From Flavobacteriales bacterium (lineage in GTDB: Bacteria > Bacteroidota > Bacteroidia > Flavobacteriales > Flavobacteriaceae), in contig JAMOVT010000020.1 in NCBI GenBank assembly GCA_027061855.1, positions 1 through 55,335 on the forward strand: a stretch of DNA of 55,335 nucleotides, read 5' to 3'. The notes beneath the pieces were generated by a model. That model was given only the letters and a program-made list of their open reading frames with translations. It was not told the origin of the DNA and did no database searches. The position numbers and the translations under genes were made by a program. Shown here in pieces: positions 1-55,335 of this stretch (position 1 is the stretch's first letter; each line of letters begins with the position of its first letter).

Positions 1-1892
1 TTGTCAAATTTTCCTTTAATACGTTTTTTCTGAGCCGCTTCCAGGTATTTTTGCAATTTATAGTCGCCTGTGTTTTTATCAAAAAAATCAACCAAACGGG
101 CATATTTAGTATCTTTGGAAACACCTATAATATCTCGAACTTTTTCATCTCCTCTTTCCAGATAAATAATCGGCACATACCACCATCCTTCGGGATAACT
201 GATCATTCCGGTTAATACCTGGTCGGCGGTGATTTCCTCACCGTTTTGCAAAGTATAAGTATCGTGTTTACTTAATTTACGAAGCAATTCCGAAGCATAT
301 GTATTGACAGGCTTCATTCGCCCACCGTAATCCTGAATCACCAAATGTCCGAAATTTTCCGCCTTTTCTTTCGGAGCTACGGTTTGTAAAACAATAGAAT
401 CGGTTTGTATTTCTTTTCTTTCCTGGGCATATAATCCAATGCTTATAAAAAGAAAAAACAAAACTATTTTTTCACGGGAAGCTCGTGTTTTCCGGATCAA
501 TTCTTTGAGTTTTGAAAAACGTGTTCCTTTCACAAAGAAGATCATCAAAAGTCCGAAATACAAAAGTCCGTATCCGATGTAAGTAATCCATGTTCCCCAG
601 AAATCGTGATTTACCGAAAGTTGGGTTTGTTCATATTGCGGAGTAATGGTATAAGAAGATTGATAAAAACGGTAGCCTTTGTATTCCAGCGGATGATTCA
701 TATAAATACGGGTGTCAAAACTTTTTTCCGGCGTAATGACCGTTACTTCACTCTCATATGATTTCGGCATGGTTGAACCGGGATATTTCTCCAATTTAAA
801 ATCGCGTAATTTAATCTGAAATGGCAAACGTTTATGCTCGGGACCGTAATTCAATCGAAAATTCAGTCCGTTTAAACGAAAAACCTTCGGGCTATCGGGC
901 GCATATTGCCCCCCGTATAAAGCGACGGTTTTTTCTTCTTCACCGGATTTTATATTGACCAATAACAAATCCAACGGATTCAAATCTTTATTTCCTGTTT
1001 GATAAGTAATTTTACCTTTTTGAGGAGCTTCCGGCACTACAAAAGAGGTATTTCCGAATTGATAAAGGGAACGCAAGGCAAAAGGCTGAATACTATCGGG
1101 AATCACCGGAAAACGTTTTTGATCCGACATACGCATATGCGTTCCTTCAAAAGGAGAAAGAATATACAAAGAATCGTTTTTTTCAAAAATATTAATTGTT
1201 TCATCTTGAATATTGTTAAAACTGATTCTTTTATCGTTTAAGATGGAAACTTGGCCGTCGCGTAAGAAAACATCTTTCCGGCCTTTGGGAGTGGAAACTA
1301 CAAATTTCAAATATTTTTTTCCTTTTGCATCAGGCACAAAAACTTCATGTGCATGGGGCACATATTCCAGAACTTTCACTTCAATGGGTTTCCCTTTAAA
1401 ATCGGTTTTTAAATGGTAATGATTATCCGTAAACAGCGGAATATCAATAGCCGACAGAGCCAAATTTTTCTGAATGGGCGGGCTAAATTGGTCTTTACCG
1501 TCATCTACATGGACTGTCAAATAGGTTTTTTCAGACATAAACGTATCGGAAGTTTCTCCCTCTTTAATCGGCATCATTCCTTCATAACTGATATATCTGG
1601 TAACGGCAGCTCCGATTAAAATGAGCAAAAAGGCAATATGAAATAAAAATACCGGCCATTTTTTCTTTTGATATAATTTGAAACGAATAATATTTCCAAT
1701 GAGATTGACGGCCAATAAAACCATAATCAGTTCAAACCACCAGGCATTGTAAACCAGTGTTCTTGCAGTGGGAGTGCCAAAATCATTTTCTATAAAGGTA
1801 GCTATGGCCATGGCCAATGCAAACAAGATAAACAATACTACCATGCTTTGCATCGAGATAAGCAAATGATATATTTTTTTTACTAATTTCAT
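1..1892 (-). CDS. ccsBA: Fused ResB-CcsA-type cytochrome c maturation protein, N-terminal ~630 residues (3' end off window)
   Basis: System II cytochrome c maturation protein that would bring haem across the inner membrane and attach it to apocytochromes c. The reading frame opens with ATG at 1892 and stays open to base 1, so the C-terminal CcsA part (including the tryptophan-rich haem site expected there) lies outside the window. Visible: three N-terminal membrane segments at about residues 8-30, 46-66 and 74-94 (ResB-like), a long periplasmic domain, two further hydrophobic segments near residues 428-452 and 475-490, then a conserved linker (FGHLVIQDYGGRMKPVNTYA at about residues 500-520). 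This layout is typical of the roughly 1000-residue fused protein of Flavobacteriia. It has its own promoter at 1913-1941. Presence implies c-type cytochromes, consistent with a respiratory organism. The family call is firm; the symbol is borrowed from fused homologues elsewhere. Confidence 0.85.
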   Translation of the reverse strand, partial: MKLVKKIYHLLISMQSMVVLFILFALAMAIATFIENDFGTPTARTLVYNAWWFELIMVLLAVNLIGNIIRFKLYQKKKWPVFLFHIAFLLILIGAAVTRYISYEGMMPIKEGETSDTFMSEKTYLTVHVDDGKDQFSPPIQKNLALSAIDIPLFTDNHYHLKTDFKGKPIEVKVLEYVPHAHEVFVPDAKGKKYLKFVVSTPKGRKDVFLRDGQVSILNDKRISFNNIQDETINIFEKNDSLYILSPFEGTHMRMSDQKRFPVIPDSIQPFALRSLYQFGNTSFVVPEAPQKGKITYQTGNKDLNPLDLLLVNIKSGEEEKTVALYGGQYAPDSPKVFRLNGLNFRLNYGPEHKRLPFQIKLRDFKLEKYPGSTMPKSYESEVTVITPEKSFDTRIYMNHPLEYKGYRFYQSSYTITPQYEQTQLSVNHDFWGTWITYIGYGLLYFGLLMIFFVKGTRFSKLKELIRKTRASREKIVLFFLFISIGLYAQERKEIQTDSIVLQTVAPKEKAENFGHLVIQDYGGRMKPVNTYASELLRKLSKHDTYTLQNGEEITADQVLTGMISYPEGWWYVPIIYLERGDEKVRDIIGVSKDTKYARLVDFFDKNTGDYKLQKYLEAAQKKRIKGKFD

Positions 1893-1912
1893 TACTTTTT
1901 TGTTTTATGATA

Positions 1913-1941
1913 CAAAAATAAATCTATTGTTAAAAAGCCAA
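1913..1941 (-). promoter_or_regulatory. Bacteroidota-type promoter of the ResB-CcsA gene
   Basis: Read on the minus strand, TTG (1941-1939) is followed after 18 nt by TATTTTTG (1920-1913), a full match to TTG-N(17-23)-TAnnTTTG. It lies 20 nt upstream of the ATG at 1892. Confidence 0.65.
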
Positions 1942-2078
1942 GCCTTTTTAACATAAATTTTTCTTATAAAAATTATGTAAAGATAAGATTTTTAATAAAG
2001 TTATCCCCCCTTGCCCAAGCACAGAAATAAGTTGGCAAAGAGGGATCAAAACAAACCGGAAAGCTTTAATCTAATTTT

Positions 2079-3254
2079 TTACATACCGGGTAAACGGAAC
2101 ATTTTTTTCTTTTTGGTATTTTTGTAATACCATCCCCAAGCTTTTTTCATCCAATGTCCCACTACCGGAAGCATAATCATCCATTCCTTTTTTTCAGTTC
2201 TGATAATAAAAGCGGCAGCATCTCCGCTATCCATTACACAAACGATATGGAGTTTTTCCCAATAAGATTTACGTTTATCGATATGTTTCATGGAGTTATT
2301 GAAATTATAGGTAGCCACATCTGCCATTACTTCGGCTACATGCCCTTGTTTTGCCGCCCAAGGATGATCGATTATTGCCGCTGCATCTCCTATGGCATAA
2401 ATATTTCTATGCCCTTCCACACGAACCAATTCGTTTATTTCGATAAAACCCGCTTCGTTTAAAGGCAATCCGCTTTCTTCTATGACTTTTAAGCCTTTTC
2501 CTCCCGAGATATATACGGTCAAATCGGAATTCAGTTTCGTTCCGTCTTTAAAAATAATTTCATCCGGCTTAAATTCCTTTATTCCTTTACCGAAATACGT
2601 ATTGATATGATAGCGTTCGTAGAATTTATCCAAACTGGCAAATGCTTTGGTTCCCATTTTTTTTCCGGGTGAAACGGACGGAGAAAAGAAATTGAGCTTT
2701 ACTTTGTCTCGCAAGCCTTTTTCTTTTAGAAACAAACTGATATTAAAAAGCAATTCAAATGCCGGTCCGCCACGCACCGCAGTAGCTGTGGGATCGGCAG
2801 GATTTCCACCGAAACCGATATTGATTACTCCCTCTCCTTTTGCAATCAAATTTTCTAATTTTTCTTTAATCAAAAGAGAATCCCCCGGTTTGCCACATAT
2901 ACTTAATGTATGCTCCAATCCGGGAACATAATGTTTTCCCATCCCCAAAGCGATAAAAAGATAATCATAAAGATGCGAAGATTTATCAGTCTCAATTTTT
3001 TGATTTTCAATGTCGATTTTATTTACCTTTTCGATTTTCAAATCAAATCCGTGGATTTTTGCCATTTCGTGCAAGTCCAATTTTGTATCTTCAAAATCTT
3101 GTTTCCCTACCGGAATCCATATGGATGTGGGGTAAATAAACATATATTCACGATCGGAAATCAATGTCACCGGATATCCGTATTTGCGTAATTTAATAGC
3201 GGCTTCCAGCCCGGCAAAGCCTCCTCCTAAAACCAAAATTTTCGGGTTTTTCAT
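2079..3254 (-). CDS. Sulfide:quinone oxidoreductase-like FAD flavoprotein
   Basis: FAD-dependent pyridine nucleotide-disulfide family protein most like sulfide:quinone oxidoreductases, which oxidise sulfide to sulfane sulfur and pass electrons to quinone at the membrane. The dinucleotide fold motif GGGFAGLEAA is near the N-terminus and the second FAD-contact motif YAIGDAA about three quarters along. Counting from the upstream in-frame TTG at 3278, two cysteines are at 128 and 347, near the first and third redox cysteines of classical enzymes. The middle cysteine is absent: that stretch reads GGNPADPTATAVRGGPAFE. The C-terminal region is basic and hydrophobic, as in membrane-bound SQRs. I chose ATG 3254 because the upstream TTG lies inside the -10-like box TAACTTTG (3283-3276). 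Family membership is confident; sulfide as the substrate is an inference, and flavocytochrome c-like or NDH-2-like enzymes are alternatives. Confidence 0.75.
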   Translation of the reverse strand: MKNPKILVLGGGFAGLEAAIKLRKYGYPVTLISDREYMFIYPTSIWIPVGKQDFEDTKLDLHEMAKIHGFDLKIEKVNKIDIENQKIETDKSSHLYDYLFIALGMGKHYVPGLEHTLSICGKPGDSLLIKEKLENLIAKGEGVINIGFGGNPADPTATAVRGGPAFELLFNISLFLKEKGLRDKVKLNFFSPSVSPGKKMGTKAFASLDKFYERYHINTYFGKGIKEFKPDEIIFKDGTKLNSDLTVYISGGKGLKVIEESGLPLNEAGFIEINELVRVEGHRNIYAIGDAAAIIDHPWAAKQGHVAEVMADVATYNFNNSMKHIDKRKSYWEKLHIVCVMDSGDAAAFIIRTEKKEWMIMLPVVGHWMKKAWGWYYKNTKKKKMFRLPGM

Positions 3255-3275
3255 AGTTTCTATTTTAACAGGCTG

Positions 3276-3283
3276 CAAAGTTA
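3276..3283 (-). promoter_or_regulatory. -7 box of the SQR-like gene
   Basis: The minus strand reads TAACTTTG, a match to TAnnTTTG, 22 nt upstream of ATG 3254. I find no good TTG at the expected distance, so only the -7 element is supported. Confidence 0.45.
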
Positions 3284-3382
3284 TTTAGAATTATTCTAAA
3301 TAATAGTAGGGAAAGTTACACAAAACAATAAAAAAGAATAAAGGCAAGTTTTAAGCTTTTTCAAATGATTTAAAAATATTTG

Positions 3383-3390
3383 TATTTTTG
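3383..3390 (+). promoter_or_regulatory. -7 box ahead of the DHH phosphoesterase gene
   Basis: TATTTTTG matches TAnnTTTG and ends only 6 nt before the ATG at 3397. Transcription would begin at or very near the start codon, suggesting a leaderless message or use of the second ATG at 3406. Confidence 0.45.
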
Positions 3391-3396
3391 TTTTTT

Positions 3397-4434
3397 ATGA
3401 ACGAAATGATAAGTAAAGAAGTAAAGAAATTAGAAGAATTACTACAAACTCCGCGAAAAATCAGTATTCTCATTCATCGCAATCCCGATGGAGATGCAAT
3501 CGGTTCGGGCTTGGCACTCAAAAAAATATTAGAAAAAAAAGGGCATCAAGTAAGCTTGATTTCTCCCAATACCGTGCCCGATTATTTGAAATGGCTTCCG
3601 GGAGCGGCAGACATCCGGATATTTGATAATAATAAAAACAACGCTCGAAAAAGATTAGCTGCTTCGGATGTGATTTTTACGCTTGATTTTAATGATCTTT
3701 CTCGCGTTGGAAAAGATTTCGGTAAAGAGCTTGAACGACTCAAAGGCAAAACCTTTGTGATGATAGATCATCATTTGTTTCCAAAAGAATATGCTGATAT
3801 CCGCATTTCCGATTCGGACAAGTCTTCTACATCTGAAATGATATATGATGTAATCACAGCCCTTGGTGATGAAGACAAAATAGACAAAGAGGTGGCAACG
3901 AATCTCTATACGGGAATTATGACCGACACAGGCTCCTTCAAATTTCCCTCCACTACTCCACATACCATGAGAGTAGCCGGTGAATTAATGGAAAAGGGAG
4001 CAAAACACAACGATATACAAATTCGCATTTATGATTCGTTTACCAAGGACAAACTGGATTTATTGGGACAAGCCCTTAAAAACATGGTTTTCTTGCCCGA
4101 ATACAGAACCGCATATATTGCTTTATCGCAAGACGACTTAAAAAAATTCAATTACCAAAAAGGCGACACCGAAGGTTTTGTCAATTACGGCCTTTCTTTG
4201 GCAGACGCCGATTTTGCCGTGATGTTTCTCGAAAATGAAGACGGCGGAGTACGTATTTCTTTTCGCTCCAAAGGAGATTTTCCCGCCAATGAATTTGCCG
4301 CTGCCTATTTTAACGGCGGAGGACATAAAAATGCAGCCGGAGGAAGAACCGAAAGCAGCCTGAAAGAAGCCATAAAACATTTCCTTGAAAAACTGCCCGA
4401 ATTTTATAAAAAATATAAAAAATCGCATGAATAA
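3397..4434 (+). CDS. nrnA: DHH/DHHA1 phosphoesterase, NrnA-type nanoRNase and pAp phosphatase
   Basis: Cytoplasmic DHH-family phosphoesterase expected to degrade 2-5 nt RNA fragments and dephosphorylate 3'-phosphoadenosine 5'-phosphate. All DHH motifs are visible, numbered from ATG 3397: HRNPDGDAIGSG (D31, D33), LDFND (D97), IDHH (D124-H125-H126) and MTDTGSF (D177). The DHHA1 substrate motif GGGHKNAAGG follows near residues 307-316. The length of 345 residues is normal for the family. An upstream in-frame TTG at 3388 lies inside the -7 box and was rejected; ATG 3406 is an alternative start. The last 8 nt overlap the start of gldI, so the two genes are translationally linked, an arrangement I recall from other Flavobacteriia. 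Confidence 0.85.
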   Translation: MNEMISKEVKKLEELLQTPRKISILIHRNPDGDAIGSGLALKKILEKKGHQVSLISPNTVPDYLKWLPGAADIRIFDNNKNNARKRLAASDVIFTLDFNDLSRVGKDFGKELERLKGKTFVMIDHHLFPKEYADIRISDSDKSSTSEMIYDVITALGDEDKIDKEVATNLYTGIMTDTGSFKFPSTTPHTMRVAGELMEKGAKHNDIQIRIYDSFTKDKLDLLGQALKNMVFLPEYRTAYIALSQDDLKKFNYQKGDTEGFVNYGLSLADADFAVMFLENEDGGVRISFRSKGDFPANEFAAAYFNGGGHKNAAGGRTESSLKEAIKHFLEKLPEFYKKYKKSHE

Positions 4435-4978
4435 AATTGGGTACATACTCCTTTTGACCGCACTTGTTTTTTCTTGTAAAAACAATAAGCAATCAGTAAG
4501 AGAGCCGGTTCAACATACACAAGGAGGAGCGGATATGGAATCCGTCCGGTTAAATCGTGATTTAAACAAACGCGAAGAAGCATACATATTAAAAATGATT
4601 CAAAAAGATTCTTTGCATCAATACCATAATTCCGGTCACGGATTTTGGTACTATTATATAAAAAACAATAAAAATTCTACTCTTTATCCCGAAACGGATG
4701 ATATGCTTACACTAAAATACGAAATAAAAGATTTAAGTGGCAATACAATATACAGCGAAGAGGAAACAGGAGAAAAGAAGTACCATGTGGATCATGAAAA
4801 TTATTTTCGCGGATTTCATGATGCGGTTAAATTATTAAAAGAAGGAGAAAAAGCGGTTTTTATTTTCCCCTCCAATTCTGCTTACGGTTATCACGGAGAT
4901 GAGAAAAAAATCGGACAAAATATTCCTTTAAAAGTGACGATTGAAATCCTTAAAATAGAAAAATCAACTAAACAATAA
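4427..4978 (+). CDS. gldI: GldI-like gliding motility FKBP-type peptidyl-prolyl isomerase lipoprotein
   Basis: Envelope lipoprotein with an FKBP fold, homologous to GldI, a protein required for gliding in Flavobacterium johnsoniae and thought to help fold secreted or T9SS proteins. ATG 4427 gives a lipoprotein signal with lipobox VFSC and lipidated C17; the longer frame from 4385 would bury the signal peptide. The FKBP core occupies roughly residues 85-178, with YFRGFHDAVKLLKEGEKAVF and SAYGYHG recognisable. Charged residues and a helix (EEAYILKMIQKDS) precede it. It overlaps the preceding phosphoesterase by 8 nt and is followed after 10 nt by a second isomerase, so the three probably form one operon. 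Gliding itself cannot be concluded from this gene, since non-gliding members of the class also keep it. Confidence 0.82.
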   Translation: MNKIGYILLLTALVFSCKNNKQSVREPVQHTQGGADMESVRLNRDLNKREEAYILKMIQKDSLHQYHNSGHGFWYYYIKNNKNSTLYPETDDMLTLKYEIKDLSGNTIYSEEETGEKKYHVDHENYFRGFHDAVKLLKEGEKAVFIFPSNSAYGYHGDEKKIGQNIPLKVTIEILKIEKSTKQ

Positions 4979-4988
4979 ATCAAATACT

Positions 4989-6032
4989 ATGAAACGAATC
5001 GGAATTTTATTTTTACTTGCCATTATCGGTTTAAGCGCTTGTAAATCTTCTAAATACAAAGATTTGGAACCCGGCTTATATGCCGATATCCAAACGGACA
5101 AAGGGGATATACTTGTAAAACTCGAACCTCAAAAAGCTCCTGTAACGGTTGCCAATTTTGTCAGTTTGGCCGAAGGCACCAACCCTTATGTTTCGTCAGA
5201 ATACAAAGGGAAACCTTTCTATGACGGCTTGACTTTTCACCGTGTAGTCAGCAAAGCGATGGGAGACAGAATGGATTTTGTGATACAAGGAGGAGATCCC
5301 CTCGGTACCGGAGAAGGCGGACCGGGATATACTTTCAAAAGAGAATATTCCGACTTGAAACACACAAAAGGAGCCATTTCCATGGCACGTGAACCCGGCG
5401 ACCCCGATTCAAACGGAAGCCAGTTTTTTATCACCTTGGACGATACTCCGTTTTTGGACGGGAAATACAATGTATTCGGACAAACGGTCAAAGGAATGGA
5501 TGTAGCCTTAAAAATACGCCCGGAGGATACCATCAAAAAAATTACAATCATACGTAAAGGAAAAGAAGCCAAAGCTTTTGACGCCGATAAAGTCTTCAAT
5601 GAATATATGAAAGAAAAGGTAGCAAAAGAAAAGCAAGAAAAAGAAAAACAAGAAAAATTGGCCCGAGAATTGGCAGAAAAGAAAAAATTGGCCAAAAAAG
5701 ACGAATCGGGATTGTTGATATATACCGAAAAAGAAGGAACGGGAAGAAAACCTAAACGCGGCGAGAAAATTACCGTTCATTATACAGGATATTTAAGCAA
5801 TGGAAAAAAATTCGACTCGTCGGTAGACAGAGGCATGCCTTTCTCCTTTAATGTGGGAGTAGGTCAAGTCATTGCAGGATGGGACAAAGGATTAATGCAA
5901 ATGAAAGAAGGCGAAAAAGCCATACTTTTTATTCCTTATTATATGGCCTACGGTGATCAAGCCAAAGGAAATGTAATCCCGGCAAAATCCGATTTAATTT
6001 TTGAAGTCGAATTGCTGAAAGTCGGCAAATAA
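4989..6032 (+). CDS. Cyclophilin-FKBP fusion peptidyl-prolyl isomerase lipoprotein
   Basis: Two unrelated prolyl isomerase folds in one exported lipoprotein. The signal ends in lipobox LSAC, lipidated at C18. A cyclophilin domain spans about residues 28-190, with FVIQGGDPLGTG and GSQFFITLDDTPFLDGK as hallmark motifs. A highly charged, Lys/Glu/Gln-rich linker (about 195-245) is predicted as a coiled coil. A C-terminal FKBP domain (about 246-347) carries ITVHYTGYLSNGKKFDSS, VIAGWDKGLMQMKEGEKA and YMAYGD. It lies 10 nt downstream of gldI, so two FKBP lipoproteins are made together. The likely role is periplasmic or outer-membrane protein folding, perhaps of T9SS cargo; client proteins are unknown. 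Confidence 0.85.
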   Translation: MKRIGILFLLAIIGLSACKSSKYKDLEPGLYADIQTDKGDILVKLEPQKAPVTVANFVSLAEGTNPYVSSEYKGKPFYDGLTFHRVVSKAMGDRMDFVIQGGDPLGTGEGGPGYTFKREYSDLKHTKGAISMAREPGDPDSNGSQFFITLDDTPFLDGKYNVFGQTVKGMDVALKIRPEDTIKKITIIRKGKEAKAFDADKVFNEYMKEKVAKEKQEKEKQEKLARELAEKKKLAKKDESGLLIYTEKEGTGRKPKRGEKITVHYTGYLSNGKKFDSSVDRGMPFSFNVGVGQVIAGWDKGLMQMKEGEKAILFIPYYMAYGDQAKGNVIPAKSDLIFEVELLKVGK

Positions 6033-6097
6033 GCATTTGGAAATTAAAAATAATTTCTTAATTTTATAACATATATAAACCGCAAAAAATTGTGATT

Positions 6098-6484
6098 ATG
6101 GAGCAAAAAATTAATTATCTAAGTGACTTAGAGTTCAACTTGGATACATGGAAAAGAGAGTTGAAGTTTCACAGAGATGAAATGGATACATTTCAAGAAA
6201 AACTGGAAGAAGTAGCCACAAGAAAAAATCTCGATAAAGAAGCAATGGTCGCATTGGAAAGTTTTCAAAATAAAATTTTAAGAGAAAGGAAAGTTATTTC
6301 CGATCTTCTACATAAAATTAAACAAAAGCGTTTGAGTATCAAAACCGCCGATTTATCCGAACCGGTTGACGGAAGATTGTATAGAGAGCAAATTCCATTA
6401 CGCGATGAAATGAAAACCTATATCAAGCTCCATTATGATTTGAAAGAACAAATGATGGACTTTTTTACCAAATGGCTCGACTAA
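6098..6484 (+). CDS. Hypothetical coiled-coil protein
   Basis: A soluble 128-residue protein that I do not recognise. It has no signal peptide, no membrane segment and no cysteine. The sequence is dominated by charged heptad-like helices (for example RELKFHRDEMDTFQEKLEEV and LERERKVISDLLHKIKQK-like segments), suggesting a helical hairpin or coiled coil. ATG 6098 was chosen over the in-frame GTG at 6092, only two codons earlier. It follows the isomerase operon by 65 nt and is closed by a strong hairpin terminator. Domain of unknown function; no role is claimed. Confidence 0.7.
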   Translation: MEQKINYLSDLEFNLDTWKRELKFHRDEMDTFQEKLEEVATRKNLDKEAMVALESFQNKILRERKVISDLLHKIKQKRLSIKTADLSEPVDGRLYREQIPLRDEMKTYIKLHYDLKEQMMDFFTKWLD

Positions 6485-6502
6485 GAAAATAGTCAACCGC
6501 AT

Positions 6503-6535
6503 AAATCCCGAGTCGTTTGATTCGGGATTTTTTTA
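6503..6535 (+). terminator. Rho-independent terminator
   Basis: Nine-base-pair stem AAATCCCGA / TCGGGATTT (6503-6511 with 6522-6530), 10-nt loop, then a T run. It ends the transcript of the coiled-coil protein. Confidence 0.85.
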
Positions 6536-6547
6536 TATTTTTAAAAG

Positions 6548-7258
6548 ATGATAAAAAGAAAAACATTTTATTTAGACATACATACCCATCATTTCCGGCA
6601 AAATGATGCCAATCATATTTTTATTTATAATCTCATTGCCGGAAAAGATCCTTGCGATTTAAGACCGGATTATTTCTATTCCTGTGGAATACATCCATGG
6701 TATTTATCCGGCTTGGAACAAAAATGGGAAATTCTTCTTCAAAACAGTGATTTGCCGCAAATGATTGCTTTGGGGGAATGCGGATTGGACTTTCAGAAAA
6801 AAATACTTGCCAAATATCCTGAAAGTGTTCAAAAAGAAATTTTTATCCGGCAAATACAATGGGCAGAGAAAATAAAAAAACCTCTGATTATACACTGTGT
6901 AAAATGTTTTCATGAACTGTTAAACATAAGAAAAAATCACTCCGGTAATCGCTGGATTATCCATGGTTTTGATAAAAATAAAGAGATAGCCAAGCAATTG
7001 ATCGATGCTGGAATATATTTATCTTTTGGAGCGGGAATTATAAAACATCCTGCCACAGCACAAGCTTTAAGCAAAGTTCCTCTTCACCAAATATTTTTGG
7101 AAACAGATGATCAAGAAGAGTTTTCGATTGAAGAAATCTACCAAAAAGCATCGGAAATCAGAGGAATAGAAGTGGAAAAATTATCTGAAATTATACTTAA
7201 GAATGCAAAAAAAGTTTTTGGAATTAATTTTCAAAACATTCTACACAAATACAACTGA
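6548..7258 (+). CDS. TatD-family metal-dependent hydrolase
   Basis: A TIM-barrel amidohydrolase of the TatD DNase family, cytoplasmic. The metal ligands expected for the family are visible: H12-x-H14 (DIHTHH), E77 (ALGECGLD), H116 (IIHCVK), H139 (WIIHGF) and D187 (LETDD). The length of 236 residues is slightly below the usual 250-265 and resembles the short version often found in Bacteroidota. It stands alone between two transcription units: a terminator precedes it and a new promoter for the receptor gene follows. Nuclease activity is a family property, not shown here. Confidence 0.85.
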   Translation: MIKRKTFYLDIHTHHFRQNDANHIFIYNLIAGKDPCDLRPDYFYSCGIHPWYLSGLEQKWEILLQNSDLPQMIALGECGLDFQKKILAKYPESVQKEIFIRQIQWAEKIKKPLIIHCVKCFHELLNIRKNHSGNRWIIHGFDKNKEIAKQLIDAGIYLSFGAGIIKHPATAQALSKVPLHQIFLETDDQEEFSIEEIYQKASEIRGIEVEKLSEIILKNAKKVFGINFQNILHKYN

Positions 7259-7267
7259 AATAATCCT

Positions 7268-7275
7268 TATTTTTG
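7268..7275 (+). promoter_or_regulatory. -7 box for the TonB-dependent receptor gene
   Basis: TATTTTTG matches TAnnTTTG, 30 nt upstream of ATG 7306. No convincing TTG element at the proper distance. Confidence 0.4.
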
Positions 7276-7305
7276 TTCGTTACTAAATAGTAGTTAGCTG
7301 AATTT

Positions 7306-9750
7306 ATGTGGAAAAACACTCTTTTTTTATTGGCCTTTTCCTTTTTCTTTAACGTATGGGCCCAAAAAATCGAATTAAAAGGGAAGGTTATCGATACACT
7401 CCGTCAACCGGTCGGTTCTGTAAATATAATAGTGAATGAAAAAGGAGCTTCAACAGATGAAAACGGAAACTTTAGCATCCGAATCGATACCACACGGGCA
7501 AATCTCATTGTTTTTACCCATATCAATTTTCAAACAAAAAAAATTCTTCTTCCCAAAAATCAAGTTCCCGCATTTTTGACGGTCGTTCTTATTCCGGTCA
7601 AAAGTTCGATAAACGAAATTACTGTTATTGCCAAATCCAATCAAGAGAAAGAAGGCGCGATAAAATTAGGTGCTATCAATGCACAAGTGACACCCGGTGC
7701 ACAAAAAAGTGTCGAGAATATCATCAAATCTTTGCCTTCGGCAAGTGGATATGACGAACTTAGTAGTCAATATACCGTGCGCGGCGGGAATTTTGACGAA
7801 AATCAAGTCTATATAAACGGGATGGAGATTTATCGTCCTTTTTTGATACGAAACGGGCAACAAGAAGGTTTGAGTTTTATCAATCCGGATTTAGTATACA
7901 ATCTCTATTTTTACCCCGGCGGATTTGCCGCTGATAAAGGCGATAAACTTTCCTCGGTATTGGATGTTACCTATAAAAATCCCTCAAAAAATGAAACCGG
8001 TCTGCAGCTAAGCCTGCTGGGAGGAAATATATATAATGAATTCAGAAAAGGAAAAGCGGGAAATCTCATGGGAATCCGCTATTGGGACAACAGTCTCATC
8101 GTCAATAATAAGGATGTAGAGGTCGATTATCGACCCCGTTTTTTTGATTGGCAAAATCTTTTCCGTTATGATTTTTCAAAGAAATTATATGCCGAAATTT
8201 TTACGGTATTTTCACAAAACCTCTATCAATATAAACCTTTATATAAAATTACCAATTTCGGTAGTTATGCCGATGCCAAATCATTGGTGATATATTATAA
8301 CGGGGAAGAAAAAGACCGGTATCTCAACTATTTTGCCGGACTAAAAACTTCATGGAAGCCTCAAAAAGGACAGGAATGGATATATAGTGCTTCTCTATAT
8401 AATACCCAAGAGGAAGAATACTATGATTTACTGGGACAATACAATATAGGAACTCCCAATACAGATTTGGGGTCTCCGGATTTTGGCAACCCCGAAAATT
8501 TGGAAAGTCTGGGGTCCGATTTCAGTCATGCTAGAAATGATTTGGATGCATTTATCATCAATTTGGAAACTTCATACCGGCAAAAAATAAATAAAAAAAC
8601 ACAATGGAAATCAGGTATAAAACTTTCCATCGAAGATATAAAAGACCGTATCAATGAATGGCAGATGATTGACTCGGCAGGTTTTAGCCTTTATCCTCCG
8701 GGAAGTTTTACGGGAGAAGAACCTTACGATCTGGATAATTTTCCTATCGTACCTTATCAATCTACATCCGGTTTCAATCACGTCAATATCAAACGGATAA
8801 TTGCTTATAGCCAATGGCAAAAAAAATTAAATTTACCCAAAGGAAAAGCACAAGTAAATATCGGATTACGCACCCAATATTGGAAAATTACAGATTTAAA
8901 AGCGGATAATACACATTCGGATTACTCTCTGAGTCCGAGAATCCTTATCCATTATCAACCCGAATGGGAGAAAGAAGTCGAATTCCGTTTTACTACCGGA
9001 ATTTATCAGCAGGCTCCATTTTATAAAGAAATGCGAAAACCCGACGGACAATTAAACTTAGAGGTGAAAGCTCAAAAATCTTTTAGCAATTCACTTGCCG
9101 CAGATTGGTATTTAAAGCTTTGGGACAGACCTTTTAAATGGACAAACGAAGTGTATTATAAATACCTTTGGGATGTCAATCCTTACACCTTGGAAAATAT
9201 ACGTATCCGGTATTTTGCTACCAATAATGCCACTGCCTTTGCCTATGGTCTCGAAAGCCGTTTCAATGGCGAATTTATTCCCGGTATTGAGTCCTGGTTT
9301 TCCTTATCATTGATGAAAACCATGGAAAATATCGATCATCGCGGTTATATTTATCGCCCCACCGATCAACGTTTTAAATTTGCCATGTTATTCCAGGATT
9401 ATATCCCGCAAATGCCTCATTTCAAAATGTATATTAATATGGTATATATGAGCGGCCTCCCAACAGGCTCTCCCTCCTATGCCGATCCTTATGATTTTCA
9501 ATTCCGAACCAAAAACTATTTTCGTACCGACTTGGGAATTTCCTATGTATTCACAGAAAAAAAAGAAGTACCTCAATGGGTGAAAAAATTCAAATACCTC
9601 AGTGCCGGATTTGAAATTCTTAATATGTTTGATGCCCGTAACAGTATATCGAATATTTGGATCAGAGATATTTACCGGAAAGGCGTTTACCGCATTCCCA
9701 ATTATATGTCGGGTAGAACTTTTAATATTAAGATTTCGATGAAATTCTGA
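7306..9750 (+). CDS. TonB-dependent outer membrane receptor with carboxypeptidase-regulatory-like N-terminal domain
   Basis: An 814-residue outer membrane receptor. The signal peptide ends at about residue 19 (VWAQ). Residues about 22-105 form a carboxypeptidase-regulatory-like beta domain (LKGKVIDTLRQPVGSVNIIV, STDENGNFSI). A plug domain follows (about 110-230; SVENIIKSLPSASGYDELSS, YTVRGGNFDENQVYINGMEI), and the rest is an aromatic-rich 22-strand barrel ending in a phenylalanine (ISMKF), as expected for assembly by the BAM machinery. The gene is solitary, with no SusD partner, so it is not a typical polysaccharide utilisation pair. The substrate cannot be read from the sequence: siderophores, cobalamin or peptides are all possible. 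A terminator follows at 9850-9870. Confidence 0.85.
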   Translation: MWKNTLFLLAFSFFFNVWAQKIELKGKVIDTLRQPVGSVNIIVNEKGASTDENGNFSIRIDTTRANLIVFTHINFQTKKILLPKNQVPAFLTVVLIPVKSSINEITVIAKSNQEKEGAIKLGAINAQVTPGAQKSVENIIKSLPSASGYDELSSQYTVRGGNFDENQVYINGMEIYRPFLIRNGQQEGLSFINPDLVYNLYFYPGGFAADKGDKLSSVLDVTYKNPSKNETGLQLSLLGGNIYNEFRKGKAGNLMGIRYWDNSLIVNNKDVEVDYRPRFFDWQNLFRYDFSKKLYAEIFTVFSQNLYQYKPLYKITNFGSYADAKSLVIYYNGEEKDRYLNYFAGLKTSWKPQKGQEWIYSASLYNTQEEEYYDLLGQYNIGTPNTDLGSPDFGNPENLESLGSDFSHARNDLDAFIINLETSYRQKINKKTQWKSGIKLSIEDIKDRINEWQMIDSAGFSLYPPGSFTGEEPYDLDNFPIVPYQSTSGFNHVNIKRIIAYSQWQKKLNLPKGKAQVNIGLRTQYWKITDLKADNTHSDYSLSPRILIHYQPEWEKEVEFRFTTGIYQQAPFYKEMRKPDGQLNLEVKAQKSFSNSLAADWYLKLWDRPFKWTNEVYYKYLWDVNPYTLENIRIRYFATNNATAFAYGLESRFNGEFIPGIESWFSLSLMKTMENIDHRGYIYRPTDQRFKFAMLFQDYIPQMPHFKMYINMVYMSGLPTGSPSYADPYDFQFRTKNYFRTDLGISYVFTEKKEVPQWVKKFKYLSAGFEILNMFDARNSISNIWIRDIYRKGVYRIPNYMSGRTFNIKISMKF

Positions 9751-9849
9751 TTTTTTTACTTGCCATCCATTTGGAAAAAAGCCCGAAAAAGCCTAAATTT
9801 GTGAAAAAGTAAGTTTTAGACTTATCTGATATTCTCCCTCTTATTATTG

Positions 9850-9870
9850 ACCCGGAAAAACGGGTTTTTT
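9850..9870 (+). terminator. Rho-independent terminator after the TonB receptor
   Basis: Short stem ACCCG / CGGGT (9850-9854, 9861-9865) with a six-base loop and a T6 run. It lies upstream of ATG 9919, which argues against the earlier in-frame TTG (9847) as a start. Confidence 0.65.
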
Positions 9871-9918
9871 CTTATTATATATAGAGGAAATTTTAATCTT
9901 TTTATAAAAAAATACAGT

Positions 9919-11130
9919 ATGAAAATAGCTTTAATCAAAGAAAGAAAAAATCCACCGGACAGACGAGTCGTTCTCACTCCTGAACAAGCAGCCGAATTAA
10001 TGAAAAAATTTCCCGGTCTTGAAATTGTAGTGGAAAAATCGGAAGGCAGAGCTTTCTCTGATGATGAATATAAAGAAAAAGGGATTAAGATAGTCGAAGA
10101 CGTTAATGATGCCGACGTACTCTTAGGAGTGAAAGAGGTGCCTATTGATGCATTGATTCCCGGAAAAAAATATTTTTTCTTTTCTCATACCATCAAAAAA
10201 CAACCTTATAACAGGAAACTATTGCAAAGCATACTCGATAAAAACATTGAACTTTATGATCATGAAACCATCACGGGTCAAGACGGAAAAAGACTGGTAG
10301 CTTTCGGCTATTACGCCGGTGTGGTGGGAGCTTATAATACTATACGAACCTTTGGCTTGAAAAGCGGACTTTTTGAAATTCCTCGTGCGGTTGATTTAAA
10401 AGATAAAAAAGCACTTATTGAAACCTTGCAAAAAGTAAAACCTTTACTCCCTCCCATTAAAATTGTCCTCACCGGAAAAGGACGTGTAGGTAACGGAGCA
10501 AAAGAAATGCTCGACAAAATGGGAATCAAAGAAGTATCTCCCGAGGATTTCCTTTCCAAAACTTTTGAAGAACCTGTTTATACACAAATCGATGTAGACA
10601 GCTATAACAAACACAAAGAAAACAAGCCTTTTGATTTCCAAGAATTTTTTACCAAACCTGAAAATTTTACAGGTGATTTTGAAAAATTCACAAAGGTGGC
10701 TGATGTGTATATTGCCGGACATTTTTACGGACAAGGCGCACCCTATATTTTTACGCGCGAAATGGCTCAATCTCCGGGAAACAAAATTAAAGTGGTTGGA
10801 GACATCAGTTGTGACATCAACGGTCCGGTGGTTTCTACCATTAGAGCCTCCACTATTGCGGATCCTATTTACGGCTATGATCCGGCTACCGGGGAAGAAA
10901 CAAATTATAAAGAGGAAAATGCCATTGCCGTAATGGCGGTAGACAATTTACCCAATGAAATAGCCCGTGATGCCTCCGAAGGTTTTGGAAAGCAATTTGA
11001 AACCTATATTATTCCGGCCTTTTTCAATAATGACAAAGACGGCATTCTGGAAAGAGCCAAAATGACTGAAAACGGGAAACTCACTCCGCGGTTTTCTTAT
11101 TTACAAGATTATGTAGATGGCAAAGAATAA
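9919..11130 (+). CDS. Saccharopine dehydrogenase (lysine-forming)-like NAD(P)-dependent oxidoreductase of the AlaDH/PNT family
   Basis: A 403-residue soluble dehydrogenase of the alanine dehydrogenase/transhydrogenase fold. The N-terminal domain carries KERKNPPDRRVVLTPEQA and then K72 (GVKEV) and H90 (FFSHTIKKQ), whose spacing resembles the catalytic Lys/His pair of fungal saccharopine dehydrogenase. The nucleotide-binding domain has LTGKGRVGNGAKEML (about residues 184-198). The family otherwise includes alanine dehydrogenases, so saccharopine, another amino acid or a related imino acid could be the substrate. ATG 9919 was chosen because the longer frame starts inside the preceding terminator. 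The last 14 nt overlap the downstream methyltransferase, so the two are probably cotranslated. Function in lysine turnover is an inference. Confidence 0.7.
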   Translation: MKIALIKERKNPPDRRVVLTPEQAAELMKKFPGLEIVVEKSEGRAFSDDEYKEKGIKIVEDVNDADVLLGVKEVPIDALIPGKKYFFFSHTIKKQPYNRKLLQSILDKNIELYDHETITGQDGKRLVAFGYYAGVVGAYNTIRTFGLKSGLFEIPRAVDLKDKKALIETLQKVKPLLPPIKIVLTGKGRVGNGAKEMLDKMGIKEVSPEDFLSKTFEEPVYTQIDVDSYNKHKENKPFDFQEFFTKPENFTGDFEKFTKVADVYIAGHFYGQGAPYIFTREMAQSPGNKIKVVGDISCDINGPVVSTIRASTIADPIYGYDPATGEETNYKEENAIAVMAVDNLPNEIARDASEGFGKQFETYIIPAFFNNDKDGILERAKMTENGKLTPRFSYLQDYVDGKE

Positions 11131-11899
11131 TTGGGATAAGCTAAAAGATTATATAAAATGGCGAATCAAATCGGTCAATGCCCACGGTTTGCATTCGCCT
11201 TTTATGTATCGTCTGGCTACCGAATGTTTCTATGATAAAACAAATTATCCCGAATACAAAGATTTAAAAAAATACGAAAAACAGCTCAAAAAAAACCGAA
11301 AAACAATTCAAGTAAAAGACCTGGGAGCAGGCTCACAAAAATTTGCTTCAAAAGAGCGGAAAATTTCGGATATTTCCAAAATTGCCGGTAGTTCACTCAA
11401 AGAAATGAAATTCCTTTACCGCCTTTCACGCTATTTTAAACCTGAAAACATGCTGGAATTGGGAACCTCGCTGGGAAAATCGACATTATCCTTGCATCTT
11501 GGGCATCCCATTGCCGATTTCACCTCAATAGAAGGCGATCCTGCTATTTTCCGGATAGCCCAAGAAAATTTGAAACATACACCCGTTAAATTTATACAAT
11601 CCGATTTTGAAGATTATTTAAACCAACTTCCTGCCCGACAAAAATTTGATTTTGTTTATCTCGACGGAAATCATACCAAAGAGGCAACTCTCCGTTATTT
11701 TGAATTATTGCTTCCTCATTTGCATAACAACAGCCTCTTGCTTCTGGATGATATCTATTGGTCGGAAGAAATGAAAGAAGCATGGAAAATTCTAAAAAAT
11801 CATCCTCGTGTGAAACAAAGTGTTGATGGATTTCATAAAGGTTTCCTTTTCTTTAGAGAAGAGCAATTCCCCCAACATTTTTATATTCGACTCAGTTAA
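11117..11899 (+). CDS. Class I SAM-dependent methyltransferase (O-methyltransferase-like)
   Basis: A 260-residue protein with a Rossmann-type methyltransferase domain. The SAM-binding motif I is LELGTSLGKST (residues 113-123), the acidic motif II is in FTSIEGD (about 135-141), and FVYLDGNH (179-186) resembles the metal/substrate loop of O-methyltransferases. The first 100 residues are a charged helical extension (IKSVNAHGLHSPFMYRLA, at about 18-35) that is usual in the Bacteroidota versions. It overlaps the dehydrogenase by 14 nt. The substrate is unknown. Confidence 0.75.
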   Translation: MAKNNWDKLKDYIKWRIKSVNAHGLHSPFMYRLATECFYDKTNYPEYKDLKKYEKQLKKNRKTIQVKDLGAGSQKFASKERKISDISKIAGSSLKEMKFLYRLSRYFKPENMLELGTSLGKSTLSLHLGHPIADFTSIEGDPAIFRIAQENLKHTPVKFIQSDFEDYLNQLPARQKFDFVYLDGNHTKEATLRYFELLLPHLHNNSLLLLDDIYWSEEMKEAWKILKNHPRVKQSVDGFHKGFLFFREEQFPQHFYIRLS

Positions 11900-11969
11900 T
11901 TTAACAAATTTTGCAAAACTGCCAAAAAGTCTAAAATTTTAAAAATTCATTAACAAATAACTCAAAAAT

Positions 11970-11999
11970 TTGCAAATTAAAAAAATGGCACTATATTTG
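11970..11999 (+). promoter_or_regulatory. Near-consensus Bacteroidota promoter of the lysozyme-like gene
   Basis: TTG (11970-11972), 19 nt, then TATATTTG (11992-11999): a perfect match to TTG-N19-TAnnTTTG. The leader to ATG 12070 is about 60 nt. Confidence 0.75.
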
Positions 12000-12069
12000 C
12001 AAACCTTTTTTTGCTTTATTTATAATGGCGCAAAAGTTTAACAGCCGTTTTTAAGCAAAATGATGAGTT

Positions 12070-12735
12070 ATGAAAAAGACAGCAAGAAAAATTATACATA
12101 TCGGTTTAGCGGGAATATTCTCCTTCTTCCTTATTGGTTTTGTCAATAAGAAAATGGAGGAAGATTTGATTATTCCTGTTAAAATTGAGAAGGTTCAACA
12201 CGGTATAAATACTGTGTTAACCAAAGATGAACTAGATCAACTGGAACAAAGCCAAAAAGAATTGGCAATGATTCCGGGAGTAGAAAAAGATTTTGTAGGA
12301 TTCAAAGAAGCTTTGGCTTTTAAAGAATCTCAGGGAAATTATTTCCGGGTAAATACTTTAGGTTACCTGGGAAAATATCAATTCGGTCGATCTACTTTAC
12401 GCGAATTAAACATTCATAATTCCAAAGAATTTTTAAAAAATCCTTTATTACAAGAAAAAGCTTTTTTGGCTAATTTGGAAAAAAACAAATGGATGTTGCG
12501 AAAAGAAATCAAGCGTTTTGACGGCCGGTGGATTAAAGGAATCAAGATTACTGAATCAGGAATTTTGGCAGCGGCACATCTTGGAGGTGCCGGAGCTGTT
12601 AAAAAATTTCTTTGGTCATATGGAAAAGAAAGTAAAACAGATGCCTATGGCACGAAAATAGAGCATTATCTCAAAAAGTTCTCCGGATATGATCTCAGTG
12701 ACATTACGGCCAAAAGAAAGCCGGTCATTCAATAA
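12070..12735 (+). CDS. Exported or membrane-anchored lysozyme/lytic transglycosylase-like protein
   Basis: A 221-residue protein with one N-terminal hydrophobic segment (about residues 8-25), acting as signal peptide or anchor. The conserved core FKEALAFKESQGNYFRVNTL (78-97) followed by GKYQFG (101-106) resembles the catalytic Glu region of goose-type/SLT lysozyme folds, with E86 in E-S-Q-G as the candidate acid. The likely role is cutting peptidoglycan glycan strands in the periplasm during growth or envelope insertion. It has a strong own promoter and is bounded by a bidirectional terminator. Catalysis is inferred from motif resemblance only. Confidence 0.6.
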   Translation: MKKTARKIIHIGLAGIFSFFLIGFVNKKMEEDLIIPVKIEKVQHGINTVLTKDELDQLEQSQKELAMIPGVEKDFVGFKEALAFKESQGNYFRVNTLGYLGKYQFGRSTLRELNIHNSKEFLKNPLLQEKAFLANLEKNKWMLRKEIKRFDGRWIKGIKITESGILAAAHLGGAGAVKKFLWSYGKESKTDAYGTKIEHYLKKFSGYDLSDITAKRKPVIQ

Positions 12736-12756
12736 AAGAAAAATAAAAACAAACTA

Positions 12757-12795
12757 AAAATTCCCGCTAGCTTGGCTAGTGGGAATTTTATTTTT
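12757..12795. terminator. Bidirectional terminator between the lysozyme-like gene and smpB
   Basis: Fifteen-pair stem (12757-12771 with 12775-12789, one G-T pair) around a three-base loop, A-rich on the left and T-rich on the right. It serves both converging genes. Confidence 0.85.
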
Positions 12796-13274
12796 TATCG
12801 ATATTCTTTGCGAATTTGGTCTAATTGCCTTTTGATATCTCTTTCTTTCAAAAGTTCTCGTTTGTCATATTTCTTTCTTCCTCGCGCCAGCCCTATTTCC
12901 ATTTTTGCCCAGCCTTTATCGGTAATAAACATACGCAGCGGTACAATAGTCAATCCGCTTTTATCCACTTCGCGTTTCAGTTTTTTTAACTCTTTCTTAT
13001 TGAGCAATAATTTCCGTTCACGTTTAGGTTGGTGATTATAATGAGTACCATGACTGTATTCATTGATGAACATATTCACTACAAATAGTTCTCCACGGTC
13101 ATTAAATTCACAAAAGCTATCGGCTAAGCTGGCTTTCCCTTCTCTAATGGCTTTAATTTCCGTACCCACCAACTGAATTCCGGCAATATATTTATCCAGA
13201 ATTTCATAGTCAAAACGCGCCCGCTTATTGCGAATATTGATAGTATTTTTAAACTGTTTTTTTTCTTTCGACAT
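12795..13274 (-). CDS. smpB: SsrA-binding protein SmpB
   Basis: tmRNA-binding protein that delivers tmRNA to stalled ribosomes for trans-translation. The 159 residues cover the whole family length. Visible hallmarks: NIRNKRARFDYEILDKYIAGI near the N-terminus, LVGTEIKAIREGKASLADSF, the central GTHYNHQPKRERKLLL, and the basic C-terminal tail with ARGRKKYDKRELLKERD that enters the mRNA channel. It lies 22 nt downstream of a sigma-70-like gene on the same strand, probably cotranscribed. The tmRNA gene itself is not in this window. Confidence 0.95.
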   Translation of the reverse strand: MSKEKKQFKNTINIRNKRARFDYEILDKYIAGIQLVGTEIKAIREGKASLADSFCEFNDRGELFVVNMFINEYSHGTHYNHQPKRERKLLLNKKELKKLKREVDKSGLTIVPLRMFITDKGWAKMEIGLARGRKKYDKRELLKERDIKRQLDQIRKEYR

Positions 13275-13296
13275 TATTCTTTATTCTATTCATTCA

Positions 13297-14001
13297 CTAG
13301 GCTTTAACCTTGTCTCTTACCGCTACAATAATTTCTTCAACTTCCTCGGGTTTAATTCCGGTAATTTCGGCAATTTCACTATAAGATAAACCTCCCAGTG
13401 AATTCAAATCCAAAACTCGTCTGACAAATTCGGGCAATTGACCGTAAATACTTCCGAACATTGCACGCATTTTTTCATCTTGGAAATCTTCGGGTGATAA
13501 TCCCAAACTTTCTGCAAAGGCAGCTTGTGCATCAAAGTCAAATAAATATACACGCGGTTTGAATTCTTTTTGCATATATTCTATGTCTTCATCGGTTAAA
13601 TCGCTTACCAGAATAATTTCGCCATCGGCATCTGCTGTTAATTCCTCTTTTAAAATATTGAGTTCCTCTCGCAGAATTTTATCTACGGGCATTTTTTTCT
13701 TAATGGCATTTTCTTTTTTCACATAGGATTCAATAATTTCATCGGCCAATTTAAATAATTCTACCTTCAATTGTTTTTCATCTTTGATGTCATCAAATTT
13801 TTCATAAATTTTCAAATAAACATCTGCCAAAACATCAGCCGAACTGTAAAAATTGACAGGTAATTTATGTTTCACTTCATAAAAACGGATTCGGTGTTTT
13901 ATATAACGCTCTAATTTTGGCAAATAAGATTCCAGTAACTTATTGAAATCCTTTTGGTTATCTTCTTGCTTGTGTTTTTTTAATTGATCAAATTTTTCCA
14001 T
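13297..14001 (-). CDS. Divergent sigma-70-like protein (region 2-like and region 4-like helices with a long insert)
   Basis: A 234-residue soluble acidic protein. The N-terminal part (DFNKLLESYLPKLERYIKHR, then a segment with SSADVLADVYLKIYEKF) looks like sigma region 2. The C-terminal part (LSYSEIAEITGIKPEEVEEI, about residues 207-226) looks like the helix-turn-helix of sigma region 4. Between them sits an acidic stretch of roughly 100 residues, much longer than in ECF sigma factors (with DLTDEDIEYMQKEFKPRVYLFDFDAQ). It is upstream of smpB by 22 nt. No anti-sigma factor lies nearby. It could be a true alternative sigma factor or a sigma-derived regulator; I am only moderately sure of the sigma assignment. 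Confidence 0.5.
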   Translation of the reverse strand: MEKFDQLKKHKQEDNQKDFNKLLESYLPKLERYIKHRIRFYEVKHKLPVNFYSSADVLADVYLKIYEKFDDIKDEKQLKVELFKLADEIIESYVKKENAIKKKMPVDKILREELNILKEELTADADGEIILVSDLTDEDIEYMQKEFKPRVYLFDFDAQAAFAESLGLSPEDFQDEKMRAMFGSIYGQLPEFVRRVLDLNSLGGLSYSEIAEITGIKPEEVEEIIVAVRDKVKA

Positions 14002-14039
14002 AGTTATCGTTTTTCGTAAGTTTCAACAAATTTTATTCC

Positions 14040-16169
14040 TTATTTGTTGTTTTCTTTAATATAATTTAAAATTTTAGTCATTAAATGGACGCGATCCTTC
14101 CCGCGTACATTATGTTTATGTGTCGGATAAAGATAAAAATCCATTTGAATACCATTTTTAATCGCTTCGCGATGCAAGGCAAGATTATGTTGCGGCACGA
14201 CCACATCATCTTGATAGCCGTGAATCGTGAGTAATTTTCCTTTTAAATTTTTAATTTTATTCACCACACTGCTTTCTTTAAACCCCTCCGGATTTTGTTT
14301 TTCGGTATCCATATATCGTTCGCCATACATCACTTCATACCATTTCCAATCGGTTACCGGACCTCCGGCTACTCCGGCTTTAAATACCTCCGGATATTTG
14401 GTCATCAATGAAGAAGTCATAAAACCACCGAAGCTCCATCCATGTACTGCAATTCGATCTTCATCTATAAACGGCAAAGATTTTAAATAATCCACTCCAT
14501 GTAGCTGGTCTTTCATTTCCACTCTTCCCAAATGTCTGTGAATCACACTTTCAAATTTAAAACCGCGATTATCGGAGCCATGTCCGTCGACCGTAAAAAT
14601 AATATAGCCTTGATTGGCCATCCACGGCATCCAAAGAGAAGCTCCGCCCAACCATGAATTTGTGACCAATTGTGCATGAGGTCCTCCGTAAACATAAATC
14701 AATACCGGATATTTTTTTGCAGGATCAAAATCCGCAGGTTTAAACATTCGTGCATATAATTTATCTCCGTATTCTCCTTTGATACTTAACATTTCGGGCA
14801 TAGGCAAACCGGTTTCTTTTAAAGGATTCTCTGCCGTAAACAAATTTTTTCTTCTTTTTCCTTTGGTATCCGCCAAATCCACTTTTCCCGGAAGCTCAAC
14901 CGAATTATATCGATCGAGAAAATAATTTCCGGAGTCTGATAATAAGACGCGATGTGTTCCTTTTTGAGGAGTAAGATTTTTCATTTTTCCGTTTCGTGTA
15001 TCCACTCTAAACAAATGTTTTTCTCGTGGATCTTTTCCTGTTCCCACAATATACGCATAGCGCCCGTTTTTTGAAAAACCCACTATATCATTGGTCACCC
15101 ATTTGTTATGCGTTAACTGTTTCAATAATTTTCCTTGCGTATTGTATTTGTATAAATTCATAAAACCATCGCGTTCACTCAGCCAAATAAATTGATTTTT
15201 GCCATTGGCGATAAAAAAGGCGGGATGTTCGGGTTCTACCCATTTGTCATTGGTTTCTTCAAATAGAGTTTTTATAAATTTACCGTTTTCAGCATTGTAT
15301 TGATTAAACCACATATGGTTTTGATCGCGATTGACTTCGGCCAAATAGATATATTTTTCATTAGGCCCCCAGGTCAGATTGGTAGCATAATGATTGGGGC
15401 CGGCCAAATCAAATAAATCCAAATAAACGGTTTTTCCTGTTGTTAGATCATATACACCAACGCCGGGTTCTTCACTTCCTCGACCGTTCATGGGGTATTT
15501 TATATTGTGTAATTTAGCCGGTGTAACGGTAATATCCACAAGAGGATAATCATCTACTTGTGACTCGTCTTTTTGATAAAAAGCCAATTTCTCTCCGGAA
15601 GGCGACCAAAAAGTCCCTTTGGTAATGCCAAATTCACTTCTTGCTATCGCTTGACCACTTACAATGTTTTTGTCTTTGAAATCGGTTACGGTAATTTTGG
15701 AATCGGAAGGAGTGGCAATATATAAATTATTATCAATAGTATATGCTACTACTTTTTTTGAAGCATTAAAATCGGGGTTCCCGGCTTCATCGGGTAAATC
15801 GATGCTTTCAATTTTATTATTCTTATAATCAAAAAGAATTTTATCTCCTTGTTTTGAATAGACTAAAAACCGGGGTGTCACTAACTCCACATAAGGAATT
15901 CTCTTGATATCGGCTCCGGCTTTATTAAAATCTTCTTTGCTCAGGCTGCGGATTTTTTTATTTTTCTTCGCTTCAAAAAAATCCAGATTCCCTTTATTTC
16001 TATACATATAAACATCCTCTCCTTTTACCCATTGCAAATTGGATAATGATTTCGGATATAAGCCTTTATAATAGCCTAATACGGCATCTTCCAAGCTGAT
16101 TTTTTTTGTTTGTGCCACAGTTGAAAAGGTCGCAAAAACAAATAAGATATAAAGTATTTTTTTCATCAT
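14040..16169 (-). CDS. S9 family prolyl peptidase, dipeptidyl peptidase IV-like
   Basis: A 709-residue exported serine peptidase. The signal peptide is near residues 1-19 (VFATFSTVAQ). An eight-bladed-propeller N-terminal region (DPPIV_N) spans roughly 35-440 and contains YPMNGRGSEEPGVGVYDL. The alpha/beta hydrolase domain has nucleophile S579 in GWSFGG, D654 in GYQDD and H686 in THKHN, so the triad is complete. It removes X-Pro or related dipeptides from peptide N-termini in the periplasm, a common peptide-feeding activity in Bacteroidota. Either of two adjacent ATGs (16169 or 16166) could start it. It lies between mnmD and the sigma-like gene, all leftward with short gaps. Confidence 0.88.
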   Translation of the reverse strand: MMKKILYILFVFATFSTVAQTKKISLEDAVLGYYKGLYPKSLSNLQWVKGEDVYMYRNKGNLDFFEAKKNKKIRSLSKEDFNKAGADIKRIPYVELVTPRFLVYSKQGDKILFDYKNNKIESIDLPDEAGNPDFNASKKVVAYTIDNNLYIATPSDSKITVTDFKDKNIVSGQAIARSEFGITKGTFWSPSGEKLAFYQKDESQVDDYPLVDITVTPAKLHNIKYPMNGRGSEEPGVGVYDLTTGKTVYLDLFDLAGPNHYATNLTWGPNEKYIYLAEVNRDQNHMWFNQYNAENGKFIKTLFEETNDKWVEPEHPAFFIANGKNQFIWLSERDGFMNLYKYNTQGKLLKQLTHNKWVTNDIVGFSKNGRYAYIVGTGKDPREKHLFRVDTRNGKMKNLTPQKGTHRVLLSDSGNYFLDRYNSVELPGKVDLADTKGKRRKNLFTAENPLKETGLPMPEMLSIKGEYGDKLYARMFKPADFDPAKKYPVLIYVYGGPHAQLVTNSWLGGASLWMPWMANQGYIIFTVDGHGSDNRGFKFESVIHRHLGRVEMKDQLHGVDYLKSLPFIDEDRIAVHGWSFGGFMTSSLMTKYPEVFKAGVAGGPVTDWKWYEVMYGERYMDTEKQNPEGFKESSVVNKIKNLKGKLLTIHGYQDDVVVPQHNLALHREAIKNGIQMDFYLYPTHKHNVRGKDRVHLMTKILNYIKENNK

Positions 16170-16240
16170 TCGGTGTTTTAAAATAGTTTTACGAAGTTAA
16201 GGAAAATACTTCTGCTATTGAAATTCTTTGGCTTGTTTAA

Positions 16241-16900
16241 TTAATTTTTAACAGCTCGTAACATTTCTCTTTTTCCGGGTGGCCCGGGTATTCTTTCAAC
16301 GTAAAATCCTGCTTCCAGCATGTTTCTCCTTACTTGTCCTTTGGCAGAATAGGTCACTAAAATCCCTTTTTTATTCATATGATTATATAAGTTCCGGAAA
16401 ATTTCTACCGTCCATAACTCTTCTTGTTTATTGGGAGCAAAAGCATCAAAATAGACCAAATCAAATTGTTTGTCAGAATAGAAATCAATCAAATCCGTTT
16501 TTTTCTTATGCAAAACAAAACCGGGAAACAATTCTGCATCTCTGTTCCAATCCGCTTGATGCATTTGTAAAAAAAGCCGATTTTCTTCGTCTGTTTCGGC
16601 ATAATTTAATTTTTTATAAATTTCTTCTTCCAAAGGAAATTTCTCTATGCTTTCATAATATATTTCGGCTATCCTCTTTTGATTGAAGAAAAACTTGGCG
16701 GTCAAAAAAGCATTTAATCCCGTCCCGAAGCCTATTTCCAATATCTTTATTACGGGCTTGTTCATCTGTTCCAATCCGGAATGAATAAAAACATGCATCG
16801 CTTCATTTATTGCCCCGAATTTGGAGTGATAAGTCTCATTCATTTCGGGAATAAAAAGAGTGAATGAACCGTCATGTGTTGTAAAAAATTCTTTTTTCAT
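16241..16900 (-). CDS. mnmD: tRNA 5-methylaminomethyl-2-thiouridine methyltransferase, standalone MnmD
   Basis: SAM-dependent methyltransferase for the last step of mnm5s2U34 synthesis in tRNAs. It is a 219-residue free-standing version of the MnmD half of E. coli MnmC. Motifs: HDGSFTLFIPEMNETYHSKFGAI at the N-terminus, SAM motif EIGFGTGLNA (about 55-64), and the family signature YFDAFAPNKQEELWT (about 149-163), followed by YSAKGQVRRNM. The FAD-dependent MnmC(o) half is absent, as is common in this phylum. MnmE, which acts earlier in the same modification, is at the right end of the window. Confidence 0.9.
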   Translation of the reverse strand: MKKEFFTTHDGSFTLFIPEMNETYHSKFGAINEAMHVFIHSGLEQMNKPVIKILEIGFGTGLNAFLTAKFFFNQKRIAEIYYESIEKFPLEEEIYKKLNYAETDEENRLFLQMHQADWNRDAELFPGFVLHKKKTDLIDFYSDKQFDLVYFDAFAPNKQEELWTVEIFRNLYNHMNKKGILVTYSAKGQVRRNMLEAGFYVERIPGPPGKREMLRAVKN

Positions 16901-17057
16901 CTTCTTTTTACAAGTTACTGTTTATTAATTTTTTACAAAATAATTAAAAAAATCCGATGAAGACTTTCAAAAACCGAAAAATTTTGTTATTCTCATTTAT
17001 ATAATTGAAATCCAACTATTCATTGCAAAATTACCACAAAAATTCATTATTTTTTCG

Positions 17058-17065
17058 TATATTTG
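17058..17065 (+). promoter_or_regulatory. -7 box of ilvE
   Basis: TATATTTG, matching TAnnTTTG, 19 nt before ATG 17085. No TTG at standard spacing was found. Confidence 0.5.
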
Positions 17066-17084
17066 TAAAAATAAAACCAAGATT

Positions 17085-18158
17085 ATGACCGCAGAAACTG
17101 ACCTAAAATTACACATCGAGAAAAGACCTGAATCCAAATTACCACAAGTTGATTTTTCAAAACTTGTTTTCGGACAAGTTTTTACCGATCATATGTTCCT
17201 TGCGGATTATAAGAACAATAAATGGGAAGAACCCAAAATCATTCCCTATCAAGCCTTAGCCTACGAACCCTCTGCCAAAGTTTTTCATTACGGACAAGCT
17301 GTTTTTGAAGGGATGAAAGCCTATAAAGATAAAGACGGGAATGTCTTTCTGTTCAGACCCGAAGAAAATTTCGAGCGTATTAACCGCTCTGCCCAACGTT
17401 TGGGAATGCCTCCTATTCCGAAAGAATATTTTATGGAGGGATTAAAACAATTAGTTAAATTGGATAAAGAATGGATTCCTACCGGGGAAGGAGAATCTTT
17501 ATATTTACGTCCGGTTTATATTGCTATTGAAAATGCCGTTGCCGCGTCACCCTCAACAGACTACCGTTTTATGATTATCGCCTCTCCTGCCGGAAAATAC
17601 TATGTAGGAGATGTAAAAGTGAAAATTGAAGATAAATATAGCCGTGCTTGTGACGGAGGTGTAGGTTTTGCCAAAGCTGCCGGTAATTATGCCGCTCAAT
17701 TCTATCCCACAGAATTGGCCAAAGAAGAAGGCTTCCAACAAATCATTTGGACTGATTCCAAAGAACATAAATATCTTGAAGAAGCGGGAACAATGAATAT
17801 GTTTTTCCGTTTAGGAGACACCTTGGTTACCGCTCCTACGGACAGTTCCAGAATTTTACCCGGAATTACCCGAAAAAGCATTATTCAACTGGCCGAAGAC
17901 AACGGGGTAAAAGTCGAAGTACGTCCTGTTACCGTTGAAGAGGTGATTGAAGGAGCTAAAAACGGCAACCTCAAAGAAATTTTTGGTGCCGGAACAGCTG
18001 CCACCGTTCTTCCTATCAGAGGAGTAAAATACAAAGACTTTTATTCCGATTTACCTCAATTGGAAGACAGTTATGCCGATCGTTTCAAAAAACTTTTGAT
18101 GGATATTCAATATAACAAAACCGAAGATCCCTACGGATGGAGATATCCGGTAAAATAA
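17085..18158 (+). CDS. ilvE: Branched-chain amino acid aminotransferase
   Basis: Fold-type IV PLP enzyme that interconverts leucine, isoleucine and valine with their 2-oxo acids using glutamate. The 357-residue length is typical of the long (type II) branch. PLP lysine K197 lies in GGVGFAKAAGNYAA. FHYGQAVFEGMKAYK (67-81) and YLEEAGTMNMFF are conserved substrate/PLP contacts, and FGAGTAATVLPI the phosphate loop. It is a single-gene unit with a promoter at 17058 and a strong terminator at 18165. Biosynthesis and degradation are both possible roles. Confidence 0.93.
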   Translation: MTAETDLKLHIEKRPESKLPQVDFSKLVFGQVFTDHMFLADYKNNKWEEPKIIPYQALAYEPSAKVFHYGQAVFEGMKAYKDKDGNVFLFRPEENFERINRSAQRLGMPPIPKEYFMEGLKQLVKLDKEWIPTGEGESLYLRPVYIAIENAVAASPSTDYRFMIIASPAGKYYVGDVKVKIEDKYSRACDGGVGFAKAAGNYAAQFYPTELAKEEGFQQIIWTDSKEHKYLEEAGTMNMFFRLGDTLVTAPTDSSRILPGITRKSIIQLAEDNGVKVEVRPVTVEEVIEGAKNGNLKEIFGAGTAATVLPIRGVKYKDFYSDLPQLEDSYADRFKKLLMDIQYNKTEDPYGWRYPVK

Positions 18159-18164
18159 TATTTT

Positions 18165-18197
18165 AAATCCTGCCTTCACCGGCAGGATTTTTTTTTG
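18165..18197 (+). terminator. Rho-independent terminator of ilvE
   Basis: Ten-pair perfect stem AAATCCTGCC / GGCAGGATTT (18165-18174, 18181-18190), six-base loop, T run. Confidence 0.9.
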
Positions 18198-18253
18198 GAA
18201 CAGGTTTTGTTTATTCCTTAACAAGCTTTATTTTTACCAAAATTTTCAATCCT

Positions 18254-19249
18254 ATGCAAATAGAACAAGCCATTCAAAACTTGCCAAACAAAGGTTTTTT
18301 GGATATACCGATAGATAAAAATATAAATCTGATTGACGAAATAAATCGATTAAGGAAAGAAAAAAATGTCGTCATTCTAGCTCATTATTACCAAGTACCT
18401 GAAATTCAGGATATAGCCGATTTCGTAGGAGATAGTCTGGCCTTGGCACAAGCTGCTGCCAAAACAGATGCAGATATGATATTGTTTGCCGGAGTACATT
18501 TTATGGCTGAAACGGCAAAGATTCTTAATCCGGATAAAAAAGTGCTTCTTCCCGATTTATTAGCCGGTTGCTCTTTGGCAGAGTCGGCACCTCGTGAAAA
18601 ATTTGAAGAATTTAAGAAAAAACACCCCAACCATTTGGTGGTTTCTTACGTAAATACTTCTGCTGACATCAAAGCTTTGACAGATATCGTTTGTACCTCT
18701 TCCAATGCCGAAAAGATTATTGCCTCCATTCCCAAAGATCAACCGATTATTTTTGCACCCGATAAAAACCTCGGTGCTTATCTCAATAAAAAAACAGGCA
18801 GAAATATGGTGCTTTGGGACGGTGCTTGTGAAGTACACGAAGAGTTTTCGGTAGATAAAATTATGGAACTCAAAAAAGAATACCCCGAGGCAAAAATTAT
18901 AGCTCACCCCGAGTCACGGGAATCGGTTTTAAATATCGCGGATTATATAGGTTCTACTTCCGGCTTGCTCAATTATGTAAAGACCAATGATGCCCCGGCC
19001 TTTATTATTGCTACCGAAGCGGGTATTTTGCATAAAATGAAGCAAGAAGCCCCCGATAAAATCCTTATTCCTGCTCCTCCCCTCACCGATGATACTTCTT
19101 GTGCCTGCGCCGAATGCCCTTATATGAAACGCAATACTCTCGAAAAAATATACTTAGCATTGAAATATGAGCTCCCGGAAGTTCAAGTGGAAGAAGAATT
19201 ACGCAAAAAGGCTTTGATTCCTATCCAAAGAATGCTGGAATTATCCTAA
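18254..19249 (+). CDS. nadA: Quinolinate synthase
   Basis: [4Fe-4S] enzyme that condenses iminoaspartate with dihydroxyacetone phosphate to quinolinate, the second step of de novo NAD synthesis. The three cluster cysteines expected for the family are C106 (LLAGCSLA), C192 (WDGACEVHE) and C288 ([10 protein letters not shown]). Conserved LAHYYQ (42-47) and VGDSLALAQ are substrate-binding motifs. Full length at 331 residues. nadB begins 9 nt downstream, so the two act as one unit and channel the unstable iminoaspartate. Confidence 0.95.
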
Positions 19250-19258
19250 TCTGCCTCT

Positions 19259-20839
19259 ATGAAAATAAAAAGCGATTTCCTAGTTATCGGATCGGGTATT
19301 GCCGGGCTTTCTTTTGCCTTGAAAGCCGCAAATAAATTCCCCGATAAAAAAATACATATTATTACCAAAGGAACCCCCGAAGAATCAAACACAAAATATG
19401 CTCAAGGAGGAATTGCCACTGTTTATGATCTGGCAACAGATTCTTATGATGAACATATAAAAGACACTATGATAGCCGGCGATTTTCTCAATGATCCCGA
19501 AGTAGTGGAAATGGTAATCAAACAAGCCAAAGAACGTTTGGATGAACTTTTGAATTGGGGAGTAGATTTTGATAAAGATGAAAATGGAAATTTTGACCTG
19601 GGAAAAGAAGGGGGACATTCAAAAAACCGGATTTTTCATCATAAAGACATTACCGGATATGAAATAGAACGTTCTTTGCTTAAAAAAGTAAAAGAACATC
19701 CCAATATCCGTTTTTATGATTTTCATTATGCCATCGACCTGATTACGGAACATCAGGTATATGGGGAAATGACCAGCTTAGAGTCGGAAAAAACCATTTT
19801 CGGTGCCTATGTTTTAAATGAAAAAAGTAAAGAAATTCATACTTTTATTGCCCCTTATGTACTTCTAGCAACCGGTGGCAGCGGGCAAGTATATAAAACC
19901 ACTACCAACCCGTTTATTGCAACCGGAGACGGTATAGGCATGGCATATCGTGCAAAGGCTAAAATCGCCGATATGGAGTTTATCCAATTTCATCCTACTG
20001 CTTTATATAACCCGGGCGAAAGTCCGGCTTTTCTTATCTCGGAAGCCGTGCGGGGTTTTGGCGGACATTTATACAATTTGGCCGGAGAACGGTTTATGAA
20101 AAAATATGATGAGCGAATGGAATTGGCCCCCAGAGATGTAGTTGCCAAGGCTATTGACTCGGAAATGAAATTGTGGGGAGACGACTATGTTCTATTAGAT
20201 GTTACACATCTTGATTATAACGATTTTATCAAACATTTTCCAAATATTACAAAAAAATGTGCGAGCTTGGGAATTGATATACGCAAAGACCGGATTCCCG
20301 TCGTACCGGCCGCTCACTATATGATGGGGGGAGTAATAATTGACAAAGACGGAAGAACATCCATAAAAAATTTATATGCTTCGGGAGAAGTAACCAGAAG
20401 CGGACTTCATGGAGCCAATCGTTTGGCTTCCAATTCATTATTGGAAGCCTTGGTTTTTTCTCATAATGCAGTAGAGCATATCTCAAAAGTTTTTGACAGC
20501 CCATACATATTACCTTCTATTCCGGAATGGATTGATACTTCAACCCATAGAAATATGGAGAAAATCCTTATAAAACACGATTTAAACGAAGTAAAAACCA
20601 TCATGACCAATTATGTGGGAATTGTCCGTTCCAATGAGCGCTTACTACGTGCTTTAAGACGCTTGTATGTTTTATACCAGGATAACAAAAGATTATATGA
20701 TCATTCTGAAATCACTACGGATTTGCTAGAATTAAGAAACTTAATCACTACTGCTTATTTGATAGTGGAATTTTCCCGTAAACGAAAAGAGAATAAAGGC
20801 GGTTTTTATAATATAGATTTAGACAAACAACAAAAATAG
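19259..20839 (+). CDS. nadB: L-aspartate oxidase
   Basis: FAD enzyme that oxidises L-aspartate to iminoaspartate, the first step of de novo NAD synthesis. The FAD fold motif is VIGSGIAGLSFALKA near the N-terminus. EESNTKYAQGGIATVYD, IQFHPTALYNPGESPAFLISEAVRG-like substrate motifs and the C-terminal FAD motif GLHGANRLASNSLLEAL are all visible. The 526 residues match the family. It lies 9 nt after nadA and 11 nt before an outer membrane protein gene. Confidence 0.95.
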   Translation: MKIKSDFLVIGSGIAGLSFALKAANKFPDKKIHIITKGTPEESNTKYAQGGIATVYDLATDSYDEHIKDTMIAGDFLNDPEVVEMVIKQAKERLDELLNWGVDFDKDENGNFDLGKEGGHSKNRIFHHKDITGYEIERSLLKKVKEHPNIRFYDFHYAIDLITEHQVYGEMTSLESEKTIFGAYVLNEKSKEIHTFIAPYVLLATGGSGQVYKTTTNPFIATGDGIGMAYRAKAKIADMEFIQFHPTALYNPGESPAFLISEAVRGFGGHLYNLAGERFMKKYDERMELAPRDVVAKAIDSEMKLWGDDYVLLDVTHLDYNDFIKHFPNITKKCASLGIDIRKDRIPVVPAAHYMMGGVIIDKDGRTSIKNLYASGEVTRSGLHGANRLASNSLLEALVFSHNAVEHISKVFDSPYILPSIPEWIDTSTHRNMEKILIKHDLNEVKTIMTNYVGIVRSNERLLRALRRLYVLYQDNKRLYDHSEITTDLLELRNLITTAYLIVEFSRKRKENKGGFYNIDLDKQQK

Positions 20840-20850
20840 ATCAAGCAAAC

Positions 20851-21549
20851 ATGAAAAAATTCAAATTACTATTTTCCTTTTTAATTATTTATTCCGCATT
20901 CACCCAAAATATTTTGGGGCAATATAAAGGGGAACGGGATTTCCATTCTCAGTATTTCATAAATGAAGCGGCTTTTAATTTGGAAGGCGGAGAAATTCAA
21001 TACAGCAATATCATGCTTTTTTATAATGACTTGAATATAGGACTTAGCAATCATCTATCTGCTGGAATTTCCACTATTTTATTAGGTTATTTTGTACAGT
21101 CGGATGTGCCGGCTTCTTTCAGAATAAAATTTTCACAAAGTCTAAATAAACTTGTTCATATGGGTGCAGGAATCAAACTGAATACTGAATTTAATTATGA
21201 CAATTTTAAACATTCGGATTTTGTATATGAACCCTTTGCCATTTTTACATTCGGAAGTGCAAGAAATAATATCAGCTTTCAGTTTTCTGTACCTTATCAA
21301 ACGAGTATTTGGGACAAGCCTTATTACCAACTTAACGGAAAACTACGAATTACCAAACGAACTGCTCTAATGGGAGAGTTCTTTTTTAATGCGGATAATG
21401 ATTATCAAGAATATGCTTCTTTATTTGGCGCGAGAACCTATTTTAGAAAATGGGCATTGGAATATGGAGCTTTTTTTGAAAATAAAAATGCAGGAAATCA
21501 TTTATCATCCATTTGGCCTTTTGTAGGAGCGAAATTCCATTTCAATTAA
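20851..21549 (+). CDS. Predicted outer membrane beta-barrel protein of unknown function
   Basis: A 232-residue protein with a signal peptide ending at LGQ (about residue 23). The mature sequence alternates hydrophobic and polar residues, with repeated aromatic strand ends, and finishes in FHFN, so a small beta barrel in the outer membrane is likely. I recognise no family. It is 11 nt behind nadB and is closed by a strong terminator, so it is probably the third gene of the nad operon, but nothing in the sequence ties it to NAD metabolism. Confidence 0.65.
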   Translation: MKKFKLLFSFLIIYSAFTQNILGQYKGERDFHSQYFINEAAFNLEGGEIQYSNIMLFYNDLNIGLSNHLSAGISTILLGYFVQSDVPASFRIKFSQSLNKLVHMGAGIKLNTEFNYDNFKHSDFVYEPFAIFTFGSARNNISFQFSVPYQTSIWDKPYYQLNGKLRITKRTALMGEFFFNADNDYQEYASLFGARTYFRKWALEYGAFFENKNAGNHLSSIWPFVGAKFHFN

Positions 21550-21564
21550 GTTAACATTAAATCA

Positions 21565-21600
21565 AAGAGGGCGGTCGCATCAGCGACCGCCCTCTTCTTC
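21565..21600. terminator. GC-rich bidirectional terminator
   Basis: Fourteen-pair stem (21565-21578 with 21583-21596) around a four-base loop, between the nad operon and the converging hsp20 gene. Confidence 0.9.
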
Positions 21601-21615
21601 TTTTCAAAATTCAAA

Positions 21616-22047
21616 TTATGAAATTTGGATTTTCTTCACTTTCTTTTGTTGTTCTTCTCTCTTGGGAATAACTATTTCCAATACTCCGTTTTTGTAAGTG
21701 GCTTTGATATTTTCCACGTCAAAAATATCTTCGGGAATAGTAAAGGTTCTTTGGAAATTTTCGTAACCGAATTCTTTTTTGATGTAATTGGTTCCTTCTT
21801 CTAAATCTTCCATTTCTTTGTGTGCAGAAATGGTCAATAAATTGTTTTCCACACTGATTTCAAAATCTTTTTTTGACAAACCGGGAGCGGCAACATCGAT
21901 AATTACTTCCTTATCATTTTCCATAATATTTACGGAAGGAACTACATCTTTTACAGGTTTTTCAAATCTTGATAATTGTTGAGAAAGAAAATCATCAAAG
22001 AATGATAAAACTGGATCGTTTATGGGTTTTCTAACTACTGGTTTCAT
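21616..22047 (-). CDS. Small heat shock protein, Hsp20/alpha-crystallin family
   Basis: ATP-independent chaperone that holds unfolding proteins. The alpha-crystallin domain runs from about residue 38 to 137: VPSVNIMENDKEVIIDVAAPGL at its start, FEISVENNLLTISAHKE in the middle, and the family-typical FQRTFTIPEDI followed by YKNGVLEIVIPK. The C-terminal KKIQIS supplies the I-x-I-type motif that drives oligomer assembly. The 143-residue length is normal. It lies 133 nt downstream of anmK on the same strand; I see no obvious CIRCE-type operator in that gap. Confidence 0.92.
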   Translation of the reverse strand: MKPVVRKPINDPVLSFFDDFLSQQLSRFEKPVKDVVPSVNIMENDKEVIIDVAAPGLSKKDFEISVENNLLTISAHKEMEDLEEGTNYIKKEFGYENFQRTFTIPEDIFDVENIKATYKNGVLEIVIPKREEQQKKVKKIQIS

Positions 22048-22180
22048 GGCATCTGGTTTTTTGGGGTTATTTCACCTTATTCCCATCAAATCAAATACCA
22101 AAGGAGTTTTTTAAGAGTTTTTGCAGTATTTACTCTCTTAAATGAGACAAAATTTCATTTTTACTGAAATTTTTACAGTT

Positions 22181-23236
22181 CTATCCGGAAAAAGCATCAT
22201 AAACCACTCCACTGCTATGATCAATTTGTGCACCTGTTACTTCTGCCAAGATATTTATCTTATCTAAATCCTTTAACAAGCCTAACAAAGCAAAAATCAA
22301 AGCTTCTTTATAATTAATTAGTTTTTCACCGGGCACAATTATTTCAGCGGGTGAATAATTATTAATTCTATCCATAAGAAAATTATTGAAGGCTCCTCCT
22401 CCGGTGACTAGCATTCTTCCTTTTTTCACTTTGCGAGAAATTTGTATGGCTACATGCTCCACGTAGGTACGCAAAATATCGGATATATCGAGTTTATAAG
22501 AATCAATTAAGGGAAGGATTTTCTGCTCGACCATTTCCCAACCGAAAGATTTGGGAACAGATGCTTCATATTCCGGTAAATCATTTAGCTCTTTTAAAAG
22601 CCTGCGATTGATTTTTCCCTTGGAAGCCAATTTTCCACCTTTATCATATTTCAACCCTTCTTTTTGCGCATAATGATTTAATACTATGTTCACGGGACAA
22701 ATATCAAAGGCTTTGATGGAAGCGTTCTTCTTTATAGAAATATTGGCGAAACCACCCAAATTTAAGCAATAGGTATATTCAGGAAAAAGCAATAAATCTC
22801 CCATGGGTACCAACGGAGCTCCTTCTCCTCCTAAAGCGACATCTTGATAGCGAAAATCCGAAATGGTTTTAATTTGGGTAATAGTGTTGATATAACTTCC
22901 ATGTCCGATTTGTGTAGTATAGCCTTGTAAAGGATTGTGAAAAATAGTCTGTCCGTGAGAGGCTATCAAATCTATTTTATTTATGCCGTTTTTCTTTATA
23001 AATTTATTTACCTGCTTTCCAAAATACTTTCCTAAATCGGCATCCGTTTGTGCCAGTTTATTTGCCGAATATGAATAAGCTTCTTTTAAAATAGTATGCC
23101 ATACTTCATCATATTCCACTGTTTCGAAGGCTAATAGTTTATAGTCCTTCCAAGATGCAGTGTCAAATTCCACATAACAAATATCCAAACCGTCCAGAGA
23201 TGTTCCACTCATCAAACCCACTATCCTTTTTTTCAT
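22181..23236 (-). CDS. anmK: Anhydro-N-acetylmuramic acid kinase
   Basis: Phosphorylates and hydrolyses 1,6-anhydro-MurNAc to MurNAc-6-phosphate in peptidoglycan recycling. The N-terminal ATP/sugar motif is RIVGLMSGTSLDGLD (4-18). FRYQDVALGGEGAPLVPMGD carries the catalytic aspartate region, and LNLGGFANIS and VTGGGAFNNFLMDR complete the sugar kinase (ASKHA) fold. The 351 residues are close to the family norm. It is a solitary leftward gene, divergent from the acyl-CoA dehydrogenase. Confidence 0.92.
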   Translation of the reverse strand: MKKRIVGLMSGTSLDGLDICYVEFDTASWKDYKLLAFETVEYDEVWHTILKEAYSYSANKLAQTDADLGKYFGKQVNKFIKKNGINKIDLIASHGQTIFHNPLQGYTTQIGHGSYINTITQIKTISDFRYQDVALGGEGAPLVPMGDLLLFPEYTYCLNLGGFANISIKKNASIKAFDICPVNIVLNHYAQKEGLKYDKGGKLASKGKINRRLLKELNDLPEYEASVPKSFGWEMVEQKILPLIDSYKLDISDILRTYVEHVAIQISRKVKKGRMLVTGGGAFNNFLMDRINNYSPAEIIVPGEKLINYKEALIFALLGLLKDLDKINILAEVTGAQIDHSSGVVYDAFSG

Positions 23237-23289
23237 TTTAATAAGCTTTATTTAACAGTAAAAATACATGAAAAAAGAATAATTTTCAT

Positions 23290-23297
23290 TAAATTTG
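23290..23297 (+). promoter_or_regulatory. -7 box of the acyl-CoA dehydrogenase gene
   Basis: TAAATTTG, matching TAnnTTTG, 30 nt before ATG 23328. Confidence 0.45.
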
Positions 23298-23327
23298 GGA
23301 ACTAACTTTCAAAAAACAAATTAATAT

Positions 23328-24479
23328 ATGGATTTTTCTTTAACAGAAGATCAGCTGATGATACAAGAAGCTGCTCGAGACTTTGCACAAAGAGAACTAC
23401 TACCCGGCGTCATTGAAAGAGATGAGAAACAATATTTTCCTGCCGAATTACGTAAAAAAATGGCCGAACTTGGTTTTATGGGGATTATGGTTGACCCCAA
23501 ATATGGCGGTAGCGGTATGGATACCGTTTCCTATGTAATTATAATGGAGGAACTATCAAAAATAGATGCCTCTGCCGGAGTAATTGTAAGTGTCAATAAC
23601 TCATTGGTAACATGGGGGCTGGAACATTACGGAACCGAAGAACAAAAACAAAAATATTTAATTCCTCTGGCTACCGGAGAAAAACTCGGTGCTTTTGCAC
23701 TCAGTGAACCCGAAGCGGGAAGTGATGCCACTCATCAAAGAACAACAGCCAAAGATATGGGAGATTATTATCTGCTCAACGGTGTAAAAAACTGGATTAC
23801 AAACGGAGGAACAGCCGACACTTATTTGGTAATTGCCCATACTCATCCCGAAAAAGGCCATCACGGTATCAATGCCTTTATTGTGGAAAAAGGCTGGGAA
23901 GGTTTTGAAATCGGACCCAAAGAAAATAAAATGGGAATACGCGCATCCGACACTCATTCCTTGATTTTTCAAGATGTAAAGGTACCTAAAGAAAACCGTA
24001 TCGGCGAGGATGGATTCGGCTTTAAATTTGCTATGAAAACACTCTCGGGAGGAAGAATAGGGATTGCGGCACAAGCATTGGGAATCGCCCAGGGAGCTTA
24101 TGAGAGAGCTTTGAATTATGCAAAAGAACGGGAAGCCTTTGGAAAACCTATTATCCGCCATCAGGCGATTGCTTTTAAATTGGCAGATATGAAAACCGAA
24201 ATCGATGCAGCCAGACATTTAATTATGAAAGCCGCATGGGATAAAGATCAAGGAAATTCTTATGATTTAAGTGGTGCGATGGCTAAATATTTTGCGGCCG
24301 AAATGGCTATGAGAGCAACCGTTGAAGCAGTACAAATTCACGGAGGTTACGGTTATGTAAAAGAATATCATGTAGAAAGAATGATGAGGGATGCAAAAAT
24401 TACGCAAATTTATGAAGGTACTTCCGAGATACAGCAAATTGTAATTTCGCGCGCTATATCCAAAGAAAAAATCAGATAA
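23328..24479 (+). CDS. Acyl-CoA dehydrogenase (short/medium-chain type)
   Basis: FAD flavoenzyme that makes trans-2-enoyl-CoA from acyl-CoA and passes electrons to ETF. Motifs: MDFSLTEDQLMIQEAARDFA at the N-terminus, FALSEPEAGSDA (substrate/FAD), RIGIAAQALGIAQGAYERAL, and IHGGYGYVKEYHVERMMRDAK. The catalytic glutamate is E363 in QIYEGTSEIQQ, the position seen in short- and medium-chain enzymes. Full length at 383 residues. It has its own promoter and a terminator at 24501. Chain length specificity (butyryl-CoA or branched) cannot be told. Confidence 0.92.
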   Translation: MDFSLTEDQLMIQEAARDFAQRELLPGVIERDEKQYFPAELRKKMAELGFMGIMVDPKYGGSGMDTVSYVIIMEELSKIDASAGVIVSVNNSLVTWGLEHYGTEEQKQKYLIPLATGEKLGAFALSEPEAGSDATHQRTTAKDMGDYYLLNGVKNWITNGGTADTYLVIAHTHPEKGHHGINAFIVEKGWEGFEIGPKENKMGIRASDTHSLIFQDVKVPKENRIGEDGFGFKFAMKTLSGGRIGIAAQALGIAQGAYERALNYAKEREAFGKPIIRHQAIAFKLADMKTEIDAARHLIMKAAWDKDQGNSYDLSGAMAKYFAAEMAMRATVEAVQIHGGYGYVKEYHVERMMRDAKITQIYEGTSEIQQIVISRAISKEKIR

Positions 24480-24500
24480 GATAATAAACTTATAAAATAA

Positions 24501-24527
24501 AAAAGCCCGGTTTTGCCGGGCTTTTTT
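24501..24527. terminator. Bidirectional terminator between the acyl-CoA dehydrogenase gene and the sulfur locus
   Basis: Stem AAAAGCCCGG / CCGGGCTTTT (24501-24510, 24516-24525), five-base loop, A-rich left and T-rich right. It would also end the leftward sulfur operon just past the last rhodanese gene. Confidence 0.85.
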
Positions 24528-24547
24528 ATTTTAAAACTATTAAATTA

Positions 24548-25726
24548 TTATCCGCAACCTCCGGATACTTCTTTTTTCTTACGTTTAACAATCGGTTTAG
24601 AAGGTTTTTTTGCTTTTTTGGGAGCTAAAGCGACAATCTTGGCGGAAGTACGTTTTTTTCCTTCCACTATCGGAAAGTCATTGATATAAGCATCTACGGG
24701 CGGAATCCATCCTTTTTCCTTCCATAAACTATGTATAAAACTTTGTGCTCCGAAAATTAAATTGTGTGCTTTATAACCCAACATATCCAGATAGGCAGTA
24801 GCATTTCCACCGGTATGACCCGTTTTACAATAGATTAATACAGGTTTATCCTTTGGAATGTCTGTTAAACGGCCGTCAAGGCTTAGATCTTTTCGAGGAG
24901 TATATTGAACGGATCCTTTGATGTGCGCAGCCAAATATTTTGGCTTGGGAATATAATAAATACTGTAATATTTTTTTATATCTTGTCTAATTTCAGGAAA
25001 GAACTCATCTGCTTTCAGCATAAATTGTTTTCTTTCTTGTTTTAACAATTGATGTGCGCGCTCACTAATTAAAATGCTAGGCAATTTTTTAGGCAAGTCA
25101 GGTAATTTTGAAAGATCGATTTTGTGTTCTTTCATTCCATGTTCCTTTTCAGAGTGAATAATTTCAGCTTCGGGGTCTTCACCTTTCACAACCATATCCG
25201 GATATCTGTCACCAAATCCTTTTTTCAGCGGATCCGAAAATTGCGAATTCCAAGCTGCCATACCAAAAAGCATAGCATAGGTATTATCATAGCCGGCAAA
25301 ACGGGTAATTCCTGTTACATACGAAGCCGTTTGTCCGGTATAGCAGACAATCACAACCTTGGGATAAGCAGCCGCTTTTTGAGTTGTTTTCAAGAAATCA
25401 AGCACTTTATCCTTGGGTACATTATAGGCACCGTTAATATGGCCTGCCTCATAGGCGTCCGGTTTGCGAACATCAATAATCAACCAATCATTGAGATGTT
25501 CCAATACAGCCGGAGCTTGTACAATGGGCGGAAAAGTTTGTGAATTGATATAGTTACCATGTTCATAATATATTTGTGCCAAATGTTTAGGCTCCGATTT
25601 TCTCAATAAATCTTCAATATTTGCTTCTTTTCCTACCGGTTCTCCTGTATAATGTTTAGTTTTACAGGAAGAGAAAAGCAATAGGAAACTTACGAGTATA
25701 TAAGTTAGATTTTTCATAATCATCAT
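24548..25726 (-). CDS. Two-domain rhodanese lipoprotein with SoxY-like C-terminal GGCG arm (last gene of the sulfur operon)
   Basis: Predicted envelope sulfurtransferase. Lipobox FSSC (lipidated C21; start may instead be the fourth codon, ATG 25717). The first rhodanese domain (about 68-160) has IDVRKPDAYEAGHINGA and active loop CYTGQT with C128. The second (about 235-345) has active loop CKTGHT with C300. A Lys/Ala/Pro-rich linker leads to the tail KPSKPIVKRKKKEVSGGCG (374-392). The protein has exactly four cysteines: lipid anchor, two catalytic sites, and C391 in the tail. The same 19-residue tail ends the two genes upstream. Terminal GGCG resembles the sulfur-carrying GGCGG of SoxY (known family property); a role as sulfane-sulfur donor/carrier for the adjacent polysulfide reductase-like complex or YedE importers is my inference. 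The body is paralogous to the tailless lipoprotein at 33564-34613. Confidence 0.82.
   Translation of the reverse strand: MMIMKNLTYILVSFLLLFSSCKTKHYTGEPVGKEANIEDLLRKSEPKHLAQIYYEHGNYINSQTFPPIVQAPAVLEHLNDWLIIDVRKPDAYEAGHINGAYNVPKDKVLDFLKTTQKAAAYPKVVIVCYTGQTASYVTGITRFAGYDNTYAMLFGMAAWNSQFSDPLKKGFGDRYPDMVVKGEDPEAEIIHSEKEHGMKEHKIDLSKLPDLPKKLPSILISERAHQLLKQERKQFMLKADEFFPEIRQDIKKYYSIYYIPKPKYLAAHIKGSVQYTPRKDLSLDGRLTDIPKDKPVLIYCKTGHTGGNATAYLDMLGYKAHNLIFGAQSFIHSLWKEKGWIPPVDAYINDFPIVEGKKRTSAKIVALAPKKAKKPSKPIVKRKKKEVSGGCG
24551..24607 (-). repeat. Tail repeat copy 1 (codes for KPSKPIVKRKKKEVSGGCG)
   Basis: 57-nt direct repeat, first of three at the 3' ends of consecutive genes. Compared with copies 2 and 3 it differs only at codon third positions (Val GTT, Ser TCT here). 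Similarity stops at the 5' end of this block. Confidence 0.95.
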
Positions 25727-25738
25727 TTTTTTAGTTTT

Positions 25739-26332
25739 TTATCCGCAACCTCCGGATACTTCTTTTTTCTTACGTTTTACAATCGGTTTGGAAGGTTTTG
25801 CTACTTTTACCGGCTTAGCAGAAGAAGATACACCTGCGCGGCTTTTTATTTCGTTTACCACTTGTTGAAAATCCACAAGGGGTTCTTCATCATTATATAA
25901 TCCGCTATAAAGCGAATAACCGTCTAGAATATGCTTTTTTAAATAATCATAGCCTCCCAATGCAACATAAAACTTCCCTTTGTTAAAATGTCCCGACATT
26001 AAAGCCATTAAGCGTGGACTTGAAGCGTCTTCTCCATATAATACCAAGACTTTGTCTTTGGGTATTTTTGAGAAATAATGCTCACTGAAAAAATTGGCCA
26101 TTGGTACATTGATTGCTCCGGGTAAATGTCCCATTGCATAAGCATGTGGAGTTCTAATATCAATAAAAGTCAATTCGTCATTTGGTCCGCCGTATAACAA
26201 ATCTGCCATTTGCTCTGCACTAAATGCATTGGCTTTACAATTTTGATTAATATCATTAATATCGATTCCTTTATTTAAGTTACAAGAACTTAAAAAGAGA
26301 CTCACACTAAGTATTATATATAATTTTTTCAT
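25739..26332 (-). CDS. Rhodanese-fold lipoprotein lacking the catalytic cysteine, with C-terminal GGCG arm
   Basis: A 197-residue lipoprotein: signal MKKLYIILSVSLFLSSC with lipidated C17. One rhodanese-like domain (about 36-140) is recognised by TFIDIRTPHAYAMGHLPGAINVP. The active loop is degenerate: aligned to its neighbours, tyrosine (Y99 in VLYGEDASS) replaces the persulfide cysteine, so it cannot work as a normal rhodanese. Other cysteines are C32 and the tail C196. It ends in the shared KPSKPIVKRKKKEVSGGCG. Gaps of 12 nt to the next gene and 21 nt to the previous one place it mid-operon. I infer a carrier or scaffold in which the tail cysteine, not the rhodanese loop, binds sulfur. Confidence 0.78.
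   Translation of the reverse strand: MKKLYIILSVSLFLSSCNLNKGIDINDINQNCKANAFSAEQMADLLYGGPNDELTFIDIRTPHAYAMGHLPGAINVPMANFFSEHYFSKIPKDKVLVLYGEDASSPRLMALMSGHFNKGKFYVALGGYDYLKKHILDGYSLYSGLYNDEEPLVDFQQVVNEIKSRAGVSSSAKPVKVAKPSKPIVKRKKKEVSGGCG
25742..25798 (-). repeat. Tail repeat copy 2 (codes for KPSKPIVKRKKKEVSGGCG)
   Basis: 57-nt direct repeat of 24551-24607 and 26357-26413. It differs from copy 1 at two synonymous sites and from copy 3 at three synonymous sites. Confidence 0.95.
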
Positions 26333-26353
26333 TTTTTTAAAATTTTATAATTT

Positions 26354-26983
26354 TTATCCACAACCTCCGGATACTTCTTTTTTCTTACGTTTTACAATTG
26401 GCTTGGAAGGTTTCGAAGCCTTTTTCGGAGCAGAATTTCCAATAATTTGTGCTCCGGTAAAATAAATCTGAGCTCCTTTTCTAAAAAGGTACTGCTTTTC
26501 CAGTTCAGCTGTCAGTTCTTCATCGGCCGGTTTAATGGGTTTCAAAATAGTTCGATACCACTCATTTAGTCCTCCTTTCATTACTTTATTTCCTTCATAG
26601 CCGTAACTCTTTAACATGAGCCATGCTTCATCAGCTGCACTGCTTCCATTTGAAAAAAGCACCGTAGTATATACATCTTGATCAAGGTAATCTCGATTAG
26701 CAGGATTCATCAAACTATCCGCCGGTATATTCATAGCCCCTTCCAGCGTGAATTTTTCATATTCTTGCGGGCTGCGAATATCAATCAGCAACAAACTGGG
26801 ATCTTTTTCCATAATCATTTTGGCCACTTCATCTGTTGAAATATATCGTCCTTCTTGATTTACCGCATATACAAGCTCTTCCGGGCCTTTTATATGTGGA
26901 TAAGGCAACATATCATTTAAGAAAATAGAAACAAAGCCTCCCAGAAGAAGAATTCCTATTATAATTTTATCTAGTTTTTTCAT
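26354..26983 (-). CDS. Membrane-anchored rhodanese-fold protein without catalytic cysteine; sole cysteine is in the C-terminal GGCG arm
   Basis: A 209-residue protein. An N-terminal hydrophobic helix (IIIGILLLGGFVSIFL, about 7-22) has no lipobox, so it is probably an uncleaved anchor. One rhodanese-like domain (about 47-147) is marked by LLIDIRSPQEYEKFTLEGAMNIP. The active loop position is phenylalanine (F110 in VLFSNGSSAAD), so the fold is catalytically dead as a rhodanese. The protein ends in the shared tail KPSKPIVKRKKKEVSGGCG (191-209), and C208 is its only cysteine. That makes the tail the only possible sulfur-binding thiol. First of the three tailed genes in transcription order, 20 nt after a YedE half-transporter gene. 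Confidence 0.8.
   Translation of the reverse strand: MKKLDKIIIGILLLGGFVSIFLNDMLPYPHIKGPEELVYAVNQEGRYISTDEVAKMIMEKDPSLLLIDIRSPQEYEKFTLEGAMNIPADSLMNPANRDYLDQDVYTTVLFSNGSSAADEAWLMLKSYGYEGNKVMKGGLNEWYRTILKPIKPADEELTAELEKQYLFRKGAQIYFTGAQIIGNSAPKKASKPSKPIVKRKKKEVSGGCG
26357..26413 (-). repeat. Tail repeat copy 3 (codes for KPSKPIVKRKKKEVSGGCG)
   Basis: 57-nt direct repeat; codes for the same 19 residues with synonymous changes in the Cys (TGT), Pro (CCA) and Lys (AAG) codons. Confidence 0.95.
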
Positions 26984-27003
26984 CTTTATAAATTTAAAAA
27001 TAT

Positions 27004-27627
27004 TTATAGTCCCAATTCATCAATATCCTCTTTGGATAATTTATTTTTCCAAGCATCTTGCCATTTTTGAAAAACATAAAAGCTAGCTACAGACAACAAC
27101 ACAAAAAGAAAAATAAAAATACCTTCTCTTATTCCTAACCATTGAGCAATGTCAACTTTTCCCATTTTTCCCATTCCACGGAGTTTTTCCCAAAGGCTTT
27201 CATAAGTAAAAATAAATCCGAAGATCCCAAGCATAACACCTCCAATGAAAACCCAAGCATCTATTTTTCCAGTGGCGGCGGCAGATAAACTTGTTCCTGG
27301 ACAAAAGCCTCCAATGATAAAACCCAAACCCATTATAGCTCCTCCTATTAGTGTTGCTATCCAAAAAGTTTTGGGATAGAAAGTTAAAGTTACATCGATA
27401 ATTCCCATATTATGCATGATAAATAAGCCTAAGAGAGCTGTCACAGCAGCGGTAAAAAAGACTTTAATTACAGTAGCATCGTAGCCGTAAAAAACACCGG
27501 CTAATTTTCTTGTATTTGTAAATCCGGCAGCTTCCAATAGAAAACCGAAACCGATTCCTATCAGAAATCCGATTAATAGATTATATTCCGGATTAAGTAG
27601 TCCTTGTGGATATAGTGGTCCAATCAT
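27004..27627 (-). CDS. YeeE/YedE-family sulfur transport half-protein (GGFCPGTS motif)
   Basis: A 207-residue inner membrane protein with about five or six membrane segments. The motif GGFCPGTS (C109) is the conserved cysteine motif of the YeeE/YedE (TsuA-like) family, whose studied members import thiosulfate through a line of cysteines. It is about half the size of the single-chain transporters and is paired with the neighbouring half-protein (7 nt gap). The C-terminal segment after about residue 165 is one extra helix and a charged tail. Substrate here is probably thiosulfate or another sulfane-sulfur compound, by analogy. Confidence 0.82.
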   Translation of the reverse strand: MIGPLYPQGLLNPEYNLLIGFLIGIGFGFLLEAAGFTNTRKLAGVFYGYDATVIKVFFTAAVTALLGLFIMHNMGIIDVTLTFYPKTFWIATLIGGAIMGLGFIIGGFCPGTSLSAAATGKIDAWVFIGGVMLGIFGFIFTYESLWEKLRGMGKMGKVDIAQWLGIREGIFIFLFVLLSVASFYVFQKWQDAWKNKLSKEDIDELGL

Positions 27628-27634
27628 AATAGTA

Positions 27635-28168
27635 TTATTTTGAAGTTTTTAACCAAATGTTCTTAAATATATAAGCGAATATAAATCCGAAGCCAAAAAT
27701 AGCTACCAAACCTATATAGCCTGATAAGGAATTAACCGCTATACCGGATAAAACCAAACCGGAGGTACAACCTCTACCGAGTTGCGTTCCGACTCCCCAT
27801 AAAATACCACCTATCAAAGCGAGATATAAGCGTTTTTTTGTAGTTAGATGCGGGGCTTTTCCAATGCTCCATTTCAATCGGCCAAAAATGGCAGCCGAAA
27901 GAATTGCACCAAAAATAACTCCAAGCAATTCATAAACCAACCAAGTATGGGTCGGGTTATGACCTTCTCCTACATGAGAAGATACAAAAGGGTTAGATTG
28001 TGCATAATCCGGAGCAATTGCATTTAAAGTTCCGAAAGCAATATCCCTATATCCCCCGCTTGATCCTAAACCTTCACCGGAAAAATAATAAGCAAGAATA
28101 ATGAGTATTCCCATAAGAAAACCTGCCAAATAGGGATTCATATATTTATTTCTTTTATTTTCTTTCAT
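27635..28168 (-). CDS. YeeE/YedE-family sulfur transport half-protein (GRGCTSG motif)
   Basis: A 177-residue inner membrane protein with about four or five helices. Its only cysteine, C134, sits in QLGRGCTSGLVLSG, the other conserved cysteine motif of YeeE/YedE proteins. Together with the next gene it supplies both halves of the channel on separate chains. ATG 28168 was chosen; an upstream frame to 28228 would run into the NrfD-type gene, and ATG 28141 is an alternative. Twenty-eight nt separate it from that gene's stop. Confidence 0.8.
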   Translation of the reverse strand: MKENKRNKYMNPYLAGFLMGILIILAYYFSGEGLGSSGGYRDIAFGTLNAIAPDYAQSNPFVSSHVGEGHNPTHTWLVYELLGVIFGAILSAAIFGRLKWSIGKAPHLTTKKRLYLALIGGILWGVGTQLGRGCTSGLVLSGIAVNSLSGYIGLVAIFGFGFIFAYIFKNIWLKTSK

Positions 28169-28196
28169 TTTATATGTTTTTTTATTTACTATTTTA

Positions 28197-29192
28197 TTAT
28201 AGTGGGTATTCTGACATTTGTCCGGCATAAACCATAATCATACGGAAAAGAAAACCTCCAATTAATACTAGAATAGCCGGTAATGCAGGAGGAATATGAA
28301 ATCCTTTTAACTCCATTGCCTCTAAAATAAAAGGGAGAACCAATCCAAAGCCAACAAAAAAGACCCAAAAGATAACCGTAAATTCCCCTCCTAAAAATAA
28401 ATGGGCAGCTTGCTGAAAAGCTTCCGGTCCTGCTTGCATTCCCATTATCATATGAATGATAAAGAAAAGTTCTGTAGCAATCAATGCCATATCTATCACA
28501 GACATCCGTGTCCTTTCTTTTTTGTTATTACTGAGCCACATTACAAATGCAGAACCTGTGGACACTCCCGATGTCAAAAATAAAGGACCTAATATGGAAT
28601 TATTCCATAAAGGATGTGCATTAAAAGCCGATAATAAAATTCCTGTATAGATTCCTAAAATTATAGATAAAAAAAGAAGAATATAAGCAAATTTTTTGCG
28701 ATGTTTCCTAAAAAACAAAACAATAAAGCGAAAAATTTTACATTTATGTTCCAAGGTTCGTATAAATTTTGTAATCCAATCTAATCTTTTCCAACCCCGT
28801 TCATGTAAATATTCTTCAATGTCATCAATATAACTCAAAGGCCATAATAAAGAAAATATACTTACTCCTACTAAAGTCCAAGCACCCCAGGACATCGGAG
28901 ACTCAATCCGGAACGTAGTAAACAATTGCCATACATATAATTTATGATGAAGATCATAAACTAATAAAAGTAGTCCAATCATTATAAATATAAAAGTAAA
29001 AAGCGGAGCTATTTTTACTGTAAAAGGCATTTCATCCTCTTTTCCTTTAATATAATATATTGTAGCAAAGAGGAGAATTCCCGCAGCAAGTCCTCCTAAA
29101 AATAAATAGGTGGCAATAGGGAATCCCCAAATATGCACGTGAGGATATAGGCCATGAATTTCTCTTGCGGTTACTAATAATTTTTCTTCCAT
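28197..29192 (-). CDS. NrfD/PsrC-type polytopic membrane subunit of the molybdoenzyme complex
   Basis: A 331-residue integral membrane protein with about eight or nine hydrophobic helices, belonging to the NrfD family that anchors PsrA/PhsA-type enzymes and exchanges electrons with the menaquinone pool. The first helix region has HIWGFPIATYLFLGGLAAGI, the usual NrfD start. A cytoplasmic basic loop (HKCKIFRFIVLFFRKHRKKF) lies at mid-protein. No haem or iron-sulfur motif is expected in this family. It directly follows the ferredoxin gene (6 nt). Confidence 0.85.
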   Translation of the reverse strand: MEEKLLVTAREIHGLYPHVHIWGFPIATYLFLGGLAAGILLFATIYYIKGKEDEMPFTVKIAPLFTFIFIMIGLLLLVYDLHHKLYVWQLFTTFRIESPMSWGAWTLVGVSIFSLLWPLSYIDDIEEYLHERGWKRLDWITKFIRTLEHKCKIFRFIVLFFRKHRKKFAYILLFLSIILGIYTGILLSAFNAHPLWNNSILGPLFLTSGVSTGSAFVMWLSNNKKERTRMSVIDMALIATELFFIIHMIMGMQAGPEAFQQAAHLFLGGEFTVIFWVFFVGFGLVLPFILEAMELKGFHIPPALPAILVLIGGFLFRMIMVYAGQMSEYPL

Positions 29193-29198
29193 AATAAA

Positions 29199-29732
29199 CT
29201 ATTTTAAATAAAAGATTTGAGGATTTGTACCAGCCTCGGGAATTAATGTATAATTTTCACGTGTTCTAATTAATTTAGATATTTCACTATCCGGATCATC
29301 CAAATCTCCAAAATGCATACAAGTTGTAGGACATACTGAAACACAGGCAGGATCCAAACCGTCCGCGACTCTGTGATCACAAAAAGTACATTTATCTACA
29401 TACCCTTCCGGATGAAAATATCTTGCATCATAAGGACAGGCTTCAATACAAGCTCCACAACCGATACATTCATCGTGAGTTACTTTCACAATTCCTCCTT
29501 CAATTATATGACTGGCTCCTGTGGGGCAAGTTCGTACACATGGAGTATCGTCACAGTGATTACACCTTTGTGACTCAAAATGCATATATAAATCAGGGTA
29601 TTCTCCGCGTGCTATTTCTACTATCCAATCACGGGAATATCCGTGAGGAACATTATTTTCTGTTTGACACGCTACAACACAGTCTGCGCAGCCAACACAT
29701 TTGTTGACTTCTATAGCCATTGCATATCTCAT
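29199..29732 (-). CDS. Four-cluster [4Fe-4S] ferredoxin subunit (PsrB/PhsB/NrfC-like)
   Basis: A 177-residue electron-transfer subunit. Four cysteine groups supply four [4Fe-4S] clusters: CVGCADCVVACQ (from C12), CNHCDDTPCVRTCP, CIGCGACIEACP and CTFCDHRVADGLDPACVSVCP. No signal peptide, so it is probably exported together with the Tat-signal catalytic subunit. Its ATG overlaps the catalytic subunit's stop by 4 nt (ATGA), a sign of translational coupling. It links the quinone-side subunit to the molybdenum site. Confidence 0.92.
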   Translation of the reverse strand: MRYAMAIEVNKCVGCADCVVACQTENNVPHGYSRDWIVEIARGEYPDLYMHFESQRCNHCDDTPCVRTCPTGASHIIEGGIVKVTHDECIGCGACIEACPYDARYFHPEGYVDKCTFCDHRVADGLDPACVSVCPTTCMHFGDLDDPDSEISKLIRTRENYTLIPEAGTNPQIFYLK

Positions 29733-31999
29733 GATTTCGCTTCTTTTTTATGTGGATTTTCAGTTAATATGGTAACAAAATTGTTACGTAGTCCCGTACC
29801 ACCGGTAACAGGATCGATTTCAATATTATATATCATCTCGGAATCAAGAATTCCTCTTCCGTAGGCTCGATGCATTTCAAGTTTTTTGCCGTCAACCCAT
29901 ATGCGTCCTTTATTTCCAAAACCATGTGGCATAAAAACCGAGTCATGCCTGATTCTTTCGGTAACACGCACTTTAATAGGGAATGAACTGACCTTACCTT
30001 TTGGATTTTTAAGCCAAACTTCTTGTCCGTTTTCCAATCCGTAAATTCGTGCTACCTTGGGGTGCACCCATAAATGAGGATCGTGTTTTAAGTCGAATAA
30101 GTTCGGGTTATTAAGAGTTCTTCCAAAGGTGTGCATCGGTAAACGTCCATAAATCAAACGTAAAAAGCCCGGAGGATTTTCACCATGATCTTTATAAACG
30201 GGTAATGGATCATATCCCCATTCTTCGAAGTCTGTGGAGTACAATTCAATTTTTCCGGTATTGGTATTAAACCAATATTCTTCACCCGGTTTGAGATACA
30301 TCGGGGTTTTTCTCGGGAAATATTTTACTCCCACTTTTTTCATTTCTTCCATAGAGGATCCTACTTGTTTTAATTGCCAATCCAATACTTCTTCAAAATC
30401 TTCCCACTCATAGTAATCATGTAATCCCAAACGGATTCCTATTTCTCTGGCAATCCACCAACCCGGTTTAGTATCATATTTCGGTTCAACCGCAGGATAT
30501 CTCAAAGCAATATTAGGCTGTCTATGATGTGCAGTTCTTAAATGATCTAACCGTTCCAAGTAAGTAGCCTCGGGTAATACTACATCCGCATACCCGGTAA
30601 TTTCTGCAGGCATTGTATCTACCACGACAACAAAATCCTGGTTATCCAAAGCTCTTCGTATTGTATCTTGGCTAGGAATAGATTGTAAGGGATTGGTAGC
30701 TGTTATAAACATCCCTTTAATTTTATAAGGCCCTTTATATTCCGGCAATGCATGATCGATCAATTCATTTGTAATCCCCATAATTGCGAGTTTATGCTTA
30801 TCTCTCGAAATATCTTTCCAAGTCCATTTCGGTTTAGGGAAAGGCGGATGGGCTTCTTTGGGTAATTTGACCTTTTCGGGGAAGTAAAAACCTCCTTCTC
30901 TACCCCACGAGCCTAAAATGGCATTCAAAATAGCGATGGCTCTTGTTCGTTGTGTATCGTCTCCATACCAAGCCGTATGTCTTCCGGGGTGAATAATCAC
31001 TCGAGGGGAAGCTCCACCCATTAAGCGGGCTGTTTCATAAATATCTCCTGCGGGAATAGTAGTAATACTTTCAGCCCATTCCGGAGTATATTTTTGCACA
31101 TGGTCTTTAAGTTGTTCAAAACCATAGGTATATTGTTCCACATAGTCTTTATCATACAAACCTTCATTGATAATTACATTCATCCAGGCTAATAGTAAAG
31201 CTAAATCCGTAGAAGGTTTAATGGGAAGCCATTTTGTCGAATGTGCCGCCATGGTAGAAAAACGAGGATCAACGGTGATGATGGTTCCTCCTTTATCAAT
31301 CAATGCGGATACTTCTTGAACATGTCCATTATGCATATTTTCACCAATATGGTTTCCTATCAATACCAAACAGTCGGTATTACGGACATCGGTAGGCTCT
31401 GGTGAAGCTAACCCTGCTCCATAAGTGGCAATAAAACCGGCTTCACGTGTAATCAAACACTGTGCGCCGGCAGGCTCACCCATAGTATCCGAACCCCAAG
31501 CTTTAAATAGGTGTTCAAAATGAGGACCGGTTTTTCCATGAAATAATAAAGCCATGCTCTCTTTGCCATATTTTTTTTCAATTTCTTTCATTTTTGTGGC
31601 TACGAGATCCAAAGCTTCATCCCATTCAGCTTCACGAAATTCAGATTTACCATCTTCTCTTTTAACCCGAATGAGTGGTTTCTTTAATCGATCTTCATCA
31701 TAGTACATTCCCAATCCGCCGGTGCCCCGAGGGCAAAGACGACCGTTACTATGTGGGTCGATGTCATTTCCTATAATTTTTTTAATGTTTCCTTCTTTGT
31801 CAAGATAGGTCCATCCTGCACAATTCCAGAAACAAACTTCACAAACCGTAGGAACTTTTTTCGCTTCATTTTCTAATAAAGGTTTTTCTTCGTCCGAAAA
31901 AATAGTTTTCCAGATACTTGTCAACGGGGGTGTCATTACCATTCCGGCTGAGGCAGTCCCCGATATTTTTATAAAATCTCTCCGATTTAATTTACTCAT
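29729..31999 (-). CDS. Tat-exported molybdopterin oxidoreductase catalytic subunit, PsrA/PhsA-like
   Basis: A 756-residue member of the DMSO reductase family, close in length to polysulfide (PsrA) and thiosulfate (PhsA) reductases. Twin-arginine signal NRRDFIKIS (5-13). The N-terminal [4Fe-4S] motif is C53-x2-C56-x3-C60 then C89 (RLCPRG). C181 in AGAQCLITREAG is the candidate molybdenum ligand. The C-terminal half holds the molybdopterin dinucleotide domain (MPHGFGNKG). It is the first gene of a leftward operon with PsrB- and PsrC-like partners, two YedE halves and three tailed rhodanese proteins, which supports polysulfide, sulfur or thiosulfate as substrate. Arsenate or tetrathionate reductases are the alternatives, though these are usually longer. 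It has its own promoter and a Crp/Fnr-like palindrome. Confidence 0.85.
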   Translation of the reverse strand: MSKLNRRDFIKISGTASAGMVMTPPLTSIWKTIFSDEEKPLLENEAKKVPTVCEVCFWNCAGWTYLDKEGNIKKIIGNDIDPHSNGRLCPRGTGGLGMYYDEDRLKKPLIRVKREDGKSEFREAEWDEALDLVATKMKEIEKKYGKESMALLFHGKTGPHFEHLFKAWGSDTMGEPAGAQCLITREAGFIATYGAGLASPEPTDVRNTDCLVLIGNHIGENMHNGHVQEVSALIDKGGTIITVDPRFSTMAAHSTKWLPIKPSTDLALLLAWMNVIINEGLYDKDYVEQYTYGFEQLKDHVQKYTPEWAESITTIPAGDIYETARLMGGASPRVIIHPGRHTAWYGDDTQRTRAIAILNAILGSWGREGGFYFPEKVKLPKEAHPPFPKPKWTWKDISRDKHKLAIMGITNELIDHALPEYKGPYKIKGMFITATNPLQSIPSQDTIRRALDNQDFVVVVDTMPAEITGYADVVLPEATYLERLDHLRTAHHRQPNIALRYPAVEPKYDTKPGWWIAREIGIRLGLHDYYEWEDFEEVLDWQLKQVGSSMEEMKKVGVKYFPRKTPMYLKPGEEYWFNTNTGKIELYSTDFEEWGYDPLPVYKDHGENPPGFLRLIYGRLPMHTFGRTLNNPNLFDLKHDPHLWVHPKVARIYGLENGQEVWLKNPKGKVSSFPIKVRVTERIRHDSVFMPHGFGNKGRIWVDGKKLEMHRAYGRGILDSEMIYNIEIDPVTGGTGLRNNFVTILTENPHKKEAKS

Positions 32000-32027
32000 A
32001 ATTAAGAGGTCTAATTATTAATTTATT

Positions 32028-32055
32028 CAAAGATACGATTCATAATAAGTCACAA
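32028..32055 (-). promoter_or_regulatory. Promoter of the molybdoenzyme operon
   Basis: Minus strand TTG (32055-32053), 17 nt, TATCTTTG (32035-32028), a match to TTG-N(17-23)-TAnnTTTG. About 28 nt lead to ATG 31999. The -33 element lies inside the palindrome at 32048-32063. Confidence 0.6.
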
Positions 32056-32063
32056 ATATGACA
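32048..32063. promoter_or_regulatory. Crp/Fnr-like palindrome at the molybdoenzyme promoter
   Basis: GTCA-N6-TGAC inverted repeat (32049-32062). On the minus strand the 16-mer is TGTCA-N6-TGACT, nine of ten half-site bases of TGTnA-N6-TnACA. Similar sites occur upstream of the first gene of the locus. The binding protein is unknown. Confidence 0.4.
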
Positions 32064-32122
32064 AATTACACATTTTACTAAAATGATAAAGTATCAGCTA
32101 ATTTATAATGGCTCTAAATAAG

Positions 32123-32146
32123 AAAAGCGGAGAAATATTTCCCCGC
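32123..32146 (-). terminator. Probable terminator after the porin gene
   Basis: Six-pair stem (32127-32132 with 32141-32146, one G-U pair on the minus strand), followed on the minus strand by TTTTCTTATTT. Moderate strength. It separates the rhodanese-porin unit from the molybdoenzyme operon. Confidence 0.5.
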
Positions 32147-32174
32147 CTTAAGAATCACTCAAATTAAATAATAT

Positions 32175-33536
32175 TTACTTTTGAGAAGAATCAAAAAGTT
32201 TAGGTTGCATAATCAGCATACTATATATGAAGTAATTTGTTCCTCCATTTGCAATACCCTTCATCGTTAAAAAATCATCTGTTGGTATTCCATAGGAGAA
32301 TCCATTCATAATTTTCATAAAGGAATTGATTTTTCGGGTATAAATAAAATCAAGATTATTTGTTAACACCGTACCTTTGTCAAAATAAACCGTATTTCCA
32401 TTTATTACTTTTTTTGCATTATTCGGAATGCGTACGTTGCTAAAACCAAATTCAAGGATATCTTTTTTGGAAGCTTTGTATTTAAGTTTTAAACTGATAT
32501 TCATCAATCCGGCATTTAAAGTACTTTTAGGTATCACAAACCAATCCAGATATCCTTCATAATAAGGATGACGGGCACCATATAATAAATCATATGTATG
32601 GTCGGTATTTATATAATCGGGATCGTTATTTTTTGCATCATTTCCGGACAAATATTCTAAACCTCCGGATAATTCAAGTCTTTTATTCATTGTTCGATAT
32701 CCCAATAAACCGGTAATCATATGAGCGGATTTGTCTTGTCCCAATATATTTTTCCCGTTTTGAATAAATAAATTTCCTTTAAAAAACATTCCGTCTTCTG
32801 CTTTTTTTGTAGCATTATAATTAAAATGGACACCTTCTGTTCCGGTAACATAAATGATATTTGCCGTACCTTCTTTTTGATAACCTGCTGCAATGGCAGT
32901 AAAAGAAGTATAAAACTTCGGATTAATTTGTTTTTTAATATAAATAAATTCCTGGGTGATCATCGGATTTACTGTTCCGAAATAATCTGTTCCGTCTGAA
33001 TAATTATTCCCCAATAAGTCTTCTTTTGTACTATTATAAGAGGCGCTTAAATCTATTCTCCATCCCGTAGCCTTATTTATATTGCTAAACAACAGGGCAT
33101 CATAAGTCTGTCCTCTATCCCACCAGTTTCTCCAAGAGATATGACGTTGATCATCATACTTCATTTCTTGTCTTCCTATTTTCAATTTTGAATTAGGCGT
33201 GAGATGCCAACAAAACCAAGCTTCATAAATATCCAAGGTATTAAAAGATTTTCCTTGCACACCCGTGGGATTTACTATATTTTCATCACCCCAAACGCGT
33301 ACATCCTGTATGGATATCAAACTACTGAATTTGTTTGTTTTATCCATATATCTCAAATTTAAACGGGTACGTTGTCCAATATGAAAAGCAGGATCAACAT
33401 TTTCGGGGACAGGTTTTTTATACCCGTGTAATAATTGTGCTCTTACTCTGTACTGTGCATCGATTTTGAATTGCGCATAGGAATTTACAGAGAAAATAAT
33501 ACATAAAATACTGATTGCAATCTTATAATGTTTCAT
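32175..33536 (-). CDS. Outer membrane porin, alginate-export-like beta barrel
   Basis: A 453-residue outer membrane protein. Signal peptide ends at VNSYAQ (about residue 21). The mature protein is a run of amphipathic strands with aromatic girdles (for example QYRVRAQLLHGYKKPV, TRLNLRYMDKTNKFSSLISI, LKIGRQEMKYDDQRHISWRN), typical of the alginate-export/anion porin family. It sits between the tailless rhodanese lipoprotein (27 nt) and the molybdoenzyme operon, so I infer that it admits the sulfur compound or another anion to the periplasm. Substrate preference is not visible. Confidence 0.7.
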   Translation of the reverse strand: MKHYKIAISILCIIFSVNSYAQFKIDAQYRVRAQLLHGYKKPVPENVDPAFHIGQRTRLNLRYMDKTNKFSSLISIQDVRVWGDENIVNPTGVQGKSFNTLDIYEAWFCWHLTPNSKLKIGRQEMKYDDQRHISWRNWWDRGQTYDALLFSNINKATGWRIDLSASYNSTKEDLLGNNYSDGTDYFGTVNPMITQEFIYIKKQINPKFYTSFTAIAAGYQKEGTANIIYVTGTEGVHFNYNATKKAEDGMFFKGNLFIQNGKNILGQDKSAHMITGLLGYRTMNKRLELSGGLEYLSGNDAKNNDPDYINTDHTYDLLYGARHPYYEGYLDWFVIPKSTLNAGLMNISLKLKYKASKKDILEFGFSNVRIPNNAKKVINGNTVYFDKGTVLTNNLDFIYTRKINSFMKIMNGFSYGIPTDDFLTMKGIANGGTNYFIYSMLIMQPKLFDSSQK

Positions 33537-33563
33537 AATTTTGTGTTTTGTTGTTTTATTTTT

Positions 33564-34613
33564 TTAATGAACTAATTCGGCTTTTTCTACCGGATAATTA
33601 TGGATGGCTTTTTTTGTAAACGGATGCCATTTCTTTTCCACTAATTTTTTATGCATAAAGCTGTTTGCTCCATATTTCAGAACACGTGCATCATATCCAA
33701 GTGTATTTAAAAAAGAAGAAACAAAACTGGCATGTTGACCCGTATAACAATACACTACAATAGGTTTGTCTGTTGGTAAAGTGTTCAAATAGGTTTTGGT
33801 GGATAAGGATTTTTTTGGGGTATATTGGACAGCTCCCGGGATATGTCCTTCTAAATATTGCTCTTTAGGCCAATAATTAATGATATAATATTTATCCGGA
33901 TTGGCAAATACTTCATCCGCAGAAACCAAACGTGATTTAAAAGGATCATCCAAGGCTCTTTGGGCTTGTATCAGAAGAATTTGTTTCGGATCTTTTTCTC
34001 CCGTATATATAACCGGATACTCTCCCGGTGCTCTTTTGGGATTTTCTTTGGTTTCCAACTTATCCAGATATTTGTCCGAAATGTTTTTTAACCAAGCTTT
34101 TTTAGCATCTTTCAAATCCCATGAACTCATACCGAATTTCATTGCATACACATTATCATATCCCAGAAGATTCATGATTCCGGCCCCATAGCTTGCCGAT
34201 TGTCCCGAATAACAAACCAAGGCTATTTTATCATAATCTTGCGGATTAATTTGATTTTGAAAATAATTAATCAAATCATAAAATTTAACGTTTTTAGCTC
34301 CTTTGATATGGCCTTCCTCATAATCGGCCGGCTTTCTCAAATCGAGTACTAAAAAGGCCGGATTATCCAAATTTTCTTTCACTTTGTCTGCAGAAATCAT
34401 TGCAGGAACATATGGACTATTGATAAAATCTCCGTTTTGTTCGAGATAGGAAACCAATAAAGCAAATTCATCCGGTTTTTGTTCTTCTTGGACTTTTTGA
34501 ACTTCATTTTGAGTGGTTTCTTTTTTTTGTTTGTCAGGATTGTTTCTACAACTTATAAATAAGAAGTTGAGTGATAATAGGAATAAAAAATAAATTTTTA
34601 AGGAGGTTCTCAT
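33564..34613 (-). CDS. Two-domain rhodanese lipoprotein without the GGCG arm (first gene of the sulfur locus)
   Basis: A 349-residue lipoprotein: lipobox FISC with lipidated C22, then a Gln/Glu/Lys-rich spacer. Rhodanese domain 1 (about 70-165) has LDLRKPADYEEGHIKGAKNV and active loop CYSGQS (C134); domain 2 (about 225-325) has EGHIPGAVQYTPKKSL and active loop CYTGQH (C289). These are its only cysteines. It aligns end to end with the protein at 24548-25726 (both have INS..P in the N-terminal region, RKP..YE.GHI.GA.NV, and QYTP), but stops at YPVEKAELVH instead of carrying the KPSKPIV...GGCG tail. A Sud-like polysulfide-binding and transfer role in the periplasm is the best guess: Sud of Wolinella is a periplasmic rhodanese that serves PsrA. 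Possible Crp/Fnr-type sites lie upstream. Confidence 0.82.
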   Translation of the reverse strand: MRTSLKIYFLFLLSLNFLFISCRNNPDKQKKETTQNEVQKVQEEQKPDEFALLVSYLEQNGDFINSPYVPAMISADKVKENLDNPAFLVLDLRKPADYEEGHIKGAKNVKFYDLINYFQNQINPQDYDKIALVCYSGQSASYGAGIMNLLGYDNVYAMKFGMSSWDLKDAKKAWLKNISDKYLDKLETKENPKRAPGEYPVIYTGEKDPKQILLIQAQRALDDPFKSRLVSADEVFANPDKYYIINYWPKEQYLEGHIPGAVQYTPKKSLSTKTYLNTLPTDKPIVVYCYTGQHASFVSSFLNTLGYDARVLKYGANSFMHKKLVEKKWHPFTKKAIHNYPVEKAELVH

Positions 34614-34684
34614 TGTTATTGATTTTAATTGGGTTTAAATTCATTACAAATTAAAACACCGGTAGAATGAGAATTCCTGATTTA

Positions 34685-34700
34685 TGTCACTTATGTTACA
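34685..34700. promoter_or_regulatory. Crp/Fnr-like palindrome 1 upstream of the sulfur locus
   Basis: TGTCA-CTTATG-TTACA fits TGTnA-N6-TnACA. It lies 72 nt upstream of ATG 34613. A weak -7 candidate (TTAATTTG on the minus strand, 34655-34648) lies between. Confidence 0.45.
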
Positions 34701-34735
34701 AAAGAATTAGACGAGCGCAATCTAAAAATCATTTT

Positions 34736-34751
34736 TGTAACAATTATCACA
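34736..34751. promoter_or_regulatory. Crp/Fnr-like palindrome 2 upstream of the sulfur locus
   Basis: TGTAA-CAATTA-TCACA fits TGTnA-N6-TnACA, 51 nt (centre to centre) from palindrome 1, about five helical turns. Control by a Crp/Fnr-family regulator is inferred. Confidence 0.45.
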
Positions 34752-34780
34752 ATTAAATGAATTTTTAAAAAAATAGATAA

Positions 34781-34810
34781 AAAAAAAGCCCGGTTCTATA
34801 CCGGGCAAAA
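34781..34810 (-). terminator. Terminator of the PLP enzyme gene
   Basis: Six-pair GC stem GCCCGG / CCGGGC (34788-34793, 34801-34806), seven-base loop; on the minus strand it is followed by a run of seven T. It insulates the sulfur locus from the gene upstream. Confidence 0.85.
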
Positions 34811-34830
34811 AAAATTAAAATACATTAAAT

Positions 34831-36057
34831 TTAAATCATCTGCTTATCAAAATAACCCACTTCTTGAAGCGTTTGTTTAATTTTTTGGTAAGTTTTTTCA
34901 ATATCAAAGTCCAAACCGACTGACATTCTGATCAATCCTTCTGACAATCCCATGGCTTCTTGTTCTTCGGGGGGAACTTCACTGGAAGTTCCTTTTCCGG
35001 GAGCATTGAATAAGGTCTTGTAAAAACCCAGGCTTACGGCCAAATAACCCACTCCTTTTTCTTGCAATTTTTCCATAAAACGAGTAGCCTTTTCACCCGT
35101 TTGCAAGTCGAGAGTAATCATTCCGCCATAGCCGAATTCGGGATTCATCATTCGGGTGAATAATTCATGTTGAGGATGAGACGCTAAGCCGGGATATTTT
35201 ACTTTCACTCCGTCTTTTTCCAACTGTTCTGCAAGGTATTGGGCATTCTGACTATGCTTTAGCATACGAATGGGAAGTGTCCGCAAGTTTTTTAATATTT
35301 GTGCGGAACGCAAACTATCCATAACAGGGCCCAAAAGCATACTTGATCCGTCATTTACATTTTTCAAATCATTGATAAATTCATTTGTACTGCAAATTAC
35401 TCCGCCAACAGTATCATTCATCCCGTTTATAAATTTAGTCAAACTATGGATTACTACATCAGCCCCGCTATTAGCAGGTGTGAAAATTAACGGAGTAAAA
35501 GTATTGTCCACTACCAATTTTATATTATGTTTTTTTGCAATCCTGGAAAGTCCTTCAATATCTGCCACTTCAAGCAAGGGGTTACTCAATACCTCTGCAT
35601 AAATAAGTTTTGTGTTGGGTTGTATAGCTGCTTCTACTTTCTCTAAATCAGTTATATCCACAAAGGAAGTATTTATATTGAATTTAGGTAAATAATTTTT
35701 CAAAAAAGCATAGGTTCCACCATAAATAGTGCGTGCGGAAACTATATGATCTCCGGCACCGGCCAATTGTAATATAACAGGGGTAATTGCCCCCATTCCG
35801 GAGGCGGCTACATTGGCACTTTCGGTATTTTCCATTTGAGATAAAGCCAAAGCCAAATAATGATTACTGGGACTCGTATGTCGTGAATAAAGATAACACC
35901 CGTCTGTATTTCCTTCAAAAGTATCCAACATGGTTTTAGCTTTCAAAAAGGTATAGGTAGCCGAATCGGAGATAGAGGGATTGACCCCTCCGAATTCTCC
36001 AAAAAATTGCACATCTTGTATGGCTTGTGCCGGATTGAATTTATTTTTTTTATCCAT
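34831..36057 (-). CDS. Cys/Met-metabolism PLP enzyme (cystathionine gamma-synthase/lyase or methionine gamma-lyase family)
   Basis: A 408-residue fold-type I PLP enzyme of the trans-sulfuration family. The PLP lysine is K208 in SLTKFINGMND; ASGMGAI (85-91) and TIYGGTYAF (110-118) are cofactor and substrate contacts; YLYSRHTSPSN is the family N-terminal motif. True methionine gamma-lyases carry a cysteine in the segment corresponding to YGGTYAF; here it is glycine, so I do not assign that activity. It could make H2S, cystathionine or homocysteine. It lies just upstream of the sulfur locus on the same strand, but a strong terminator separates them. Confidence 0.75.
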   Translation of the reverse strand: MDKKNKFNPAQAIQDVQFFGEFGGVNPSISDSATYTFLKAKTMLDTFEGNTDGCYLYSRHTSPSNHYLALALSQMENTESANVAASGMGAITPVILQLAGAGDHIVSARTIYGGTYAFLKNYLPKFNINTSFVDITDLEKVEAAIQPNTKLIYAEVLSNPLLEVADIEGLSRIAKKHNIKLVVDNTFTPLIFTPANSGADVVIHSLTKFINGMNDTVGGVICSTNEFINDLKNVNDGSSMLLGPVMDSLRSAQILKNLRTLPIRMLKHSQNAQYLAEQLEKDGVKVKYPGLASHPQHELFTRMMNPEFGYGGMITLDLQTGEKATRFMEKLQEKGVGYLAVSLGFYKTLFNAPGKGTSSEVPPEEQEAMGLSEGLIRMSVGLDFDIEKTYQKIKQTLQEVGYFDKQMI

Positions 36058-36131
36058 GATTGTTGTTTTTTTAAATCTTTGGTAAATTTAATTAATTTTT
36101 ATCACTAATAAAAGACATTTTCTCATTTTCA

Positions 36132-37370
36132 TTATTTCATTTTCAAAGAGGTCGTCTTTCCATAACCGATTACTTCAGTATATCGCTTGCCGGGTGCATG
36201 ATAATAAACAATCAATTCGTAAGTATTTTCAGTCTCGGAAAAATTTCCTTCAATAGGCACAAAAGAAAATTTTCCATTTTTTTCAGTTAGATATAAATAC
36301 TCGTAATAACCTTGTTTCAAAAGCAATACGGCTTCATAGAAACCCGTATCGGGATTATATTTTAACCGGTTATTTTCATTCGTTTGATAATTATTAAAAT
36401 CGCCGGTGACATATATTTTTTCTTTTTCATCGACTGCTGCATTGAAGTTGAAATGAACATAGACATAATCGGCTTCTGTATGGGTGTCATCTTCCGCTTG
36501 TACCGAGTTAATATAATAGCATCCGTCTGCATCTTCATAAAATAAATAGCGCAACCGGGGGGTGTCAGGATATACATAAAAATCATAGAGATTTTCTATT
36601 CTCTCTCTTTTCACAATATTATAATTCGTGCCACGAAGATCTTTGGTTTCAAAACGCCGGTATTCATTAAGTCCGTCAAATAAAGCTTTCTTTGAATCTC
36701 TATAAATCCACTTACTCCCTTGATAATAGGTAGGAGAATGAAAAGTTTTTACTTCTTGCCATTTTTTATTCTGAATTAAAATCAAGGTTAAATTAGAAGA
36801 TTCATTTTGTATATTGAAACTGCCGGGATATAAATATAAATCGATTTGTTGTTTTTCTCTTGAAACAGAGACATCATCCGGCCATCTGACCTGAATTCCC
36901 GTTTCTATTTTCTTTTCATATAAAACAACAGCCTTGGAAAAAATAATTTCATCATTATCATTTAAAATTTGAATGATATAATTACCGGACAATAAAATAC
37001 GGGTATTTTCATTGGGAAAAGAAACGGAATAATGCATATAGGATTGCAAAGTTCCCGTTGATTGTTTCATATCGGTTATTATATCGGAATCATACCCGTC
37101 TATATATTCCGACACTTGCAAAGCCGTGGGTTTCCAATGCTCATCGAAGCGGAGAATTTTATAATAGTAATCTTTCTCGTCGGCTTGTAAATCGTCAAAA
37201 GAAAGTTGAAATGTCCGGTTTAATTCGATTATATTCGAATAAAAAGGACGTTGAAAATTATCAATAGAAGCCGTTTTGATATAATAGGGAGGTGATTTTA
37301 GCTGTTCGGTTAATTGTCCCGAGGCAAAAAAAGTTACTGAAATAAACAGAAAAGATAAAATTTGGCGCAT
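36132..37370 (-). CDS. DUF5103 protein, T9SS plug-family
   Basis: A 412-residue secreted beta-rich protein with signal peptide ending at ASGQ (about residue 19). It matches the DUF5103 architecture of Flavobacteriia: PPYYIKTASIDN near the start of the mature protein, LNRTFQLSFDDLQADEKDYYYKI, a middle beta-sandwich, and a C-terminal carbohydrate-binding-like beta domain (IYVTGDFNNYQTNENNRLKY). In F. johnsoniae a protein of this family plugs the type IX secretion translocon SprA when cargo is absent (known). The assignment rests on recalled family resemblance. It is leftward, divergent from the DUF4271 gene. Confidence 0.72.
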   Translation of the reverse strand: MRQILSFLFISVTFFASGQLTEQLKSPPYYIKTASIDNFQRPFYSNIIELNRTFQLSFDDLQADEKDYYYKILRFDEHWKPTALQVSEYIDGYDSDIITDMKQSTGTLQSYMHYSVSFPNENTRILLSGNYIIQILNDNDEIIFSKAVVLYEKKIETGIQVRWPDDVSVSREKQQIDLYLYPGSFNIQNESSNLTLILIQNKKWQEVKTFHSPTYYQGSKWIYRDSKKALFDGLNEYRRFETKDLRGTNYNIVKRERIENLYDFYVYPDTPRLRYLFYEDADGCYYINSVQAEDDTHTEADYVYVHFNFNAAVDEKEKIYVTGDFNNYQTNENNRLKYNPDTGFYEAVLLLKQGYYEYLYLTEKNGKFSFVPIEGNFSETENTYELIVYYHAPGKRYTEVIGYGKTTSLKMK

Positions 37371-37416
37371 ACTTTTTAAAGTAAAGATAAAAAGGAATTT
37401 TTATATGGCATAAAAA

Positions 37417-37439
37417 GGCCGGCTTTTTTCAAACCGGCC
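37417..37439. other. Hairpin in a divergent intergenic region
   Basis: Stem GGCCGG / CCGGCC (37417-37422, 37434-37439) with a T-rich 11-base loop. Minus-strand reading is followed by TTTTTA, so it looks like a leftward terminator, yet both flanking genes point away and no leftward gene ends here. Confidence 0.5.
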
Positions 37440-37574
37440 CTTTCAATTAACAACACAAATAAAACAATGAAATATGAATATTTTCACTTTCAATACAAAT
37501 ATAAGGGCTTTGCAAAACTAAATAACTGAAAATGTATAAAAGGTAGCTTTCAATAGATAAAAAGAAGAAGCTGT

Positions 37575-37608
37575 TTGATGAAAGGTTGGTAAAAAAATTG
37601 CATCTTTG
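37575..37608 (+). promoter_or_regulatory. Possible promoter of DUF4271-hemD
   Basis: TTG (37575-37577), 23 nt, CATCTTTG (37601-37608), one mismatch to TAnnTTTG. It lies 16 nt before ATG 37625. Confidence 0.35.
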
Positions 37609-37624
37609 TAAAATATTAAGGAAT

Positions 37625-38296
37625 ATGGAAATCAATTACAAGTTTTTGGAAACGGGAGCCAAACAAGATGAACTGCTCGTATCTATTCTTGTTACTGTAA
37701 TTTTATTACTTATTTTAAGTTTACGTTTTTTCTATCATAAAAGATATATTCTAAATATTTACAAGCCCAATGTTTATATGTTTGAATATGAAGCAAAACA
37801 AAAAAATTATTTTTCTTTTTATGCAATTATAGGAAGTATAGTCAATTATTTAATAATTTTTTTTCTGTTGTTTGGAATAGTGCTGCATATTAAGCAAGGA
37901 AAAATTTCACTTGAAAATTTAATTATACTCGTAAAACTTAGCCTCATTCTTATGATTTATAAAATTTTATCTGATTTTATATTTAGCCTTTCAATAAAGA
38001 AAACTATTTTATTTCCTAACCTACGTTTTTTAAGAACTTCCTTTGAAAATCATCTATACTTTTTCCTTTTCTTAATGGGTTTTCTGATGTTTTTTTATTC
38101 ATTTGACAATAAGATTCTATTCATATTAAACATTCTGATACTATTCTTCTTTTTGATTTACAGCTTTGCTAATTTTTACATTATTCTTACCAAACATTTA
38201 CGATTGAAAAGTTCAAAAATTATTTTGTATCTTTGCATTTCAGAAATTTTACCTGTAATCTTCATCATTTACGGGCTAAGTTTTCAAATAATATGA
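37625..38296 (+). CDS. DUF4271 polytopic membrane protein
   Basis: A 224-residue inner membrane protein with about six hydrophobic helices and short basic loops (LRFFYHKRY; LTKHLRLKSSK). It resembles the DUF4271 family, restricted to Bacteroidota and commonly found next to hemD. ATG 37625 was chosen; the longer frame to 37586 would overlap the promoter. Its stop overlaps the hemD ATG by 4 nt (ATGA), so the two are translationally coupled. Function is unknown. Confidence 0.75.
   Translation: MEINYKFLETGAKQDELLVSILVTVILLLILSLRFFYHKRYILNIYKPNVYMFEYEAKQKNYFSFYAIIGSIVNYLIIFFLLFGIVLHIKQGKISLENLIILVKLSLILMIYKILSDFIFSLSIKKTILFPNLRFLRTSFENHLYFFLFLMGFLMFFYSFDNKILFILNILILFFFLIYSFANFYIILTKHLRLKSSKIILYLCISEILPVIFIIYGLSFQII
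38204..38235 (+). promoter_or_regulatory. Possible internal promoter of hemD
   Basis: TTG (38204-38206), 21 nt, TATCTTTG (38228-38235), inside the 3' end of the DUF4271 gene and 57 nt before ATG 38293. Confidence 0.45.
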
Positions 38297-39066
38297 GCGA
38301 AAAAATACTTACTCCAAAGAAAAAAGTCAAAACCATATTGGTCTCCCAACCAGAGCCAAGTTCCGAAAACTCTCCTTATATAGCTCTTGCAGAAAATGAA
38401 AAGGTGAAAATTGAATTTCGCCCGTTCATCCATGTGGAAGGTGCTACGGCCAAAGATATCCGGAAACAGAAAATCAATTTGAATGAATTTGATGCAATTA
38501 TTTTCACGAGCCGGAATGCAATTGATCACTTCTTCCGATTGGCCGAAGAAATGAGATATACGGTACCGAATACCATGCGTTATTATTGTCAATCCGAAGC
38601 GATTGCATTGTATTTACAACGCTATATCGTATATCGTAAAAGAAAAATTTCCTATGGCAACAAAACCATTCCGGACTTAATCAATATTATCAAAAAAAAT
38701 CCCGAAGGACGTTTTTTACTTCCTTCGTCCGATAAGTTAAAACCTGCGATTCCAAAAGCTCTTGATGAACTCGGGATCAATTGGAAAGCTGCTACTTTTT
38801 TCAAAACTTGTATCAGCGATTTATCCGATTTAAAAGATGTCTATTATGATATTTTGGTTTTTTACAGCCCTTCGGGAATAGAATCTTTGTTTCATAATTT
38901 TCCTGACTTCAAACAAAATGATACACGTATTGCCTGTTATGGAAAATCCACTATCGAAGCGGCAAAAAAACGCGGATTACGTGTTGATATTCAGGCTCCT
39001 ACACCCGAAACACCATCAATGACAATGGCCCTGCAAAAATATATCCGGGAAGCTAATAAAAAATAA
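38293..39066 (+). CDS. hemD: Uroporphyrinogen-III synthase
   Basis: Cytoplasmic haem/sirohaem pathway enzyme that cyclises hydroxymethylbilane with inversion of ring D. The family is poorly conserved, but the two-lobed pattern is visible: ILVSQPEPSSENSPYIALAE at the N-terminus, NEFDAIIFTSRNAIDHFF (the F-T-S-x-N-A/G loop), DILVFYSPSGIESLF in the second lobe, and IACYGKSTIEAAKKRGLRV near the end. At 258 residues the length is normal. ATG 38293 overlaps the DUF4271 stop. Haem supply would fit the cytochrome c maturation protein at the left end of the window. Confidence 0.85.
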   Translation: MSEKILTPKKKVKTILVSQPEPSSENSPYIALAENEKVKIEFRPFIHVEGATAKDIRKQKINLNEFDAIIFTSRNAIDHFFRLAEEMRYTVPNTMRYYCQSEAIALYLQRYIVYRKRKISYGNKTIPDLINIIKKNPEGRFLLPSSDKLKPAIPKALDELGINWKAATFFKTCISDLSDLKDVYYDILVFYSPSGIESLFHNFPDFKQNDTRIACYGKSTIEAAKKRGLRVDIQAPTPETPSMTMALQKYIREANKK

Positions 39067-39075
39067 TATATTTCA

Positions 39076-39083
39076 TAACTTTG
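39076..39083 (+). promoter_or_regulatory. -7 box of the adenosyltransferase gene
   Basis: TAACTTTG, matching TAnnTTTG, 16 nt before ATG 39100. Confidence 0.4.
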
Positions 39084-39099
39084 GGGCAAAATCCCAAAC

Positions 39100-39666
39100 A
39101 TGAAAATATATACCAAAACAGGCGATAAAGGAACCACGGCCCTAATAGGAGGTACTCGCGTTCCTAAACATGATTTACGTATAGAAGCCTATGGAACCGT
39201 CGATGAATTAAACTCATTTCTCGGACTTTTACGTGATAAAGCAGAAGATGAAGAAATTCAAAAATTTATCTTACGTATACAAAATGATTTATTCAATTTG
39301 GGAGCCTTTCTCGCATTGGACCCCGAGAAAAAAACAATGGCAAACAGGCAAAAACGGCTAAACCTTCCCTCTGTTAATGAGGAAAACATTCAGGTATTGG
39401 AACAAGAAATAGATAGAATGAACGATGAGCTTCCACCTATGACACATTTTATCCTTCCCGGAGGAAATGAAACGGTCTCTACCTGTCATATTTGCCGTAG
39501 TATTGCTCGTAGAGCAGAGCGCCGAACCACTGCTCTTTCGGAAATTTCAGAGGTAGACCCCCTTTTAATTAAATATCTCAATCGTTTGTCCGATTATTTG
39601 TTTGTATTGGCACGAAAATTGAGTAAAGATTTGCAAATCGAAGAAATTAAATGGGAAGGAAAATAA
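39100..39666 (+). CDS. PduO-type ATP:cob(I)alamin adenosyltransferase
   Basis: Transfers the adenosyl group of ATP to cob(I)alamin to make coenzyme B12. Motifs: the ATP loop KIYTKTGDKGTTALIGGTRV at the N-terminus, YGTVDELNSFLG, FILPGGNETVSTCHICRSIA with RRAER, and DYLFVLARKLS at the C-terminus. The 188 residues are complete. Adenosylcobalamin users (for example methylmalonyl-CoA mutase) are not in the window. No B12 riboswitch is visible upstream. Confidence 0.92.
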   Translation: MKIYTKTGDKGTTALIGGTRVPKHDLRIEAYGTVDELNSFLGLLRDKAEDEEIQKFILRIQNDLFNLGAFLALDPEKKTMANRQKRLNLPSVNEENIQVLEQEIDRMNDELPPMTHFILPGGNETVSTCHICRSIARRAERRTTALSEISEVDPLLIKYLNRLSDYLFVLARKLSKDLQIEEIKWEGK

Positions 39667-39734
39667 AAAAAATTATGCATTCGATTATATTTTAACAACA
39701 TTTAAAATAACTTCAAAAAAGCACCTAAAACATT

Positions 39735-39763
39735 TTGCTATATAAAAAATTATTTTATTTTTG
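39735..39763 (+). promoter_or_regulatory. Promoter of the DUF2795 gene
   Basis: TTG (39735-39737), 18 nt, TATTTTTG (39756-39763), a full Bacteroidota match, 23 nt before ATG 39787. Confidence 0.7.
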
Positions 39764-39786
39764 CAAACTATTAAAACGATTAAATT

Positions 39787-40008
39787 ATGTATTGGACATT
39801 AGAATTAGCTTCTTATTTGAGTGACGCCCCTTGGCCGGCGACAAAAGATGAACTGATAGATTATGCTATCAGAACGGGAGCTCCTTTAGAAGTGGTAGAG
39901 AATTTGCAAGAAATTGAAGAAGAAGAGGAAATATTTGAATCGATCCAGGACATATGGCCCGATTATCCGACGGAGGAGGATTTCTTTTGGAATGAAGACG
40001 AATATTAA
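39787..40008 (+). CDS. DUF2795 small acidic protein
   Basis: A 73-residue, strongly acidic, soluble protein (LASYLSDAPWPATKDELIDY at the start; a Glu-rich stretch EIEEEEEIFESIQD in the middle). It matches the DUF2795 helical family found across Bacteroidota. It has its own strong promoter and a perfect terminator, so it is a well-defined monocistronic gene, probably highly expressed. Function is unknown. Confidence 0.82.
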   Translation: MYWTLELASYLSDAPWPATKDELIDYAIRTGAPLEVVENLQEIEEEEEIFESIQDIWPDYPTEEDFFWNEDEY

Positions 40009-40020
40009 AACAATATACAA

Positions 40021-40046
40021 AAGCCTCCCTCCCGGAGGCTTTTTTA
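40021..40046 (+). terminator. Terminator of the DUF2795 gene
   Basis: Eight-pair stem AAGCCTCC / GGAGGCTT (40021-40028, 40034-40041), five-base loop, T run. Confidence 0.88.
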
Positions 40047-40086
40047 AACTACTTGTTAAAAGCTTTTTATTGGGTTAATAAACTCT

Positions 40087-40094
40087 TATCTTTG
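40087..40094 (+). promoter_or_regulatory. -7 box of uvrA
   Basis: TATCTTTG, matching TAnnTTTG, 20 nt before ATG 40115. The nearest TTG (40070-40072) is only 14 nt away, too close for consensus. Confidence 0.45.
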
Positions 40095-40114
40095 CCCATT
40101 AATTCACTTTCCAA

Positions 40115-42943
40115 ATGAGCAAGACACAGGAATTTATAAATATTTACGGAGCCCGGGAACATAATCTGAAAGATCTTGATGTGCAAATTCCACGCAATCA
40201 ACTTGTGGTCATTACCGGACTGAGTGGCAGTGGAAAATCCTCTCTTGCATTTGATACAATTTATGCCGAAGGGCAAAGAAGATTTATCGAAACTTTCTCT
40301 GCATATGCCCGTCAATTTTTAGGGGGATTAAACCGTCCGGATGTCGATAAGATTGACGGTCTGTCACCGGTGATCTCCATCGAACAAAAAACAACAAATA
40401 AAAATCCGCGTTCAACCGTAGGAACCGTAACGGAAATATATGACTTCCTGCGTTTATTATATGCCAAAATCGGAGAAGCTTATTCCTACAATACGGGAGA
40501 AAAAATGATAAGCTATACCGATAAGGAAATCTTTGATATTATCCAAAAAGAATATGAAGGCAGAAAAATATCAATCCTTGCTCCTATTATCAAAAGCCGG
40601 AAAGGTCACTATAAAGAATTATTTAAGAAAATTGCTCAACAAGGTTATTTAAAAGTACGTGTAGATGGTGAAATCCGGGAAATAGAAAAAAACATGATGC
40701 TGGAAAGGTATCAAACCCATGATATCGAAATGGTAATTGACCGATTAATAGCCGGTCCGAAAGCCGCTAAAAGAATGAAAAACAGTATTGAATCCGCTTT
40801 ATTTCACGGAAAAAATACCTTACTGATTTTAGATGAAGAAAGCAATCAAATACGCTATTTCAGTAAAAACCATATGTGTCCTACCACTGGTATTTCCTAT
40901 CCTGAGGCAGAGCCCAATTCCTTTTCTTTTAATTCGCCCAAAGGAGCCTGTCCTCATTGCAAAGGATTAGGAATGGTCACGGAGGTTGATATCAAAAAAC
41001 TGATTCCCGATGATAAACTTTCCATTAAAAAAGGGGGAATTACTGCCATTGATCCCGGAAAAAAATCTTGGATCAATCAACAATTGGAACTCATTGCCAA
41101 ACGTTTTGATTTTTCACTGGATACTCCTATAAACAAAATACCAAAAAAAGCGATGGATGCTATTCTTTACGGAATAGATGAGCATTTTGAAGTTTTTTCT
41201 AAAAACCTGGGAGTCACGCAAGAATTTCATTTAAAATTTGACGGAATTGTCCATTTTATTGACCATCAATACCATTCAAAAGAGGCTACTACTTCCATCA
41301 AGAGATGGGCAAAAAATTATATGACGGAAAAAACCTGTCCTGTTTGTGAAGGAACACGCTTGAAAAAAGAAGCACGTTATTATAAAATAAACGGTAAAAC
41401 CATCGTGGACTTGGCCCTTATGGATATTGATGAATTGCAGAAATGGTTTGAAAATATCGAAGAACATCTCAATGAGAAGCAATTGAAAATCGCTTCGGAA
41501 TTAATCAAAGAAATTCGAAACCGCATAGGATTTTTGACCAATGTAGGACTTAACTACCTCAATCTTTTTCGTTCGTCACGTTCCTTATCCGGAGGGGAAT
41601 CCCAACGTATTCGTCTGGCTTCACAAATAGGCGCACAATTGGTCAATGTTTTATATATTTTGGATGAGCCCAGTATCGGGTTGCATCAAAGAGATAACCA
41701 ACGGCTCATTGAGTCCCTTGTTCAATTGCGTAATATCGGGAATTCAGTGATTGTAGTGGAACACGACAAGGATATTATGGAACAAGCGGATCATATTATT
41801 GATATGGGACCCGGTGCAGGAAAACACGGAGGAGAAATTGTCGCACAAGGGAATTATGAAAAAATAATTCAATCCGACTCGCTCACTGCCAAATACCTTT
41901 CGGGAAAAGAAAAAATCGAAATTCCGGCAAAACGGCGTGAAGGAAACGGTAAAGAAATACTGCTGAAAGGAGCCAGCGGAAACAATTTGAAAAATGTAAA
42001 CTTACGGATACCCTTAGGGAAATTGGTCGTGGTGACAGGAGTATCGGGAAGCGGGAAATCTACCTTAATAAATGAAACTCTTTATCCAATTCTTAATAAA
42101 GAAATTTATAAAGGAGTAAAAGAAGCCTATCCCTATAAGAAAGTGGAAGGATTAGAAAACATTGATAAAATCATTGATATCGATCAAAGCCCTATCGGTA
42201 GAAGTTCCCGTTCCAATCCGGCTACTTATACGGGGGTTTTTCAAGAAATCAGAAATTTGTTTGCCAAAACTCCCGAAGCACAAATACGCGGATACAAACC
42301 GGGACGATTTTCTTTTAATGTCAAAGAAGGCCGCTGTCCGGTATGCGAAGGGGCCGGTATTCGTACTATCGAAATGAATCTTCTTCCCGATGTACAAGTA
42401 ACTTGTGAGACTTGTCAAGGAAAACGCTTTAACAGAGAAACCCTTGAAGTACGATACAAAGGAAAATCTATTTCTGACGTATTGAATATGACCATTAATG
42501 AAGCTGTAAAATTCTTCGAACCCATTCCAAAAATTTATAGAAAAATTAAAACATTGCAAGATGTAGGTTTGGGATATCTCACTTTGGGACAAGCTTCTCC
42601 TACTCTTTCCGGAGGGGAAGCACAACGGGTGAAACTCGCTACCGAATTATCCAAAAAAGATACCGGCAAGACCTTGTATATTCTGGATGAACCCACTACG
42701 GGACTGCATTTTGAAGACATAAAGATTCTAATGAACGTTATTCAAAAATTAGTGGATAAAGGAAATAGCGTGATCATAATTGAACATAATATGGATGTAA
42801 TCAAATTAGCCGACTGGATTATCGATTTGGGTCCCGAAGGAGGACAAAAAGGAGGAGAAATAGTTGCTGAAGGTACTCCGGAGCAAATAATTAAATCCAA
42901 AAAATCTTTGACAGGTAAATTCTTAGAAAAAGAACTCAAGTAG
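40115..42943 (+). CDS. uvrA: UvrABC nucleotide excision repair ATPase subunit A
   Basis: DNA damage recognition subunit of nucleotide excision repair. The 942 residues contain two ABC ATPase modules. Module 1 has Walker A GLSGSGKSS (35-43), zinc finger CPHCKGLG...CPVCEGTRLKK, signature LSGGESQRIRLA and Walker B LYILDEPSIGLH. Module 2 has Walker A GVSGSGKSTLINET, zinc finger CPVCEGAG...CETCQGKRF, signature LSGGEAQRVKLA and LYILDEPTTGLH. All parts are intact. Monocistronic, with its own promoter box and a strong terminator. Confidence 0.97.
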   Translation: MSKTQEFINIYGAREHNLKDLDVQIPRNQLVVITGLSGSGKSSLAFDTIYAEGQRRFIETFSAYARQFLGGLNRPDVDKIDGLSPVISIEQKTTNKNPRSTVGTVTEIYDFLRLLYAKIGEAYSYNTGEKMISYTDKEIFDIIQKEYEGRKISILAPIIKSRKGHYKELFKKIAQQGYLKVRVDGEIREIEKNMMLERYQTHDIEMVIDRLIAGPKAAKRMKNSIESALFHGKNTLLILDEESNQIRYFSKNHMCPTTGISYPEAEPNSFSFNSPKGACPHCKGLGMVTEVDIKKLIPDDKLSIKKGGITAIDPGKKSWINQQLELIAKRFDFSLDTPINKIPKKAMDAILYGIDEHFEVFSKNLGVTQEFHLKFDGIVHFIDHQYHSKEATTSIKRWAKNYMTEKTCPVCEGTRLKKEARYYKINGKTIVDLALMDIDELQKWFENIEEHLNEKQLKIASELIKEIRNRIGFLTNVGLNYLNLFRSSRSLSGGESQRIRLASQIGAQLVNVLYILDEPSIGLHQRDNQRLIESLVQLRNIGNSVIVVEHDKDIMEQADHIIDMGPGAGKHGGEIVAQGNYEKIIQSDSLTAKYLSGKEKIEIPAKRREGNGKEILLKGASGNNLKNVNLRIPLGKLVVVTGVSGSGKSTLINETLYPILNKEIYKGVKEAYPYKKVEGLENIDKIIDIDQSPIGRSSRSNPATYTGVFQEIRNLFAKTPEAQIRGYKPGRFSFNVKEGRCPVCEGAGIRTIEMNLLPDVQVTCETCQGKRFNRETLEVRYKGKSISDVLNMTINEAVKFFEPIPKIYRKIKTLQDVGLGYLTLGQASPTLSGGEAQRVKLATELSKKDTGKTLYILDEPTTGLHFEDIKILMNVIQKLVDKGNSVIIIEHNMDVIKLADWIIDLGPEGGQKGGEIVAEGTPEQIIKSKKSLTGKFLEKELK

Positions 42944-42992
42944 TAAATTTATAAACATATCCTATTCTTACAATTTTTAAAAATTAATAAAT

Positions 42993-43030
42993 AAAAATGC
43001 CTCGCTTTGCAGCGAGGCATTTTTGTTTTT
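42993..43030. terminator. Bidirectional terminator between uvrA and pepD
   Basis: Fourteen-pair stem (42993-43006, 43011-43024) with a four-base loop; A run on the left, T run on the right. Confidence 0.9.
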
Positions 43031-43039
43031 TTGGTTCTT

Positions 43040-44509
43040 TTACTTCTCGGGTATGTTTTTTAAAGTTTCTTTGAGGTATTCCCAGAATTTTTTTACGGAT
43101 TCGATATTCACTCTCTCATCGGGAGAATGGGCTCCTTGAATGGTCGGACCAAAAGAAATCATTTCCATATTAGGATAATGCGATTTAATAATACCGCATT
43201 CCAAGCCGGCATGACAAGCCACAACTTTTGGTTCTTCTTTATACAATTTTTTGTATAAATCGGTCATGACCGACAAAATTTGTGCATCGGGATTAGGTTT
43301 CCATCCCGGATAAGAACCGGACATTTCGACTTCCAAACCTCCTAACTCATAGGCAGAACGAAGGGCATTGGCCAAATCTTCTTTGGTACTTTCTACACTT
43401 GAACGCGTTAAATTTTCAATGCGAATATCTCCATTTTCCACTATTACTTGTGCTACATTATTGGAAGTTTCAACCAAGTCTTCCATATCAGGGCTCATTC
43501 TATACACCCCGTTATGGGCTGCATAAACCGCTTTAATTAATCTGTCTCTATCTTCCTCTCTCATTATATAATTAGGCAAACCGGTTTCTTCAATTATAAT
43601 TTCCAGATTAGGATCTTGTTTTTTCTGTTCGGTTTTTATGGTTTCTGCCAGATTTTTTAGGTCTTCGAGAATTTGGCTTTGATTATTTGAGGGCAATAAT
43701 ACGACAGCTTCACTTTCACGTGGAATAGCATTACGCAAACCTCCTCCGTGAATATTTGCAATTTGCAATCCGTTTTGAGCTCCCAAATAAAGCAAACGAT
43801 TCATAATTTTATTGGCATTGCCACGATAAAGATGAATATCCATTCCGGAGTGACCTCCGGTAAGTCCTTTCACGTGAATTTTGTAAGCCTTATATCCCGA
43901 AGGCACTTCTACGGATGTATATTTTCCTTTGGCCGAAATATCAATTCCTCCGGCACAACCGATATCCAATTCATCATCTTCTTCGGTATCCAAATTCAAC
44001 ATAATATCGGCATCTAAAATCCCTTCCTCGAGCTCTTGTGCCCCGGTCATTCCTGTTTCTTCATCGATAGTAAAAAGGGCTTCAAGTGGAGGGTGAGGAA
44101 TATCTTTTGAGGCTAAAAGACCCATAATGGCTGCAACTCCAATACCGTTATCCGCTCCAAGAGTAGTTCCGTCGGCAGTTACCCAATCTCCTTCAATAAG
44201 CATATCGATACCGTCTTTCTCGAAATCGTGTTCTTTGTCTTTGTTTTTTTGCGGAACCATATCGAGATGTGATTGCAAGGCAACTGTTTTCCTGTTTTCC
44301 ATCCCCGGGGTAGCCGGTTTTTTTATGATTACGTTTCCTATTTTATCTTCAAAAGTTTCCAGTCCGAGTTTTTTCCCGAAATCCAACATAAATTGTCGGA
44401 CCTTTTCTTCTTTTTTTGAAGGACGCGGAACTTCATTGAGTGCTACAAAATTGGCCCAAATTTCACGAGGTTCCAATTGGGCAATTTCTTTATTCATATT
44501 TTTTTTCAT
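43040..44509 (-). CDS. pepD: Aminoacyl-histidine dipeptidase (Xaa-His dipeptidase), M20 family
   Basis: Zinc-dependent cytosolic dipeptidase of the PepD type. Metal and catalytic motifs: LQSHLDMVPQ, TLGADNGIGVAA, TIDEETGMTGA and the late VACHAGLECGI. KKPATPGMENRKTVAL and LNLDTEEDDELDIGCAGGIDI are typical PepD sequence. The 489 residues are full length. ATG 44497 is an alternative start. It is converging with uvrA, and a terminator (44541-44570) separates it from the accA unit upstream. Confidence 0.92.
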   Translation of the reverse strand: MKKNMNKEIAQLEPREIWANFVALNEVPRPSKKEEKVRQFMLDFGKKLGLETFEDKIGNVIIKKPATPGMENRKTVALQSHLDMVPQKNKDKEHDFEKDGIDMLIEGDWVTADGTTLGADNGIGVAAIMGLLASKDIPHPPLEALFTIDEETGMTGAQELEEGILDADIMLNLDTEEDDELDIGCAGGIDISAKGKYTSVEVPSGYKAYKIHVKGLTGGHSGMDIHLYRGNANKIMNRLLYLGAQNGLQIANIHGGGLRNAIPRESEAVVLLPSNNQSQILEDLKNLAETIKTEQKKQDPNLEIIIEETGLPNYIMREEDRDRLIKAVYAAHNGVYRMSPDMEDLVETSNNVAQVIVENGDIRIENLTRSSVESTKEDLANALRSAYELGGLEVEMSGSYPGWKPNPDAQILSVMTDLYKKLYKEEPKVVACHAGLECGIIKSHYPNMEMISFGPTIQGAHSPDERVNIESVKKFWEYLKETLKNIPEK

Positions 44510-44540
44510 AGCGGTAATTTTTAATAATGGTGAAAAAATA

Positions 44541-44570
44541 AAAACTCATTCTTTTTTGAGAATGAGTTTT
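44541..44570 (-). terminator. Terminator after the accA unit
   Basis: Twelve-pair stem AAAACTCATTCT / AGAATGAGTTTT (44541-44552, 44559-44570), six-base loop; the minus strand continues with a T run. Confidence 0.8.
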
Positions 44571-44576
44571 TTGTGT

Positions 44577-44759
44577 TTATTTTAAATATTTTTTGGCAAT
44601 ATAAAGGCTTAAATATCTTCCTGCATAAAAAGCCGTAAGCATAAAAACAAGGAAATAGGTGGACAGAATTTTTTCATATCCCAATTCATTCATAGCAATA
44701 GCAAAAGCTGCAACTATAATAATAAATAATATATCCAATGTTAATAATGCTTTTTTCAT
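44577..44759 (-). CDS. Small two-helix membrane protein
   Basis: A 60-residue hydrophobic protein with two membrane helices (TLDILFIIIVAAFAIAM and YFLVFMLTAFYAGRYLSLYI) and a basic end (AKKYLK). It follows accA by 6 nt and precedes a terminator, so a real cotranscribed gene is likely. No family recognised. Confidence 0.6.
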   Translation of the reverse strand: MKKALLTLDILFIIIVAAFAIAMNELGYEKILSTYFLVFMLTAFYAGRYLSLYIAKKYLK

Positions 44760-44765
44760 ATCTTT

Positions 44766-45716
44766 TTATTTTTCGGAGAACTCTCCCATTTTGGCATACT
44801 TGTCCATTCTTTGTTTTACCAAATCATCTTTGGGAATAGATTCCAATTCATTATAGGTTTCAATGATTTTTTTAGCCACAGCTTGATAAGTTTCTTCCGG
44901 TTTACGATGCGCACCTCCTATAGGCTCTTTGATGATATCATCAATAAGTCCGAGTTTTTTCATATCCTTGGAAGTTAATTTCAAGGCTTCGGCGGCTTTT
45001 TCTTTATGTTCCCAGCTTCTCCAAAGAATGGAAGAACAAGATTCGGGTGAAATAACCGAATACCAGGTGTTTTCAAGCATAAAAACCCTGTCACCGACAC
45101 CGATTCCCAAAGCTCCTCCCGAGGCTCCTTCCCCGATAATTATAGTAATAATAGGCGTTTCCAATTGCGTCATTTCCATGATATTTCGTGCAATCGCTTC
45201 TCCTTGCCCTCTTTCTTCTGCTTCAATACCGGGATAGGCTCCCGGAGTATCGATAAGAGTCACCACGGGAATACCGAATTTTTCTGCCATTTTCATTAAA
45301 CGCAAGGCTTTTCTATATCCTTCGGGATTGGCCATACCGAAATTGCGGTATTTGCGTTCTTTTGTGTTTCTTCCTTTTTGCATGCCGATAAACATATAGG
45401 ATTGATCTCCTATTTTTCCCAATCCGCCAATCATGGCTTTGTCATCGGCAAAATTCCGGTCTCCGTGCAACTCCAAAAAGGTATCTCCGGCCAAGGCTTT
45501 GATATAATCCAACACAAAAGGTCTGTCGGGATGACGAGACAATTGCACACGTTGCCAAGGAGTTAAGTTCTTGAATATCTCTTTTTGTTTCTTTTCTATT
45601 TCTTTTTCTATTTTTTTACAACCGGCATCGATACCCGTTTCTTTCGCAATCTCATAACACTTCTGCAAATTTTTTTCGAGCTCTTCGATGGGTTTTTCAA
45701 AATCCAAATATTCCAT
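44766..45716 (-). CDS. accA: Acetyl-CoA carboxylase carboxyltransferase subunit alpha
   Basis: Alpha subunit of the acetyl-CoA carboxylase carboxyltransferase, which makes malonyl-CoA for fatty acid synthesis. [18 protein letters not shown] opens it; [31 protein letters not shown], and the oxyanion-type [17 protein letters not shown] are family hallmarks, with [15 protein letters not shown] downstream. The 316 residues are complete. The beta subunit (accD) is elsewhere. Confidence 0.95.
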
Positions 45717-45761
45717 AAGTTGTTTTATAATGGTTTAATATGTAAAATTATAAAATAAAAG

Positions 45762-46658
45762 TTATTCAGCTTTAGATTTTTTAAAATATTTCACATACGC
45801 ATTTAAAAGTATGATAATCAAAATAATAAGCCCTCCAATATAAAAGCCCGGAGACATCTTTTCTTTGTCTCCCAATATCAATACTGCCAATATTATCCCG
45901 TAAACCGGTTCCAAATTGATAGAAATCATCACGGTAAAGGGAGACAAATATTTCATCAAACTGATGGAAGCCGTAAAAGCATAAGCCGTGCAAATACTCG
46001 CAAGAATAATCAAATAAATCCAATCCGTATATGACGGCATTGGTAAATGATAGATCTTACCCGAAAAAAACAGTACGATTGTTAGGAAGAGAAAACCATA
46101 TAAAAGTTGAAAAAACGATAATATGATGCCTTGTTTCTCTCGGATATAAATACCGTTTATAACTGAAAAAAGTCCGGATAAAAAAGCGGCAATCAACCCG
46201 AATATAATTCCTTTGTATTTAATTTCTTCCACCTCTACCAACACAAAAAAACCTCCCAATATCAAAATTCCGAATAAAACTTCATAGAAATAAATCTTTC
46301 GTTTGAAAAAAAGTGGTTCCAGTAAGGAAGTGAAAAAAGCACCGGTAGACAGAGTGATTAATGTAATGGAAACATTGCTCACTTTTATGGCATAAAAAAA
46401 GGCAATCCAATGAAGAGCAATAATAATTCCCCCTAATATCAATCGCAAATGATCCTTAAAATTCAGTTGAGCAATACTGCGTCGCAATTCATTTTTTGTT
46501 GCTATATAAAAGCCTAAAAACAACACTGCCAATCCCATTCGATACCATGTAAGGCTGAAATAATCCAATTGGATAAGCGCTCCTAAAACCGCCGTAAAAC
46601 CCCAAATAAGAATTATAAAATGCAGTTTCAGGTATTTTGAAAGATGTGTCGATTGCAT
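45762..46658 (-). CDS. EamA/DMT-family membrane transporter
   Basis: A 298-residue ten-helix drug/metabolite transporter family protein. Two EamA repeats are visible: the first opens with FIILIWGFTAVLGALIQLDY and ends with ALHWIAFFYAIKVSNVSITL, the second with LYGFLFLTIVLFF and AYAFTASISLMKYLSPFTVMI. ATG 46658 was chosen because the upstream TTG (46679) falls inside the -7 box TATATTTG (46684-46677). It is divergent from the ArsR-type regulator gene. Substrate is unknown. Confidence 0.82.
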   Translation of the reverse strand: MQSTHLSKYLKLHFIILIWGFTAVLGALIQLDYFSLTWYRMGLAVLFLGFYIATKNELRRSIAQLNFKDHLRLILGGIIIALHWIAFFYAIKVSNVSITLITLSTGAFFTSLLEPLFFKRKIYFYEVLFGILILGGFFVLVEVEEIKYKGIIFGLIAAFLSGLFSVINGIYIREKQGIILSFFQLLYGFLFLTIVLFFSGKIYHLPMPSYTDWIYLIILASICTAYAFTASISLMKYLSPFTVMISINLEPVYGIILAVLILGDKEKMSPGFYIGGLIILIIILLNAYVKYFKKSKAE

Positions 46659-46676
46659 ATATGACAGATTAATGGG

Positions 46677-46684
46677 CAAATATA
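46677..46684 (-). promoter_or_regulatory. -7 box of the EamA transporter gene
   Basis: TATATTTG on the minus strand, matching TAnnTTTG, 18 nt before ATG 46658. No good TTG partner. Confidence 0.45.
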
Positions 46685-46691
46685 AATAAAT

Positions 46692-46722
46692 TTGGAAATA
46701 AAGATCATTAGTTAGATATTTG
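46692..46722 (+). promoter_or_regulatory. Promoter of the ArsR/SdpR-like regulator
   Basis: TTG (46692-46694), 20 nt, GATATTTG (46715-46722), one mismatch. It overlaps the operator-like palindrome at 46712-46727. Confidence 0.45.
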
Positions 46723-46727
46723 TCTAA
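46712..46727. promoter_or_regulatory. Operator-like inverted repeat of the SdpR-like regulator
   Basis: Perfect inverted repeat TTAGA-N6-TCTAA covering the -7 box, 14 nt before ATG 46742. Its position suits autorepression by an ArsR-family dimer. Confidence 0.5.
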
Positions 46728-46741
46728 ATATATAAATTAAG

Positions 46742-46996
46742 ATGAATAAATTACTAAAAGCTCTTGATGATCCTACACGGAGAAAAATTTTGGAACTTTT
46801 GAAAGAGGGTGATCTTACAGCCGGAGAAATCAGCCGTTCATTCTCTATTTCAAAACCCAGCATTTCGCATCATCTTGATTTATTGAAACAGGCAGGATTG
46901 GTAACGAGTGAAAAAAAAGGACAGTTTGTTATTTATTCTTTAAATACTACTGTATTGGAAGATTTAATTAAATGGATTATTGATTTAAAAAAATAA
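46742..46996 (+). CDS. ArsR-family transcriptional regulator, SdpR-like autorepressor
   Basis: An 84-residue winged helix repressor. The core MNKLLKALDDPTRRKILELLKEGDLT is followed by the recognition helix region SFSISKPSISHHLDLLKQAG and wing LVTSEKKGQFVIYSL. There are no cysteines, so metal sensing is unlikely. It sits 3 nt before an SdpI-like membrane protein, matching the Bacillus sdpRI pair in which the membrane protein sequesters the repressor when the SdpC toxin is bound (known). Here it may regulate itself through the palindrome at 46712. Confidence 0.85.
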   Translation: MNKLLKALDDPTRRKILELLKEGDLTAGEISRSFSISKPSISHHLDLLKQAGLVTSEKKGQFVIYSLNTTVLEDLIKWIIDLKK

Positions 46997-46999
46997 ATA

Positions 47000-47650
47000 A
47001 TGAAAAAAATAAAAACAACCGAATTCATTCTGATTTTAATCGCTTTGGCTCCCTATTTTTACTTAGCTTTAATTTGGAATGAGCTACCGGATAAAGTACC
47101 GATACACTGGAATATTGAAGGAGAAATAGACCGTTACGGATCCAAAACTCATTTATTATTTGTGCCTATTATAATGCCGGTACTAACCTATTTGCTGATA
47201 ACCTTTATCCCTAAGATAGATCCTAAAAACCAATTAGCTAAAATGGGCCGTAAATATGAAACACTTAAATTTATACTGGTTTTATTTATGAGTTTATTAG
47301 CCGGAATGATTATATATGCGTCAAAAACAGGTGAATTTTTTAATGAGAAATTTATTCCGGTTACAATTGCCGGTCTATTTGTCGTTTTGGGAAATTATAT
47401 GAAAACCATACGGCCAAATTATTTTATTGGAATCCGTACTCCATGGACATTGGAAAACGAAGAGGTTTGGAAAAAAACACATCAAATGGCTTCCTATTTA
47501 TGGTTTTGGGGAGGTTTATTCGCTATTCCGGGCATTTTATTGTTATCTGCAAAAACGGGTATGGTATTATTCATTGCCATCTTGTTGGTAATCACTCTTA
47601 TTCCGGTAATTTACTCTTACGTGCTTTATAAGAAAATTTCTTCAAAATAA
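47000..47650 (+). CDS. SdpI-family (DUF1648) membrane protein
   Basis: A 216-residue inner membrane protein with six helices. The N-terminal DUF1648 part has LIWNELPDKVPIHWNIEGEIDRYGSK; the C-terminal SdpI part has YFIGIRTPWTLENEEVWKKTHQMASYLWF. In Bacillus, SdpI gives immunity to the SdpC toxin and controls SdpR. It starts 3 nt after the regulator, a compact two-gene unit. No SdpC-like toxin is visible in the window, so the role may be stress or signal related. Confidence 0.85.
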   Translation: MKKIKTTEFILILIALAPYFYLALIWNELPDKVPIHWNIEGEIDRYGSKTHLLFVPIIMPVLTYLLITFIPKIDPKNQLAKMGRKYETLKFILVLFMSLLAGMIIYASKTGEFFNEKFIPVTIAGLFVVLGNYMKTIRPNYFIGIRTPWTLENEEVWKKTHQMASYLWFWGGLFAIPGILLLSAKTGMVLFIAILLVITLIPVIYSYVLYKKISSK

Positions 47651-47661
47651 ATTTATTCTTG

Positions 47662-49686
47662 TTATTTTTTTCTTTTTTGTAAATCTAAAAGAAGTAAATA
47701 ATCCATTACTGCACGATAAGATTGAGCTTTTTTCTGCATTTGAATAAAAGAAAACGGAATAGAATCCTGCATGAGAAACAACCTGTTCTTTGTTTTCCAA
47801 TGATAATAACGCGGCTTATCTTTCATCCATATAGCTCCTTCTTTGAATGAAACCAAACCATCTTGGGTCAATCCAAAGGTTTTTTTCTGTGGCTCCAATA
47901 TATTTTTTCCCGAATAAACATATTTGGCCTTGGATAAAGCCAAATGAAACAAAGTGGGAAACAAATCTTTATGGCCTGAATAGGGAGAAATTTTACTCTC
48001 TTTGCGGTATTTATAAGGAATATATAGAAATAAAGGAACTGCTTTTTCTATGAACTTTTCATCTTCTTCAAAATTAAAAAATTCGGTATTTGTATGATCT
48101 CCGGTTATCATAAGTATTGTATTATCTGCCAAGGGAGACTCTAAAATATTTTTGATAAATATTCCTAATTGATCATTGGCATATTGAAAAGTAATAAAGT
48201 TTTTATAGGCATATTTCCTGTTTCCGGAAATTTTCTCTTCTATTTCCCCGGGTAATTTTAATGGATATTTGGGGTATCCATCCGGAATATAATAAGGAGG
48301 ATGGTTAGTAGTGGTCATTACAAAGAAAAAATGAGGTTTGTTTTTTTTCTTTTTCAGCTGTTCAAAAACAGAACGGAAAAGATATTCATCATATATTCCC
48401 CAATCAGCTCCTTTTGCGTCAGAGTATTTATTTTCGAGATAAAAATCTCCTTGCACTTCATCAAAATATTGATTTTTAAAGAAATTTCCAATATTTCTCC
48501 AACCGAGTTCTCCCCCTGTGGCAAAACTTGTGTGGTAGCCTTTGTCCTTGAAAGGTTTGATATGTGAGGTACTGAATTTATGTTGAGAAAAGGCACCTTG
48601 TCCCAAGGCTTGAATTCTGGGGTTATTAATAATTAGACCTTCAAGACTTTGAATGGTACGTGGCCCCTTTGGCAAAAAAGTATGAGAACTGAGAAGCGAG
48701 TCCATTTGATTTTCAAATTCTCCCAGTAAATTAAAATCCGAAGAATGAAAATCGAAATAATAATCACTCATACTCTCCATCAAGATAAAAACCACATTCG
48801 GCGGATCCTTTTCCAATAATGAGTCCGGGGAAGTAACGGAATACAATAAATCCGGATCGGCTTTATCAATTTTTCTCTCTAAATAAATTGACAAGGCTTC
48901 TTCGGGCGTATCAAAACCGTATTTTTTCATCGCTTTTGAAATATTGGTGTCAAATTTTTCCTTTCGTGCATGTTTTACGGCATACTTAAAACTCAATACA
49001 GCATTTGAAGCCAAATTATTTATAAAAGAATTCTCTGAAATCACCAAATCCCTTTCGCCTAAGGGAAAAAGGCCCAATGAGCCACGCATTCCCAGAAAGA
49101 AAAACAAAAGGAAGAATAGAATAAAACCGCATTTAAAACAAAATGATTTAATAGGCCAATGATATTGTTTTAAATAAATTTTTCTGATGATGAACCAAAA
49201 AAAAATAAAAGAAACAGCCAGCAAAAACATCAAAAAGATAACAGGATATTGCGTCCAAAATATTTTTAAAATTCCTTTTGTATCATCTTCCAAAAAAGCA
49301 AATATCAGTGTATTATAGTTTGATTTAAATTCTTGATAAAAATAATAATTACCGATCAGAAGTAGGTAAAAAGCAAACAGGATTATTAGAAAAATACTTG
49401 TTGTCAATTTTTCCAATTTTCTTTCAGACAAAATTCGAGGCGACAGTAAGGGTGAAAGCAAACTTAACAATAAGGGTAAAATTAAAGCATACATCAATAC
49501 TTGTGTATCCACTCGAAAACCCATCCAAAAAGCTTTTAAGAGGTCATCTTTATAGTGTAACAAATCTTCTTTATTTCCGTATGAAAATAAAAAAATCAAT
49601 CGAGCGAAAGCAAATACCGCTATCCCAAATAAATAAAGATAAATCAATCGAATAAGTTGCGAAAAAAACCAATCTTGCTTTTTCAA
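47662..49686 (-). CDS. LTA synthase-like membrane sulfatase/phosphoglycerol transferase
   Basis: A 674-residue alkaline phosphatase-superfamily enzyme. About five N-terminal membrane helices (up to about residue 200) precede an extracytoplasmic sulfatase domain with PNVVFILMESMSDYYFD (metal site), RTIQSLEGLIINNP (candidate nucleophile region) and MITGDHTNTEFF (metal site). Members transfer phosphoglycerol or phosphoethanolamine to envelope glycans or lipids. In a Gram-negative host lipoteichoic acid itself is not expected; modification of surface glycans or lipids is more likely. The start is TTG at 49686; the next in-frame ATG lies inside the membrane region. Confidence 0.8.
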   Translation of the reverse strand: MKKQDWFFSQLIRLIYLYLFGIAVFAFARLIFLFSYGNKEDLLHYKDDLLKAFWMGFRVDTQVLMYALILPLLLSLLSPLLSPRILSERKLEKLTTSIFLIILFAFYLLLIGNYYFYQEFKSNYNTLIFAFLEDDTKGILKIFWTQYPVIFLMFLLAVSFIFFWFIIRKIYLKQYHWPIKSFCFKCGFILFFLLFFFLGMRGSLGLFPLGERDLVISENSFINNLASNAVLSFKYAVKHARKEKFDTNISKAMKKYGFDTPEEALSIYLERKIDKADPDLLYSVTSPDSLLEKDPPNVVFILMESMSDYYFDFHSSDFNLLGEFENQMDSLLSSHTFLPKGPRTIQSLEGLIINNPRIQALGQGAFSQHKFSTSHIKPFKDKGYHTSFATGGELGWRNIGNFFKNQYFDEVQGDFYLENKYSDAKGADWGIYDEYLFRSVFEQLKKKKNKPHFFFVMTTTNHPPYYIPDGYPKYPLKLPGEIEEKISGNRKYAYKNFITFQYANDQLGIFIKNILESPLADNTILMITGDHTNTEFFNFEEDEKFIEKAVPLFLYIPYKYRKESKISPYSGHKDLFPTLFHLALSKAKYVYSGKNILEPQKKTFGLTQDGLVSFKEGAIWMKDKPRYYHWKTKNRLFLMQDSIPFSFIQMQKKAQSYRAVMDYLLLLDLQKRKK

Positions 49687-49697
49687 AATTCCCGTGG

Positions 49698-50150
49698 CTA
49701 TTTGTCTTTAATTTTCATTTCCATAAAATCGTCCGATTTAGGTAAATCTTTTAAGATTGTCAAAATTTCTTCCGGTAAAGAAGTTAATTTTCTTTTTTTT
49801 AAATCAATCCAGGCTCCGGTAACTTTAATTTTAGCCGAAATTTCTCCTTTTTGATTATAGATATGATGAAGAAAAACCCATCGTTCAAATCCCGGAGTGG
49901 CACTCAAAAGTTCCATATCTCCTGTAATATTTTCCCCAATATGAATTTCTTTATAAAAAGTAGTTTCTTCCTTAAATAAAACCGGGCCAATATTATAACG
50001 GGCAAAATCATTCATTTGAAAGTAGTGTTCCTCAAAAAAACGAACTCGTACTTCTGCGGCATAATCATTATAGGCAGTATGTCTCATATGCCTGTTAGGA
50101 TCAAAATCCGACCATCTGGTTTTGAAGGAGACTTCGTATTTATGCTTCAT
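49698..50150 (-). CDS. Acyl-CoA thioesterase, hotdog fold (4HBT-like)
   Basis: A 150-residue hotdog-fold thioesterase. SFKTRWSDFDPNRHMRHTAYNDYAAEVR holds the active aspartate of the W-S-D-F-D-x-N-x-H-M motif. It would hydrolyse acyl-CoAs in the cytosol, for example to free fatty acid or for cofactor release. ATG 50150 is preferred over an earlier start at 50195 because the extension is not conserved-looking. It lies 11 nt before the LTA-synthase-like gene and is probably cotranscribed with it. Confidence 0.85.
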   Translation of the reverse strand: MKHKYEVSFKTRWSDFDPNRHMRHTAYNDYAAEVRVRFFEEHYFQMNDFARYNIGPVLFKEETTFYKEIHIGENITGDMELLSATPGFERWVFLHHIYNQKGEISAKIKVTGAWIDLKKRKLTSLPEEILTILKDLPKSDDFMEMKIKDK

Positions 50151-50316
50151 AGAAAAAAAATTAAATTGACTAGTATTTGTATTTAAACCATACAAAGTTA
50201 AGCCATATTTTATAAAATGAAATAACTAAATTTAAAGTAAACGATGTTTTTTGATATTAAAAATAAATTGACAAATATATGTAACTAATTTAACAAAGTA
50301 TTCAAATTTTTCCTTT

Positions 50317-50324
50317 TACATTTG
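50317..50324 (+). promoter_or_regulatory. -7 box of the DUF302 gene
   Basis: TACATTTG, matching TAnnTTTG, 28 nt before ATG 50353. Confidence 0.5.
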
Positions 50325-50352
50325 TTTATAAAATAATCAAAATCAAAAAACT

Positions 50353-50799
50353 ATGAAAAAATATATTTCAAAATGGCTTATGGGAGACCCCATTGTAAAA
50401 AAATACACCTCTGCTCCTTTTGAAAAAGTAATTGATACATTATCGGAAGTGGTAAAAAAAAATAATTTCGGAATTGTATCAGTACATGATATGAAAGAAA
50501 CTTACAATAAAAAGCATTTACAAATAGATGATGATTTTGAATATAGAATTATTCAGATTTGCAATGCCCCAAAATCATATAACGCCCTTAATAAACTCAG
50601 TTTTGATATGGGAGTAATGATGCCCAAAAGCATTATTGTAGCAAAGGAAAACGGAAAAACAAGTTTACGGTATTTAAAATTTAAACCATGGATGATTCAA
50701 TTGATGTTTCCGGATATTGATATTTTACCTATCTCCAAAGCCGTTACGCAAACCATGAACGATATCGTAAATCAAACCATTGAAATTGCAGAGAAATAA
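50353..50799 (+). CDS. DUF302 domain protein
   Basis: A 148-residue soluble protein. The DUF302 core shows FEKVIDTLSEVVKKNNFGIVSVHDMKET (N-terminal strand-helix) and later YRIIQICNAPKSYNALNKLSFDMGVMMPKSI, with the conserved C-N-P-like turn (here CNAP). Function of the family is unknown, although some members sit near redox or sulfur genes. Single gene with its own -7 box. Confidence 0.8.
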   Translation: MKKYISKWLMGDPIVKKYTSAPFEKVIDTLSEVVKKNNFGIVSVHDMKETYNKKHLQIDDDFEYRIIQICNAPKSYNALNKLSFDMGVMMPKSIIVAKENGKTSLRYLKFKPWMIQLMFPDIDILPISKAVTQTMNDIVNQTIEIAEK

Positions 50800-50818
50800 A
50801 AAAAATAATTTACATTTG
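50786..50818 (+). promoter_or_regulatory. Promoter of the APC permease gene
   Basis: TTG (50786-50788), 22 nt, TACATTTG (50811-50818), at the 3' end of the DUF302 gene; about 17 nt separate it from the TTG start codon at 50836. Confidence 0.5.
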
Positions 50819-50835
50819 CTTGCAAAACAAATAAA

Positions 50836-52152
50836 TTGAAAAAAAACAAAAAACTTAGTCTTGTCGAAGTCATCGCAATGGCTGTCGGCACGATGATAGG
50901 AGCCAGTATTTTTTCTATTTTCGGATTGGGAGTAAAATTGGCCGGAGTGAATTTACCATGGGCCTTTTTACTTTCCGGAGTTTATGCAATGGCAGTTGCC
51001 TATTCATATGCCATTTTGGGACGTCAAATTATTTCGGATGCCGGACCTATGGCTTTTATCCTGAAAGGCTTTGGTGATAATATAATAACAGGAACATTAA
51101 GCATTTTATATTGGTTTAGTTTTGTAGTTTCCATAGCTCTTTTTGCCAATGGATTCGCCGGGTATTTTATCCCGCTTGTTCATATCGAGCCTACCCATTT
51201 AAATCATGCTTTGGTAATGGCAGGCTTAATTCTTTTTTTTACTTCCCTAAACTTTTTTGGAAGTAAAGCGGTGGGTAAAGCCGAATTTTGGATTGTTTTA
51301 ATAAAGCTTTCTATTCTCCTTTTGTTTATTATTGCGGGATTTAAATATATACAATGGGATCGATTGACACCTCAAACAGACCCTGCTCATCTCAAAGGAC
51401 TTCTAAATGCATCGATCGTGTTTTTTCTCTCTTATATGGGTTTCGGGCTGGTCACCAATGTATCTGAAAATATGGAAAATCCGCAACGAAATGTTCCTCG
51501 TGCCATTTACATCAGTATTTTTATTGTCATGCTATTTTATATAGGTATTTCAGTAGTAACCTTAGGAAATCTGGATTTAGATGAGATTATCAAAGCTTCT
51601 GAAAATGCCCTTGCCGTAGCTGCCGAACCGTTTTTAGGTCATTGGGGATATTTATTGGTTTCAATTGGAGCGGTGATTTCAATTTCTTCTGCATTAAATG
51701 CAACAATTTACGGAGGAGCCAATATTGCTTTTTCTCTGGCAAAAGAAGGCTATTTACCCGAAAAATTTGAAAGAAAAGTTTGGTTTAATGCTCCCGGCGG
51801 ATTATATATTACTGCCGGACTGGGGCTTTTTCTCGCTTTATTTTTCAATCTAAATGCCATTGCGGTAATCACCACAGCTGTAACGACTTTGATTTATGTT
51901 TTTGTGCTTATTGCTCATTATAAAAATATAGAGAAATACGGCGGAAAAAAATGGATTGTAGCGATGAATTTAGGTATTTTAAGTTTTGTATTTCTGGCGT
52001 TAATGCGTTATCAATGGCAAACGCAGCGGGATGCTTTTACTGCCAGCTGGATTATATTTGCAGGTGCTTTTATTTTAGAAGTTCTTTATAGAAAATTCTT
52101 TGCCCGCAATTTTAAAAAATCACGCATATTAAAAAACAATAAGACATTATAA
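50836..52152 (+). CDS. APC-family amino acid permease
   Basis: A 438-residue secondary transporter with 12 predicted helices. The first helix carries EVIAMAVGTMIGASIFSIFGLG, the G-x-x-x-G substrate/ion region of the amino acid-polyamine-cation family. It starts with TTG at 50836 (MKKNKKLSLVEV...): no ATG precedes it in frame, and the -7 box sits just upstream. The C-terminus is basic (RNFKKSRILKNNK). The substrate is unknown. The stop is directly abutted by the converging cargo gene, with no terminator between them. Confidence 0.85.
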   Translation: MKKNKKLSLVEVIAMAVGTMIGASIFSIFGLGVKLAGVNLPWAFLLSGVYAMAVAYSYAILGRQIISDAGPMAFILKGFGDNIITGTLSILYWFSFVVSIALFANGFAGYFIPLVHIEPTHLNHALVMAGLILFFTSLNFFGSKAVGKAEFWIVLIKLSILLLFIIAGFKYIQWDRLTPQTDPAHLKGLLNASIVFFLSYMGFGLVTNVSENMENPQRNVPRAIYISIFIVMLFYIGISVVTLGNLDLDEIIKASENALAVAAEPFLGHWGYLLVSIGAVISISSALNATIYGGANIAFSLAKEGYLPEKFERKVWFNAPGGLYITAGLGLFLALFFNLNAIAVITTAVTTLIYVFVLIAHYKNIEKYGGKKWIVAMNLGILSFVFLALMRYQWQTQRDAFTASWIIFAGAFILEVLYRKFFARNFKKSRILKNNKTL

Positions 52153-54138
52153 TCAATTAATAACTATTTTGCTTGTTTTTATAAGTTGATGATTGAAGTC
52201 CAAAATTTTTACAAAATAAATTCCTCTTTTGAAAGTATGGACATCAATAATTTTATAGTTATTTCTAAAAATTTCGGAATATAATTTTTTTCCACTCATA
52301 TCGTAAATATTGATTTCAAGTTCTTCTCCTTCCCTATTATTCATAATATGAAGAAGTTTGCTGGTAGGAATGGGAAAGAGCTCTATTTTATATTTCTCGA
52401 TTTCTATTTCTTTTAGGATTTGAGGAGAAAAATTTGCTTCCACTCCATATACTATATCACCTGTGCCATGTTCATGAGCACCCATATCTGGTGCATTACC
52501 TGTTATAATATCTGTAAAATTGGGAATAATCACTCCGTCATCATATCCCAAACTGGTAAGACTCAACTCAAAATTTCCCGTGAGCGTATTTCTATTGAAT
52601 ACCGCTGCACCCGACATATATTCCGGTTCCCCGCTTAAACCGTGTATTTCTTGCCCCTCCGGATAAGGCCGGTTGGTGAGGTCGTAATCAAAATCATTAT
52701 CTTTATTGTTTTCATTTATGGAAATAGAATTTTTTGTAGAGCTTCTTACCTGTAAAATATTATTTTTTGATTCGCAATGCAAAATAGGACGGTTTGCCTC
52801 CTCATGCGTTCCCAAACCACCCGTTCCATGATCTTCGGGTTGTAAAATAGTATTATTAAATACATACATATGACCTGTCATCCAATCGATGGATCCCGAA
52901 TAACCCATTTTCATAAAACCGCCGTATTGTCCGTAAACACTTCCCGGCATGCTGTCTGCTCTTCCGCTCACATTACGCCAAATATATAAAGGACCTATAC
53001 TGGTCGGAGCATTCCCAATCGCTATAAAAACATTCTCGATATAATTGTTCCAAATGCGCACATTCATATTCCCTCCTTCCGATTCTATTCCGTCATCATA
53101 AGAATTGGCAATATAATTCCCGTAAATATCCGAATCGGGGCCGGGGAAACCGGCATAACTGGCATTGGTCCACATTCCCATGACATCATTGAAATAATGT
53201 TCGGAATCGCTCCAAATTTCGTTATATCGAATCACATTGTTTCCTATATAACTGTCTCCGATAGCAATTCCCTGAGGTCCTGCCGGATGATAGTTTGATT
53301 TAATATCCGGATCTGCCGTTGGATCATGTAATTCCGCCCATGAATTGGTGTCCCATTTCGGATGATGAATTTTATTTCGCTGGATAATGCAATGATGCGC
53401 TTCGTTTGTTCCCGCATAAATTCCCGCCTGGTAATTTTTTCCGAAACCTGTTCCGGGAATATCTTCTTCTCCCCAGTCGCTTATATCACAATTTTCAATC
53501 ACAATATGATGTGAATTATAAAGGCGGATACCGTTTTCTGCGGCATTTTTAAGCTTAAAATTTCTTAAAATTATATAAGACGAATTGATAAGCCTAATAC
53601 ATTCTGCCGAAGCATCTTGTATATCAATGGTAGATCCGTTACCGTCAATCAAGATATAAGCTTCCGCGGTTCCGTTTAAATCGGTATAAGTCAAGCGGGT
53701 ATTGCTGTCTTCGGTAGAAATAATTTCTCCCACGGGAAAATCTTCTTTCCAAGTAGTTGCTTGGATTTCCTCTGTCAGATTTGTTCCTTCCAAATTTAAT
53801 TTGATATCATAGGTGGTTCCCGGTTCCAGATTGACAATACTACCTCGATAATCTGTACGATCAAAACGTTCTCCCGTAACCGGATTATTTCCGGAATTTT
53901 CAATCGGATTATATTTCATAGGCAAAGCTTCATGCCAACCAGTTTCGTCCGTTTTTTTATAAGAAACCAATACTTTTTTCTCTTTGGCTCCTCCTTGTGG
54001 CGACCAATATACACTGATATTATGAAAAGTGGAAACCGTAAAAGGCGTTTGAGCAGTTATATTTATAGAGAAAAAAACTATGAAAACATTGATACATAAT
54101 AAACGAAATACATTTATTGAAAAATCGGATTGAAACAT
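52153..54138 (-). CDS. Secreted right-handed parallel beta-helix protein with T9SS type A sorting domain
   Basis: A 661-residue secreted protein. Signal peptide ends at NITAQ (about residue 30). A fibronectin type III-like domain follows (about 31-140; INVYWSPQGG-like start, NLEPGTTYDIKLNLEG), then a long right-handed beta-helix (about 155-470; YIILRNFKLKNAAENGIRLYNS, HIVIENCDISDWG). The C-terminal part (about 585-661; ELFPIPTSKLLHIMNNRE, INIYDMSGKKLYSE, FKRGIYFVKILD) is a type A T9SS sorting domain. Beta-helix proteins are often glycan lyases or adhesins; I cannot tell which. It links functionally to GldI and the DUF5103 plug-family protein. Confidence 0.82.
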   Translation of the reverse strand: MFQSDFSINVFRLLCINVFIVFFSINITAQTPFTVSTFHNISVYWSPQGGAKEKKVLVSYKKTDETGWHEALPMKYNPIENSGNNPVTGERFDRTDYRGSIVNLEPGTTYDIKLNLEGTNLTEEIQATTWKEDFPVGEIISTEDSNTRLTYTDLNGTAEAYILIDGNGSTIDIQDASAECIRLINSSYIILRNFKLKNAAENGIRLYNSHHIVIENCDISDWGEEDIPGTGFGKNYQAGIYAGTNEAHHCIIQRNKIHHPKWDTNSWAELHDPTADPDIKSNYHPAGPQGIAIGDSYIGNNVIRYNEIWSDSEHYFNDVMGMWTNASYAGFPGPDSDIYGNYIANSYDDGIESEGGNMNVRIWNNYIENVFIAIGNAPTSIGPLYIWRNVSGRADSMPGSVYGQYGGFMKMGYSGSIDWMTGHMYVFNNTILQPEDHGTGGLGTHEEANRPILHCESKNNILQVRSSTKNSISINENNKDNDFDYDLTNRPYPEGQEIHGLSGEPEYMSGAAVFNRNTLTGNFELSLTSLGYDDGVIIPNFTDIITGNAPDMGAHEHGTGDIVYGVEANFSPQILKEIEIEKYKIELFPIPTSKLLHIMNNREGEELEINIYDMSGKKLYSEIFRNNYKIIDVHTFKRGIYFVKILDFNHQLIKTSKIVIN

Positions 54139-54255
54139 AAACGGACAAAATTTGAATTGAATGAATCGTTCCCTTTCATTTTAAAAATCAAGAGGAAGTC
54201 TAAATTGAAACGTCAAATTCTGAAAAAAATTTTCTTAATGCCGAGAGAAAGTCAA

Positions 54256-55335
54256 TTACTTCCCGATACAAAAATTTCTGAAAATATTATCGAGCAAATC
54301 GTCAGTGGTGATTTCACCGGTGATTTCGCCCAAACTATGCAAGGCAGAGCGTATATCTATGGTCAATAAATCGGTAGAGAGTCCCGAATTTAAACCCTCT
54401 TCAATTTGAAGGATACTTGTAAGGGCATCATTCAAGGCTTTGTAATGACGTGCATTGGATACCATTATTTCGCCACTTCCTATTTTCCCTTTTTGCACCC
54501 AGCCGGTTAATTGTTCTTTTAATTGTTCCAAACCTTTTTTTTCTTTGGCCGAAATAGAAATAACAGGCACATCATTTTCATCAAAAAATACTTTGGGGCC
54601 TTCCAGCAAATCGATTTTATTTACTAGAATAATGAATTGTTTCCCGGGATATTTTTCTTTGATTTTTTTAATTTCGTTCTCAAATAACAGCCTTTTTTCT
54701 TCCATTTCGGGCGTATGACAATTTGCCGTTTGGTCATATACACAAGCATCGATCAAGAAAATCACTACTTTGGCTTCGGCGATTTTTTGGTAGGTTTTTT
54801 CAATCCCGATGCGTTCTATTTCGTCTTGGGCCTCACGTATTCCCGCGGTATCGATAAAACGAAAGGCTATTCCATCCAGAATCAATTCGTCTTCTATCAC
54901 ATCACGAGTGGTTCCCGCAATATCGGAAACAATGGCTCTTTCTTCATTTAAAAGCGCATTGAGCAAGGTCGATTTTCCCACATTGGGTTCTCCCACAATC
55001 GCTACGGGGATTCCTTCTTTCAGCACATTTCCCATCGCAAAACTATCGACCAATTTTTTTAAAGTCTCTTTTAAATCCGAAACCAGTTGTTTAAATTCAT
55101 TCCGGTCGGCAAATTCCACATCTTCCTCGGCAAAATCCAATTCGAGCTCTATTAAAGAAGCAAAATGAATCAAGCGTTCACGCAGTTTTTTTATTTCGTT
55201 TGAAAAACCTCCTCGCATTTGCTCCAAAGCCAATTGATGAGCGGCTTCACTATCGGCGGCAACCAAATCGGCCACTGCTTCGGCTTGGCTCAAATCCATT
55301 TTTCCGTTGAGAAAAGCCCGTAAAGTAAATTCTCC
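54256..55335 (-). CDS. mnmE: tRNA modification GTPase MnmE, 5' end beyond window
   Basis: GTPase partner of MnmG in the first step of 5-carboxymethylaminomethyl-uridine formation at tRNA position 34. The frame continues to the window edge through GEFTLRAFLNGKMDLSQAEA, a conserved part of the helical domain; the N-terminal tetrahydrofolate-binding domain lies outside. GTPase motifs: G1 GEPNVGKST, G2 GTTRD, G3 DTAGIR, G4 NKID. The terminal CIGK motif (FRNFCIGK) that is catalytically important in the family is intact. The 360 visible residues account for most of the helical and G domains. Confidence 0.93.
   Translation of the reverse strand, partial: GEFTLRAFLNGKMDLSQAEAVADLVAADSEAAHQLALEQMRGGFSNEIKKLRERLIHFASLIELELDFAEEDVEFADRNEFKQLVSDLKETLKKLVDSFAMGNVLKEGIPVAIVGEPNVGKSTLLNALLNEERAIVSDIAGTTRDVIEDELILDGIAFRFIDTAGIREAQDEIERIGIEKTYQKIAEAKVVIFLIDACVYDQTANCHTPEMEEKRLLFENEIKKIKEKYPGKQFIILVNKIDLLEGPKVFFDENDVPVISISAKEKKGLEQLKEQLTGWVQKGKIGSGEIMVSNARHYKALNDALTSILQIEEGLNSGLSTDLLTIDIRSALHSLGEITGEITTDDLLDNIFRNFCIGK

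Follow-up and report, generated by a model that had tools for sequence, protein, structure and literature searches.

Sud, a rhodanese, is the donor of polysulfide sulfur for Psr. For SoxY, the sulfur-binding function of the glycine-flanked C-terminal cysteine is called well established in PMC6067878. The SoxT paper (PMC11582611) calls the entry of periplasmic sulfane sulfur into the cytoplasm poorly understood; it describes the cytoplasmic TusA-like TsuB/YeeD as the partner of TsuA and goes no further than calling a transfer from the SoxY cysteine to the cysteine of a YeeE-type channel conceivable. YedE1E2 is reported to import zero-valent sulfur. In the titles and abstracts of the open PMC literature that we found, no tail of the type reported here is described, and the same searches brought up no arm protein fused to a YeeE/YedE-type channel.

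Three adjacent rhodanese-fold proteins share a C-terminal cysteine arm

We analyzed a stretch of 55,335 nucleotides from a Flavobacteriales bacterium (contig JAMOVT010000020.1; hereafter the window). The original prediction had reported an identical C-terminal tail on three consecutive genes of 209, 197 and 392 codons that differ in their N-termini and domain counts, and re-reading the open reading frames returned the same picture. RhdA (26354..26983, 209 aa), RhdB (25739..26332, 197 aa) and RhdC (24548..25726, 392 aa), all on the minus strand, end in the common 19 residues KPSKPIVKRKKKEVSGGCG followed by a TAA stop (arms at 26357..26413, 25742..25798 and 24551..24607, with cysteine codons at 26360-26362, 25745-25747 and 24554-24556, respectively). 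RhdA consists of an N-terminal hydrophobic anchor without a lipobox, one pseudo-rhodanese domain and the arm; RhdB and RhdC are lipoprotein-type with a lipobox-like SSC and carry, ahead of the arm, a single pseudo-rhodanese domain and a tandem rhodanese, respectively. All three pass the PF00581 cut-off in the Pfam scan, with one, one and two Rhodanese stretches. In the structure model of RhdA, 111 of 209 residues have a pLDDT of at least 90 and the tail lies at about 44-53; the model is similar to known rhodanese structures, which indicates a rhodanese fold. The pattern GGCG followed by a TRR codon (stop or Trp) has three matches in the 2.04 Mb assembly, all in the three tails, and control matches were zero. 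Given this uniqueness, and the recurrence of the tail in relatives found via a tail-less profile, we ruled out that the tail arose by chance or artefact.

The catalytic pocket cysteine expected of an active rhodanese, Sud or PspE is found in RhdC, where both pockets keep it (CYTGQT and CKTGHT), and is missing from RhdA and RhdB. RhdA has a serine in the catalytic-cysteine column of the rhodanese alignment, and the arm cysteine is its sole cysteine. The RhdB pocket loop LYGEDASS lacks a cysteine as judged from its sequence (profile score below 45), and the close RhdB relatives of L060 and L064 have a glycine at that column. The original description of rhodanese-fold proteins was therefore borne out as to the fold, but not as to the pocket cysteine of RhdA and RhdB, for which the label 'rhodanese' is valid as a statement of fold only. 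As RhdA and RhdB are pseudo-rhodaneses, the arm cysteine would replace, rather than supplement, the pocket cysteine there.

Neighboring genes on the same strand encode YedE1 (27004..27627; conserved cysteine in GGFCPGTS) and YedE2 (27635..28228; conserved cysteine in GRGCTSG), the halves of a split YeeE/YedE-type sulfur channel. Both have the Pfam Sulf_transp domain together with a conserved cysteine, as in YeeE/YedE and PmpAB-like channels, and the true start of YedE2 is probably later than annotated because its ORF overlaps the gene for an NrfD/PsrC-like membrane subunit (28197..29192; Pfam). A PsrB-like 4Fe-4S subunit (29199..29732; Pfam) and a PsrA/PhsA-like molybdopterin subunit (29729..31999; Pfam) are also encoded, the latter with an RR motif near its N-terminus and with PhsA as its best NCBIfam match, under the cut-off of that model. 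Upstream lies RhdT (33564..34613, minus strand), another lipoprotein with a tandem rhodanese, which resembles RhdC, lacks the tail and serves as an internal comparison.

The arm recurs in relatives across the phylum

Relatives were sought within the phylum of the window, a plasmid search being the sole exception; the search patterns and the relatives profile exclude the tail, and one alignment includes it. With profile A6, built without the tail and used with a cut-off of 60 that was chosen with the tails in view, the last or penultimate residue is a cysteine in 102 of the 103 complete proteins that reach this score, compared to 2 of 568 other ORFs, a background that has non-genes among it. 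These and the following counts refer to sequences and not to independent events, several Flavobacteriales loci being closely related. The original prediction hung on the tail not being absent from all orthologues, and clearly it is not; by these matches, the arm is not peculiar to the window organism. Tailed members (L206, L209) score below 60, as do generic rhodaneses. The tail-less profile search listed 94 places, of which 71 were read and the 23 weakest (2.3e-12 to 9.6e-11) left out.

The relatives mostly end in GGC or EGC (EGC in 19 of 102) after a basic, unconserved linker, with a mean of 6.5 K/R and 1.2 D/E in the 20 residues preceding the last three. The cysteine is the most constant element of the tail and Gly-Cys is nearly constant, while the linker is unalignable and, in the RhdA model, disordered. 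The GGCG ending is present in all three window proteins as originally stated, but it is one variant of a broader ending. Among 22 RhdA sequences with 25-69% identity to the window RhdA, 12 alignment columns are invariant, and GGC is part of them (alignment A4, which holds 22 of the 29 RhdA located after a YedE1 gene; the seven omitted include that of L089, ending in KGC). Alignment A5 comprises 20 RhdB-like sequences picked among the tailed ones, so that the tail-less RhdB of L088 is absent from it, and loci L218-L222 were selected for their MGC or FQC ends. Two rhodaneses of L092 were the only proteins with the exact GGCGG ending; of 295 genomes searched, 4 others contain a match to the GGCGG rhodanese of this locus, with the tail in none of the frames read (the L214 frame being open-ended).

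Pocket and arm cysteines were then tabulated for 126 proteins scoring at least 45 (two rows dropped): 110 have the tail and no pocket cysteine, 9 the pocket cysteine and no tail, 5 both and 2 neither, the pocket cysteine being absent in 112, window RhdA included. The RhdB of L088 and a weak match in L210 lack both, and members of L120 and L173 retain the pocket cysteine as well. Because the tail is found on folds both with and without a pocket cysteine, the arm is, on this comparison, modular. The modular basic arm of the original prediction, with its unconserved and model-disordered linker, is in agreement with these data.

Gene order and fusions point to the split YedE channel as the more constant partner

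Upstream sequence of at least 4.5 kb was available for 44 loci. In 42 of them (counting L134) YedE1 is adjacent or fused to the arm gene, with 8 fusions, and the 44 loci contain PsrA in 35 cases and octaheme tetrathionate reductase (Otr) in 7. Five more loci have neither Psr nor Otr, and the front gene is a tandem sulfurtransferase in the three that were scanned. The YedE1 cysteine is conserved in 48 of 48 aligned homologues and the YedE2 cysteine in 47 of 47. One locus, L084, holds an orphan arm protein. The structure model of the fusion protein is poor over the channel, and a plasmid search with this protein matched four records, over the channel half only.

An arm that carries sulfur in service of the periplasmic enzyme (PsrA or Otr), as Sud does, with YedE as a mere neighbor, would fit the frequency of both enzymes in these clusters as well as L124, which has Psr and arm proteins with YedE absent from the fetched stretch; Psr/Phs genes are also reported near two single-domain sulfurtransferase genes in Caldithrix abyssi. 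We regard this as unlikely, given that YedE2/YedE1 is common to all three architectures (PsrABC, Otr and tandem sulfurtransferase) and that, where gene fusions occur, the arm protein is fused to YedE1 and not to PsrA or Otr. The loci with Otr or a sulfurtransferase in front also speak against a Psr-only role. Of the two partners named in the original prediction, the YedE pair, adjacent or fused, has held up, whereas PsrABC is frequent but exchangeable; from gene content, the YedE pair is the more constant partner of the arm protein. Gene order and gene fusion accordingly place the arm protein with the YedE2/YedE1 split channel, behind a variable front enzyme.

Arm similarity within loci and other roles for the arm cysteine

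Arms co-vary by locus: the 13-residue identity is 0.727 vs 0.284 when shuffled (0 of 20000 permutations), and the bodies give P 0.084 in the same test (11 loci, one per cluster by choice, out of 22 tabulated). Agreement is low in some loci, with amino acid identities of 0.25 in L087, 0.38 in L091 and 0.44 in L086. Compared this way, the arms of one operon frequently have almost the same sequence, which does not hold for the bodies. Such near-identity is what a shared binding site predicts, and the cysteine might be structural, the tails of RhdA, RhdB and RhdC being disulfide-crosslinked or docked through a shared basic tag into a membrane complex. Nevertheless, only one arm protein occurs in the fetched stretch at the 8 fusion loci and at others, for example L123, L127 and L129-L131, which excludes the joining of several tails as the conserved function; moreover, Gly-Cys is nearly constant and the remainder of the tag is not. 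We judge a structural cysteine to be quite improbable.

It is very doubtful that the polybasic stretch and terminal cysteine anchor the protein in the membrane or direct its sorting, for instance through lipidation or contacts with phospholipid head groups. The dominance of basic residues noted above would suit it, but the carriers looked at are already anchored (RhdA by its hydrophobic segment, RhdB and RhdC by the lipobox, the fusions by their membrane domain), so a second anchor looks redundant, and we know of no processing enzyme that fits such a tail. Thioredoxin reductase has a flexible C-terminal arm, and a last or penultimate cysteine beside glycine on such an arm could likewise bind a metal or act in redox chemistry, reducing or sensing polysulfide instead of carrying sulfur for transport. 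However, 48 of 69 family proteins shorter than 300 aa contain no cysteine besides the one near the C-terminus and therefore have no intramolecular dithiol, and no reductase domain was found in the Pfam scan, leaving this reading with little probability. A recently copied peptide without function, suggested by the 0.90-0.96 DNA identity of the three window tails, can practically be dismissed, the cysteine being kept phylum-wide at the frequency given above despite an unalignable linker.

A candidate carrier arm for sulfur import

The alignments document that the pocket cysteine has been lost and that a basic arm, disordered in the structure model, is tipped by a conserved cysteine. We consider it probable that this is a membrane-tethered periplasmic swinging arm on which sulfane sulfur is carried between enzymes and the split YedE channel; that sulfur sits on the arm cysteine, and in which direction it flows, is what we infer. 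A periplasmic enzyme (PsrABC, Otr, or one of the active sulfurtransferases, RhdC among them) would load sulfane sulfur onto the arm cysteine as a persulfide or polysulfide, and the arm would swing to the channel mouth, where the sulfur could be passed to the conserved channel cysteines for import. The dead rhodanese domain may serve as a docking scaffold, and near-identical arms in one operon would give RhdA, RhdB and RhdC the same donor and acceptor. Running in reverse, the arm would feed the enzyme.

On balance we lean, if slightly, toward a wider view: Bacteroidota would have widespread peptide-arm sulfur carriers on dead rhodaneses, their reactive cysteine shifted out of the pocket onto the end of a basic arm, and with this arm they would load a split YeeE-type channel. 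This would be a plug-in import module with interchangeable molybdenum, multiheme or sulfurtransferase donors and without Sox. A terminal Gly-Cys without a pocket cysteine offers a sequence handle that exposes sulfur metabolism hidden in this phylum by the 'rhodanese' label. In addition, the covalent fusion of a putative carrier arm to half a channel makes the import question directly testable, because it places the putative donor and acceptor on a single polypeptide.

Comparison with known systems

Several described tails could be set aside. ThiS/MoaD thiocarboxylate carriers have a C-terminal GG on a beta-grasp fold; a tail of this kind was ruled out, the arm proteins having a rhodanese fold and keeping the cysteine while the first glycine varies (GC, not GG). 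The C-terminal sorting domain of the T9SS is folded and about 80 residues long, and was ruled out for a tail of 19 residues that is disordered in the model; the Pfam and NCBIfam scans also returned no domain of this kind. DsrC/TusE resembles the arm proteins in the penultimate cysteine on its sulfur-carrying C-terminal arm, but it is cytoplasmic and has a different fold.

The arm proteins share their fold with the periplasmic rhodaneses of the Sud and PspE type (PDB 1qxn, which we take to be Sud, and 2jtq were among 20 profile matches), and a Psr-type reductase adjoins the arm genes of the window. In contrast to these, RhdA and RhdB have a cysteine on the arm and none in the pocket. On the channel side, the window halves match the Pfam domain of the family of PmpA/PmpB, YedE1E2, TsuA/YeeE and SoxT. 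PmpB and PmpA have one cysteine per half, as do YedE1 and YedE2, a likeness by description and not by aligned positions (PMC11582611).

Membership in SoxY was rejected: no window protein matches the SoxY domain PF13501 (Pfam, E 0.001), the fold being that of rhodanese, and a SoxY search gave 0 of 10 carrier genomes, with the control set silent too. The arm proteins also differ from SoxY in their basic linker, in mostly ending at the cysteine or one residue on, and in being tethered or fused to the channel. Yet the arm family has the C-terminal glycine-flanked cysteine arm that marks SoxY of SoxYZ, both are periplasmic carriers (as predicted here for the arm proteins), and a YeeE-type channel has been proposed as a SoxY partner (PMC11582611). 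By this analogy, a working principle like that of the SoxY GGCGG arm, placed on an unrelated fold, would be the best reading of the arm.

Three adjacent rhodanese-fold proteins end in the same cysteine-bearing arm

The original prediction described an identical C-terminal ending in three neighbouring genes, and we find the final 19 residues, KPSKPIVKRKKKEVSGGCG, common to the proteins RhdA (26354-26983, minus strand, 209 residues), RhdB (25739-26332, minus strand, 197 residues) and RhdC (24548-25726, minus strand, 392 residues). A GGCG plus TRR codon pattern has three matches in the 2.04 Mb assembly, all in these three genes, while the control gave 0. Assignment to the rhodanese fold stands, since RhdA, RhdB and RhdC each score above the Pfam Rhodanese cut-off (two stretches in RhdC), but the original prediction had overlooked that the pocket loop, which holds the catalytic-cysteine position, is without cysteine in both RhdA and RhdB. 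RhdA has one cysteine in all, C208 in the tail; those of RhdB lie in the lipobox, at residue 32 and in the tail; RhdC carries the tail and keeps both pocket cysteines (CYTGQT, CKTGHT). The AlphaFold2 model of RhdA has a rhodanese fold with an N-terminal helix, with pLDDT of at least 90 in 111 of 209 residues and about 44-53 in the tail, and the best PDB matches shown were rhodanese-domain structures.

Directly upstream are genes for two Sulf_transp halves of a split YeeE/YedE channel (YedE1 and YedE2) and for NrfD-type, 4Fe-4S and PsrA/PhsA-like molybdopterin subunits, which agrees with the claimed operon with a PsrABC-like reductase and YedE-type importers. Sequence motifs suggest that the arm and the enzyme lie on the periplasmic side: lysines flank the RhdA anchor N-terminally, RhdB and RhdC carry lipoboxes, and there is an RR motif in the PsrA-like subunit. 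Upstream of psrA (32175-34613) are RhdT, a tandem rhodanese lipoprotein without tail, and a porin-like gene matching Pfam Alginate_exp; a small membrane protein gene takes this place in the same-genus loci L034 and L035. A Cys/Met-metabolism PLP enzyme gene follows further upstream of the cluster (34831-36057) and may link sulfur supply to it, because a similar gene is also near the cluster in L034 and L035. Encoded at the window's start (3-3278) are a member of the ResB family and a pyridine nucleotide-disulfide oxidoreductase with weak similarity to type III sulfide:quinone reductase.

The tail is conserved in relatives

The same operon and tails were found in two same-genus genomes (RhdC of L035 is incomplete, the contig ending within the gene) and in one genome from another family of the order. 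Scanning genome contigs with patterns that exclude the tail gave 26 loci, labelled Flavobacteriales, Bacteroidales and others; on these labels the phylum is taken to be Bacteroidota. An alignment of 22 of 29 RhdA sequences (L089, ending KGC, is among those left out), 25-69% identical to the window's, has 12 invariant columns, three of them the tail Gly-Gly-Cys, and an unalignable linker. Gly195 and Cys196 are invariant in 20 RhdB-like sequences that were chosen with tails and do not include the L088 RhdB.

Within the class, a profile with the tail matched 16 of 395 genomes at 1e-8, six of them (including the window's) better than 1e-40. Relatives were also sought with A6, a profile built without the tail, which matched 88 of 395 genomes of the phylum at 1e-10; 71 of the 94 places listed were read (70 loci, plus one place inside L090). 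Together with the loci found before, this gives 104 distinct proteins with scores of at least 60, a cut-off chosen with tails in view; one runs off its contig, and the last or penultimate residue is cysteine in 102 of the 103 complete proteins, the sole tail-less one being the RhdB of L088. Their endings are GGC (52), EGC (19), GGCG (16), GGCE, GGCS and MGC (3 each) and six singletons. Among the other closed ORFs of at least 150 residues from these loci, such a cysteine occurs in 2 of 568. As a control, rhodanese matches were taken from four genomes; a locus was available for 30 of the 35, giving 25 distinct ORFs, of which 8 have a cysteine within the last five residues, namely the seven family proteins and an unrelated one ending NYVCPTTL.

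No description of such tails was found in the open-access PMC literature, which omits most subscription papers. A different operon (L092:4415-9703, genome G315) holds a full-length YeeE-type channel, a tandem rhodanese with the ending SYTCE, and two further rhodaneses whose ending is exactly GGCGG (in GGGCGG and SGGCGG); the first of these two keeps a pocket cysteine.

Pocket cysteine and arm cysteine

In alignment with canonical rhodaneses, the catalytic-cysteine column of 112 proteins lacking that cysteine holds Ser (52, window RhdA included), Gly (31), Ala (23), Asp (3), His (2) or Tyr (1); the window's RhdB scored under 45 and hence lies outside this table. At scores of at least 45 (n = 126, leaving out the open L080 and the truncated L205), 110 proteins have the tail and no pocket cysteine, 2 have neither (L088, L210), 9 have the pocket cysteine only and 5 have both (Fisher P 6e-9, uncorrected for relatedness). 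The arm proteins of L120 and L173, ending KREGC, also retain the pocket-column cysteine.

Arms are often alike within a locus

In the 13-residue stretch preceding GGC, RhdA and RhdB from the same locus agree at 0.727, versus 0.284 with loci shuffled, and 0 of 20000 shuffles reach the observed value (11 loci of 22, one per cluster); within-locus agreement of the protein bodies is not significantly higher (P 0.084, 11 loci). Over 16 residues, arm agreement is low in L087 (0.25), L091 (0.38) and L086 (0.44). The tail DNA of the window is 0.90-0.96 identical among its three genes and 0.73-0.85 identical to that of orthologues in seven other genomes; several relatives show a within-locus identity no higher than this between-genome level. 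The likeness would follow either from repeated copying or from selection for a single common partner.

The arm protein accompanies a split channel

Arm proteins scoring at least 60 are present in 53 of 55 loci scanned, 44 of them with at least 4.5 kb upstream. Automatic sorting of the 44 gave YedE1 adjacent with PsrA in 32, YedE1 fused to RhdA with octaheme tetrathionate reductase (Otr) in 7 (three of the seven reductases were scanned, each far above the TIGR04315 cut-off), YedE1 fused with PsrA in 1, PsrA without YedE1 in 2, YedE1 only in 1 (L082) and neither in 1 (L084). In one locus sorted as without YedE1, L134, a YedE1 ORF is present and overlaps the arm gene, leaving L124 as the PsrA locus without it. 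The predicted model of a YedE1-RhdA fusion was poor over the channel.

Six further loci were added: five (L218-L222) picked because their ends, MGC or FQC, are divergent, and one ending GGC, taken for comparison, which is of Psr type. The five, where arm drift is greatest, have YedE2-YedE1-RhdA and no Psr or Otr match; the gene in front, scanned in three (excluding L218 and L221), is a tandem or triple rhodanese whose best match is 3-mercaptopyruvate sulfurtransferase, below its cut-off. From the gene-order counts and the Otr- and sulfurtransferase-type loci, therefore, YedE2-YedE1-arm protein is the unit that recurs, and the enzyme encoded in front of it can be exchanged. One cysteine per channel half is kept (48/48 and 47/47 aligned sequences); these are probably the cysteines described for PmpB and PmpA in a passage of PMC11582611.

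Two loci differ in content. In L124 (7-5157), RhdA and RhdB, whose arms are identical, directly follow PsrABC, and the 12 kb retrieved gave no match to YedE. L084 (9917-10510) encodes an isolated RhdB-like lipoprotein that ends in KKRKKKAVEGGC; nothing in its locus matched Psr, YedE or Otr.

Comparison with known systems

In this family the pocket cysteine is lost, the arm cysteine is kept and the arm protein is tied to a split YeeE-type channel. We propose that the arm cysteine carries sulfane sulfur between a periplasmic enzyme and the channel cysteines; import is the favoured direction, because the characterised relatives import. The consulted passages on SoxY, SoxT and YedE1E2 fit such carriage: sulfur binding by the SoxY GGCGG cysteine is called well established (PMC6067878), hand-over from SoxY along SoxT cysteines is termed conceivable (PMC11582611), and zero-valent sulfur import is reported for YedE1E2 (PMC10812762). 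A passage on Caldithrix abyssi places a Psr/Phs cluster near two single-domain sulfurtransferase genes and there makes no mention of a tail. The RhdA-type arm protein shares the fold of rhodaneses without their active site, and would resemble SoxY in its mode of working, yet is not a SoxY.
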